A stretch of DNA of 43,996 bases from Candidatus Ozemibacteraceae bacterium (lineage in GTDB: Bacteria > Muiribacteriota > Ozemobacteria > Ozemobacterales > Ozemobacteraceae). Below the pieces are notes generated by a model. That model had not been told where the DNA came from. It worked only from the letters and a program-made list of their open reading frames with translations, and made no database searches. Both the position numbers and the translations under genes were made by a program. Shown in pieces: positions 1 to 43,996 of this stretch; position 1 is the first letter of the stretch; the number at the start of each line of letters is the position of its first letter. Where the stretch lies: positions 1 to 43,996 of the forward strand of contig JAGOCE010000002.1 in the NCBI GenBank assembly GCA_017998915.1. The letters are read 5' to 3'.

Positions 1-285
1 GCCGCGGATGCCGGCGACAACGCCGGCCTGGGCGTCCCGGGCCGACACGTATTTTCCCAGGGCGGTTTCGAGGCCGCTCATCAGCTCACCCGCCGATCTG
101 ACCGCCGTTTCGGACAGGTTGATGGTGTTGACGACGGCTTCGAGCTCTTTGATCGCCTTCGCCCGCTCGGTTTCGAGGGCCGGAATATCGGCCGCGGCAG
201 GGGAGACGAGACTGAGGCACAGCAGCCCGATCAGCAGGGATGCCGGCCAGGTGAACCGAGAGCAAAAACGCGGGCGGGTGGCCAT
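1..285 (-). CDS. Secreted coiled-coil protein, N-terminal part (runs off the window)
   Basis: This is the first 95 codons of a minus-strand gene that continues past the left edge. The start is ATG at 285, with a GGAGG ribosome binding site at 295-299. The protein opens with a basic stretch (MATRPRFCSRF) and a hydrophobic segment (about residues 14-30, ending SPAAA), which is a classical signal peptide with cleavage after the AAA. The mature part (ETERAKAIKELEAVV and onward) is charged, heptad-like and probably a coiled coil. I do not recognise a family. It lies downstream of btuC but appears to have its own promoter at 573-601 and a leader of about 280 bases, so it is probably not part of the cobamide operon. 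Confidence 0.75.
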   Translation of the reverse strand, partial: MATRPRFCSRFTWPASLLIGLLCLSLVSPAAADIPALETERAKAIKELEAVVNTINLSETAVRSAGELMSGLETALGKYVSARDAQAGVVAGIRG

Positions 286-307
286 GGAATCAACCTCCAT
301 CATCAAA

Positions 308-333
308 GAACCGCGCCTGACAGGGTGCGGTTC
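308..333 (-). terminator. Hairpin before the coiled-coil gene (attenuator or terminator candidate)
   Basis: Inverted arms GAACCGC (308-314) and GCGGTTC (327-333) form a 7-bp stem with a 12-base loop. On the minus strand the stem is followed by only TTTG, then by the GGAGG site of the coiled-coil gene. It could end upstream transcription or control access to that ribosome binding site. The short T run makes efficient termination doubtful. Confidence 0.4.
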
Positions 334-572
334 ATCCGTTTCGGAATCGAGCCACATGCTCGGGGAAGCTTGTTACACACTGAGAACCATTCCGCAGATG
401 GTGTAGACGAAGCAGATGTCGCAGATGAATTCCTGAGGGGAGCGGAAAATGACAACCGGGCCTGGCAGCATCGACTGCCGGCCTGTTTTCGAGCAACTCC
501 GGATGGAAAGCGCCCATCAACCTCTCACATACTGCACGATAGCGAACCGGATGATCGGCTCATTTCGGGAAA

Positions 573-601
573 AAGATAATATGACCCCTGCCGATTGTCA
601 A
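573..601 (-). promoter_or_regulatory. Probable sigma70-type promoter for the coiled-coil gene
   Basis: On the minus strand a perfect TTGACA (601-596) is followed after 17 bases by TATCTT (578-573), a 4 of 6 match to the -10 box. It lies just after the btuC stop codon and points at the coiled-coil gene. Confidence 0.4.
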
Positions 602-633
602 CCGTTCGGACTCGCACCGAGTTGGATGGCGGG

Positions 634-1629
634 TCAGCCGAGCGAGGTGTCCGAGCCGGAGGCGCCAAAGAGGAGCCAGAGGAAGAAAACGCCGCCGATG
701 AGCGAGGTGAGGACGCCGACGGGCATTTCGGAGGGGGCGACGACGGTCCGGGCGACGGTGTCGCAGGTCGAGAGGAAGATGCCGCCCAGGAGAAGAGAGG
801 CGGGAAGCAGCGTTCGGTGGCCGCCGCCGAACCAGAGGCGGCAGCAGTGGGGAATCATCAGGCCCACGAAGCCGATCGGGCCGCAGAGAGCCACGACGAA
901 GGCTTCCAGGGCGCAGGTCACGAGGAAGATCGCGTGGCGGATCTTTTCGACCGGCACGCCGCGGCTTTGGGCGATGTCTTCGCCGACGGCCAGCAGATCG
1001 AGTTCCCAGGCGACGGCCCACAGCAGGAGGCCGCCGAGCAGGGTGACGGGCAGAAGGATGGTGACGGTTTCCCAACCGCTCGACGAGAGGCTTCCCATAA
1101 GGTGTCGCATCATGCGGAAGGCGTCGGTCGCGGTCGAGGCGTAGTGCGAGAACATGATCAGGCTCGAGCAGCAGAAACTGATCGCGACGCCGGCGAGCAG
1201 GAGGCGGGCGTTGGAGACGCCGCCCCGGCCCCAGGCGAGAGCATAGACGGCGGCCACGCAGGCGGCCGCACCGGCGAACGAGGAGAGAATACCACCGAGA
1301 CCGGCCACGCCGGTTTCAGCGCCCCAGCGCATGTAGAGGGCGGCGCCGAGCGAGGCCGCGCCGGAAACGCCGAGGGTGAAGGGCGTCGCGAGAGGATTGC
1401 GGAACATCGCCTGGAAGGCGGCCCCGGCGACGGACAGGGCCGCCCCGGCGAAGAACGCCGTCAGGATGCGGGGCAAGCGAAGTTTCCACAGCAGGACGGC
1501 TCCGGCGTCGGAACCGCCGGGTCGCAGCAGCGCGTCGAACGCGACCGGAACACCCCCGATGAACGGCCCGATCAGCATCGTGGCGACAGCGGCTATCGCA
1601 AGGCAGGGAAGAATGATCCGGCCGTTCAT
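634..1629 (-). CDS. btuC: Corrinoid/iron-siderophore type ABC permease, BtuC-like
   Basis: This 331-residue FecCD-family permease is almost entirely hydrophobic, with about nine or ten membrane segments. Family landmarks are RLPR at residues 51-54, the Q-x3-RNPLA motif near 73-81, and GPIGFVGLMIPH in the C-terminal half, where the coupling helix contacts the ATPase. As a dimer it would move a corrinoid from BtuF across the inner membrane. The ATG at 1629 overlaps the btuD stop (ATGA), so the two are translationally coupled. Sequence alone does not separate BtuC from iron-siderophore FecCD permeases. The cobalamin assignment comes from the operon (cobT, cobS, cbiR, cobU) and its B12 riboswitch. 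It is the last gene of the operon. Confidence 0.87.
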   Translation of the reverse strand: MNGRIILPCLAIAAVATMLIGPFIGGVPVAFDALLRPGGSDAGAVLLWKLRLPRILTAFFAGAALSVAGAAFQAMFRNPLATPFTLGVSGAASLGAALYMRWGAETGVAGLGGILSSFAGAAACVAAVYALAWGRGGVSNARLLLAGVAISFCCSSLIMFSHYASTATDAFRMMRHLMGSLSSSGWETVTILLPVTLLGGLLLWAVAWELDLLAVGEDIAQSRGVPVEKIRHAIFLVTCALEAFVVALCGPIGFVGLMIPHCCRLWFGGGHRTLLPASLLLGGIFLSTCDTVARTVVAPSEMPVGVLTSLIGGVFFLWLLFGASGSDTSLG

Positions 1630-2471
1630 ACACGATCACCTCCGGCCGGTTGGGCGGAACCGTGCAGCGTCACGGGAACGAGCAGGATGCGGCCGGTTCC
1701 CTGGTGCCGGATCGTCTCGAACCCGACGCCGTAGATATTGGCCAGCCGGCCGTCTTCGACGAGCTCCGCCGGGCTGCCGGTGAACGCGACGCGGCCGCCG
1801 GCAAGGGCGATCACGAGGTCCCCTTCCAGCGCGCCGCCGTTCAGGTCGTGGACGACGCTGACAACGGTGCAAGGGCTGCCGGAGCCGTTTCCTTCGAGCC
1901 GGACCCTTTCGAGCAGATCGGCCAGCTCGAGCTGGCGCCGGTAGTCGAGAAACGCGGCCGGCTCGTCGAGGAGCAGGATCGGGGCTTCCTGCGCCAGGGC
2001 GGCCGCCACGAGCACTTTCTGGCGCTCGCCGCCGCTGAGGGTCGACAGGTCGCGGTCGGCGAAACCGGCAATTCCGGCCCGCTCGATGGCCCGCCGGGCC
2101 GAATCGCGGTCGGCCGCATCCGCGGACCCGAACAGGTGACGGCCGTGCGCATACCGGGAAAGCAGCACGAAATCGGCAACGCGGCAGGGCATCGTCTTCT
2201 CGGTCATCTGTGGAACGTAGGCGATCTGCCTCGCGAGCCCGCGCGCGCCGAGCGACGACAAGGACTGGCCATTCACGAGGATCTCGCCGGATGCCGGCTG
2301 CACGAGCCCGGCCAGGGCCTTGAGCAGGGTCGTCTTGCCGGCACCGTTCGGCCCGATGATCGACGTTCTGGCGCCGGATGGTATATCTATAGTTATATCA
2401 TGAAGAACGCGGACCCCGCCCAGGCCGACGTTCAGGTTCACCGCCCGCAGCGCAGGCACCGGAACACTCAT
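1626..2471 (-). CDS. btuD: Corrinoid ABC transporter ATP-binding protein, BtuD-like
   Basis: This 281-residue ABC ATPase has Walker A GPNGAGKT (40-47), a Q-loop region around YVPQMTE (85-91), the signature LSGGE (145-149), Walker B ILLLDE (165-170) and a switch histidine in VVHDLN. It would power import of corrinoids through the BtuC-like permease. The ATG at 2471 overlaps the btuF stop by four bases, and its own stop overlaps the btuC start. Codons for residues 23-31 (the V-L-H-D-I-T-I-D-I stretch, around 2380-2403) are nearly all AT-ending, unlike the rest of the gene. That is one of several such islands in the window. Confidence 0.88.
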   Translation of the reverse strand: MSVPVPALRAVNLNVGLGGVRVLHDITIDIPSGARTSIIGPNGAGKTTLLKALAGLVQPASGEILVNGQSLSSLGARGLARQIAYVPQMTEKTMPCRVADFVLLSRYAHGRHLFGSADAADRDSARRAIERAGIAGFADRDLSTLSGGERQKVLVAAALAQEAPILLLDEPAAFLDYRRQLELADLLERVRLEGNGSGSPCTVVSVVHDLNGGALEGDLVIALAGGRVAFTGSPAELVEDGRLANIYGVGFETIRHQGTGRILLVPVTLHGSAQPAGGDRV

Positions 2472-3448
2472 GGCATCCGCCTCATTTTCACATCGGGCCA
2501 GCTCGCCTCAGGGTGGATGAGCCTGGCCAGCCGTTCGGCGGCCTCGGCGGCGGAGTCGGGGCCCGGAATCGACAGATGGGGCTCGGTGAGGAGGGCGACC
2601 TGGCCGGATGCGACGGCGGTCATTCCCGGAACGGCGGCCCATGCGGCTTTCAGTCCCTCGATGCCGCCGGGTTGGCGGTCGGGGTCGGGAACGAGGTCGA
2701 TGACGACGTCTGGATTCAGGCTCATCAGGCCTTCCTGGGTCACGACGGGATACGCCGTCAGGGCCTTGCCCCGCCAGGCGTTTTCGGCGCCCGCGAGCCG
2801 GAGGAGTTCGTCGTGATACGCGCCGGGCGCAGCGACATATGCCTGCTCGATCCGGCCTCCCGAGACATCGCGGCCGACGGCAAGCAACACCCGCGGCCGC
2901 GGACGGCTTCGGACCGCTTCGGCGACCGCGTCCAGCCGGGACTGGAACCGGGCCGCGGCGGACGCGGCGGCGTCCCGAACCCCGCAGATGTCCCCGATGC
3001 GCCGAACCGCCTTCGGGATGTCGTCGAGAGCGATCTGCCGGATCGAGACGGTCTCGATGCCAAGCCCGGCGAGACGGCGGGCGAGGCTCTGCTGATCCGG
3101 CCCGCACAGAACCAGATCGGGATGCTTCGCGGCGATGGCTTCGACGCTCGGCTCGAGGCAGGTGCCGATCGACGGGATCGTTCGCGCGGCGGGAAGGTGC
3201 TCGCAGAAATCCGTGATTCCGACGAGCCGGTCGCCGAGGCCGAGAACGAACAGCGTCTCGGTCAGGCTCGGCACGAGCGAGACGATACGCCTGGGCGGCG
3301 TGACCGGAATGTCATTTACTACATCATTTGATTTTATATTTTTTTGATTGTTTCCAGCGAGACCCACGCAGGCAGCCCAGAAAAGAGCCGGTATGACGAG
3401 AATCAGGGCACCAAGCCTTATCGATCGCATCGTTCGAAATGTCGTCAT
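2468..3448 (-). CDS. btuF: Corrinoid-binding periplasmic/lipoprotein, BtuF-like
   Basis: This 326-residue substrate-binding protein belongs to the BtuF/FecB helical-backbone class. It has an N-terminal basic stretch and hydrophobic segment ending WAAC at residue 27 (an imperfect lipobox), then a short Asn/Lys-rich linker. The conserved domain start RRIVSLVPSLTETLF lies at about 53-67, and the second hallmark is the PSVEAIAAKHPDLVL segment. It would capture corrinoids for the BtuCD-like transporter. The start ATG at 3448 sits one base from the cobU stop. The linker codons (about 3307-3357 on the plus strand) are strikingly AT-rich, which may reflect a fast-evolving linker. Corrinoid specificity is inferred from the operon and riboswitch. 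Confidence 0.85.
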   Translation of the reverse strand: MTTFRTMRSIRLGALILVIPALFWAACVGLAGNNQKNIKSNDVVNDIPVTPPRRIVSLVPSLTETLFVLGLGDRLVGITDFCEHLPAARTIPSIGTCLEPSVEAIAAKHPDLVLCGPDQQSLARRLAGLGIETVSIRQIALDDIPKAVRRIGDICGVRDAAASAAARFQSRLDAVAEAVRSRPRPRVLLAVGRDVSGGRIEQAYVAAPGAYHDELLRLAGAENAWRGKALTAYPVVTQEGLMSLNPDVVIDLVPDPDRQPGGIEGLKAAWAAVPGMTAVASGQVALLTEPHLSIPGPDSAAEAAERLARLIHPEASWPDVKMRRMP

Positions 3449-3449
3449 G

Positions 3450-3998
3450 TCACAGGTTTCCTGCGGCGGAGATTGCCGGCTTCGCCTGCATGGGGATGCC
3501 GCACACCATGAGGATCACGCGGTCGGCCCTCGACGCGACGGCTCGATTCAGGCCGCCGGCCAAATCGCGGAAACGCCTCGCCATGGGGTTTTCCGGAACG
3601 ATGCCGAACCCGACCTCGTTGGTCACGAAGACCAGGTCGCAAGGCGGCCGTTCGATGAACTCGAGAAGCTCCTGCACGGGGTGATACGAACCCGTGGCCG
3701 GTCCGAGATGGTGCATCAGGTTGCACATCCAGACCGTGAGACAATCGACGACCGCGATCTCGGTTTCGACCGGCAGGCTCCGCAAGGCCCCCGCCAGGTC
3801 GACAGGCGCCTCGATGGTGGGCATGCCGGCGGGCCGTTCCCGGCGGTGTTTCTCGATCCTCTGCCGCATTTCGTCGTCGAACGCCTCGGCTGTCGCCACG
3901 AAAACAGCCGTACCCGGGCACGACTCGAGGGCCATTCGAAGCGCGTGATCGCTCTTGCCGCTGCGGGCGCCGCCCGTGACGAGCGTGATCCTGGCCAT
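3450..3998 (-). CDS. cobU: Adenosylcobinamide kinase / adenosylcobinamide-phosphate guanylyltransferase
   Basis: CobU phosphorylates adenosylcobinamide and then transfers GMP, giving the AdoCbi-GDP that CobS condenses with alpha-ribazole. The 182-residue protein has the P-loop GGARSGKS at 9-16, the guanylylated-histidine region RIEKHRRER (His about 51) and the family motif NEVGFGIVPEN near 127-137. A longer reading frame begins upstream, but ATG at 3998 is preferred. It matches the family start (MARITLVTGG), overlaps the cbiR TGA as TGATG, and follows a GGGGAGG ribosome binding site. It is fourth in the operon, between cbiR and btuF. Confidence 0.93.
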   Translation of the reverse strand: MARITLVTGGARSGKSDHALRMALESCPGTAVFVATAEAFDDEMRQRIEKHRRERPAGMPTIEAPVDLAGALRSLPVETEIAVVDCLTVWMCNLMHHLGPATGSYHPVQELLEFIERPPCDLVFVTNEVGFGIVPENPMARRFRDLAGGLNRAVASRADRVILMVCGIPMQAKPAISAAGNL

Positions 3999-4834
3999 CA
4001 CATCGCCTCCCCACGATCCGGGAGCGACCGGCACAGGCCGCTCATCACCCGCATCGAGTCGTGAAAATCGCTTTCGGAGAATATCTCCATCGTCAGAACG
4101 ACAGGGCCGCGCGGGTTTTGGGCCAGTCCGTCCACGAGATGTGACAAAACGCCCGCATCACAGGCGGCGAGCGATTTGTGGTCCTGGCCATCGATGATGC
4201 CGTGGGCGTGAACGATGCGGGTCCGCACGGCCAGGCGTTCGAAATGAGCCGCGACATCCCGCCCCATCAGCATCAGGTGGCCGATGTCGAGGCAGACGGA
4301 GAGATCGAGCTCCTCGACGACAGGCAGGACGAGATCGAACGGATACTCCAGCGTCTCGGCGCAGAGCCGCCGCGCACCGACCCGTCCGGCAAGCCGTTCG
4401 AGGGCATGCCGATGCCCGTCGAGCCATCGCCGCATGTCGTCCGCGGGCGTCTGGCTGCGCCGGTCTCCGGTGAAATGCACGACGTAGGCGAACGGAGACA
4501 GCGGTTCCATGCGGTCGACGAGGCGCAGACAGCCATCGAGGGACTGGCGGCGAATCTCCGGATCGGGGTGACCAAACGCAACGTCGAGGGGGAGATGAAC
4601 CGTGTAACTCAGCGCGTGCTCTTCGGCGATGTCCGCGAGTTCGCTGACGGCGTCCTGGGAGGGCAGGTTGGAAAACGCGTCCGACTCGAACAGAACGAGT
4701 TCGATGTCGTCGATGCGCGGCGCGAGCCATCGCGCATTCGGGAGTATATCGTCAGGTATAATATACGACGTCGTCCCGAGTCTGAAGCCGAACCGTCCCT
4801 TCAGACAGAGAGTTTCTGCGCGCATATCCGTCAT
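3998..4834 (-). CDS. cbiR: Cobamide-remodelling phosphodiesterase, CbiR-like (AP endonuclease 2 / TIM-barrel superfamily)
   Basis: This 278-residue protein has the xylose isomerase-like TIM-barrel layout. It carries a histidine in the VHLPLD segment, VVHFTGD, the acidic CAETLEYPFD, the metal-site LDIGHLMLMG, VHAHGIIDGQDHKSL, and a late glutamate in LTMEIF. Barrel proteins of this kind in cobamide gene clusters are CbiR enzymes. They cut the lower-ligand nucleotide from imported cobamides so that CobU, CobS and CobT can install a new base. I call it CbiR from fold motifs plus its place between cobS and cobU. A generic sugar-phosphate epimerase is the alternative. The ATG at 4834 overlaps the cobS stop (ATGA). 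The long upstream reading frame is an artefact of the cobS antiphase. It contains an AT-rich codon island at about 4743-4770. Confidence 0.77.
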   Translation of the reverse strand: MTDMRAETLCLKGRFGFRLGTTSYIIPDDILPNARWLAPRIDDIELVLFESDAFSNLPSQDAVSELADIAEEHALSYTVHLPLDVAFGHPDPEIRRQSLDGCLRLVDRMEPLSPFAYVVHFTGDRRSQTPADDMRRWLDGHRHALERLAGRVGARRLCAETLEYPFDLVLPVVEELDLSVCLDIGHLMLMGRDVAAHFERLAVRTRIVHAHGIIDGQDHKSLAACDAGVLSHLVDGLAQNPRGPVVLTMEIFSESDFHDSMRVMSGLCRSLPDRGEAM

Positions 4835-5066
4835 CCGCACACCCTCCCGTCCGAGAAGTTCCAGGCGACGACGACCAGGACGAGAGTTTCGCCGAGTTCG
4901 CTCAGTGCCCCGAGGGTATCGCCGGTCATGCCGCCGATGGTGGTGCGGCAGGCGCGCGCCCACCAGGCGAGCAGCAGGGAAACGGCAGCGATGAGCGTCA
5001 AGGCAGCCTTCCAGCCGAGCACGAGGCCGGCAAGCACGGATATAATCGCGCACGATATTATACCTG
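4753..5066. repeat. Exact 12-mer in opposite orientation inside cbiR and cobS
   Basis: CAGGTATAATAT occurs on the plus strand at 4753-4764 (inside cbiR) and on the minus strand at 5066-5055 (inside cobS). Both copies sit in AT-rich codon islands of GC-rich genes. Only the two 12-base ends are repeated, not the DNA between them. The copies contain a perfect TATAAT but have no clear -35 partner. Confidence 0.6.
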
Positions 5067-5601
5067 TATACATTGATCGATGTGGGAGAAAAACGGAGGC
5101 CAAGCCGCCCTCGGGGCGGGCATACGGCATCCAGGTCAGTCCCACCACCTGGAGAACGCGACCGAACGCCGGAGCGAGCAGGAGCGCCCCCATCCGCGCG
5201 CCGCACGACGTCAATTCCGCGATCGCCGCCGCCTTCAGACCGAGAATCAGCGCCAGCGCGAGGACGCCCATCGTTCCGATACGGCTGTCGCGCATGATCT
5301 CGAGAATCCTGTCGGGGGTTCGCGAGCTGAAAAAACCGTCGGCCGTGTCGGCAAGGCCGTCCAGGTGCAATCCGCCGCTCAGAACCGCCAACATCGCGAC
5401 CGCAAGAGCCGCGCGGAGGTTCCAGGGCAGTCCGGCCTTCCACGCCGTGAGATCGACGATCGCAACGAGCCCACCGACGGCGAGACCGACGAACGGGAAC
5501 CACGACGAGGATCGCCCGATCTCGTCCGATGTGAACGCGGCAGACACGGGGAGTGTCGTGAGGAACTGGACTGCCGCGAGAAATGTCCTGATGCCGCTCA
5601 T
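4831..5601 (-). CDS. cobS: Adenosylcobinamide-GDP ribazoletransferase (cobalamin-5'-phosphate synthase)
   Basis: CobS is an integral membrane enzyme that joins AdoCbi-GDP to alpha-ribazole (or its 5'-phosphate) in the last steps of the nucleotide loop pathway. The 256-residue protein is strongly hydrophobic and carries the family motif GGLHLDGLADTADGF at 76-90, then MRDSRIGTMG, and GMTGDTLGA near the C terminus. The ATG at 5601 is chosen because AAGGAA lies six bases upstream and the product begins MSGIRTFLAAVQFLTTLPV, as in the family. A TTG further up (5631) gives an unlikely extension. It follows cobT by 26 bases and overlaps cbiR. An AT-rich codon island lies at 5040-5073. Confidence 0.92.
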   Translation of the reverse strand: MSGIRTFLAAVQFLTTLPVSAAFTSDEIGRSSSWFPFVGLAVGGLVAIVDLTAWKAGLPWNLRAALAVAMLAVLSGGLHLDGLADTADGFFSSRTPDRILEIMRDSRIGTMGVLALALILGLKAAAIAELTSCGARMGALLLAPAFGRVLQVVGLTWMPYARPEGGLASVFLPHRSMYTGIISCAIISVLAGLVLGWKAALTLIAAVSLLLAWWARACRTTIGGMTGDTLGALSELGETLVLVVVAWNFSDGRVCG

Positions 5602-5627
5602 CGTATTTCCTTGATCGGCTGGCGCGT

Positions 5628-6716
5628 TCAACAGATGCAGGAGTTCGCGGCCGTGGCCACGCCGGCTTCGTCGAAGCTCGCCACCTCGGTCAGGACAGCC
5701 CGGGCAGCGAGAACGAGGGGCATCGCGAGAGCCGCGCCCGTCCCTTCGCCAAGCCGCAGGCCTAGGTCGAGAAGCGGCTCGAGACGGAGTTTTTCGAGGG
5801 CAAGGATGTGGCCGGGCTCGACGCTTCTGTGCGCAGCGATCATGTAGTCGCTCGCTTCGGGCGCGAGTGCCTGGGCCAGCAGAGCGGCTGCGGTGGTGAT
5901 GAACCCATCGACCAGCACGGGCTTTTTCGCGGCAGCGGCGCCCAGGATGAGGCCTGCGAGGCCGCCGATCTCGAAACCTCCTACGGCCGCCAGCACGCCG
6001 ACGGGATCTGATGGATCGGGGACGTGCAGGTCGAGGGCAGCCTGAATGACCGAGATCTTACGGCGAAGCCCGGTATCGTCGACGCCTGTTCCACGACCGG
6101 TCACGCGCTCGGGGAGCTCGTTGCAAAAGACGGCCGTGATCGCGCTGCTGGGCGTGGTGTTGCCGATTCCCATCTCGCCGAGGCCGAACAGGTCGTAGTC
6201 GGGCGCCAGGCGGCCGGCCAGGGCGATGCCGGCTTCCAGGCTCGCGACGGCCTGTTCCCGCGTCATGGCCGTCGTTTTCGCCAGGTTGGCCGTTCCCTTC
6301 GCGATCGGGCTGGAGATGATACGACCCGCGGCGGCAAGGTCGGACACGTCGCCGGCCACCCCCATGTCGACGACCAGCACGTCGGTGTCGACGACCCCGG
6401 CCACGGCGTTGATGCCGGCCCCCTTCGCAATGAAGTTGCGCATCATCTGAACCGTGACCTCTGACGGATAGGGGCTGACCCCTTCGGCCGTCACACCGTG
6501 ATCGCCGGCCATGACGACGACGGCACGCCTGTCGAGACGCGGGGTTAGCGAGCGGGTCATGCCCGCGACGTCGAGCGCCAGGTCCATGACGCGGCCCATG
6601 GCCCATGTCGGCATCGTGAGGTTCGAAAGCCGCTCTCGCGCGCGGGCGCGCCAAGTTTCGTCGGCGGGGGTGATGGCGGCGATCGTCGCCGGAAGTGCAA
6701 AAGATAGCGCAGTCAT
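5628..6716 (-). CDS. cobT: Nicotinate-nucleotide-dimethylbenzimidazole phosphoribosyltransferase
   Basis: CobT moves phosphoribose from nicotinate mononucleotide to a lower-ligand base (dimethylbenzimidazole or analogue), making alpha-ribazole phosphate for CobS. The 362-residue protein has the conserved block MAGDHGVTAEGVSPYPSEVT (69-88), GEMGIGNTTPSSA, and the catalytic glutamate motif EGTGAALA (Glu about 324). The ATG at 6716 is preferred over an upstream in-frame ATG at 6827. It is preceded by AAGGAG at ideal spacing, and the upstream extension would read through the B12 riboswitch. It is the first gene of the operon and is directly under riboswitch control. Confidence 0.94.
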   Translation of the reverse strand: MTALSFALPATIAAITPADETWRARARERLSNLTMPTWAMGRVMDLALDVAGMTRSLTPRLDRRAVVVMAGDHGVTAEGVSPYPSEVTVQMMRNFIAKGAGINAVAGVVDTDVLVVDMGVAGDVSDLAAAGRIISSPIAKGTANLAKTTAMTREQAVASLEAGIALAGRLAPDYDLFGLGEMGIGNTTPSSAITAVFCNELPERVTGRGTGVDDTGLRRKISVIQAALDLHVPDPSDPVGVLAAVGGFEIGGLAGLILGAAAAKKPVLVDGFITTAAALLAQALAPEASDYMIAAHRSVEPGHILALEKLRLEPLLDLGLRLGEGTGAALAMPLVLAARAVLTEVASFDEAGVATAANSCIC

Positions 6717-6756
6717 ACTGCCGTCTCCTTGTCGCGAAGGCATGATCCGTTCGTTC

Positions 6757-6898
6757 GGCGGGGCAACGTCTTCTGGCTTCCGGATCGTTCTTTCGCCGCG
6801 CCTTCCCATCTTTTCAGACAGTGGCATGATGCGGCGGTCGTCCCCGGCTACAGCGACGGACTCGCAACGGCATTCGACCGTTTTCCGTTCTCCCCAGC
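6757..6898 (-). ncRNA. Cobalamin riboswitch
   Basis: The minus-strand leader of cobT carries cobalamin-aptamer landmarks in order: TTGCGAGTCC and GTCGCTGTAGCC, then GCCACTGT, GGGAAGGCG, and the B12 box AGCCAGAAGACGTTGCC (6778-6762). It starts within a few bases of the predicted transcription start and ends about 45 bases before the cobT ATG. I see no clear terminator after the B12 box, so control of the cobT ribosome binding site is likely. Adenosylcobalamin or a related corrinoid would repress the whole import, remodelling and salvage operon. Confidence 0.88.
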
Positions 6899-6901
6899 CA
6901 C

Positions 6902-6930
6902 CTTGTACCCCTTTTCCGCCCTCGTGTCAA
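6902..6930 (-). promoter_or_regulatory. Promoter of the cobamide operon
   Basis: TTGACA (6930-6925) and TACAAG (6907-6902, 4 of 6) are separated by exactly 17 bases on the minus strand. The predicted start, near 6895, coincides with the 5' edge of the cobalamin riboswitch. Confidence 0.65.
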
Positions 6931-6953
6931 CCGGGTCGGGAAAAGGGAAAGTC

Positions 6954-6985
6954 AGAAGTTTGAAAGGGTGGTGCTTCAACCTTCT
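6954..6985 (-). terminator. Terminator of the iron-type ABC transporter operon
   Basis: Arms AGAAGTTTGAA (6954-6964) and TTCAACCTTCT (6975-6985) form an 11-bp stem with one mismatch. On the minus strand the stem is followed by GACTTTCCCTTTT. It lies just after the stop of the ABC ATPase gene and before the cobamide promoter. Confidence 0.5.
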
Positions 6986-6989
6986 AACG

Positions 6990-7652
6990 TCACACATTCG
7001 CCTTCGGCTCGATTCGCCCGGCATCGAGACGAAGGCGAAAGCTTGAAGGGAGGAGCGCGGATTCATGGGAAACGATGAGAAGCGTCGCGCCGGTTGCTGT
7101 GTGCCAGTCCCGGATAACAGCCGCGACGAGGTGCTGGGAGTCTTCATCGAGATGGGCGAACGGTTCGTCGAGGAGCAGAAGTGCCGGAATTGCGGCCAGG
7201 GTGCGTATCAAAGCGGCACGACGGGATTCCCCGCCAGAAAGGTCTCCGGGAAACCGGTTCCACAGGGTTGAGATTCCGAGCCGGTCACCGAATTCCCTGA
7301 TCAGTTCTTCGGGAAGGCGGTTCGGCGCGGCTTCCGCAACCATGCGGACCTGCTCCGCGATCGTCAGGTGCGGCCATAGGGCATCGCCCTGGAACAGCAT
7401 CCCGACGTTTCGCAACCAGGGCGGGACGATCCGACCGGGTGATGACATGTCGGAATCGCCAATCCTGATCGTGCCGGAATCCGGAGCATCGAAACCGCCA
7501 ATGAGCCTGAGCAACGTGCTTTTTCCGCAGCCTGACGCCCCGAACAGCACGGCCGCCGTGCCCGCGTCGATGTTCAGCCGCAGTTCATCGAGAACAGGGC
7601 GTCCATTGAACCTCTTCGTGACGCCTGTTACGACGAGCGATCCGTCTCTCAT
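6990..7652 (-). CDS. ABC transporter ATP-binding protein, Fe(III)/thiamine/spermidine type
   Basis: This 220-residue ATPase has Walker A GASGCGKS (38-45), a Q-loop in GMLFQGDALWPHLT (84-97, typical of iron/polyamine importers), the signature LSGGE (138-142), Walker B ALLLLDEP and switch histidine VSHES. It energises the permease encoded immediately upstream; the ATG at 7652 overlaps the permease stop (ATGA). It is shorter than FbpC/AfuC proteins (about 340-350 residues) because it lacks the C-terminal TOBE regulatory domain. The longer reading frame starting at 7877 lies within the permease and is not real. It is the last gene of the operon. Confidence 0.85.
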   Translation of the reverse strand: MRDGSLVVTGVTKRFNGRPVLDELRLNIDAGTAAVLFGASGCGKSTLLRLIGGFDAPDSGTIRIGDSDMSSPGRIVPPWLRNVGMLFQGDALWPHLTIAEQVRMVAEAAPNRLPEELIREFGDRLGISTLWNRFPGDLSGGESRRAALIRTLAAIPALLLLDEPFAHLDEDSQHLVAAVIRDWHTATGATLLIVSHESALLPSSFRLRLDAGRIEPKANV

Positions 7653-9223
7653 ACGCTTCCTTTCCGCTCTGGGAGAGCATAAGCCGCGGCGGCATGCGTC
7701 ACGGCCGCGAGCAGAAGACCGAGCAGCAGACCCAGTCTGCACACGTCGCCTCCGGCGCCGTAATGCATGAGATTGAACAGGCGCAACGGGAGGGTTTCCC
7801 CGCCCGGCGGCACCGTGAGAAGCGATACATCGAGTTCCCGGATCGACACGGCAAAGGCGACTCCGGCCACGGCGCACACCCGGGGAAATTCAAGCCGCAT
7901 CCGAAGGAGGATTCTTCGGAAAGCGTTTCCAGGCAGCAGCATCGCCGCTTCCGCGGCGGGCGGGAAGCCGGCAGGTCCCCGCATGAACGAGGCCACGAGC
8001 CAGGCTGCGGGAAGAATACGGGCCAGGTGGCCGCACCAGATCGCTGTTTCGCCGCCGGCAAACGGCGACATGTTCCAGAATCCGGCATGCGCGACTCCCG
8101 TGCATCCGGCGGGAATGGCGAGAGCCAGCGCCGACGCCATCAAGGGAATTCGTTTCGCGGCCGCGCCAAGCGCATCCCCGAGAACCAGGGCCGGCACGAG
8201 CGCAACGAGCGCGCAGCCTCCGGCGATCATCACGGACGTCCACAAGGCGGGGAACGCGGCCGCCAGGATGGCCGCCCCGCCCCCCGTCCGCAGGGCCCCG
8301 AGGACCAGCCCCGCAACGGGTACCGCGATGCCGCACAGCGCCGTGAAGCAGCCGATCGCAGTTCCGACGCGCCACCAGGCCGGCCAGACATCGGCGTCGA
8401 GCCAGAGCACCCGCCCGGGACGTTCTCCCGCCCGTCGCGACACCCCCTCTCGCACGGCCATCATGCTCCAGGCGGCGGCCGTGCAACCGACGAGCAGGGC
8501 AAGCGGCCAGGCGGAAAGAAGGACACTGCCGGCCGAGCTACCGCCCGTGAACGACGAAACGAGTTCGGTGGCCAGAACGGGTGTCTGCAGATACAACGGC
8601 ACCCCATACTCCGCGAGGGTCTGGCCGAACACGAACATCCAGACGGCGGCGGCGGGGCGCCGCAGCACCGGAATGACGGCCACGCACAAGACCCCGGACG
8701 GACCGAAGGCCGCCAGCGCGGATTCGAACGGGGCCGCGAGGTTTCTTCGGAGCACCGCTTCAAGAACGAGGGCAACGGGCGGCGCCGAGGCCATACCGAG
8801 AATGATGACGGCCCAGCCCGGGCCGCTGAGCCCCGGCGTGAGAGAGAAGGCCATGGCGACGGCATCCGATGCGGCGACCCAGCCCAGCGTCAGCAGATAG
8901 GGCGGCACGACGAGAGGAAGCAAGAAGAGTTCACGAGCTCGCGGAAGGAACCCCGGGCGGGTCAGGAGCATCCAAGCAAGTCCGCCGCCTGCAAGGACCG
9001 CGAGCGTAGCCGTTCCGAACGCGATTCCGGCCGACCGCGCGGCAAGCAGCCACAGCCGATCCCAGGCTGGCGAACAGCCCGCCACGCTCATCGCAGATGA
9101 CTCCCGCAGGGTGGAAGTCAGCGCCATGACCGCCAGGGGAGCGAGGATCAGCAGTCCGGCGAAGGCGACGGCCGCCATAACGGCGCGTTTCGTGCGCGCC
9201 GCGGCAGGCCACCAGTCGTCCAT
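7649..9223 (-). CDS. Fused two-domain ABC permease, Fe(III)-type (FbpB/AfuB-like)
   Basis: This 524-residue membrane protein contains two binding-protein-dependent permease domains in tandem, each with about six membrane segments, as in FbpB, AfuB and ThiP. The first domain carries the coupling loop around AAFGPSGVLCVAVIPVLRRP and FGQTLAEYGVPLYLQTP; the second has AMLLPGNAFRRILLRMRLEFPR and VSIRELDVSLLTVPPG. It pairs with the lipoprotein encoded nine bases upstream and the ATPase that overlaps its 3' end. Fe(III) is the most likely substrate from the architecture and the binding protein. Thiamine or a phosphonate cannot be excluded. Confidence 0.85.
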   Translation of the reverse strand: MDDWWPAAARTKRAVMAAVAFAGLLILAPLAVMALTSTLRESSAMSVAGCSPAWDRLWLLAARSAGIAFGTATLAVLAGGGLAWMLLTRPGFLPRARELFLLPLVVPPYLLTLGWVAASDAVAMAFSLTPGLSGPGWAVIILGMASAPPVALVLEAVLRRNLAAPFESALAAFGPSGVLCVAVIPVLRRPAAAVWMFVFGQTLAEYGVPLYLQTPVLATELVSSFTGGSSAGSVLLSAWPLALLVGCTAAAWSMMAVREGVSRRAGERPGRVLWLDADVWPAWWRVGTAIGCFTALCGIAVPVAGLVLGALRTGGGAAILAAAFPALWTSVMIAGGCALVALVPALVLGDALGAAAKRIPLMASALALAIPAGCTGVAHAGFWNMSPFAGGETAIWCGHLARILPAAWLVASFMRGPAGFPPAAEAAMLLPGNAFRRILLRMRLEFPRVCAVAGVAFAVSIRELDVSLLTVPPGGETLPLRLFNLMHYGAGGDVCRLGLLLGLLLAAVTHAAAAYALPERKGSV

Positions 9224-9232
9224 GGTTCCGGC

Positions 9233-10258
9233 TCAGCGCATGAAGCGGTCGCGCAGCAGCGCCGTCGCCGATGGTATAGCTTCAGCTATTGATGCAAGGC
9301 CGACCGGCAGGGGTCGGAGGGAATCGAGCGCCGGCAGGCCGGTGGGAACGGGGCCGCCCGGGCGAGCGGAAATCTGCTTCGATTCGCCGGTCGCCAGCAT
9401 CGCCTCGACCTCGACCGAGGCGAGATAATCGGCCAATTGCGCGGCTTCGCTGGCATGCGGGGCGCCCGCGATCACGGCGACGGTGTTCGGGATCAGCAGG
9501 GTTCCCGAGCCGCCCGGTTCCTGGTCTGGAATGATCATGCGCACCGGGTCGCCGCGGGCTACCGAGACGAGAGCGTCGTCGGTGTCGGTCAGGCCGACGA
9601 AACAAGCACCGGCCGCCACGCGATCGCGTACGACAGCGTTTCCGTCGACGATCGCCGCCCCGTTCCGCTTGAGCTCATCGAAAAAACCGAGCATGCCGGT
9701 TTCGCCGCTCATGGCGAGCATGGCCGCGGCATGGGTGTTCGTCGTTCCGAAGAGGGGCAGGCCGATGGCTACCTCACCTGGCTTCCATGCGGGGGAGAGC
9801 AGGTCGGCGAGTCTTGTCGGCATCGACGCGGCAGCAAGCTTCGTCGTGTTCGCGATCAGCACGCGAGCCCGCAGGCCGAATCCCACCCACCGCCCCTCTG
9901 GGTCGCGGAGCTCTGGTGGCAGACCGGTGGCCGTCGGCCAGTCGCGGGAGGCGAACATTCCCTCCGCGGCAAGCCGCACGGTGTAGGCAAACTCCGAGCT
10001 CCAGAATACGTCGCACTGGGGGCGCGCCCGCTCGGCGCGAAGCCGGTTCGCGAGACCGACCGTTTTGGCCGCCTCGGTATCGAAGACGGGCTTCACGCGG
10101 ATCCCGGTCCGCGCGGTAAAACTCGCCAGAACCGGCTCGGCGAATGGCTGATCGACCGTGACATACGCCGTTACGACGGGGCTTTCAGGCCTGCAGGCGG
10201 TCACGAATACGGCGATGGTCAGAGTCACACAGACGATGAAAAACATGTGGCGTGCCAT
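9233..10258 (-). CDS. Extracellular solute-binding lipoprotein, Fe(III)-binding FbpA/AfuA type
   Basis: This 341-residue protein begins with a lipoprotein signal ending FVTAC (Cys 22), so it is anchored to the membrane by a lipid. The domain opens YVTVDQPFAEPVLASFTARTGIRVKPVFDTEA and continues DVFWSSEFAYTVRLAAEG, the pattern of family 1 binding proteins of the FbpA type. It would hand its ligand to the fused permease downstream. The ATG at 10258 has AAGGAGA about nine bases upstream, overlapping the TAA of the 2H phosphoesterase gene. The ligand is inferred as Fe(III). I could not assign the tyrosine or histidine metal ligands with certainty. Confidence 0.82.
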   Translation of the reverse strand: MARHMFFIVCVTLTIAVFVTACRPESPVVTAYVTVDQPFAEPVLASFTARTGIRVKPVFDTEAAKTVGLANRLRAERARPQCDVFWSSEFAYTVRLAAEGMFASRDWPTATGLPPELRDPEGRWVGFGLRARVLIANTTKLAAASMPTRLADLLSPAWKPGEVAIGLPLFGTTNTHAAAMLAMSGETGMLGFFDELKRNGAAIVDGNAVVRDRVAAGACFVGLTDTDDALVSVARGDPVRMIIPDQEPGGSGTLLIPNTVAVIAGAPHASEAAQLADYLASVEVEAMLATGESKQISARPGGPVPTGLPALDSLRPLPVGLASIAEAIPSATALLRDRFMR

Positions 10259-10274
10259 CAGTGTTCTTTCTCCT

Positions 10275-10898
10275 TTACATGGATCCCGTCAGGGGGAACG
10301 TCTCATATGCCTCGAGGATGACGCCGTGTTCCCCGACGCTGCCCAGGACGATTCGGGAAGCCTCTCCGCGCGCCTCGGGGCATCCAAGCGACTCTGCGGC
10401 CTCCGTCGCCCCTTCCCGGAGATGGCCTACCGTCACATGCGGCCGATACCGGTTCATCACCCACGGAAATCCATATTTCATAATATAAAGACATTCTTCC
10501 TTTGTGAACCGTTCCTGATCTTCGAGATACTTCTCACGGACCGCGCCACGTCTCATGGGGTTCAGCGCCATGACGACGCGTTCGTGCAGGCGCAGGAGGG
10601 ATTCGTCCGCAACGACCTTCCAGAAGACATATCCATCCCTGGAGGTTTCGATCTCCCGCAGAATGATCGGGAGGGGGGGCGTCTCCGCCCCGACGGTCTT
10701 CAATTCGCGAACGATGGCTGCCCTCTCGGCCTCAGGGAACAGTCCCATATATAAGGTAATATGCGGGATCCTGCCCGCGTCGAAATCGATACCGCCGCCG
10801 GCGAAAGAGACGACGCGCCGGTTCAGTGCGAAGGCCTGTTCCAGCAGGTCGGCCGGCAGTTCCAGATAGACGTCGAAATAGGAGAGTCGGGTTTCCAT
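10275..10898 (-). CDS. 2H phosphoesterase superfamily protein (2'-5' RNA ligase-like)
   Basis: This 207-residue protein has the two His-x-Thr motifs of the 2H fold: PHITLYMG (His 46, Thr 48) and PHVTVGH (His 154, Thr 156). Relatives act on 2',3'-cyclic phosphates of RNA or nucleotides. The true substrate here is unknown. It sits 33 bases after the prepilin peptidase gene and 16 bases before the solute-binding lipoprotein gene, so it is probably cotranscribed with an iron-type transporter, which is not an expected partner. AT-rich codon islands occur at 10477-10500 and 10745-10765, the latter at the first catalytic motif. The start at 10898 lacks a clear ribosome binding site and depends on the reading frame and family length. 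Confidence 0.82.
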   Translation of the reverse strand: METRLSYFDVYLELPADLLEQAFALNRRVVSFAGGGIDFDAGRIPHITLYMGLFPEAERAAIVRELKTVGAETPPLPIILREIETSRDGYVFWKVVADESLLRLHERVVMALNPMRRGAVREKYLEDQERFTKEECLYIMKYGFPWVMNRYRPHVTVGHLREGATEAAESLGCPEARGEASRIVLGSVGEHGVILEAYETFPLTGSM

Positions 10899-10931
10899 CC
10901 GTTCATTGTCGGACTTCTCGGCCAGGGCCGA

Positions 10932-11753
10932 TCAGCGTCCGTGCAGAAATTTCGCCTCAACCCATGCGTGGTACATGTCCATGACGTTGAGAAGCGGTTG
11001 CATGCCGCAATAGAAGACGAACAGGAACGCCACGCACAGATATGGGCCGAAGGGGATCATGTGCGTGAGCGGCTTGTATTGACGGTGATATCGTATTTTC
11101 TGGTATATGATGCTGCTGACGCCGCCGATGGTTCCGAGGAGGCTGGCGAGGATGACGATCGCGATGACCGGTTTCCAGCCCATCCAGGCGCCGAAGGCGG
11201 CGAGCAGTTTCACGTCACCGCCTCCCATGCCTTCCTTTTTCAGGATTTTCCAGGCAAGCCAGCCGAGCGCCCAGAGAAACCCGCCCCCGAGAAGAAAGCC
11301 CAAAATGCTGTCGGTGAGCGTCACGTAGTGCTGCGGCGGCTGTTTTCCGAGCGGCGACGTCCAGATCCAGCAGGCCATGGCATAGGCAAGCCCGGCCCAA
11401 CTGCCGTTGATCGACAGTTTGTCGGGTATGATGAGGAATCTGACGTCGACGACCGTGATGATCATGCATGAAACGCCGAAGACCCAGGAAAGAGCGGCCT
11501 TCGTGCCGATCCCCCAGATGCCGACGGAGAGACCGGCCAGCGCAGCCGAGAAGACCAGGTAGGCGAGGTCCTGTTTTTTCCCTGCGTTCACGCAGCCCCG
11601 ACGAAGACCTCCAGGACAGGTGTGGCATTTTGTATAGTCCTCGAGCAGATCCTCGTGGCCGGGCCACGAGCGTATTGCCCATGATATACGAGGTCCGATG
11701 GCCGCACCGAGAATCACGGCGACTATCACGCCCAGAATGTCGGGAAGAGACAC
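10932..11753 (-). CDS. pilD: Type IV prepilin peptidase / N-methyltransferase
   Basis: PilD cleaves leader peptides of type IV prepilins and methylates the new N terminus in the inner membrane. The 273-residue protein has about eight membrane segments. Its two catalytic aspartates lie in VVDVRFLIIPD (Asp 103) and GMGGGDVKLLAA (Asp 180). The N-terminal cytoplasmic loop has cysteines at 43, 46 and 54 (CHTC, then GC). The usual zinc site has four, so this one looks reduced. Six bases separate it from the agmatinase stop. It is the only pilus-processing enzyme in the window and presumably serves the minor pilins encoded at 26-30 kb and 39-41 kb. Confidence 0.92.
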   Translation of the reverse strand: MSLPDILGVIVAVILGAAIGPRISWAIRSWPGHEDLLEDYTKCHTCPGGLRRGCVNAGKKQDLAYLVFSAALAGLSVGIWGIGTKAALSWVFGVSCMIITVVDVRFLIIPDKLSINGSWAGLAYAMACWIWTSPLGKQPPQHYVTLTDSILGFLLGGGFLWALGWLAWKILKKEGMGGGDVKLLAAFGAWMGWKPVIAIVILASLLGTIGGVSSIIYQKIRYHRQYKPLTHMIPFGPYLCVAFLFVFYCGMQPLLNVMDMYHAWVEAKFLHGR

Positions 11754-11759
11754 GTCGGA

Positions 11760-12680
11760 TCAGCCCTCGCCCCGGTCAATCCAGCCGTTGCGGGCAAAAA
11801 CCTTGCCGAGCAGTTTGAACACGAGCTTCGCCGCCAGGAAATCGCCCGCAATCTGTCCGGGGATCGGACAGAGTTCCATGACATCGAAGCCGACGACATT
11901 TTTCTTCGCGACAACCGCATCGAGCAACTGGAGAACCGGATACCAGAGCAGGCCACCCGGCTCCGGGGTTCCGACGGCAGGCATGATCGAGGGGTCGAAC
12001 ACATCAAGATCGATCGTTATATATACATGTTTTTTCAATCGATCGACAACCCGAGGGATCCAGGATTCGGCAGGTCCCTGCAAGTCGTGGGCCCAGAAAA
12101 TACCGTCATGACGAACTTCTCGAACGAACGCCATCTCACCGGACGAGATGTTCCGGATACCAACCTGGGTCAGTTCGGCGAGATCGTAGACACGGCGCAT
12201 GACGGACGCATGGTTGTAAGGCGTGTTTTCGAACGAATCCCGCAGGTCCGCGTGGGCATCGAGTTGAAGGATGCTGAACTCCTCGCCGTATTTCTTCCGC
12301 AGCGCGCGTACCGGGCCGGTCGAGATACTGTGCTCGCCGCCGAGGACGACGGGGAACTTGTGATCGGCGCAGATGGCCGCGACCGCCGCTTCCACGCTCT
12401 TGATCGTCGCCTGTGGACCGGACATGTCGGGTTCGAGTTCAGGGAGGGTGCAGACGCCTGTATTGAGAGGCTCGCAGTCAAGCTCCAGATCGTACAGCTC
12501 GACGTTCCGCGAGGCCATGAGGAGGGCAGCCGGACCTTCACGGGTACCCGCACGATAGGATGTCGTGCTGTCGTACGGTACGGGGAGAATAACGGCATGG
12601 GCGTTTTCATAGCGGGCTTCATCAGCCGGCAGGCCGAGGAAGTTGTAACCGCCGCGGAAATGCAGTTTATCGAGTGACAT
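11760..12680 (-). CDS. speB: Agmatinase / arginase-family ureohydrolase
   Basis: This 306-residue enzyme hydrolyses agmatine to putrescine and urea if the agmatinase call is right. The binuclear manganese site is complete: GGEHS (114-118), DAHADLRD (141-148) and DLDVFDPS (224-231). The N-terminal block PVPYDSTTSYRAGTREGP and the late MELCPIPGQ segment favour agmatinase over arginase. The ATG at 12680 has GGAGG five bases upstream, and an extended -10 promoter lies at 12713-12721. It leads an operon that continues into pilD, the 2H protein and the iron-type transporter. No arginine decarboxylase is seen nearby. Confidence 0.88.
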   Translation of the reverse strand: MSLDKLHFRGGYNFLGLPADEARYENAHAVILPVPYDSTTSYRAGTREGPAALLMASRNVELYDLELDCEPLNTGVCTLPELEPDMSGPQATIKSVEAAVAAICADHKFPVVLGGEHSISTGPVRALRKKYGEEFSILQLDAHADLRDSFENTPYNHASVMRRVYDLAELTQVGIRNISSGEMAFVREVRHDGIFWAHDLQGPAESWIPRVVDRLKKHVYITIDLDVFDPSIMPAVGTPEPGGLLWYPVLQLLDAVVAKKNVVGFDVMELCPIPGQIAGDFLAAKLVFKLLGKVFARNGWIDRGEG

Positions 12681-12712
12681 GCAGCCTCCGTGGTGGAAGA
12701 TTCACAGGTGGC

Positions 12713-12721
12713 ATCATACCA
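12713..12721 (-). promoter_or_regulatory. Extended -10 promoter of the agmatinase operon
   Basis: On the minus strand TGG followed by TATGAT (5 of 6 to TATAAT) forms an extended -10 element. No good -35 is present. The predicted start is about 25 bases from the ATG. Confidence 0.55.
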
Positions 12722-12730
12722 CAGGATACG

Positions 12731-12876
12731 ACGAACCACGGAGACCCAGATGCACTGAGAATATTTCCCTCAAAGACACAAAAGCACAAAGATACGAGAA
12801 CGAAACCACGGAGGCGCAGAGACGCTGAAGAACATGTTCATGCATCTTCGTATTCTGCGCCTCGGCGTCTCAGGGG
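12731..12876. repeat. Degenerate hairpin repeat of the CACGGAG(A/G)C-CAGAG type
   Basis: Two left arms (12731-12761 and 12800-12831), each containing CCACGGAG and then a CAGA-GACGC or CAGATGCACTGAG segment, face a right arm (12847-12876) containing CTGCGCCTC and GCGTCTCAG. The second left arm pairs with the right arm over about 22 bp with mismatches. It fills most of the gap between the divergent agmatinase and larE genes. A related element occurs at 26275-26368. Confidence 0.65.
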
Positions 12877-12946
12877 TAAGAGCGGCCTGATATCTTGGTT
12901 CCCGTTTCGGGCGATTCGTGAACCGCCCCGAGTGTTGTATAGCCAA

Positions 12947-12955
12947 TGGTATTAT
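12947..12955 (+). promoter_or_regulatory. Extended -10 promoter of larE
   Basis: TGG (12947-12949) followed by TATTAT (12950-12955, 5 of 6) repeats the TGG-TATNAT pattern seen at speB, cysS and hprK. The predicted start is near 12962, about 42 bases before the larE ATG. Confidence 0.45.
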
Positions 12956-13003
12956 GATTCTTTTGTGGGGGTGGCCGAGCGGGTTGAGATATACTGAGGC
13001 CTT

Positions 13004-13801
13004 ATGGATACGAATATCGAACGGTCACTGGATGCACTCAACGGCTGGTTTTCGAATCAAACCGGGGTTGCGGTTGCGTATTCGGGCGGCATGGACAGTG
13101 CGTTTCTGGCGCTTGCGGCAAAACGAGCCATCGGCAAGGCAAGCAGAGCCTTCCTGGTGGTTTCCGAGGTCATGTCGGGCCACGAAATCGGCTCGGCGCG
13201 TGATGCGGCCATGCGACACGGGCTCGACCTCGTCGAGGTTCCCCTGAGTGTTCTCCCTCTTGATGCCTTCGCCGTTCACCCGCCCGACCGCTGTTACCAC
13301 TGCAAGAAGCATGTCTTCACCACGCTTCTCGACATCAAGCCGGATGACTGGATCCTTGCCGACGGCTCGAACATCGATGACCGCAGCGACCACCGGCCCG
13401 GTCGGCGCGCCCTCGCCGAACTGGGTATCTCCAGCCCGCTCGAGCTGGCCGGGTTCGACAAGCGGGCCATCCGTGAGACCCTGATTTCATGGTCTGCATC
13501 CGATCTGATCAGGCCGCCCGGCCCCTGTCTTGCAACCCGTATCCCCTTCGGCACCCCCGTCACCCTTGAAAAACTCCGCCAGATCCAGGAAGGGGAGGCA
13601 CTCCTTCGCGAAGCCGGCTTCACCGACTGCCGACTGCGCCATCTTGGCTCTACCGCCCGAATCGAAGTTCCGGCAGCTGAAGTTGCGAAAGCCCAGGCTC
13701 TCCTGCCCACGATGCTCGACCGGCTCAAGGCCATCGGCTTTACGGACATCACCGTTGACCGCGCCGGCTATCGAAAAGGCGCAATGAACTCATCTTCCTA
13801 G
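13004..13801 (+). CDS. larE: ATP-dependent sulfur transferase, LarE family
   Basis: LarE proteins put sulfur onto the pyridinium carboxylates of the nickel-pincer nucleotide cofactor of lactate racemase and related enzymes. The 265-residue protein has the PP-loop YSGGMDSA (26-33), RCYHCKK (Cys 97 and Cys 100), ADGSNIDD and [10 protein letters not shown] (Cys 175). Three cysteines in a CxxC plus C arrangement are the pattern of LarE enzymes that use a [4Fe-4S] cluster rather than sacrificing one cysteine. That is inference from pattern. The ATG at 13004 has GAGG five bases upstream. No larB, larC or larA is visible, so the cofactor genes must be elsewhere. ExsB/NadE-like PP-loop enzymes are less likely. 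Confidence 0.85.
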
Positions 13802-13807
13802 CCCTCT

Positions 13808-13825
13808 TTCAAACTTCACTCTTCG
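13808..13825 (+). repeat. 18-base dispersed repeat, copy 1
   Basis: TTCAAACTTCACTCTTCG occurs here, seven bases after the larE stop, and again exactly at 22340-22357. Part of it (AGTTTGAA in reverse) recurs in the terminator at 6954-6985. Confidence 0.7.
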
Positions 13826-13830
13826 AATTT

Positions 13831-13883
13831 CACCCAAAGAAAAACCGTGCGGCCAAAAGGCCGCACGGTTCTATCTTTGGGTG
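13831..13883. terminator. Bidirectional terminator between larE and rplL
   Basis: A perfect 12-bp stem AACCGTGCGGCC / GGCCGCACGGTT with an AAAA loop lies at 13843-13870. It is extended by outer arms CACCCAAAGA (from 13831) and TCTTTGGGTG (to 13883). On the minus strand the inner stem is followed by TTTCTTTGGG, so it should end the ribosomal protein transcript. It also faces the end of larE. Confidence 0.88.
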
Positions 13884-13884
13884 C

Positions 13885-14256
13885 TTACTTGAGGGTGATC
13901 TTCGCGCCGGCTTCTTCGAGCTTCTTCTTCATGCTCTCGGCGTCGGCCTTCGGAGCGCCTTCCTTCACGGTCTTCGGGGCGCCATCGACGAGGTCCTTGG
14001 CTTCCTTGAGACCCAGGCCGGTCAATTCGCGGACGACCTTGATGACGTTGATCTTGTTCGCGCCGGAGTTCTCGAGAACGACGTCGAACTCGGTCTTCTC
14101 GGCGGCGGCAGCGGCGGGGGCGGCGGCGCCGACGGCGGCGACGGCGACCGGGGCGGCGGCGGTGACGCCGAACTTGTCTTCCATGGCCTTGACGAGCTCG
14201 GAGAGCTCGAGAACCGACATGCTGCCGATAGCTTCCAGGATCTGGTCCTTATTCAT
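13885..14256 (-). CDS. rplL: Ribosomal protein L7/L12
   Basis: This 123-residue stalk protein recruits translation GTPases. It has the N-terminal dimerisation segment ([26 protein letters not shown]), an Ala-rich hinge (about 34-52) and the C-terminal factor-binding domain with [22 protein letters not shown]. Length and layout are normal. It is the last gene of the translation cluster; a strong terminator follows and rpoB does not. Confidence 0.98.
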
Positions 14257-14326
14257 TGTTCTAACTCCTTCTTATATGCTTGTTGCTTCGATGAATTCGA
14301 ATGATAGTGAACGATATAGAGCGGGA

Positions 14327-14857
14327 TCAGGCCGCGGCCTTTTCCTTCTGCTCCTTGAGAGCCTGCAGGGCATACGCAAACTTGCGGATCGGGCCCTGAG
14401 AGACGGAGAGCATGTTCCGGATCGGTCCGACCATGGTCGAGAGCAGCATGCTGAGCATCTGCTGCTTGGACGGAAGCTTCGAGAGAGCCTCGAGATCCTT
14501 CACGGTCAGAACCTTGTCGCCGAGCAGGCCGGCCTTGAACTGGAACTTCTTCGCCTTCTCGGCGAACTCGAACAGCGCCTTCACGGGCGCCGCCTCGTCG
14601 TGATATCCGAACGTCACGGTGTTTTCGCCGGTCAGGAAGGGCTCGAGCGCCTGGTGCTGCGGATCGTGCAGGGCGCGGCGGGCGAGCTTGTTCTTGACGA
14701 CGCGCATCTCGTCGCCGAGGTTGCGAATGCTCTTGCGGACGGCATTCATCTCATCGACGGTGACGCCTTCGCATCCGGCCACGATGACGACCTTGGCCTT
14801 CGAAAGCTTCTCCTGGAGGTCCTTGATGTAGGATTCCTTGAGTTTCATATCTGCCAT
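14327..14857 (-). CDS. rplJ: Ribosomal protein L10
   Basis: L10 anchors L7/L12 dimers to the large subunit. The 176-residue protein shows the family pattern from KESYIKDLQEKLSKAKVVIVAGCEGVTV through MRVVKNKLARRAL to the C-terminal helix that binds L12 (FAYALQALKEQKEKAAA). The ATG at 14857 lies about ten bases after GGAGGTG. A second in-frame ATG three codons on is possible. A terminator-like hairpin and a probable L10-binding leader lie between it and rplA, so rplJ-rplL is likely autoregulated. Confidence 0.97.
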   Translation of the reverse strand: MADMKLKESYIKDLQEKLSKAKVVIVAGCEGVTVDEMNAVRKSIRNLGDEMRVVKNKLARRALHDPQHQALEPFLTGENTVTFGYHDEAAPVKALFEFAEKAKKFQFKAGLLGDKVLTVKDLEALSKLPSKQQMLSMLLSTMVGPIRNMLSVSQGPIRKFAYALQALKEQKEKAAA

Positions 14858-14903
14858 TTCTGTGAGTCACCTCCTTCGGTGGCTGTGTTGTATTGCCGTA
14901 ATC

Positions 14904-14937
14904 AAAAAGGGTTTCCGGTCCGAAACCGGAAACCCTT
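14904..14937 (-). terminator. Attenuator-type hairpin upstream of rplJ
   Basis: A 13-bp perfect stem AAGGGTTTCCGGT / ACCGGAAACCCTT (14907-14937) with a five-base loop is followed on the minus strand by a run of five T (14908-14904). It lies between rplA and rplJ, 47 bases before the rplJ start. It could uncouple rplJL from rplKA. Confidence 0.7.
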
Positions 14938-14940
14938 CGC

Positions 14941-15065
14941 GATCAAACGAGGTTTCATCAGTCTCGGCAGGCCGGCCGACCCTTGCGGATCGAGCCGATT
15001 AACGCATAGGACCCGCGTCTACGACTCAGGACTGCCTCAGGTCGCGTCAGCGACCGGAAGCGGGA
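14941..15065 (-). ncRNA. Probable ribosomal L10 leader
   Basis: The rplA-rplJ gap on the minus strand contains GAGGCAGTCC, GTAGACGCGGGT and CCTGCCGAGACTGATG, words that resemble the L10-binding leader found before rplJ in many bacteria. It ends in the hairpin at 14904-14937. The assignment is by position and resemblance only; I could not fold it in full. Confidence 0.45.
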
Positions 15066-15072
15066 ATGCACA

Positions 15073-15792
15073 TCAAACGGCGATCTTCTCGACCGTTGCG
15101 CGTGCGGCGTTGACATCGAGATCGATGCCAGGGCCCATCGTCGAGCTGATGGTGCAGCCCTTGATGTAGGTCCCCTTCGCGCCGGACGGCTTGGCCTTGT
15201 TGATGGCCTGGAAGAAGGTCAGGAAGTTGTCGTGCAGCTTCTTCGCACCGAACGAGGCTTTGCCAATGATCGAGTGGATGATACCGGCCTTCTCGACGCG
15301 GTACTGCACCTTACCGGACTTGAGTTCCTGGACCACTTTTCCGATGTCCATGGTCACGGTTCCGACCTTGGGGTTGGGCATCAGGTTGCGGGGGCCCAGA
15401 ATGCGGCCGAGCTTTCCGACGAACTTCATCATGTCGGGGGTCGCCACGGCGGCATCGAACTCCGTCCAGCCTCCTTCGATCTTGGTAACCAAATCCTGGG
15501 CACCAACGAAGTCTGCTCCAGCAGCTTCGGCCTCTTTGGCCTTCTCGCCAGCGGCAAAAACCACGACACGGCAGGTTTTGCCTACGCCATGAGGCAGCAC
15601 AACGCTGCCACGCAGCTGCTGATCGGCATACTTCGGATCGAGACCGGTGCGAACGGCGATGTCGACGGTTTCATCGAACTTGGCCGATGCGCAGGCGACG
15701 ACCTTCTCGAACGCAGCCTCCGGGGCGAAGACCTGACCCAGGACGACATGCTTTTCCTTCAGAGCTGCAAAACGCTTGGAGTGTTTCGGCAT
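15073..15792 (-). CDS. rplA: Ribosomal protein L1
   Basis: L1 forms the mobile stalk that handles E-site tRNA and often represses its own operon. The 239-residue protein has [32 protein letters not shown] near the N terminus, the central domain with [18 protein letters not shown], and the C-terminal segment [21 protein letters not shown]. Length is typical. It follows rplK by 64 bases. Confidence 0.98.
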
Positions 15793-15856
15793 ACGGGTAA
15801 TGTTTTCCTCCTTTCTTCAGGGTTGGCCGGCCGTTTCGGACCGGTTGAATGCGGAA

Positions 15857-16282
15857 TCAGTCGACGACTTCCATGCCCATGCTGCGGGCAGTACCCTTGA
15901 CCATGCTGATCGCGGCTTCCATCGAGCCTGCGGTCAGGTCGGGCATCTTGCGCTTGGCGATCTCGGTGATCTGGGCGAGGTTCACCTTGCCGACCTTGGT
16001 GCGGCCGGAGGTGGCGTTGCCCTTCTCGATCTTCGCGGCCTTCTTCAGAAGGAAGGCCACGGGCGGGGTCTTGGTGATGAACGTGTAAGACCGATCGCTG
16101 TAAACCGTGATGATGACCGGGATGACGGCATCGCCTTCCTTGGACGTTCTGGCATTGAAGTTCTTGCAGAAGTCCATGATGTTGACGCCGTGCTGGCCAA
16201 GGGCCGGACCGACCGGGGGAGCCGGATTTGCCTTGCCGGCGGGAATCTGCAGTTTGACGAAACCGGTAACTTTCTTGGCCAT
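15857..16282 (-). CDS. rplK: Ribosomal protein L11
   Basis: L11 is part of the GTPase-associated centre. The 141-residue protein has the conserved start [40 protein letters not shown] and the rRNA-binding C-terminal domain ending [16 protein letters not shown]. The ATG at 16282 has an AAGGAG site about eight bases upstream. It is separated from nusG by 34 bases. Confidence 0.98.
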
Positions 16283-16316
16283 GTTCTTGTACTCCTTCGA
16301 ACGTTAGGGGAGAGCG

Positions 16317-16862
16317 TCAGGACTCTTCGAGCTGGATGAGATCGACTTCGATTGCGGTGTCGCGCCCGAAGATGAAAACCAGCACCTTGGCCTTGCGCTT
16401 TTCCTGGTTGATTTCCTTGATGACACCGATGAAATCCGTGAACGGACCATCGATGATCTTGACCGTCTGGCCCTCGGTGAACCCGATGGGCGTCATGGCA
16501 GCCGACCGCTGCGGGCCGATGCCGGCCGTGCGCAGGACGTTCTGCACTTCCTTGTCGTGAAGCGGGGTCGGCTTGTCGCCGAGTCCGACGAACCCGGTGA
16601 CGCCGGGGGTGTTCTTCACGACCGTCCACGTGTCGTCGTCCATGTTCATCTGGACGAGGACGTAGCCGGGATAAATCTTGCGGGTCTGGGTGACGCGCTC
16701 GCCGTCCTGAACGCGCTCGGCGCTCTCGGTCGGAACGAGCACCTCGAAGATGCGCTCCTGTTTCCCGAGAAGCTGGACGCGGTGTTCCAGGTTGGCCTTG
16801 ACCTTGTATTCAGACCCGGAATTGGTATGGATCACATACCATTTAGCTCTGGAGATGTTCAC
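16317..16862 (-). CDS. nusG: Transcription termination/antitermination factor NusG
   Basis: NusG binds RNA polymerase and links it to ribosomes and Rho. The 181-residue protein has the NGN domain (AKWYVIHTNSGSEYKVKANLEHR, then YPGYVLVQMNMDDDTW and TPGVTGFVG) and a C-terminal KOW domain (FTEGQTVKIIDGPFTDFIGVIKEI). The start is GTG at 16862, overlapping the secE TGA (GTGA), which implies coupling. Confidence 0.97.
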   Translation of the reverse strand: MNISRAKWYVIHTNSGSEYKVKANLEHRVQLLGKQERIFEVLVPTESAERVQDGERVTQTRKIYPGYVLVQMNMDDDTWTVVKNTPGVTGFVGLGDKPTPLHDKEVQNVLRTAGIGPQRSAAMTPIGFTEGQTVKIIDGPFTDFIGVIKEINQEKRKAKVLVFIFGRDTAIEVDLIQLEES

Positions 16863-17092
16863 AGTCCGACCTTCCCGCCACCCACGATGACCTTCAGCAC
16901 TTCACCGAACACGACATCGAGAAGGCCGATGAACAGCCCAAGGCCGATGGACGAAATGATGACGACCTTCGTCGAGAGCTTGATGTTCTCGTAGGTCGGC
17001 CAGGCGACGCGGCCCTTCTCGGGTCGCACTTCGATCCAGACTTCCATCAGATGCCGGGACAGTTCTTTCCAGTAGGTGCGTAACTTATCCAT
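16859..17092 (-). CDS. secE: Preprotein translocase subunit SecE
   Basis: This 77-residue single-span SecE stabilises SecY. It has an amphipathic N-terminal helix with the conserved EVRPEKGRVAWPTYEN segment and one membrane segment (KVVIISSIGLGLFIGLLDVVFG). It is the short form, without the two extra membrane segments of E. coli SecE. It lies directly downstream of tRNA-Trp and overlaps nusG. Confidence 0.96.
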   Translation of the reverse strand: MDKLRTYWKELSRHLMEVWIEVRPEKGRVAWPTYENIKLSTKVVIISSIGLGLFIGLLDVVFGEVLKVIVGGGKVGL

Positions 17093-17127
17093 GTGCCCCT
17101 CTATATAGTAAGTGATCTTGTATCAAG

Positions 17128-17200
17128 CAGGGCTGAAGGGAATCGAACCCCTAACCCCCGGTTTTGGAGACCGGTGCTCTGCCAATTGAGCTACAGCCCT
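17128..17200 (-). tRNA. trnW: tRNA-Trp (CCA anticodon)
   Basis: A full cloverleaf on the minus strand has acceptor AGGGCTG, D arm GCTC-AATTGGCA-GAGC, anticodon stem CCGGT/ACCGG with loop CTCCAAA (anticodon CCA) and T arm AGGGGTTCGATTCCCT. The 3' CCA is not encoded. It lies between rpmG and secE, the place tRNA-Trp takes in several phyla. Confidence 0.97.
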
Positions 17201-17230
17201 AGACGTTGAATCATCTGTACTTTGACGGTA

Positions 17231-17255
17231 AAACCAGCGTTTTGCGCGCTGGTTT
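17231..17255 (-). terminator. Hairpin between rpmG and tRNA-Trp
   Basis: AAACCAGCG (17231-17239) pairs with CGCTGGTTT (17247-17255). On the minus strand it is followed by TTTTACC. It could partly terminate the tuf-rpmG message or act as a processing site before tRNA-Trp. Confidence 0.6.
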
Positions 17256-17278
17256 CGTTCCGCTCGGTTCAGAAACGC

Positions 17279-17428
17279 TTACTTGCCCTCTTTGTGGGGA
17301 GTGTGCTTCCGCTCTGCCGGGCAGTATTTGCTCAGCTCGATGCGGTCAGGGTCGTTGCGCTTGTTCTTCATGGACGTGTAATTCTTGCGCTTGCAGCTCG
17401 TGCACACCAGGTTGATCTGTTCTCGCAT
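17279..17428 (-). CDS. rpmG: Ribosomal protein L33
   Basis: This short gene encodes 49 residues starting [19 protein letters not shown] and containing [20 protein letters not shown]. The first Cys pair (Cys 9, Cys 12) is present. In the second, only the first cysteine (Cys 36) remains and the partner position is Glu (CPAE in place of the usual CPxC). So this is neither the full zinc form nor the cysteine-free form. The ATG at 17428 is preceded by GGGAG. It sits between tuf and tRNA-Trp, as in the rpmG-secE-nusG arrangement of many bacteria. Confidence 0.95.
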
Positions 17429-17475
17429 AGGACTCCCTCTTTTCGGAACATTCGACCCACGAATCGGGCCGGAAG

Positions 17476-17507
17476 AAAAACCCCGGGGCGGTTGCCCCGC
17501 CCCGGGG
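17476..17507 (-). terminator. Terminator after tuf
   Basis: A GC-rich stem CCCCGGGGCGG / CCGCCCCGGGG (17481-17507) is followed on the minus strand by TTTTT (17480-17476). It is 13 bases beyond the tuf stop and probably reduces expression of rpmG, secE and nusG relative to tuf. Confidence 0.8.
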
Positions 17508-17519
17508 CTCCGTTATGAC

Positions 17520-18713
17520 TTACTCGGTGATCGAGGCGACAACGCCTGCGCCGACGGTGTGGCCGCCTTCGCGGATGGCGAAGCGGAGACCCTGCTCGCA
17601 CGCGATCGGGGTGATCAGCTCGCAGATGAACTCAGCGCGGTCGCCCGGCATGACCATTTCCTTGCCTTCGCCCAGCTGGACGACGCCGGTGACGTCCGTC
17701 GTGCGGAAGTAGAACTGGGGGCGATAGCCGCTGAAGAACGGCGTATGGCGGCCACCCTCTTCCTTCGACAGGATGTAGACCTGGGCCTTGAACTTCTTGT
17801 GCGGGGTGATGCTCTTCGGCTTGGCCAGAACCATGCCGCGCTCGACTTCTTCCTTGGTGATGCCGCGGAGCAGCAGACCAACGTTGTCGCCAGCCTGACC
17901 CTGGTCGAGGGTCTTGCGGAACATCTCGACGCCCGTGACGGTCGAGGTCTTGACTTCGTCCATCAGACCGACGATCTCGATGGCATCGCCGACCTTGATC
18001 ATGCCGCGCTCGATGCGGCCCGTCACGACGGTGCCGCGGCCGGTGATCGTGAACACGTCTTCGACGGGCATCAGGAAGGGCTTGTCGAGCTCGCGCTGCG
18101 GCTCGGGAATATACTCGTCGAGGGTCTTGAGCAGGGTCTTGATCGGCTCGACCGCAGGGCCTTCGCCGCCGGCTTCCATGGCCTTGAGGGCGCTGCCGCG
18201 AACGATCGGGGTCTTGTCGCCAGGGAACTCGTATTTGTTGAGCAGGTCGCGAACTTCGAGCTCGACGAGGTCGAGCAGCTCGGGATCGTCAACCATGTCG
18301 CACTTGTTCAGGAACACGATGATGTAGGGAACGCCGACCTGGCGGGCCAGGAGGACGTGTTCCTTGGTCTGGGGCATCGGGCCGTCGGAAGCGGAAACGA
18401 CGAGAATCGCTCCGTCCATCTGGGCGGCGCCGGTGATCATGTTCTTGATGTAATCGGCGTGACCGGGGCAGTCCACATGGGCATAGTGCCGGATGTCGGT
18501 CTCATACTCGACGTGGCAGGTGTTGATCGTGATGCCGCGGGTCTTTTCTTCAGGGGCGGAATCGATTTGATCATACGCCAGCGCCTTCGCCTTGCCGGCT
18601 TTGGCCGAAGTCAGCGTAATGGCAGACGTGAGAGTGGTCTTGCCGTGGTCGATGTGACCGATCGTACCGACGTTGACGTGCGGCTTGGTCCGGGTAAAAG
18701 TTTCCTTAGCCAT
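17520..18713 (-). CDS. tuf: Elongation factor Tu
   Basis: EF-Tu delivers aminoacyl-tRNA to the ribosome. The 397-residue protein has the GTPase motifs [10 protein letters not shown] near residue 19, [16 protein letters not shown] and SAxK-equivalent GSALKAME, then domains 2 and 3 with [13 protein letters not shown] and the C-terminal [15 protein letters not shown]. The ATG at 18713 has AGGAGG at good spacing. It follows a tRNA-Thr(GGT) gene by 38 bases, as tufB does in E. coli. Confidence 0.98.
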
Positions 18714-18750
18714 GTGGTCCTCCTGATGATGTATGAGCGATAGAAATAAA

Positions 18751-18823
18751 AGCCCGCGACCAGGATTGAACTGGTGACCTCTTGCTTACCATGCAAGTGC
18801 TCTACCGACTGAGCTACACGGGC
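18751..18823 (-). tRNA. trnT: tRNA-Thr (GGT anticodon)
   Basis: The cloverleaf on the minus strand has acceptor GCCCGTG, anticodon stem CTTGC/GCAAG with loop ATGGTAA (anticodon GGT) and T arm ACCAGTTCAATCCTGGT. It decodes ACC/ACU and directly precedes tuf. Confidence 0.96.
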
Positions 18824-18829
18824 GAGAAA

Positions 18830-18912
18830 TGGATGGGGATGGATTCGAACCACCGTAGGCGCGAGCCAACAGATTTACAGTCTGCCCCCTTTAGCCACTC
18901 GGGCACCCATCC
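18830..18912 (-). tRNA. trnY: tRNA-Tyr (GTA anticodon)
   Basis: This class II tRNA on the minus strand has acceptor GGATGGG, anticodon stem CAGA/TCTG around loop CTGTAAA (anticodon GTA), a long variable arm (TTGGCTCGCGCCTA) and T arm GGTGGTTCGAATCCATC. Confidence 0.96.
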
Positions 18913-18925
18913 AGGTATCTGCACA

Positions 18926-18998
18926 AGCCGACGATGGGAATCGAACCCACAACCTTCTGATTACAAATCAGATGCTCTGCCAGTTGAGCTACATCGGC
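18926..18998 (-). tRNA. trnT: tRNA-Thr (TGT anticodon)
   Basis: The cloverleaf on the minus strand has acceptor GCCGATG, anticodon stem TCTGA/TCAGA with loop TTTGTAA (anticodon TGT) and T arm TGGGTTCGATTCCCA. It is the first gene after the strong promoter. The order Thr(TGT), Tyr, Thr(GGT), tuf matches E. coli thrU-tyrU-glyT-thrT-tufB without the glycine tRNA. Confidence 0.96.
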
Positions 18999-19053
18999 AT
19001 GTTTGCATTTCATTGGTCAAAGAACGTACCGGCAAGGCCACCGGTATTTGGCG

Positions 19054-19082
19054 ATTATAAGGGAAGTTCGATCGAATGTCAA
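19054..19082 (-). promoter_or_regulatory. Consensus sigma70 promoter of the tRNA-tuf-ribosomal cluster
   Basis: TTGACA (19082-19077) and TATAAT (19059-19054) are both perfect and exactly 17 bases apart on the minus strand. The promoter lies just after the rlmB stop. The predicted start near 19047 leaves about 48 bases before tRNA-Thr(TGT). It is the strongest promoter in the window. Confidence 0.92.
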
Positions 19083-19085
19083 TAT

Positions 19086-20351
19086 CTATTTTTCGCGACG
19101 GCCACGGACTGCAAACGCCTTTTGTCGCAGGACTTCGAACAGCACGACCGCTGTACTGACGGAAACGTTCAGCGAAGGAGTCTTCCCGCCCAGCGGAATC
19201 GACACGCACTCGTCGCACGCGCCTCCGATGCGGACTCCCAGCCCTACATCCTCCCCACCCGCCACGAGCAACACACGCCCCGTGTACCGGATTTCATCAT
19301 ATCGTTTCGGGGCGGCCCCGTCGAGGCCGACGACCCAGAACCCACGCTTCTTCGCGGCTTCGATCGCCACACCCAGGTTCACGACCTTTGCAACCGGCAG
19401 ATGGGAAGCGGCCCCCTGGGCTGTACGGATCGCGCCACACGTCATCGCCGCGGCCCGCTCTCTCGGAATCACGATTCCCGAGGCACCGGAGGCCTCGACC
19501 GTCCGCACCACGGCCCCGAGATTGCGTGGGTCCTCCACATGGTTCAACGCCACGAGGACGGCCTCAGGATCCTTTTCACACTCGTCGAGAAGCGCCTCGA
19601 ACTCCGTATACTCGAACGCCCCGGTTTTCGCGGCGACACTCTGCGTGTCGTCGCCAAAACGGCGCCGGAACGCCTGAACAGGGATCACCTGCAGCTTCAG
19701 CTTTCGCCGATGGGCCTCCTCGCGGATCTCGCGAATCGGCTCGCCATGCGCCGAGTCGGCAATGACAATCGACTCGATCGGACGATTCGCCCGGAGCAGC
19801 TCGATCACCTCGTGCCGGCCGACAACCCACATCGAATCGTCTTCGCCGCTCTCCTGCACCGTCTCGTACGACGGCCGGGCATGACGCGGTTCCTCGAATC
19901 GGTGCGCATCACGATCGCCGCGATGCCCCTCGAAACCACCCGGCTTCCGACCTTCGCCGTGCTTCTGGAACCCATGTTTCTTTCCCTGCTCACCGCCCTC
20001 GCGCCGGGGACCGCGATCCCTGCGGCCAAACTCGCCTCCAACACGGCGGCCGTTGCCGCGCCGCGGGGATTCATATCCGTCTCGGCCGCCACGCGGCTGC
20101 CCTGCATCACCGGCTTCATGCGGCTCGCGGAATTCGCGGGGTTCACGGGACTCGCGCGGTTCGCGAGGCTCGTATTCATCCCGCTTTTTGCGCTGAGGAG
20201 GACCGTCGTTCGGGGATTGGCCACCGTGCTTTTTGTGATGGCCCTGCTTCTCGCTCCACCACTCGGCCTTTTTCTGGTCGCGCGCTCCGTGAGCGGGGCC
20301 GTCGGAACGGCGGAAGCCTGGATTGAAGCGTTTTGGGCGGTCGTTACTCAT
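19086..20351 (-). CDS. rlmB: 23S rRNA 2'-O-methyltransferase, RlmB/TrmH family, with long disordered N-terminal extension
   Basis: The SPOUT methyltransferase part (about residues 174-421 of 421) has the substrate-binding start MWVVGRHEVIELLRANRP, motif 1 NHVEDPRNLGAVVRT, motif 2 LVAGGEDVGLG and motif 3 IPLGGKTPSLNVSVSTAVVLFE, which form the trefoil knot that binds S-adenosylmethionine. RlmB methylates a G in 23S rRNA domain V. The first 170 or so residues are Arg, Glu, Gly and Lys rich low-complexity sequence absent from typical RlmB (about 245 residues), probably a disordered RNA-binding tail. The ATG at 20351 is chosen over 20369 because AAGGAG lies seven bases before it. It overlaps mrnC by eight bases, as in the Bacillus order cysS-mrnC-rlmB. 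Confidence 0.88.
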   Translation of the reverse strand: MSNDRPKRFNPGFRRSDGPAHGARDQKKAEWWSEKQGHHKKHGGQSPNDGPPQRKKRDEYEPREPRESREPREFREPHEAGDAGQPRGGRDGYESPRRGNGRRVGGEFGRRDRGPRREGGEQGKKHGFQKHGEGRKPGGFEGHRGDRDAHRFEEPRHARPSYETVQESGEDDSMWVVGRHEVIELLRANRPIESIVIADSAHGEPIREIREEAHRRKLKLQVIPVQAFRRRFGDDTQSVAAKTGAFEYTEFEALLDECEKDPEAVLVALNHVEDPRNLGAVVRTVEASGASGIVIPRERAAAMTCGAIRTAQGAASHLPVAKVVNLGVAIEAAKKRGFWVVGLDGAAPKRYDEIRYTGRVLLVAGGEDVGLGVRIGGACDECVSIPLGGKTPSLNVSVSTAVVLFEVLRQKAFAVRGRREK

Positions 20352-20817
20352 CGGAATCTCCTTCTTCATCTGCCGGCGGCGCCGGCTCGGGCGGGGTCAC
20401 GAGCTCGAACAACTCGTCCAGGCGGGAATCCTGGCCGGTCAGGAACAGGTAGCCCACCCACGCTTCGAGCGCCGTCGCGCGCGCGTAGGTGAGACGATCC
20501 ATCCGGGGGCCACGATATGGCATCTTGGCGTTGCGCCACCGGCGGAGCAACTCCTGCTCCTCGGGGGAAACGCGCTCCCAGACGGTTTCGAACATGCGCG
20601 CCTGGTTGGGGGCGCACACGAGTTTGACGACGGACGAGTGCAGGTGACCGGCATCGTCGGTCCCGCTTTCCACGTGGCGAAGCCGGTTTCCCAGCTCGAA
20701 CACGCAGTCGCCGATATAGGCGAGGGTGCGCGCGGTCAACTTCTCCGCCCGTCGTTTCTCCCAGGGCCGGGAAAACGTGAATTTCAGCGCGTCGGCAGGG
20801 CTTCCCGCACCGGTCAC
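20344..20817 (-). CDS. mrnC: Mini-ribonuclease III
   Basis: MrnC is an RNase III catalytic domain without the double-stranded RNA-binding domain. It matures 23S rRNA in Bacillus. The 157-residue protein has LAYIGDCVFELGNR with the catalytic aspartate, and TALEAWVGYLFLTG with the second acidic site. The likely start is GTG at 20817, overlapping the cysS stop as GTGA. The longer frame to 21030 reads antiphase through cysS. A proline and acid rich tail (PPEPAPPADEEGDSDE) follows the domain. Confidence 0.86.
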   Translation of the reverse strand: MTGAGSPADALKFTFSRPWEKRRAEKLTARTLAYIGDCVFELGNRLRHVESGTDDAGHLHSSVVKLVCAPNQARMFETVWERVSPEEQELLRRWRNAKMPYRGPRMDRLTYARATALEAWVGYLFLTGQDSRLDELFELVTPPEPAPPADEEGDSDE

Positions 20818-22262
20818 GCGCGCCGCCAGCGGGCGCCGTCCCGCGTATCCTCGATCGTGATACCGGCGGTCTTGAGCCGATCGCGAATCTGATCGGCAAG
20901 ATCGTATCGTTTGCTCGTCTTCATCTCTTTCCGCAGGTCGAGGATGATGCCCATCAGCGGATCGATGTCGACGCCTCCGGCGGCTCCGCCCTGAACGGGA
21001 GGCAGGATGCCGAGGACGTCGCCGCTCCAACCGCGAAGCATATCGAGAGCTTTGTTTGCCGCGCCGGAGGAGATGCCGCCGGCCATCAGGCGATTCGCCG
21101 TCGTCACGAACGTGTACAGGTGTGCGATGGCGCCGGGGGTGTCAAGATCGTCATCGAGCGCTTCGCCGACGGCCTTTCCCGTCGCCTCGACGGCATCCAG
21201 GAGCGCCGCGTCCTGCGCGCCGGCCGACACGCCCTGCTTCGCGAGCGCATCGAGAGCGGCATGGAGCTGGCCGAGCCGCTGGAGGCCGGTCGCGGAGGCG
21301 CCGATCGCCTCTTCCGTGTAGTTGCTGGGCGAGCGATAATGGGTCGAGAGAATGAAGACCCGGAGGGCTTCGGGGCTGTGTCGCTCGAGCAGGTCTGCAC
21401 AGGTGCGGAAGTTGCCAAGCGACTTGCCCATCTTCACGCCATCGACCGTGACCATGTTGTTATGAACCCAGTAGCGCGCGAACGGCTTGTTGGTGACGGC
21501 CTCACTCTGCGCGATCTCGCACTCGTGGTGCGGAAACATGTTCTCGAGACCGCCGCCGTGGATGTCGAACGTCTCGCCCAGATACTTGGTGCTCATGACC
21601 GAGCACTCGATATGCCAGCCGGGATATCCGGGACCCCAGGGCGAGTTCCACTGGAGGATGTGGTCGGGCTCTGCGCGCTTCCAGAGCGCGAAGTCCTGAG
21701 GATTGCGCTTGTCGGAACGAGCCTCGACGCGCACCGCTTCGCGCAGTTCGTCGACCGTGCGGCCCGAAAGCTTGCCGTAGTGTTTGAACGAAGCGACGTC
21801 GAAATACACGTTCCCGTCGGAAACGTACGCATGGCCTTTCTCAACAAGCTTTTGAACGGCCTCGATCTGCTCGCCGACATGCTGGGACGCGCGCACGTAG
21901 AAGCTCGGGTGCGCAACGCGCAGTCGTTCCATGTCATGCATATACTGGAACATGCACTTGTCAACGATCTCGTAGGGGTGAACGCGGTCGATGCGCGCCT
22001 GGCGTTGGATCTTGTCCTCGCCGGCGTCGGCGTTATCGGTCAGATGGCCAACGTCGGTGATATTCTGCACATAACGCACATTGAACCCGCGCTTCCGGAG
22101 ATGCTTCACAAGCACATCGAACGTTATATAGCTCTTTGCATGGCCAAGATGCGGCGGCCCGTAGACAGTCGGCCCGCAGACATAGATGCCAACATGCCCC
22201 TCCACCAGCGGGACGAACTTCTCTTTCGTGCGACTCATCGTGTTGTACAGCATTAGGTCCAT
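20814..22262 (-). CDS. cysS: Cysteinyl-tRNA synthetase
   Basis: This class I synthetase of about 482 residues charges tRNA-Cys. It has the zinc-site start [18 protein letters not shown], where HLGH is the HIGH motif, [13 protein letters not shown] with further zinc ligands, [11 protein letters not shown], and KMGKSLGN as the KMSKS loop. Two ATGs are close. 22262 is preferred over 22268 because GGAG then lies eight bases upstream. An extended -10 promoter lies at 22311-22319. The operon continues into mrnC and rlmB. The AT-rich island at 22121-22134 falls right after the HIGH motif. Confidence 0.96.
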
Positions 22263-22310
22263 GGTCATGTCTCCGTGGCAATCAAATTCGCGAAGTCTCG
22301 AAGGTTCGTG

Positions 22311-22319
22311 ATGATACCA
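22311..22319 (-). promoter_or_regulatory. Extended -10 promoter of cysS
   Basis: On the minus strand TGG followed by TATCAT (5 of 6) gives an extended -10. The predicted start is about 42 bases before the cysS ATG. Confidence 0.5.
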
Positions 22320-22339
22320 TATTCAGCCCCTTTTCAAAC

Positions 22340-22357
22340 TTCAAACTTCACTCTTCG
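22340..22357 (+). repeat. 18-base dispersed repeat, copy 2
   Basis: TTCAAACTTCACTCTTCG is identical to 13808-13825. Here it is preceded by an extra TTCAAAC, giving a short tandem. Confidence 0.7.
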
Positions 22358-22365
22358 CACTTCCC

Positions 22366-22408
22366 GATTCGGCAATTCTCCGAAGGGGGGGATTGCCGAA
22401 TCGCCCCC
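22366..22408. other. Overlapping, mutually exclusive hairpins between cysS and the DUF433-like gene
   Basis: GATTCGGCAAT (22366-22376) pairs with ATTGCCGAATC (22392-22402), an 11-bp perfect stem. A run of G (22385-22390) can instead pair with CCCCC (22404-22408), enclosing the right arm of the first stem. The two structures cannot coexist. The element ends 19 bases before the DUF433-like ATG. Confidence 0.6.
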
Positions 22409-22427
22409 TCCTGTCGATAGATAGGGT

Positions 22428-22646
22428 ATGACGTCTGCAAAAAAACAAGCTGGAACCCGAACGGGAAGGAACCCGATCATCGAGGCCGTGCTCGACCAGC
22501 TCGCGGCCGGCGTGCCCATGGAAGAGGTCAAGCAGCGCTTCAACCTTTCCCAACGCGATATCATCCAGGCGGCAATGTACGGGGTAGCCGAGCTGCGCGA
22601 GGAGTATATGAAGCTTCTGGTGGCCAAGCATCTCAAATCGAAATGA
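22428..22646 (+). CDS. Small DUF433-like helix-turn-helix protein
   Basis: This 72-residue protein contains PIIEAVLDQLAAGVPMEEVKQRFNLSQRDIIQAAMYGVAELREEY, a helix-turn-helix arrangement that matches the DUF433 pattern (variable start, LAAG, then a second helix starting at a Ser or Thr). DUF433 proteins are often antitoxin-like or regulatory. No toxin gene adjoins it. A basic Lys/Arg-rich N terminus (SAKKQAGTRTGRN) precedes the domain. No good ribosome binding site is seen before the ATG at 22428. The overlapping hairpins just upstream might control it. Confidence 0.68.
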   Translation: MTSAKKQAGTRTGRNPIIEAVLDQLAAGVPMEEVKQRFNLSQRDIIQAAMYGVAELREEYMKLLVAKHLKSK

Positions 22647-22672
22647 CGCCGCTTCGTCCCCCGGGGTATACT
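22643..22672 (+). promoter_or_regulatory. Possible promoter for the HEAT-repeat gene
   Basis: ATGACG (22643-22648) and TATACT (22667-22672, 5 of 6) are 18 bases apart, right after the DUF433-like gene. The leader would be about 170 bases and include the hairpin repeat at 22697-22787. Confidence 0.3.
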
Positions 22673-22696
22673 ATTGTGGTTTGAAAATGAATAACA

Positions 22697-22787
22697 CCCG
22701 TTCGACCTGAGCGTATCGAAATCTGTCCTGAGCATGCCGACGAGGGGCGAGAGCCTTTCGTGCTTCGAGAGGCTCGACACGAACGGA
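22697..22787. repeat. Intergenic hairpin repeat of the TTCGTGCTTCGAGAGGCTC type
   Basis: Arms around TTCGTGCTTCGAG and CTCGACACGAA (about 22758-22785) form an imperfect hairpin. It is preceded by CCGTTCGACCTGAGCGTATCG, which repeats the same words in degenerate form. It resembles mobile-looking intergenic repeats of environmental bacteria that carry TTCG and CTGAGC words. It occupies the gap before the HEAT-repeat gene. Confidence 0.55.
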
Positions 22788-22846
22788 AATGTGAAACTGG
22801 CTTTTGCGATAGATATAACGATAGAAAACACGATGGGGATCATCCG

Positions 22847-24325
22847 ATGTCCGCACCCGACGAACTGAAACACCGAATCATCCGCCAGTATGGCTTTGCG
22901 CTCAAGGATCCGAATCCGAACATCCGCTTCCTGGCGCTGGAAGGTCTACAGGCGTTTCCCCAGGAATTTGACGGTGAACTGATTCTCCCGCTGCTGAACG
23001 ACTCCGACCGGCTCGTGAAATGGAAGGCCATCCAACTCTGCGGCGTCATCGGCCTGAAGCCTTCGTATCAGACGCTCGTCAAGGCCTTGTCGTCAGCCGA
23101 TCTCAACACGAGACTCTTCGCGGTCCACTCGCTCGCGCTCAGCGGTGATCCGACGTTCCTGCCGCCGCTGATCCAGACCGCGCAGAACGAGCTTTCACCG
23201 AAGCTCCGCCAGACCCTCGTCAGAGGGCTTCATTACTTCGGCGAGCACGTCCCCTGGGATTTTCTGGCCAAGGCGAGCCGCGATCCGGATATCGGTGTGC
23301 GTATCGACGCCGCCCTCGTGCTCGGGTATCTCGCTCCCCTCGAGCCCGCCTGCAACGTGCTCATCAACCTGCTTGAATCCGAAGACAACAACAACGTCTT
23401 CGCGACCGCCCTTCTCTCTCTGGGGAAATACCGTAAACAGGCCCTGGTCGCCTATTTTCAGCACAGCCTCCTCCATTCGGAGGCTCGGATTCGGGCGAAC
23501 GCCATCGAAGCCCTCGGCCAACTGCCGTTCCCGCTGATCGAAGGCATCGTGACCCCTTTCCTGCGCGACCCGTCGAACCGTGTCAAGGCGAACGTCATGT
23601 GCATTTATTACGACAACGGCCTTGGCGACCGGATCAACGCCGAGCTTGATCGGTTCATGCTCTCGCCAAACCGCTGGGAACGCTCCAGCGGCGCCTGGCT
23701 TGCCGGCACCTACAAGATCGCACAGGCTGTCCAGCAGCTGATCCGGATGTTGTCCGACGAGGAGGGCGTCGTTGCGGGCCGCAGCGCCTGGGCCATCGGC
23801 CAGATCCGCGCTCCGAACAGTTTTAATGGCCTCGCCGCCGCCTACAACACCGCCACGCAGTGGGCGCTGACACATTTCATCAAAGCGATGGGGGAAGTCG
23901 CGGCTCCGGCAGACGCTCCTCGAATCATCATGATGTGGAGCAAGGAACGCAGCCCGGTGCTGAAAGCCCAATTTGTCGATCTTCTGACAAAGCTTCGCAG
24001 CGTCGAGTTCAAACAGTATGCAACGCCTCTGGGTGGCGATGCCGACCACAACATTCGTGCCGCAGCCTACCGATACCGCGCGGCAATCGACGGCGCGAAG
24101 GCCAATGACGCGCTGCTCAAGGGGTTGAATGACCAGAACGAATCGGTCCGCGCGGCCTGCGGCGAACTGATGCTCCGGCAGGGCGACTTCCGAGCCCTGA
24201 AAACGATGGCAGAACTGCTCAACGACAACGACAAGCTGCTTCGCGTGCAGAAGGCATACTCCCTGCGCGAAGCAGCCTGGCTCGCCCAGAAACAAAAGGC
24301 ATCGACGATGCCGCCGGCGGCGTGA
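22847..24325 (+). CDS. HEAT-repeat protein
   Basis: This 492-residue protein has no signal peptide or membrane segment, so it is probably cytoplasmic. It is built of about a dozen HEAT-like helical repeats. Examples are NPNIRFLALEGLQAFP, DRLVKWKAIQLCGVIGL, LNTRLFAVHSLALSGDP, ARIRANAIEALGQLPFP and HNIRAAAYRYRAAI. Such scaffolds bind proteins; no catalytic motif is seen. The start MSAPDELKHRIIRQYG at 22847 is preferred over 22760, whose extension would translate the upstream hairpin repeat. The ribosome binding site is weak (GATGGGGATC). The partner is unknown. It is followed by a terminator and, after a small opposed gene, by a TPR gene on the same strand. Confidence 0.8.
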   Translation: MSAPDELKHRIIRQYGFALKDPNPNIRFLALEGLQAFPQEFDGELILPLLNDSDRLVKWKAIQLCGVIGLKPSYQTLVKALSSADLNTRLFAVHSLALSGDPTFLPPLIQTAQNELSPKLRQTLVRGLHYFGEHVPWDFLAKASRDPDIGVRIDAALVLGYLAPLEPACNVLINLLESEDNNNVFATALLSLGKYRKQALVAYFQHSLLHSEARIRANAIEALGQLPFPLIEGIVTPFLRDPSNRVKANVMCIYYDNGLGDRINAELDRFMLSPNRWERSSGAWLAGTYKIAQAVQQLIRMLSDEEGVVAGRSAWAIGQIRAPNSFNGLAAAYNTATQWALTHFIKAMGEVAAPADAPRIIMMWSKERSPVLKAQFVDLLTKLRSVEFKQYATPLGGDADHNIRAAAYRYRAAIDGAKANDALLKGLNDQNESVRAACGELMLRQGDFRALKTMAELLNDNDKLLRVQKAYSLREAAWLAQKQKASTMPPAA

Positions 24326-24348
24326 TGACAGCTCCGCCCAAAACAAAG

Positions 24349-24382
24349 CGCCTCCCGGTGCTCATGGGCATGCCGGGAGGCG
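24349..24382. terminator. Terminator between the HEAT-repeat gene and the small membrane peptide
   Basis: CGCCTCCCGG (24349-24358) pairs perfectly with CCGGGAGGCG (24373-24382). On the minus strand the stem is followed by CTTTGTTTTGG; on the plus strand by TTGCTTCGG. It can serve both converging genes. Confidence 0.75.
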
Positions 24383-24401
24383 TTGCTTCGGTCTGCGGAA
24401 C

Positions 24402-24488
24402 TTATTCGGACAGATAACCGTAGACGTAGCCGGCGAACGCGGCCAGACTGATGATCATTGCCCACCAGATAAAACGAAAAATCGACAT
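24402..24488 (-). CDS. 28-residue single-span membrane peptide
   Basis: A short reading frame begins at ATG 24488 with GGAGG four to five bases upstream and ends at TAA. The product starts MSIFRFIWWAMIISLAAF and ends GYVYGYLSE. It is one hydrophobic helix with a basic N terminus (Arg 5) and an acidic C terminus, the layout of a small inner-membrane protein. A terminator hairpin 20 bases downstream supports a real transcript. It resembles no family I recognise. It lies in the gap between the HEAT-repeat and TPR genes, on the opposite strand. Confidence 0.55.
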   Translation of the reverse strand: MSIFRFIWWAMIISLAAFAGYVYGYLSE

Positions 24489-24569
24489 ACGGCCTCCGAT
24501 CTGAAATGGGGTTTCTCGGACCGATGGTAACACAGGGACCCGATGACGTCAAAAACAGGACGATGAAAT

Positions 24570-26258
24570 ATGCAGAAACGCTCCGACACTGAATGGAACT
24601 TCCGGAAATGGTTTGCCGTGCTGCTTCTTGGCACCACGCTTCCCGCCTTCGCGCAGTTCGACGACACGAACATCCTCGTCGAGGAGGCCGTCAACCATAT
24701 CTACCAGCAGCGCTACAAGCAGGCCCACCAGTGTCTGCAGCGGGCCTACGAACGGTCTCCCCGCCATCCAGGCGTGCATTTCAACCTGGCCCGCGTGTTC
24801 GAACTGACCGGCAACTTTCAGGAAGCCCTGAAGGAATACCAGCTCGCAGCCGTACTCGACCCTTCGATGGTCGCCGCCCGGCGCGGCATCGCCCGATGCA
24901 CCGTCGACATGAAGCGACAGCGAGGAGAAGAGCAGGCAGCGGTGCTCGAACGAGCCGCGCAGGAACGTGCGGCCAGGAGCCGCCCGAATCAGCCGCGCGT
25001 GGCTGATTCCCGACAGACTCGCGCCCCCGTCGTAACCCAGCCATACACACCGGATCTCCCGGTCCTGCCACCGGCCCGGCAACCGCAACAACAGGCGGCC
25101 GTCCAACTCCCGGCGATGCCGCCATCGACGGAGCTGCCACCCACCGAGAGCCTCCGGGTGCCACCTCTCCCGCCACAGGCGGCCCAGAAAGCGAAGGAAA
25201 GCCTCAAAACCGGTGCCGAGTCGAGTGCTGAGGAGTTCATCGAGCGAGGCCGATATCAACAGGCGATCGCCATGCTCGAGTCCCTCCTCGAGAACGATGC
25301 CGACAACCCCCGCCTGCACTACCTTGTCGGGAAGGCCTACAGCCTGAAAGGCGACTTGTTTGCCGCCATCAAGCATCTGGAAGAGGCGATCAGAGTCGAC
25401 GAGCATTTCCACGCCGCCTACTACCTGCTGGCGCAGGATTACTCGAAGGTGAACCTGCTCGACGAGGCGCTGAAGAACTACCAGACCTACTTCGCGGTGA
25501 AGCCGCAGGCCGGCGTCGCCGTCGAGATCGCTCGCATCTACGAGCGGATGGGCCGCGCCGACCTCGCCCGCGAGTATTACGCCAAGGCCAACTCGATGAA
25601 TCCGGGCAACCCGAATCTCCAGAACCGTCTCGACCAGGCGTCGACCGACGTCGCCAACGACCTGTATCTGCGGGCCAGCCAGGCCTTCACGATGGAAGAC
25701 TACGCGGGAGCAGCGACCCTGTTTGAACAGGCGCTCGCCGGCTCGGGACTCAGCTCGACCTACAAGAGTGACGCCCGACGCAAACTCGAGATCTCCCGCG
25801 TGCGTGCCGCCGAGGCCGCCGAACTTGCAAAGCCCGTCCAGGAAGGTTTCGCCGCCAGCCGGAAGATTTACGGCACCTCGAACCTGACCTACCGACAGCT
25901 CGCGGACATCAAGTTCAAGACCCGCTTCACCGGCCCGGTCACGCTCGAATGGCGCGGCTACGTTGCCCGGACCTTCTCCCGATACGGCCTCGATTTCCTG
26001 CTGATGATCAAGGAGCTGAGTCAGGAAGAGCTCGACAGCATGGGCCGCGACCGGAACGACTACCGGCTCAGTCCCGGCTTCAACAACCAGCCTGTTTTCC
26101 TCGTCTCAGCCTCCAGGGGCGGGCTGCCACCTTTCGCGAAGCAGGGAACCGTCATCACCGTCACCGGCTCGACCGACTGGAAATCCTACCGAGTGATCAA
26201 CGACCTCGGCCAAGCCATCGATCTGCCCGCCATCACGTATCTTGCGGCACATCCCTGA
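24570..26258 (+). CDS. Exported TPR protein with proline-rich linker and C-terminal beta domain
   Basis: This 562-residue protein has a signal peptide (WFAVLLLGTTLPAFA, cleavage near residue 28). TPR units follow at about 33-105 (VNHIYQQRYKQAHQCLQRAYERSPRHPGVHFNLARVFELTGNFQEALKEYQLAAVLDP), then a Pro/Gln-rich linker at about 130-205, and a second TPR block at about 220-350 with AIAMLESLLENDADNPRLHYLVGKAY. The last 130 or so residues (LADIKFKTRFTGPVTLEWRGYVART to the end) look like a beta-rich domain. It is likely a periplasmic scaffold. The ATG at 24570 has AGGA nine bases upstream. No specific partner is shown by context. Confidence 0.8.
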   Translation: MQKRSDTEWNFRKWFAVLLLGTTLPAFAQFDDTNILVEEAVNHIYQQRYKQAHQCLQRAYERSPRHPGVHFNLARVFELTGNFQEALKEYQLAAVLDPSMVAARRGIARCTVDMKRQRGEEQAAVLERAAQERAARSRPNQPRVADSRQTRAPVVTQPYTPDLPVLPPARQPQQQAAVQLPAMPPSTELPPTESLRVPPLPPQAAQKAKESLKTGAESSAEEFIERGRYQQAIAMLESLLENDADNPRLHYLVGKAYSLKGDLFAAIKHLEEAIRVDEHFHAAYYLLAQDYSKVNLLDEALKNYQTYFAVKPQAGVAVEIARIYERMGRADLAREYYAKANSMNPGNPNLQNRLDQASTDVANDLYLRASQAFTMEDYAGAATLFEQALAGSGLSSTYKSDARRKLEISRVRAAEAAELAKPVQEGFAASRKIYGTSNLTYRQLADIKFKTRFTGPVTLEWRGYVARTFSRYGLDFLLMIKELSQEELDSMGRDRNDYRLSPGFNNQPVFLVSASRGGLPPFAKQGTVITVTGSTDWKSYRVINDLGQAIDLPAITYLAAHP

Positions 26259-26274
26259 AAAAACAAACAGCTTT

Positions 26275-26368
26275 ACCACCGAGACACTGAGACACCGAGA
26301 AAAGTCATTCCTCTATAAAAAGCACGCTTTTCGCCTGAAAATACTCTGTGTCTCCGTGTCTCGGTGGT
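26275..26368. repeat. Long hairpin repeat of the CACCGAGACAC type
   Basis: A left arm (26275-26300) with ACCACCGAGACAC then GAGACACCGAG faces a right arm (26343-26368) that is its reverse complement with two mismatches over 26 bases. The loop holds a smaller AAAAGC/GCTTTT stem. It lies between converging genes and may act as a bidirectional terminator. It shares the GAGAC-CAGAG vocabulary of the element at 12731-12876. Confidence 0.75.
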
Positions 26369-26386
26369 GGGTTGTCTCTTTTGACG

Positions 26387-28174
26387 TCAGCGGTCGCGGA
26401 AGGTGGTGACGCGCTCCGAGATGTTGAAGCAGACGTTGTTGCCGGTCTGGCTCTTGAGATTCGAGTCGTAGTTGATGAAGACGCGCTTGGGCATCAGAAC
26501 CGGCCCCTCTTCCTTTTCCATGCGGTTGAGGTTCTCGACGGCGAGGTTGCCCAGGATCGAGATCTGTTCGCCTCCCTTGATGCTGTTCTTCGCATAGATG
26601 GCGGATTCGACCTTCGCTTTCGTCATTCCCTGGCGAAAGGTAACGAGGCCGTTGAGCGCGACAACGGAGAGGAAGCTGTCGGCGCTGTCGTGGATGACGT
26701 TGTCCGTCAGGATCACGTTGCCCTCGGTGACGATCATCGCCTGGCCCGAGATGCGGCCGCCGAGATACACGTTCCCCTGCACGTAGACGATGCCCCAGAG
26801 GGCGGCGGGGCGAGCATACGTTCCCTTCACGCTCAGGTCGCCCTCGTAATATTCGTGTGCATATTCTTTCGCATGTTTTATTATGCGATCGAGCTGAAGG
26901 GGCATGAGCTTGTCGGGATGCCGTGACGTGAAGTCGAACTTGGTATTGATCGTGTATGGGTCCGAGCTCGGGTAGGGCGTCTCGGTGATGCCCAGAACGT
27001 AGGGTTTGAGTTTCTGGTAATACCGGATGATCTCGCCCTCGTAATACGTGTATTTGCTCAGATATGGATCGTGGAGCTGGTTGTTGCAAAACAGATAACC
27101 GATCTCGGGCCGCTGATGCGAGAAGATGGAGTTATCCTCGAAATAGTTGATGATATCGTCCGCGGCGAAAAACGGCAGATACACGTGCAGTCGGCCGTTC
27201 GTGCGGATCTTGCCCCAGAGATACGGATGCAGGTTCTGGATCGTCGTGTCGACGTAGTCCTTGATCTTCACGTCCGTGACCGACATGACGAGCTTGCGGA
27301 TCACCTTCAGCACCTTCACCTTGACGTCGCCCTCGAAGCTGATCATGTTGACGGCATTGGGCTCCCAGAACAGGGCTTCGGCGTTGTTCCCGAGGGTTTC
27401 CTGGACAGCCTCGTTCGTGCGTTTGACAACCTCGTCGATCATCTCCTTGAGCGAGCGGACGACGCTCCAGTTGCGGACGCGAAACTCGCCTTCCTTGATG
27501 TATTCGTCCTTCTTCCCCGACACGAACAGCGTGTAGTTCTCGGCCGGCGGCGTCAGGTCGCTGACCTTGAGGTCACGGATCATCTCGACCTTGCGCGAGG
27601 TATTCTTGAATGTACCTGTCGATATAAAACGCAGGTTTCCTTCCCAGCCACCCAGCGCCTTGTCGGCGTAGGTGTCGCGGTTCTGCTTCCGGTAGATCTT
27701 CAGCGGTGACGGCACCTCTTCATACTCGTCGATGTATGTCTTGAATGGCGTCAGCTTGAGGTTGGTGACCTCGACAAGCACTTCCGCCGTGCCGTTTTTC
27801 ATCAGCTCGCCGTCGGCGATCTCGATCTTGAGCTGGAAGTTCTCGGCACGGTCGATGTCGAGCAGCGCGAGCAGGCGGTCGTTGATCTCGCCCTCCTTGA
27901 GCAGCTTCTCGGTGAACAGCTCGCGCATCTTCACCTGGGCCTTCTCGATGCCAGCCTCGGCCAGGTAGTAGGCAACGATGCCATCGCCTTGCTTCGCGGT
28001 CTGGGCTCGTTCCTGCGTCATATACGTCACGAACATCGTGCCGAATATATACAGCAGGCCAACGACAGTCAGGAGCAGAAACATCGCGCTTCCACGCGCG
28101 CGGAGCCACCCGCGCCCCGCCGTTCCGCGCAGGGCGGGAGGCAGCGTGCGGTCAGGCGGTTCGCGGGAAATCAT
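26387..28174 (-). CDS. PilX-type large minor pilin-like protein
   Basis: This 595-residue protein opens with a short basic stretch and one membrane segment (GSAMFLLLTVVGLLYIFGTMFVTYM), then AYYLAEAGIEKAQVKM, the pattern of PilX N-terminal regions (a membrane helix followed by an A-x-x-AEAG-x-E segment). The rest is a large extracytoplasmic region with a beta-helix-like stretch (LWGIVYVQGNVYLGGRISGQAMIVTEGNVILTDNVIHD). It is much larger than typical PilX (about 200 residues). The start at 28174 is 14 bases after the prfB stop; the upstream extension reads antiphase in prfB. AT-rich codon islands occur near 26860-26885, 27615-27632 and 28020-28050. Confidence 0.65.
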   Translation of the reverse strand: MISREPPDRTLPPALRGTAGRGWLRARGSAMFLLLTVVGLLYIFGTMFVTYMTQERAQTAKQGDGIVAYYLAEAGIEKAQVKMRELFTEKLLKEGEINDRLLALLDIDRAENFQLKIEIADGELMKNGTAEVLVEVTNLKLTPFKTYIDEYEEVPSPLKIYRKQNRDTYADKALGGWEGNLRFISTGTFKNTSRKVEMIRDLKVSDLTPPAENYTLFVSGKKDEYIKEGEFRVRNWSVVRSLKEMIDEVVKRTNEAVQETLGNNAEALFWEPNAVNMISFEGDVKVKVLKVIRKLVMSVTDVKIKDYVDTTIQNLHPYLWGKIRTNGRLHVYLPFFAADDIINYFEDNSIFSHQRPEIGYLFCNNQLHDPYLSKYTYYEGEIIRYYQKLKPYVLGITETPYPSSDPYTINTKFDFTSRHPDKLMPLQLDRIIKHAKEYAHEYYEGDLSVKGTYARPAALWGIVYVQGNVYLGGRISGQAMIVTEGNVILTDNVIHDSADSFLSVVALNGLVTFRQGMTKAKVESAIYAKNSIKGGEQISILGNLAVENLNRMEKEEGPVLMPKRVFINYDSNLKSQTGNNVCFNISERVTTFRDR

Positions 28175-28188
28175 TGCATCGCGACGAA

Positions 28189-29335
28189 TCAGACTTCCTC
28201 TTCCTCCTCGCTGTCGGCTCCGATGCCGCGCGGTTTTTCGCCGGCGGCATGCCACTTGAGGTATCCGTTGACGAAACGATCGAGGTCGCCGTCCATGACG
28301 CCATGCACGTCGCTGGTCTGCTCGCCGGTGCGCAGGTCTTTCACCAACGTGTAGGGGCAGAACACATACGAGCGGATCTGACTTCCGAACGAGATATTCT
28401 TCTGATCACCCTGGAGGTTCTTCAGTTCCTTCTCGCGGCTCTCCTGCTGGAGCTTGTACAGTTTCGCCTTCAGCATGTTGAGCGCGACCTCGCGGTTCTG
28501 GTGCTGGCTGCGCTCGATCTGGCAGGCGACCACGATGCCCGTCGGCAGGTGCGTGATGCGAACGGCCGAGCTGGTCTTGTTCACGTGCTGGCCGCCGGCG
28601 CCCGAGCTTCGGAAAAAGTCGAGCTTGATGTCCTCGTCGCGCACTTCGATGTCCGCGTCGTCAGGCAGGACCGGTGTCACGTCAACCGCCGTGAAGCTGG
28701 TGTGCCGGCGCGCATTCGAGTCGAAGGGGGAAATACGCACGAGTCTGTGGACGCCCTTTTCCCCCTTGAGATACCCGTAGGCATAGGTGCCCTTCACGAG
28801 CAGGGTGACCGACTTGATGCCCTGCTCTTCCTCCTGCAGGTCCATCACTTCGTATTTGAACTCGTTCTTCTCGAGCCACCGGCAGTACATGCGGTACAGC
28901 ATCGACGCCCAGTCGCACGACTCGGTGCCGCCGGCGCCGGGCTTGATCGCGACGTAGCAGTCGGAGGCATCGTATTCCTCCGCCAGGAACGTCGTCAGCT
29001 CGATGCCGTCGAGTCTTTTGACGAGCGGGTCGAGCTGGGCAACCAGCTGCTCGAACATCGACACGTCGTGTTCCGCGTCGGCGATCTCGAGCAGGTCGGC
29101 AGTGTCCTTTATCTCCGCCGCGAGCGTCTCGAACGTCTCGCACGACTTCTTCAGTTCGGCGAGTTTCTGAGACGTGCTCTGGGCGCGGTTCCGGTCGGTC
29201 CAGAAATTGGGTTGTAACGTCAGCTCTTCAAGCTCTTGGATCTGCCTCTTTCGTCTGGGCAGGTCAAAGATGCTCACCGATGCCGGAGAGCCGTGACTTC
29301 ATTTCACGCAGGCGTTCTGCAATTGCAAAATCCAC
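28189..29335 (-). CDS. prfB: Peptide chain release factor 2, with programmed +1 frameshift
   Basis: RF2 ends translation at UGA and UAA. Translation starts at GTG 29335 (AGGAGG seven bases upstream) and reads 23 codons to CTT-TGA-C. A +1 shift on CTT then gives LDLPRRKRQIQELEEL and the rest, about 381 residues in all. The stop-recognition tripeptide SPF (RISPFDSNARR) and the catalytic GGQ (SSGAGGQHVNKTSS) are present. The zero-frame N terminus VDFAIAERLREMKSRLSGIG matches the usual RF2 start. The shift makes RF2 synthesis depend on its own level. It is unusual in lying between pilin-like genes at both ends. Confidence 0.95.
29263..29275 (-). promoter_or_regulatory. prfB programmed frameshift site
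   Basis: On the minus strand GGTGAG-CAT-CTT-TGA-C contains the slippery CTT, the in-frame TGA (29266-29264) with the unfavourable following C, and a Shine-Dalgarno-like GGTGAG three bases before CTT. This is the classical RF2 autoregulatory signal. Confidence 0.93.
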
Positions 29336-29363
29336 GGGTGTTCCTCCTGAGATGTCGTGCCCA

Positions 29364-29822
29364 TTACCGGGTCACGCGGTAGATGCGGCGGATGCTCTCC
29401 CCCAGGCCGTCAGCTTTGCCGCCGGCAACGATCTCGATCGTCATTTCGCCTTTCTCGAGATCGCGACTGCCGATGGAGAAACTGTCTATTCCATACGAGA
29501 GTGTATATGAGGCTGGAGCGTCCTCCGGTATGACGATGTCTTCGATGAACGAACTCGAAAGCGCGTTCCAGTCGCCTGTTGAAGCCCCTTCGAGCACGGC
29601 CATCGTCTCGGGAAGCTGGCGCTGCATGACCTTCATCTTGAGGAAGAAATGCTGCAGCGCCGATCGGGCCATGAAATACGCCTTTCTGAGCTTGAATGCA
29701 TACATGAAGCGGCCGCGACTGTTCGACATCGTCCAGGAGAGAGAGCCCACCCAGACGGCAAAGCAGAGAATGATGCCGAACACGATGGGAAGCGCGATGC
29801 CGCGGCGTCTGAAGGTGTTCAC
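29364..29822 (-). CDS. Small pilin-like membrane-anchored protein (PilX/GspK type N terminus)
   Basis: This 152-residue protein starts VNTFRRRGIALPIVFGIILCFAVWVGSLSW: a basic leader, one membrane helix, then FKLRKAYFMARSALQHFF, similar to the helix that follows the membrane segment in PilX-like proteins. The remainder is probably a globular pilin head. The start is GTG at 29822, overlapping the stop of the upstream prepilin gene (GTGA). The longer frame to 29876 lies inside that gene. It ends 28 bases before the prfB start and probably shares its transcript. Confidence 0.65.
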   Translation of the reverse strand: MNTFRRRGIALPIVFGIILCFAVWVGSLSWTMSNSRGRFMYAFKLRKAYFMARSALQHFFLKMKVMQRQLPETMAVLEGASTGDWNALSSSFIEDIVIPEDAPASYTLSYGIDSFSIGSRDLEKGEMTIEIVAGGKADGLGESIRRIYRVTR

Positions 29823-30319
29823 AGGTCGGCCTTGTATGCGACGAGGTCGAGCGAATGCGGGGTGGTGGTCCCCCACGTCGCTTTCAGAAGAAGACGCTTG
29901 TAGGAGTTATCGAGGCTGGTCCGTTCCATCCGTCCCGTTCGCGGATCGGCGACGGCGGAAAACTCGAGCGGCACCACTTCGACATCGAGGTCGAACCTGA
30001 TCTCCTGGACGCCAAGCTGGGCAGGTCTCAGATCGAGTAAGGCAGCACGCTTTCCATCTTCGCCGAAGTCCCGTCCGAGCCTGATATTCTTCGAGATGCC
30101 GACCGGCAGCGCATCGTAGGGCAGGGCCAAGGCCTGTTCCATCTTTTCCTCGAGGATGCTCATGACCTGGTGGTAATCACCGAGTTCGCTGCTGCCCTTC
30201 AGATACTCGATCAGAAACATCCCGATGGGCAGCAGAACCGTGGAAAGGATCGTCAGCGCGATCAGCACCTCGAGCAGCGTGATCGCCCTGCGTCGCGAAC
30301 TGTCCCGTCTCCGTTCCAT
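29819..30319 (-). CDS. Type IV minor prepilin, PilV/GspI-like
   Basis: This 166-residue protein begins MERRRDSSRRRAITLLEVLIALTILSTVLLP: a short basic leader, then the type III cleavage motif, with Ala in place of the usual Gly before ITLLEVLIAL and Glu at position 5. The hydrophobic helix continues into a small head domain. PilD would cut it after the RRRA. The ATG at 30319 gives a normal leader; one at 30349 would give a longer, hydrophobic one. A TGG-TATGCT word at 30336-30328 resembles local extended -10 promoters but would leave almost no leader. It is the first gene of the minor pilin and prfB run. Confidence 0.8.
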   Translation of the reverse strand: MERRRDSSRRRAITLLEVLIALTILSTVLLPIGMFLIEYLKGSSELGDYHQVMSILEEKMEQALALPYDALPVGISKNIRLGRDFGEDGKRAALLDLRPAQLGVQEIRFDLDVEVVPLEFSAVADPRTGRMERTSLDNSYKRLLLKATWGTTTPHSLDLVAYKADL

Positions 30320-30410
30320 GGTTGGTAAGCATACCACATTTTCCATCACCCTGACGACCCGGGAATAGCCATCCCGTTACGGCCGTTGGGGCGGGAATCC
30401 CCCGTACGTG

Positions 30411-30441
30411 CGTCGGGGCGGGTTTGAAACCCGCCCCGACG
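30411..30441. repeat. Near-perfect 31-base palindrome with the GCGGGTTTGAAACCCGC core
   Basis: A 15-base arm starting CGTCGGGGCGGG is followed by one G and its exact reverse complement, giving a very stable stem. The 17-base core GCGGGTTTGAAACCCGC recurs at 37781-37797. A related partial copy (GTTGGGGCGGGAATCCCCC) lies just before it at 30385-30403. It sits between secA and the pilin-like genes and may also terminate secA. Confidence 0.8.
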
Positions 30442-30458
30442 GAAGCCACACGATACGG

Positions 30459-33206
<2,748 letters not shown>

Positions 33207-33234
33207 GCCTGAACCCTGATGCCTTTCCAAGAAT

Positions 33235-33268
33235 CAGGGCGCGGCCCCTGGTCGGGGTCCGCGCCCTG
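33235..33268 (-). terminator. Hairpin between ptsN and secA
   Basis: CAGGGCGCGG-CCCC (from 33235) pairs with GGGG-CCGCGCCCTG (to 33268) with one bulge. On the minus strand it is followed by ATTCTTGG, a poor T run, so partial termination or RNA stabilisation is likely. Confidence 0.5.
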
Positions 33269-33320
33269 TCCTGCGTTTATCTTGCCGTATGCCGGATGTC
33301 CGGCCGAGGATACGCGGCGG

Positions 33321-33776
33321 TCATTTCTCTTCGGACGAGATGATCTTGATGATGTCTTCCTCGGTCTTGGCTTCCATCAGCTCGCCGCGGAACTCCTGGT
33401 AGCGCAGGAGCCGCGACAGCCGCGCCAGCGCCTTCAGGTAGAGCCCGCCGGACTCGATGGGCGCGGCGATGAGGAAGATGAGGTGGACAGGTCTGCTGTC
33501 GAGGGCTTCGAACTCGATGCCGTTCTTCGAGCGACCGACCGCCACCACGACCTCCCGGACCGTCGTCGTGCGGGAATGCGGAATGGCGATACCTTTGCCA
33601 ATTCCCGTGGAACCGACCTTCTCACGCTCGAGCACCGACTTGAGGAACGCGTCGGCATCGGTGAGAAACCCGGCTTTGTCCAGCAGGTCGATCAGCTCTT
33701 TGATGGCGTCGACCTTCTGGGTGGAGGATAGTTCCAGCTTGATCAGCTGGGGTGATATGAATTCGGTGAGCTCCAA
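33321..33776 (-). CDS. ptsN: PTS IIA component of the nitrogen/regulatory type (EIIA-Ntr)
   Basis: This 151-residue EIIA protein of the fructose/Ntr class is phosphorylated on a histidine in GIAIPHSRT (His 67). The fold landmarks VGSTGIGKGIAIPH and HLIFLIAAPIESGGLYLKALARLSRLLR are all present. It is a regulatory phosphocarrier, not part of a sugar permease, since no IIB or IIC gene is nearby. It follows hpf by 37 bases, as ptsN does in many bacteria. HPr kinase is encoded 3 kb away. HPr and EI are not in the window. Confidence 0.92.
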   Translation of the reverse strand: MELTEFISPQLIKLELSSTQKVDAIKELIDLLDKAGFLTDADAFLKSVLEREKVGSTGIGKGIAIPHSRTTTVREVVVAVGRSKNGIEFEALDSRPVHLIFLIAAPIESGGLYLKALARLSRLLRYQEFRGELMEAKTEEDIIKIISSEEK

Positions 33777-33813
33777 AGTGCCTCCTGCGGCGCCCGCTGG
33801 GGTGAAATCGGGA

Positions 33814-34416
33814 TCAGAACTCGGGCTCGATCAGCCCGAAGTTGCCGTCAGTGCGCTTGTAGATGACGTTGATCTGGTTCGTTTCGGCGTTCGAGAAGAC
33901 GTAGAATTCCTGCTTGAGCAGATCGAGCTGCTCGGCGGCCTCGTCGGCGAACATCGGCTTGATCGAGAAGGTGCCGCTGCGCACGATGCGGTGCTCGGAG
34001 CGGTCGGCGCGACCGGGCTTTTCCTCGACGGCTTCAGCCTTCTTCGCCTTCATGGTGTCGAGCGAGAGAATCGAATGGACGGCGGCCAGGTCCTTCTTGT
34101 CGGTCTGGCGGCGCGGAACGTCCTTGAGCTTCTCTTTGTGCTTCTTGACCTGGCGCTCGATCTTGTCGGCAACCATGTCGATCGAGGCATACAGGTCTTC
34201 GGAGGCCTTCTTGCCGCGCAGAACGATGCCATTGGCCCAGACGGTGACTTCGCAGACCTTGCTGCGGGTCTGATCGCGGACATCATCCGTCGACAGATTC
34301 ACGTCGACTTCGATGATGTGATCAAAATACTTCTTGATCGAGGCCAGCTTCTTTGCCGCGTAATCTTTCAGGGCCTGGGAGAGGTGGATGTTCTTTCCAC
34401 TCACGACGATCTGCAT
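33814..34416 (-). CDS. hpf: Ribosome hibernation promoting factor, long form
   Basis: Long HPF joins two 70S ribosomes into inactive 100S dimers. The 200-residue protein has the N-terminal RaiA-like domain (MQIVVSGKNIHLSQALKDYAAKKLASIKKYFDHI), a charged linker and the C-terminal dimerisation domain (IVRSGTFSIKPMFADEAAEQLDLLKQEFYVFSN through GNFGLIEPEF). The start at 34416 has GGAGG nine bases upstream; the frame to 34485 is too long. A promoter with TTGACA lies at 34476-34504. Confidence 0.95.
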   Translation of the reverse strand: MQIVVSGKNIHLSQALKDYAAKKLASIKKYFDHIIEVDVNLSTDDVRDQTRSKVCEVTVWANGIVLRGKKASEDLYASIDMVADKIERQVKKHKEKLKDVPRRQTDKKDLAAVHSILSLDTMKAKKAEAVEEKPGRADRSEHRIVRSGTFSIKPMFADEAAEQLDLLKQEFYVFSNAETNQINVIYKRTDGNFGLIEPEF

Positions 34417-34475
34417 GACAGGGTGCCTCCAAATGAAGTTCGGACACGAAATCCGTGTTTTTCCAAGAGAGGTAA

Positions 34476-34504
34476 GATATAGCACACCCCTCCCACCCTG
34501 TCAA
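34476..34504 (-). promoter_or_regulatory. Promoter of hpf-ptsN
   Basis: TTGACA (34504-34499) and TATATC (34481-34476, 4 of 6) are 17 bases apart on the minus strand. TGC directly before the -10 makes it an extended type. Confidence 0.6.
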
Positions 34505-34550
34505 GACAGCCTCCTGCCCTCGGAAAGGCGCTCCAGGCCTTCAGGAGCGA

Positions 34551-35438
34551 CTACTCACAGGCGGGGGAAGCCTTCGCCGGCTCGAAGATGTCCCGGTACA
34601 GGGTCATGATCCTCCGCAGCCGGTGGTTCATCGCCGACTTTGAAAGGGGTGGCGTACAGCGTTGCCCAAGCGTCTCGATCGAATCGAGCGGGTGTTTGAC
34701 ACGCATCAGCGCCACTTCTCTGAGGGCGTCCGTCCAGATATCCTGATCGTGATGGGCAAGCAGCCGCTCGATCTGCTCGCACTGGCGCTCCGCGGCCGCC
34801 ACCTGCTTGTTGATGTTCGCCGTCTCGAAATTCACCTGCCGGTTCACCGTACCCAGCAGCTGACGGGTCGCGATCAGATCCTCGAGATGAAGAGCCCGAT
34901 CGAACGACTCGAAGAGTTTCAGCACCCTGACGAGCTGTTTCGCCCCCTTGATATAGGCGACGATGCGGCCCCGGCGACGGCAGAACCTGAACCGCAGCCG
35001 GAGGATCCGGGCGCTGATGCGCAGCAGCCGGAAGGCCCATGTTCCCGGAAGCACGATCTCCAGGTGGTAGCCGTGCTCGGGATCCTGCATGTAGCCTGCC
35101 CGTATGAACAGGGCTCGCAGGAACGCCCGCGGGCAGTGGCCACCCGACGCGCCGGCCGCCTGGATCTTCAGACGTTCCGCCGTGTTCCGCCGCAGGGCTG
35201 ACGGGTCGATGCCGCCGATACGCAGATCGCGGCCGGTTTTTTCCATGGCGACGCCCGGGGGAAGAACCGCGTCGACGCCGGTTTTCAGAAATCGGCGCAG
35301 CCGGCGCGGCCCCCGAACGGTCATCGACGAGCCGCGTCGGCGCGCGATGCCTGCCAGGAACGATTCGCAGCAACAGGGAAGCGATGGTGGGGCGGCAAGA
35401 AGGTCTCGCTTCAACGCGAGATGATACAGCCGGCTCAC
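34551..35438 (-). CDS. whiA: WhiA-family DNA-binding protein
   Basis: WhiA combines a degenerate LAGLIDADG-type fold with a C-terminal helix-turn-helix. It controls sporulation in actinomycetes and division or chromosome segregation in Bacillus. The 295-residue protein shows the family run CPRAFLRALFIRAGYMQDPEHGYHLEI, RIVAYIKGAKQLVRVLKLF, VNRQVNFETANINKQVAAAERQ and the DNA-binding LGQRCTPPLSKSAMNHRLRRI. The start is GTG at 35438, overlapping the yvcK stop (GTGA). The order hprK-yvcK-whiA recalls the Firmicute rapZ-yvcK-whiA group. The hairpin GCTCC/GGAGC at 34530-34548 may end the operon. Confidence 0.92.
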   Translation of the reverse strand: MSRLYHLALKRDLLAAPPSLPCCCESFLAGIARRRGSSMTVRGPRRLRRFLKTGVDAVLPPGVAMEKTGRDLRIGGIDPSALRRNTAERLKIQAAGASGGHCPRAFLRALFIRAGYMQDPEHGYHLEIVLPGTWAFRLLRISARILRLRFRFCRRRGRIVAYIKGAKQLVRVLKLFESFDRALHLEDLIATRQLLGTVNRQVNFETANINKQVAAAERQCEQIERLLAHHDQDIWTDALREVALMRVKHPLDSIETLGQRCTPPLSKSAMNHRLRRIMTLYRDIFEPAKASPACE

Positions 35439-36727
35439 GCGGGAATCGAGACGGCCGGGTCTTCGGCGATCAGCGCTGCCAGCACCTCGGCGAGCGCGCG
35501 CGAGTCGTGCCGCACCATGTCCGTCTCCTGGAGAAAATCGCCGCTGACGACGCGGATACCGCGGTCTTCGATTCGGGTGACTGTCGGCGGAACCCAGTAT
35601 TGATCCATCTTTTCATACCGTTCCATCAGCGGTTTCGCGGCTCTTCGCGAGTTGACGACAGCCACATCGATGCGCCGAAGCGGCGTACGGCTGAGCAGGG
35701 CGGTCACATGGTCGGCGGCCGAGAAGTTGTCGGTTTCGCCCGGCTGGCTCATCACGTTGCAGACATAGACAACGCGGGCCGGGCTGCGGTTGATCCGCTC
35801 GGCGATCTCCGGCACCAGCAGATTCGGGATGACGCTCGTATACAGGCTTCCGGGGCCGAGAACGATCAGACGTGCGCGATCGATCGCCGCGAGTGCCTCC
35901 GGGTTGGGAAGAGGCTCTTCCGGCTTCAGGCTCATCTCGACGATGCGCTTGCCGGCCGCCGAGATCGCGGTTTCACCCTTCAATTCCTCTCCGTCCTCGA
36001 AGCGGGCAATCAGTTCGACGTTTTCGCACGTGACCGGCAAGACCTGGCCGCGGATCGAGAGAATCTGGCTCGCAGCGCGCACCGCCGTGCCGAAATCGCC
36101 AAGCACGCCGGTCATCGCGGCGATGAACAGATTGCCGAAACTGTGGCCGCCCATCTCGCCGCCGGCCTCGCCGAACCGATACTGGAACAGCCGCGATAAC
36201 AGGCTCTCGGAGCCGGACAGCGCGACCAGGCAGTTTCTGATGTCGCCGGGAGGAAGGATCTGCAGGTCTTTCCGAAGCCGGCCTGACGAGCCGCCGTCGT
36301 CAGTCACGGTGACGACCGCCGTCAGATCGATCGGAAGTTCTTTCAGGCCCTTGAGCAGCGAGCTGAGTCCCGTACCGCCACCGAGCGCCACGAGCTGGGG
36401 GCGCGGCCCCGCCGGCTGCTTCCGGAACATGAGGGCGCGCAGCTTCTCGGACGTCTCGTAATCGCGCATCGAAAGCAGTTGGAAGGAGCTTCGGATGCCG
36501 AGAGACAGCCAGTAGAAACCGAGCAGGAATGCGCTGAGCGCTGCGAGCGCGATCGCGAGAGGATCGAAGCTCCGGATGGTGTCGAGATGAAACGGGGTCA
36601 GCATCATGATCGTGAGGCCGGCCAGGAACACCGAGATGCACGCCATCGCGACGCCGCCCGCCAGGAAAATCACCCAGCGGCGGGTCCGTACCGACGGCCC
36701 GAACCACCGGCGCAGCGAAAACCGCAT
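35435..36727 (-). CDS. yvcK: YvcK/gluconeogenesis factor family protein with two N-terminal membrane segments
   Basis: The catalytic-like core of this 430-residue protein has the CofD-type GGGTGLSSLLKGLK (116-129), VTVTDDGGSSGRLR, PPGDIRNCLVAL and LGPGSLYTSVIPNLLV. YvcK proteins bind UDP-sugars and affect carbon metabolism and cell shape. Bacillus YvcK is soluble, but this one has two hydrophobic segments (about 18-43 and 55-78), so it is membrane-anchored. The start at 36727 follows GGAG by seven bases and overlaps the hprK stop as TGATG. The longer frame reads antiphase in hprK. Confidence 0.92.
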   Translation of the reverse strand: MRFSLRRWFGPSVRTRRWVIFLAGGVAMACISVFLAGLTIMMLTPFHLDTIRSFDPLAIALAALSAFLLGFYWLSLGIRSSFQLLSMRDYETSEKLRALMFRKQPAGPRPQLVALGGGTGLSSLLKGLKELPIDLTAVVTVTDDGGSSGRLRKDLQILPPGDIRNCLVALSGSESLLSRLFQYRFGEAGGEMGGHSFGNLFIAAMTGVLGDFGTAVRAASQILSIRGQVLPVTCENVELIARFEDGEELKGETAISAAGKRIVEMSLKPEEPLPNPEALAAIDRARLIVLGPGSLYTSVIPNLLVPEIAERINRSPARVVYVCNVMSQPGETDNFSAADHVTALLSRTPLRRIDVAVVNSRRAAKPLMERYEKMDQYWVPPTVTRIEDRGIRVVSGDFLQETDMVRHDSRALAEVLAALIAEDPAVSIPA

Positions 36728-37650
36728 CAGAAGTCTCCGGTCATCTTCGCCTGGAGCTTCTTCGCGAACTTTTCGGCCGTCAGCACACCCATGCGCTTGA
36801 GATAGAAGTTCATCGCGGCCGTCTCGACCACGACGGCCAGGTTGCGCCCCTCGCGCACCGGGATCGTGGTGCAGGGCACCTCGACCTTCAGCAGCTTCGT
36901 CGTCCGCTGCATGATGCCAAGCCGGTCGTATTCCTTGCGGTCGTCCCACTTCTCGAGGTTGATGACCATCTCGACCGTCTTCTCGTCTGACGTCGCCGCG
37001 ATGCCGAACAGCGACCGGATGTCGATGATGCCGAGGCCGCGGATCTCCATGTGATGCCGGATCATTTCATCGGGCGAGCCGACCACCTTCGTGTCGCTGA
37101 TCTTGAGGAGTTGGACCGCATCGTCGGCGACCAGTCGGTGGCCGCGCTTGATCAGTTCGAGCGCACACTCGCTCTTCCCGATGCCGGACGGCCCCATGAT
37201 CAGGATGCCGACGCCGTAGACCTCGAGGAAGACGCCATGCACGCTCTTACGCGGCGCGAATCGGTTGTGCAGGTACCGCGAAAGCTGATACACGAACTCG
37301 CCGGTCCGCTCGGCCGTACGCAGGATCGGAACCTGTTTCTGGTTGCACAGTTCGATCAGCTCGTCGAGGACGAGCAGGTCGTCACTTATTATAATACATG
37401 GTATATTAAAAAAGAGGAGCTGCCGGAGCCGGACCTTCCGGGTCTCTGGCGCCTGTTCGCCGAGGTAGGCGAGTTCGGTGCGGCCCAGCACGATGATCCG
37501 TTCGTAGCCGAAATGTTCGAAGAAGCCGGCCAGCTCGAGGCCGGGCCGATGGACTTCCGATGAGATGATCTTGCGGTCCAGGCCTTCCTGGCCCGCAATG
37601 ACCGTCAACCCGTGATCGCGCGCGATTTCCTTGACCAGTACCAGCGCCAT
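36727..37650 (-). CDS. hprK: HPr kinase/phosphorylase
   Basis: HprK phosphorylates HPr on serine and reverses the reaction, linking energy state to carbon control. The 307-residue protein has the active-site histidine region KSVHGVFLEVYGVGILI (His about 138), Walker A GPSGIGKS (153-160) and the family signature EIRGLGIIDIRSLFG (202-216). The first gene of its operon, it has an extended -10 promoter at 37719-37727. Residues 79-90 (L-F-F-N-I-P-C-I-I-I-S-D) are encoded almost wholly by AT-ending codons (37382-37415), a clear island in a GC-rich gene. ptsN lies in the neighbouring operon. Confidence 0.95.
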   Translation of the reverse strand: MALVLVKEIARDHGLTVIAGQEGLDRKIISSEVHRPGLELAGFFEHFGYERIIVLGRTELAYLGEQAPETRKVRLRQLLFFNIPCIIISDDLLVLDELIELCNQKQVPILRTAERTGEFVYQLSRYLHNRFAPRKSVHGVFLEVYGVGILIMGPSGIGKSECALELIKRGHRLVADDAVQLLKISDTKVVGSPDEMIRHHMEIRGLGIIDIRSLFGIAATSDEKTVEMVINLEKWDDRKEYDRLGIMQRTTKLLKVEVPCTTIPVREGRNLAVVVETAAMNFYLKRMGVLTAEKFAKKLQAKMTGDF

Positions 37651-37718
37651 GTTGCGTTGTCCCGTTTCCGTGGTGCGTTGACCTGCGCGGCAGCGAACAT
37701 CCCCCGACGCGTCGCTGG

Positions 37719-37727
37719 ATTATACCA
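37719..37727 (-). promoter_or_regulatory. Extended -10 promoter of hprK
   Basis: On the minus strand TGG precedes a perfect TATAAT (37724-37719). No good -35 is present. The leader would be about 62 bases. Confidence 0.65.
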
Positions 37728-37780
37728 CATCCCACCCACCCTTGTGACGTGCCCTCTCTCATCCTCAATCTGGCGAATGG

Positions 37781-37797
37781 GCGGGTTTGAAACCCGC
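37781..37797. repeat. GCGGGTTTGAAACCCGC palindrome, copy 2
   Basis: This 17-base palindrome is identical to the core of the element at 30411-30441. Here it lies between the divergent hprK and secreted-protein promoters. Confidence 0.75.
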
Positions 37798-37824
37798 ACC
37801 CGGTATCCGTTTCGTCTGGTGCTA

Positions 37825-37853
37825 TTGCCAATGGGTGGTGCCAGGGCTAGAAT
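37825..37853 (+). promoter_or_regulatory. Promoter of the secreted helical protein gene
   Basis: TTGCCA (37825-37830, 5 of 6) and TAGAAT (37848-37853, 5 of 6) are 17 bases apart. The predicted start is about 30 bases before the ATG at 37890. Confidence 0.6.
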
Positions 37854-37889
37854 GTGAACGATATCCTCACGCACCAGGAGAAAAACCGC

Positions 37890-38723
37890 ATGTTCCTCAC
37901 CCTGCGCAAGGCTCTGCCGACCTGCGGCCTGCTGGTAGCCCTGTTCGCGGTGCCGGCCCCCGGCGCGCTTCCCGAGATGGTCTCGCCGGGTGAGCCCCCG
38001 ATCACCGCCCAGGCCGTGCGCGACCACGTGCGGCTGATCGAGTATACCCTCGGCACCCGCCTGACGACCGCCCAGAAAGAGCTGTTTCTCGAAACCCTGA
38101 AAAAAGAGTGCGCCGAGATGGATCGCGAAGGCCGGACGGCGTTTCTCGAAGCCTCGAAGCTGGTCACCTCGATGACCTCGATGAAGCCCGACCAGCGCGA
38201 GGTCGTGCGCGAGATCCTGCGCGAGGATTTCGAGAGCGCTGCCGCAGACGATGATGCCGACCCCGCCGCCCAACTCTACATGCAGGTCCGCGACGGAACG
38301 ACGAAGGTCATCGTATCCCTGGGCTCCGGCTCGGTCTCCCTCCAGGACCTGGAAGCCTTCGCCGAGTATCTTGGCTTCGCACGCTCGCCCGACAAACCCG
38401 AAACCCTGCCGCCGGCCGAACGCGACGGCCTCATGCGGGCGATGGTCGATGGGTACCCGAACTACCCGGATCAGATTCGACAGAACCTGAACGGCTTCGA
38501 CACGACCTGGCATCTCCTGCGAGCCGGCTGGCTCGCCGCGGACGCAACGACCCGGAACCGCTGGAAAACCGCGTTGAAAGCGGTCGCCGAGAAAGCCTCC
38601 TCCGGAAGCGGCCCAGCCGCCGCCATCGACCCGACACTCTGGGACGAAATGAAACAGGCCGCCTCGGCGGCCGGAGAAATTTCCGAAGGCTGGCAGGCGA
38701 CACCGGCCCTGCCCGTCTGGTAA
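37890..38723 (+). CDS. Secreted helical protein of unknown function
   Basis: This 277-residue protein has a signal peptide (LRKALPTCGLLVALFAVPAPGA) and an otherwise mostly helical, charged mature part. ITAQAVRDHVRLIEYTLGTRLTTAQKELFLETLKKECAEMD resembles a repeat-like helical bundle. I recognise no family. The ATG at 37890 has AGGAG eight bases upstream. The frame starting at 37854 has no ribosome binding site. It is transcribed divergently from hprK from a near-consensus promoter. The following plus-strand gene is separated by about 120 bases and may be independent. Confidence 0.7.
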   Translation: MFLTLRKALPTCGLLVALFAVPAPGALPEMVSPGEPPITAQAVRDHVRLIEYTLGTRLTTAQKELFLETLKKECAEMDREGRTAFLEASKLVTSMTSMKPDQREVVREILREDFESAAADDDADPAAQLYMQVRDGTTKVIVSLGSGSVSLQDLEAFAEYLGFARSPDKPETLPPAERDGLMRAMVDGYPNYPDQIRQNLNGFDTTWHLLRAGWLAADATTRNRWKTALKAVAEKASSGSGPAAAIDPTLWDEMKQAASAAGEISEGWQATPALPVW

Positions 38724-38843
38724 CCGCGGGGACATGATACCGCAACGGCAATTCATTTCCGGCTCACGATCTGCAGTATCCGCGTAATCTGCGGATCGTT
38801 CTTCGAGATTGAACAACCTATCGGACACGAGGAGAGTGGCGTG

Positions 38844-39422
38844 ATGAGCGGATTATTCGAAAAACGCGTATACTGCATTCATGAGGCCGTCGGCGCGGCA
38901 GAGCTGCACGAATCCTACCGGATCACCGACGAGACCGGGAAGGAACTGCTGGGCGAAGCCGAGGAACTGTCCTGCATCGGCCACTCTATAGCGAAAGCTT
39001 TTTTTGACAAGAGCTGGCTCCCCGTCACCGTCGAGGTGAAGGACGCCTCCGGCAACCGGCTGCTCGAACTGAACGGTGCCGGTCTGCGCCCGTATGCGAA
39101 GATCACCGTCAAAAATGCGGCAGGCGCCGAGATCGCCGTCCTGAACGAAGCCGGCTGTGCCGTCAAGCCGCGGCTCGACGTCTCCGCCCCCGACGGCTCG
39201 CCCCTTGGGACCGTCCGCGGCGACCTGCTCGGCCGCACCTTCAGCTTCGAGGATGCCTCGGGCGGTCGTCTCGCCCGCATCGAGCACCTGTGGGGCGGTT
39301 TCGCCCGCGAGCTGATGACGACGGCCGACGATTACCGCATCGACATCGCCGGCGACCTCGCCAGGGCCCCGATCGTCCTCGCCGCCGCCCTCGCCATCGA
39401 CCTCATCTGGCACGAAAGCTGA
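38844..39422 (+). CDS. LURP-one/scramblase-like (Tubby C-terminal superfamily) protein
   Basis: This 192-residue protein has the beta-strand rhythm of LURP-one and phospholipid-scramblase-like proteins: YRITDETGKELLGEAEE, SWLPVTVEVKDASGNRLLELNGAG, AKITVKNAAGAEIAVLNEAG and LDVSAPDGSPLGTVRG. It ends in a hydrophobic helix (APIVLAAALAIDLIWHES) that may touch the membrane. Function in bacteria is unknown. GTG 38841 and ATG 38844 are both possible starts. ATG is preferred, with GAGGAG nine bases upstream. An AT-rich patch occurs near 38985-39010. The match is by pattern, not alignment. Confidence 0.62.
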   Translation: MSGLFEKRVYCIHEAVGAAELHESYRITDETGKELLGEAEELSCIGHSIAKAFFDKSWLPVTVEVKDASGNRLLELNGAGLRPYAKITVKNAAGAEIAVLNEAGCAVKPRLDVSAPDGSPLGTVRGDLLGRTFSFEDASGGRLARIEHLWGGFARELMTTADDYRIDIAGDLARAPIVLAAALAIDLIWHES

Positions 39423-39480
39423 GAAGGTCGTTTTACCCCCACGCCCCGGATAGGCTTGAAGTCCGCCTCTACAGGTACAT

Positions 39481-40152
39481 TTACGGGGCCACGGCGGGGG
39501 GAGGGGGGAAGATGACGGGGCGGCTGGTGAAGAAGTCGGCAGTCGCGCCGTCGCTTTCGACCTCCATGGATCGGTATCGTTCGAGCTTCACCTCATACGT
39601 GAGAGTGGCGATTCTAAGCCGGGCCAGGAGTTGGGCCGAGTAGGTCGCCGAGACGGTGATGCCGTCCTCGATGTCCCGGTACATGCCCTGGGATTTCACG
39701 TAGTAGTAAAAGGGATTGATCGTGGTTCCGGAAGCCGCCGGGTAGCTCGTCACCCGGAACGCGACGGCGCTCGCCGTTTCGCCGCCCTCCAGGAGCCCGG
39801 TGGTGTCGGGGAAGATCCACTGGCTCGAAGCAACGTTGGTGAAGTCCGTGATGGGATTCAGCCCACCGAACCGGTTGGTTACCGAGTCAGATGTTCCATC
39901 GTAGGCGAAATACAGCCGTTTTTTCAGGGAACCGGGCGTGCTGTCGACGAGAAATGTACTGCTGGTGGCCATCAGCCTGGCAATCACATAGCTCACCCCG
40001 GCAAAGGCGGCGTCCTTCGCCCGCGCGATCTTGTCGACCGACGTCTGGACGCGCGTTTCCGTCTGGACCATCGTCACGTAGCTCGTCGAGACGGCCATCA
40101 TGAAGCCGAGCACGATAACCGTCAGGATGAGAGCCGCCGAGCCTCGTCGCAT
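39481..40152 (-). CDS. PilX-like minor pilin protein
   Basis: This 223-residue protein begins MRRGSAALILTVIVLGFMMAVSTSYVTMVQTETRVQTSVDKIARAKDAAFAGVSYVIARL: a basic leader, a membrane helix and a following helix in which DAAFAGVSYVIA takes the place of the PilX AEAG segment. The rest is a mostly beta head. The ATG at 40152 follows GGGGAGG by eight bases; a GTG at 40161 is less likely. It is the last gene of the second pilin operon. The spacer to the plus-strand gene at 39422 is short. Confidence 0.65.
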   Translation of the reverse strand: MRRGSAALILTVIVLGFMMAVSTSYVTMVQTETRVQTSVDKIARAKDAAFAGVSYVIARLMATSSTFLVDSTPGSLKKRLYFAYDGTSDSVTNRFGGLNPITDFTNVASSQWIFPDTTGLLEGGETASAVAFRVTSYPAASGTTINPFYYYVKSQGMYRDIEDGITVSATYSAQLLARLRIATLTYEVKLERYRSMEVESDGATADFFTSRPVIFPPPPAVAP

Positions 40153-40157
40153 CGAGG

Positions 40158-40811
40158 TCACCTCCCCGACGGGATGACGAACGTCATCGTGGAAAGCTTG
40201 CCTACGACCCGTTCGTCGTCGCCGCTCATCGAGCTTTCAATACCGATGGCTATATTCACCGTCCAGGACGACGTCCTCGTGGCCGTGAAGGCCGCGACGT
40301 CCCGGGCGACGGTGAACTCGTATCCGATCGGCAACGTGTTCGAGGGGGCACTGCCGTCGCTGTTGCTGTTGCTGATATCCACGGAGACGACCCTGGTAAT
40401 CTTGAATTTCGGCAAACTGCTCCAGGCGCTCGAGACGCTCGTGCTTTTGGCGATGATCCGTCGCCGCACGATCTTCTCGGCGGGAACCCATTCGAGCAGG
40501 AAAGTCGCGGTACCGACGTAGGTCGAGCCGCTCGAGATCGCGATATCGTATTTCAGGGCGGAAGAGGCCGGCCCGCTCACCCTGGGTTCGAGCACCTTGT
40601 CGGCCTGCTGGAGTTCGCGCTGGATCGTGTCGGTGACGGACCGGTAGTAGGAGCCCACGTCCAGTTTCTGGTGCCCGGTTTTCCACGCCTCGGAGCCGTA
40701 CTGGACGTAGGAGAGAAGCGAGACCGACATCAGGGCGAACACCGTCGAGGCGATCAGCACCTCGACCATCGTCAACCCTCTTTTGCGCCTGCGAAGTAGA
40801 TATAGCGTCAT
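40158..40811 (-). CDS. Type IV minor prepilin, PilW/GspJ-like
   Basis: This 217-residue protein starts with a basic leader ending in KRG, followed by LTMVEVLIASTVFALMSVSLLSYV, a clear class III prepilin motif (Gly before the cut, Glu at +5). PilD should process it. The long beta-rich head fits PilW or GspJ. The ATG at 40811 lies four bases after the previous stop. AGGAA sits at good spacing within the end of that gene. Confidence 0.82.
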   Translation of the reverse strand: MTLYLLRRRKRGLTMVEVLIASTVFALMSVSLLSYVQYGSEAWKTGHQKLDVGSYYRSVTDTIQRELQQADKVLEPRVSGPASSALKYDIAISSGSTYVGTATFLLEWVPAEKIVRRRIIAKSTSVSSAWSSLPKFKITRVVSVDISNSNSDGSAPSNTLPIGYEFTVARDVAAFTATRTSSWTVNIAIGIESSMSGDDERVVGKLSTMTFVIPSGR

Positions 40812-40815
40812 ATAT

Positions 40816-41373
40816 TTATTCCTCGTAAAAGTCCTCCGACGATCGGATTCCGATCGGCGTGATGTTCACCGTCATCACGGAAAGCCCGTAACTGAAGGTG
40901 GCCAGGCAGTCCGGCACCTGCGGCGCCTCGAACGTAGGCTCCATGACGAGCGTTCCGTCGGGTCGGAAAAAAATGGGCTCCGCGAACGGCGGGGAAAACC
41001 TGACCGCCGGATCGAACCCGACGACGCCCTCGCCCGTGATGTCGACCCAGGACGTGCTGTCAGGCTTCGCCCAGTCATGAGGATGAACTTCGGTCGGCGC
41101 GTTGAACCAACCCGGCTTCACATACTCGTCGAGCCTGTATCCCGTTCCATCTGACATAAAATACAATCTATGATATATTTGCATCTCCATCGCCCGATAC
41201 TGGGCCATCCGGACGTTCTGGATGAACTGGCTCGCCTCGGCGGCGATCCTCTGCGACGCGAAGAAGTTGTCCATCGCCGGCAATGTCACGCTCGCCATCG
41301 CCGCGATGATGGAAAGTGCCGCCAGCACCTCCATCAGCGTATAGCCAGCCCGTTCGCGTCGCGTCGGATTCAC
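40816..41373 (-). CDS. Type IV minor prepilin, FimU/GspH-like
   Basis: This 185-residue protein begins with GTG at 41373 overlapping the stop of the large surface protein (GTGA). The leader RRERAG is followed by YTLMEVLAALSIIAAMASVTLPAM, with the cleavage Gly and the Glu at +5. The segment ASQRIAAEASQFIQNVRMAQYRAM matches the GspH/FimU helix after the membrane segment. A codon island near 41155-41185 is very AT-rich. Confidence 0.82.
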   Translation of the reverse strand: MNPTRRERAGYTLMEVLAALSIIAAMASVTLPAMDNFFASQRIAAEASQFIQNVRMAQYRAMEMQIYHRLYFMSDGTGYRLDEYVKPGWFNAPTEVHPHDWAKPDSTSWVDITGEGVVGFDPAVRFSPPFAEPIFFRPDGTLVMEPTFEAPQVPDCLATFSYGLSVMTVNITPIGIRSSEDFYEE

Positions 41374-43996
41374 GGCCTGTACCTGAGAATCTGTTTACTG
41401 GTCCCGTTGTTCGATCCCGTCGAGCCACCCATCAGATAGATAAAAGGCCCCACTGGAACAGCATTGATGCCTTTCGTTGCATTACCCGAGCCCCCGCTCC
41501 AGAGGATCTGCGCGGGAATTTCCTTGACCTTGCGCACTCTGTTCGTCTCGGGATTCCACGCGGCGGCTGACGTCAGGAGGGTGGCGGCTGGATTTTCCCC
41601 ACCGAATATGAATATCTCGTTTCCAAAGGAACAGGCACCGGCACACTGACGCTTGAACAGGTTGGAAGGATCGAGAAACTTGCTTTTGTCCGCAATGTCC
41701 GACTCGAGAGCCGTCTGTGCAAGCTGAACCCAGACATTCGTACCAGGGTCGAACCTGTCGACCGTTGCAAGGATATTCGTACCATCGCTCCCCCCCACAC
41801 GATAGAGCTTGTCTTTATGCCAGACAAGGCTGTGATTCATCCGTTTACCGGGCATTGGAGGAAGTTCCCGGCTGATGCCAAAAAAATAGGGACGCGCACC
41901 TTCCATGATCTTCCGTATTTCGACCTGGCTCAGGACCCGATCGTAGATGATCAGATCATCGATCTTCCCGTTCCACCAACGGTCATTCAACCCGTTCGAT
42001 CCGAGTCGGACGGCGCCTGCCGTCGTCCAGACCGCAGCAGCAGTCGTGTTCAACGCACCATCGTAGTAAATCTTCGTTGCAGAACCTTCTTTGACGATCG
42101 CAATATGTTTCCAGGCTTTGTCATTGTCCGGAATCGATGTTGGATATTCCGAGCCCCCGATTTTCAAGGAATAGCATCCCGCAACCAAAGCTGAGCTTCT
42201 GAACTGGAATCCGGAAGAATCGTTGGCCGCCTGGCAAAACGGCCCGGACCAATCCGTTAACGTCGTCGTTTCTTCTTTCATCCAAAAGCAAATGGAAACG
42301 ATGTCTCCCGTCAAGGCAGAGAGCGTCACGTTATCGTTCGAACCATCGAAAGCCAGGCAGGTATTTTTCCTGCCCGCAACCCAGCACCCTGGAGAGGTCA
42401 TGCTGTTGAGCGTTCCATCGAATCCATTTCCGGACGAGTCGACGGCCGTATTTCCAGCTGTTTCATCGAATCGGAGGCAGGCAAGGGGAGTCGACGGCTC
42501 TACGGGACCGAGATCCATCAACGCTTTGATCTCCGTGACGGGCAATGCACGGTCGTAGAAAACGACATCATCCAAAACCCCCTTGAAAGGCTCCGTACCC
42601 GATTGATTGCATCCGACACGGGTCACTCCTGGGGAAATGGCGTTTGGAACGGGATTTCCTGTAACGGCAACCTCTCCACCATTGACGAACATCTTCCATG
42701 TCCCGGCAACGCGCACCGCTGCCAGATGAGTCCATGTATCATTTACTATAGAATATCCCGAGTCCGCAAAGCCGACTCCTCCGCAGACAACCTTCACGAC
42801 ACCGGATGAATCGATGAACAAGGCATAGCCCTGCGTCGAGGTGTTGCCGTTGACCAGGATCATCTGATTTGTGCCCGTCGACCCGGTGCGTTTCACCCAC
42901 GCCGCCATCGTGATATTGTTCAGGGCGGTGAGAACAGCCGGAGCGGCCGTCGGAATATGATCGTCGATCCCGTCAAAATTCAGGCCATTCCCGTGCCTTC
43001 CTGAAATCCAGCATCCTGGGGCAGAAAATCCTGTCAAGGCTCCTGGGTGCAATCCTTCCGATGAGTCGGCGGCGGTGGTACCGGAAATTTCATCGAATGC
43101 ATACCAGAATGTCGGGGTTGGGGGAACGGCTGGAGGATCGGCAGGAGTCCCGGAGGCAATGGCGTGGGGCCAGTAGATCTGAACTGAGCTGGTGGCACCG
43201 GAAGGAGTGACGCCACCACCGATCACCGGTCCGTATGGGGTCATACAACCGGCATGGCTATGTCGGAGAATCACCGTCGAGTTGTCGTCCCCTAGCGTTT
43301 TTGTCATGTAAGCTCCCGGGAGAAGCGGGGACTCCGTCGGGGGAGACTGGGTGCTGTAAAACTCGACTTCAGGGCATTTGATCTGTGAACCACCGTAGAC
43401 ACTCTCATTGACAAAGCGATAGTAGCGATATGGGGTCGTATTGCTGAGGCAAAAAATGTCCCATGTTCCATTCTTGGGTTTCTCGAGCGAGCCGGATATA
43501 TCAACCCAGGAAGCATCGTCGTTACATGCCTGTATTTTGAAATTTCGGGTGGTTTCGGCGACACCGGAACCTTGCCCTCTGACTCGTATAATATCAACTA
43601 TTTCAACGCCACCGAGATCGATCCTGACCCAGGCACTCGTCACCCCGCTTGTTTCCCACCACGTCGCCGTGTTTCCGTCGAAGATCTTCCATCCGCTGCC
43701 GCCGACTTCCGTTTGAGCCACGACAGAAGCAGGTGCGGGCGCATTTGCAGACGTCATGGTCGGAGAAATTTTCCGAACTCCCGCTAGATAGAAGCGGAAT
43801 TCTCGTTGCACCCAAGCAAGCACGCCACCATGGTTGTCCGTACAGGTGATCTTATAGCACTGATACGGAATCGTATTCGGAATATTCAACACCGTATTGA
43901 ATACGTCACTTTCAGGAACGGTCACATTGCCCAGCAGAGTCCACGGTCCTCCAGCGGAGTCAGCCCCTTCTATGGTAAGACTTTTCATACCCTGGT
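41370..43996 (-). CDS. Large surface protein with discoidin, LamG and kelch modules (5' end outside window)
   Basis: At least 872 residues are visible and the frame stays open at the right edge, so the true start is not seen. The ATG at 43988 is probably internal. In order: the end of a discoidin (F5/8 type C-like) domain, a second one with GWKIFDGNTATWWETSG and WVRIDLGGVEIVDIIRVRG, two LamG-like domains (about 290-495 with LNFDGIDDHIPT, and 498-695 with LAFDGSNDNVTL and WKHIAIVKEGSATKIYYDG), then kelch-type repeats (NHSLVWHKDKLYRVGGSDG, GNEIFIFGGENPA, GPFIYLMGGS). Such modules bind sugars or proteins outside the cell. Its stop overlaps the start of the first minor pilin gene, so it belongs to that operon. 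Codon use is less GC-biased than in its neighbours. Confidence 0.8.
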   Translation of the reverse strand, partial: QGMKSLTIEGADSAGGPWTLLGNVTVPESDVFNTVLNIPNTIPYQCYKITCTDNHGGVLAWVQREFRFYLAGVRKISPTMTSANAPAPASVVAQTEVGGSGWKIFDGNTATWWETSGVTSAWVRIDLGGVEIVDIIRVRGQGSGVAETTRNFKIQACNDDASWVDISGSLEKPKNGTWDIFCLSNTTPYRYYRFVNESVYGGSQIKCPEVEFYSTQSPPTESPLLPGAYMTKTLGDDNSTVILRHSHAGCMTPYGPVIGGGVTPSGATSSVQIYWPHAIASGTPADPPAVPPTPTFWYAFDEISGTTAADSSEGLHPGALTGFSAPGCWISGRHGNGLNFDGIDDHIPTAAPAVLTALNNITMAAWVKRTGSTGTNQMILVNGNTSTQGYALFIDSSGVVKVVCGGVGFADSGYSIVNDTWTHLAAVRVAGTWKMFVNGGEVAVTGNPVPNAISPGVTRVGCNQSGTEPFKGVLDDVVFYDRALPVTEIKALMDLGPVEPSTPLACLRFDETAGNTAVDSSGNGFDGTLNSMTSPGCWVAGRKNTCLAFDGSNDNVTLSALTGDIVSICFWMKEETTTLTDWSGPFCQAANDSSGFQFRSSALVAGCYSLKIGGSEYPTSIPDNDKAWKHIAIVKEGSATKIYYDGALNTTAAAVWTTAGAVRLGSNGLNDRWWNGKIDDLIIYDRVLSQVEIRKIMEGARPYFFGISRELPPMPGKRMNHSLVWHKDKLYRVGGSDGTNILATVDRFDPGTNVWVQLAQTALESDIADKSKFLDPSNLFKRQCAGACSFGNEIFIFGGENPAATLLTSAAAWNPETNRVRKVKEIPAQILWSGGSGNATKGINAVPVGPFIYLMGGSTGSNNGTSKQILRYRP

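Follow-up and report, generated by a model that had tools for sequence, protein, structure and literature searches.

A candidate giant modular type IV pilin with exchangeable binding modules in a family of 'Candidatus Riflebacteria'

Results

We found that the large gene at the end of the window (the whole 43,996-nucleotide stretch, an entire contig named C189) probably encodes a modular type IV pilin that would bind glycans and be displayed at the tip of retractable T4a pili driven by PilB and PilT in this uncultured bacterium. In the best reading of the sequences, the product would be a giant modular pilin itself and not an adhesin seated on pilins. All of the complete relatives begin with a prepilin signal, and therefore the giant is best read as a modular pilin for which no separate adaptor would be needed.

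Extent and domains of the window gene

The giant gene and three minor-pilin genes all lie on the minus strand (Table 1). The large ORF (43994..41370, minus strand) has 874 visible codons and no 5′ end on the contig; the window is the entire contig, so the 5′ end of the gene falls outside it. The full-length protein is best read as having about 2,000-2,100 residues. The original prediction had described a discoidin, two LamG modules and C-terminal kelch repeats, and Pfam found all of these in the visible ORF: F5/F8-type C (residues 100-198), two Laminin_G_3 domains (E = 4e-40) and two Kelch_1 repeats (E = 3e-17). Chance domain matches could be ruled out by E-values down to 4e-40, and misassembly by uninterrupted single ORFs of like design in more than 10 genomes. 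LamG modules 1 and 2 share 49% and 53% identity, respectively, with the G005 homologue. In addition, residues 1-75 align with a tandem-discoidin insert of about 317 residues in the homologues L062 and L063, and this remnant gave a weak self-match to the second discoidin (E = 0.002). Since residues 1-75 are, on this alignment, the tail of a first discoidin, the discoidins of the window protein stand in tandem, a detail that had been missed earlier. The AlphaFold prediction of the visible 874 residues (one homologue) had a pLDDT of 31.6.

Table 1. Positions of the putative giant pilin gene, its parts and pilus-related genes in the window
Feature	Position	Strand	Evidence
3′ part of putative giant modular-pilin gene	41370..43996	-	ORF open to contig end; complete homologues
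First discoidin domain, C-terminal part (residues 1-75), insertion site 1	43770..43994	-	L062/L063 alignment
Discoidin (F5/8 type C), about residues 90-215, insertion site 1	43350..43727	-	PF22633 E 1.6e-13, PF00754 E 1.2e-9
Kelch blade between both insertion sites (residues 226-285, 'CMTPYGPVIGGGV')	43140..43319	-	Conserved in homologues
LamG / ConA-like lectin module 1 (about residues 295-494), site 2	42513..43112	-	PF13385
LamG / ConA-like lectin module 2 (about residues 500-703), site 2	41886..42497	-	PF13385
Terminal kelch blades of propeller (residues 705-874, ending ...LRYRP)	41370..41882	-	Kelch_1 E 3e-17
Minor pilin 1, GspH/FimT-like (Glu5, Pro22)	40816..41373	-	PF07963 at cut-off; alignment
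Minor pilin 2, PilW/GspJ-like judging from its N-terminus	40158..40811	-	PF07963 E 2e-5, over cut-off; alignment
Minor pilin 3, GspK/PilX-like, no Glu5	39481..40161	-	Alignment; homologues in relatives
Probable prepilin peptidase	10932..11753	-	A24-type motifs DVRFLIIPD, GMGGGDVKLL; same window

N-termini of the relatives and of the host genome

Complete relatives from the same family of 'Candidatus Riflebacteria' have 1,440-2,414 residues. Some 20 N-termini of relatives, picked via the C-terminal match or via an N-terminal profile, all carried a type IV prepilin (class III) signal, and every N-terminus read showed G or A directly before x-x-x-x-E. Furthermore, Glu5 and Pro19 were invariant in the aligned N-termini (18 of 18). 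The giant N-termini scored nearest the PilV, ComGE/ComGF and GspI models, with weak scores. Viral contigs searched with the N-terminal profile of the giant gave no match. A pilin-like protein of 6,765 residues is present in a related family of the same phylum.

The sole strong N-terminal match in the host genome lies at positions 9793-9915 of contig C181 (E = 2.7e-16). This ORF starts with GTG at 9721 behind GGGAGGG, reads MTALARRLARVTRRFRRLLGTGARTRWG followed by MTFAEALVMVVVAGTLMIPVVGTLQTGVDRTSAYVHQ, and remains open to the end of the contig. This end carries the prepilin signal in the right orientation for joining the window gene, and the window copy is the only C-terminal region of a giant in the genome. 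The C181 end is very probably the missing 5′ end of the window gene. The roughly 3.5 kb expected between the two contig ends were found on no contig, and the last 160 bases, used as a query for an overlapping contig, matched the window alone.

These N-termini bear on the original prediction, in which the large protein was a PilY1-style adhesin: a Sec-secreted non-pilin borne at the tip by three minor pilins. The large size, the C-terminal propeller, the adjoining minor pilins and the lack of PF05567 in these genomes fit such an analogue, and PilY1 and modular pilins have a common design of grafted modules (PMC8179133). However, the N-termini read in the relatives are, without exception, prepilin signals with Glu5, and so is the sole matching N-terminus of the host genome. 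We consider a PilY1 analogue very improbable; the prepilin signal and Glu5 of the relatives make the giant a putative pilin. A sorting signal unrelated to pili was not seen among the N-termini of the relatives.

Three small minor-pilin genes

The predicted overlap of the giant gene with the first pilin gene was confirmed: the TGA of the giant (41372-41370) and the GTG start of pilin 1 (41373) share the 4 bases GTGA. Pilins 1 and 2 meet the N_methyl (PF07963) cut-off, and the prepilin N-terminus of pilin 3 was recognised by alignment only. Pilin 1 matched the NCBIfam models ComGE, ComGD and GspH with E-values from 1e-6 to 2e-5, under their cut-offs, and the GspH model was matched in 2 of 14 homologues (best E 0.006). 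Its profile matched only generic pilin helices among solved structures, and profiles of pilins 2 and 3 matched no solved structure. Homologues of the J- and K-like pilins gave no match to the family models (PilW, PilX_N, T2SSK), and pilin 3 had no Pfam match. The H/J/K assignment of the small pilins is weak by profile.

The probable start of pilin 3 is ATG 40152, preceded by GGGGAGG, and its N-terminus (MRRG followed by SAALILTVIVLG...) reads GspK/PilX-like. Homologues are kept in 21 of the relatives' genomes, and by alignment the +5 residue is not Glu in pilin 3 or in its homologues. The cap subunit K is likewise known to lack Glu5 (PMC10191384).

Gene order across relatives

In 12 genomes the giant adjoins minor pilins in the same orientation, and the genes are separated by short gaps or overlap slightly. 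It stands apart from them in 7 genomes (g5, g10 and g11) out of about 20. Thus, the conserved order looked for in relatives was found in the former genomes, and the latter show the separation that had been named beforehand as speaking against a link to pili. The solitary giants might mean that the pilin-like helix is merely a membrane anchor of a non-filament surface sensor or adhesin, with incidental pilin neighbours. We regard this as highly improbable, since Glu5, which drives the docking of subunits in filaments (PMC10191384), is invariant in the aligned N-termini, and the order with the small pilins is kept so closely in the 12 genomes. Those giants of g5, g10 and g11 with a readable N-terminus also have the prepilin signal.

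A kelch chassis with two insertion sites

The kelch propeller at the C-terminus forms a conserved scaffold with two fixed insertion sites. The blade between the sites (mostly E < 1e-14) and the terminal blades were both present in 13 of the 13 homologues compared, and in L069 and L072 the former is continuous with the flanking blades. The inserts are 0-948 and 5-720 amino acids long at the two sites. Across the relatives, the sites are either empty or occupied by modules of the discoidin, LamG, legume-lectin or NHL type, and the modules vary even inside one genus and between paralogues. Binding-type modules thus comprise discoidin, LamG and kelch in the window, and legume lectin and NHL in relatives. 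A literature search of open-licence papers returned no paper linking pilins with kelch domains.

Pilus machinery

On another contig (C451) of the host genome, PilB and PilT scored over the NCBIfam cut-off, and a major-pilin-like gene lies next to them. The probable prepilin peptidase of the window had no NCBIfam or PDB sequence match. The genome also has 54 N_methyl and 25 T2SSE-family ATPase matches, which indicate several type 4 filament systems. This leaves some room for a reading in which the giant is an envelope-bound pseudopilin, belongs to a filament for type II-like secretion or polysaccharide export, and handles a substrate and is no adhesin: H/J/K-type pilins are common to T2SS and T4P, and some giant N-termini weakly match GspI, XpsI and HpsC. 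We consider it unlikely. The PilB/PilT pair speaks against it, and the lectin and ligand-binding modules vary among close relatives, as one would expect of parts that are exposed on the surface and set specificity.

Absence of PilY1

PilY1 serves as the sticky end of the pilus in many other bacteria. We found no PF05567 (PilY1) match in 24 genomes of the family and 16 further genomes of the phylum (40 in total), whereas this search did detect it in 51 of the 342 other genomes (382 genomes in all). There was also no match in the window protein at E ≤ 1 or in the complete relatives at E ≤ 0.01, in agreement with the absence of a PilY1 signature noted before. A look for integrin-binding (RGD) or calcium sites, which had been suggested as a check, gave a negative result: the window protein has no RGD motif and no EF-hand-like loop as in Pseudomonas aeruginosa PilY1, and 13 relatives showed one RGD and only scattered EF-hand-like loops. 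The idea of a non-homologous replacement of PilY1 holds for the non-homology. However, the word replacement is too strong, because in other families of Riflebacteria neither PilY1 nor the giant pilin was found. The broader view of a pilus-linked, probably adhesive protein, non-homologous to PilY1 and encoded beside minor pilins, was supported.

Discussion

From the sequences, the architecture, the gene order and their conservation, we infer the following mechanism. The giant would be co-expressed with minor pilins 1, 2 and 3 (H-, J- and K-like, respectively). Prepilin peptidase would cleave its N-terminal prepilin signal, and the hydrophobic helix with Glu5 would let it join the filament. Behind the helix there would be a propeller-like repeat region and then the C-terminal kelch propeller, two loops of which would hold exchangeable binding modules, in the window the tandem discoidin at site 1 and the two LamG modules at site 2. 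The K-like pilin, without Glu5, may cap the tip, and the giant would most likely act as the fourth, I/PilV-like, member of the complex that primes the tip. The lectin modules would be presented outside the cell, and the pilus may grip glycans or polysaccharide surfaces.

By analogy, the giant is best read as an unusually large form of the modular pilins already described, namely those of Streptococcus sanguinis, PilB with a vWA and PilC with a ConA-like lectin module. These share with it the class III prepilin signal with Glu5 (PMC8179133, PMC9934059), C-terminally grafted ligand-binding domains and genes encoded with other minor pilins. In addition, the ConA-like lectin superfamily of PilC also includes the LamG modules of the giant, and PilC is a lectin-carrying modular pilin with proven glycan binding (PMC9934059). 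However, mature PilB and PilC have a mass of about 50 kDa, a single module and no counterpart of the propeller chassis, whereas the giants reach 1,440-2,414 amino acids with two fixed sites. The giants also have Pro19 instead of the usual Pro22, and their candidate phylum is distant from streptococci.

The PilC/PilY1 proteins (PF05567) resemble the giant in large size, modularity, a propeller, nearby H/I/J/K minor pilins and a presumed role as tip adhesin. However, they are not pilins, whereas the giant has its own putative pilin helix, a kelch-type propeller and no PF05567. CofB-type large minor pilins (T4bP) are also tip minor pilins with extra domains (PMC8179133), but they are far smaller, serve as a trimeric adaptor for a secreted protein and carry no lectin or kelch modules. 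The Verru_Chthon cassette A-D (TIGR02600, TIGR02599, TIGR02596) consists of small proteins that resemble pilins and a single very large one (A, model length 1,296). Pilins 3, 2 and 1 match its A, C and D models weakly (best 22 bits vs a cut-off of 70), and the model of the large protein A is matched by the K-like pilin rather than by the giant. A literature search found no paper on this cassette.

A wider proposal, which we hold tentatively as somewhat less than evenly probable, is that one family of Riflebacteria swapped the PilY1 tip for a plug-in giant pilin. This pilin would serve as the I-subunit beside H, J and K in the tip complex, its two sockets for exchangeable lectin, discoidin or NHL cassettes would retarget the pilus, and it may form perhaps the largest functional pilin family known.

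Modular pilins are known, and those characterised have one module and a mass of about 50 kDa. Here, a whole bacterial family without recognisable PilY1 appears to bear pilins of 1,400-2,400 residues. Such giants raise the question of how big the head of a pilin can be before assembly or passage through the secretin fails. Furthermore, two fixed sockets with exchangeable lectins would be a testable model of the evolution of pilus specificity.

Gene layout and the missing 5′ end

The window is the entire contig C189 of a source genome of 4.28 Mb (515 contigs, 80% complete). The original prediction described a discoidin/LamG/kelch ORF overlapping the first of the minor-pilin genes, and this layout is present far beyond chance, as shown by the ORF map, Pfam and the GTGA overlap. 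The giant ORF encodes an F5/8-type C domain, two Laminin_G_3 domains and kelch repeats (Pfam), its TGA stop codon shares bases with the GTG start of the following gene (GTGA), and it is spaced from the three small genes, as these are from each other, by gaps or overlaps of few bases.

Features of the window
Feature	Position	Strand	Remark
Giant ORF, visible part	43994-41370	minus	874 codons, open at contig end
Pilin 1	40816-41373	minus	reaches Pfam N_methyl cut-off
Pilin 2	40158-40811	minus	reaches Pfam N_methyl cut-off
Pilin 3	39481-40161	minus	hydrophobic pilin-like N-terminus; homologues in 21 genomes of relatives set
Second pilin-like cluster	26387-30349	minus	622-aa K-like, 170-aa K-like, GspI-like pilin (E 6e-4)
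Prepilin peptidase, probable	10932-11753	minus	A24-type aspartate motifs only

In the second cluster, a peptide chain release factor-like gene lies in between, and SecA adjoins. In addition, short KKQRYSYADYLTWDDDNRYEIIDGEVFDMTSP-type genes (Uma2/DUF820-like by eye) recur at the flanks of the pilin cluster or within it in relatives' loci (L062, L063, L065, L066, L067, L071, L072, and L075).

When the window's own genome was searched with the profile of aligned giant N-termini (A6), a single match passed E<=1e-8 (C181:9793-9915, E 2.7e-16). On this contig of 9,916 bases, an ORF starts from GTG 9721 behind GGGAGGG, has the N-terminus ...TRWG/MTFAEALVMVVVAGTLMIPVVGTLQTGVDRTSAYVHQ and runs off the end. 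Meanwhile, the only C-terminal copy of the giant in this genome is the window's, and the orientation of the two contig ends fits one gene. We infer that both ORFs are parts of one gene, and the stretch between the C181 and C189 ends (~1,150 codons, estimated by comparison with locus L067) was found on none of the genome's contigs.

A probable giant modular pilin

The giant homologues were first picked by the visible C-terminal part, so that the N-terminus had no influence on the selection. The complete homologues have 1,440-2,414 residues and start with a class III prepilin signal (for example, KKRG/FTLVEALVATIITGYCILPIVGTLHMG and MRKG/ITLVEALIMVIIAGSCMVPILGTLNHG), which was also seen in further N-termini from the N-terminal profile search. 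Two ORFs were not matched in the first motif search: the signal of L068:12062 sits 48 residues in, and L068:5607 (genome G011) is broken into several frames without a readable N-terminus. In the alignment of 18 N-termini, including two distant G026 giants, Glu5 and Pro19 are invariant, and position -1 is Gly or Ala. Glu5 has an important role in filament docking (PMC10191384). The proteins of L082 and G019:C165 share the same length (2,147 aa) and N-terminal sequence. Judged by sequence, the large protein is probably a giant modular pilin with exchangeable, predicted glycan-binding modules, and the adhesin proposed originally is better read in this way, given the prepilin signal in relatives.

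Pilin 1 is closest in score to ComGE, ComGD, and GspH, every one below cut-off, and has the usual Pro22, and pilin 2 is PilW/GspJ-like by reading of the sequence. Glu5 is absent from pilin 3 and all its aligned homologues; the subunit capping type 4 filament tips likewise has no Glu5 (PMC10191384). Because H-, J-, and K-like subunits are present and the giant N-termini resemble PilV, ComGE, ComGF, and GspI (weak scores), the giant would most likely occupy the I position.

Elsewhere in this genome (G000, 4.3 Mb, incomplete), contig C451 carries PilB and PilT over NCBIfam cut-offs, adjoining a major-pilin-like gene. Furthermore, the 54 N_methyl and 25 T2SSE ATPase-family matches point to numerous type 4 filament systems in parallel.

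Among known proteins, the modular pilins PilB and PilC of S. sanguinis come closest in signal and design, and PilC binds glycans via a ConA-like lectin (PMC8179133, PMC9934059). The giants have roughly two to three times the length of the most extreme multi-domain case (860 residues) in a modular-pilin survey of 264 architectures (PMC8179133). A distant look-alike is the Verru_Chthon cassette (NCBIfam), which combines one large pilin-like protein with several small ones. In another phylum family, two single G026 ORFs encode extreme giant pilin-like proteins: one of 6,765 aa (L124:1804-19901 with L125:1-2200, contig C17; prepilin signal MRA/FTIVEILVTMILLSLALLPIS...) and one of 3,788 aa (L123:1929-13295, contig C11; signal LKA/FSFVEILIAIMLLSLAILPIS...). 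Their repeats are either of the kelch type, in large number, or of the PD40 and beta-helix types. Directly downstream of the latter, L123:13303-14982 encodes an FGE-sulfatase domain with kelch repeats.

Distribution and gene order

At E<=1e-12, the N-terminal profile matched 20 of 24 genomes of the host's family, 0 of 16 other phylum members, and 0 of 342 further genomes; at E<=1e-8, it matched 23 of 24 family genomes, several matches being short pilin helices. PilY1 resembles the giant in presumed role, but family identity is excluded. The PilY1 domain PF05567 was found in 0 of 40 phylum genomes, and the same search found it in 51 of 342 others. The other phylum families have neither giant nor PilY1, and we therefore regard replacement of PilY1 as a hypothesis rather than a result.

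The predicted pilin adjacency is kept on one strand in 12 genomes (ORF maps), but the order varies: giant-H-J-K (window, G007, G010, G016, G021, and G022), H-J-K-giant (G001 and G002), K-giant (G005; also G013, there followed by H-J), giant-K (G017), or several giant/pilin copies (G011). In G023, giant and pilins lie at two contig ends. However, they are apart in some genera (G004, G012, G009, G014, G018, G019, and G020). The original prediction had named such separation as evidence against it, and in these genera it does occur, but the nature of the protein stays the same.

Kelch chassis and exchangeable modules

The C-terminal kelch scaffold is unbroken in L069 and L072; elsewhere, it is interrupted at one of two fixed positions or at both. 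Between the helix and the kelch domain there may be at least one additional propeller, judging by weak matches to lactonase, THOC3, WD40, and PD40 models.

Inserts (residues) and Pfam modules at the two sites of the kelch scaffold
Locus	Site 1	Module	Site 2	Module
L062	317	discoidin	8	
L063	317		8	
L064	304	discoidin	11	
L065	148	discoidin	8	
L066	310		12	
L067	225	LamG (three stretches over both sites)	419	LamG
L068a	169		613	discoidin, LamG
L068b	0		720	LamG, legume lectin
L069	0		7	
L070	0		266	legume lectin
L071	948	NHL repeats	5	
L072	0		6	
L082	370		7	
Window	at least 208	discoidin	420	LamG

A ~30-kb island (G011:C127:131000-161000, L068 and L069) holds four or five giant genes, one copy in several broken frames, with several small-pilin sets and different lectin modules. 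Modules differ between the several giant paralogues of G011, and also between L067 and L071 of one genus, although their N-terminal halves share 44% identity. A constant chassis with variable binding modules, as read from these sequences, is the pattern that would be expected of a specificity device.
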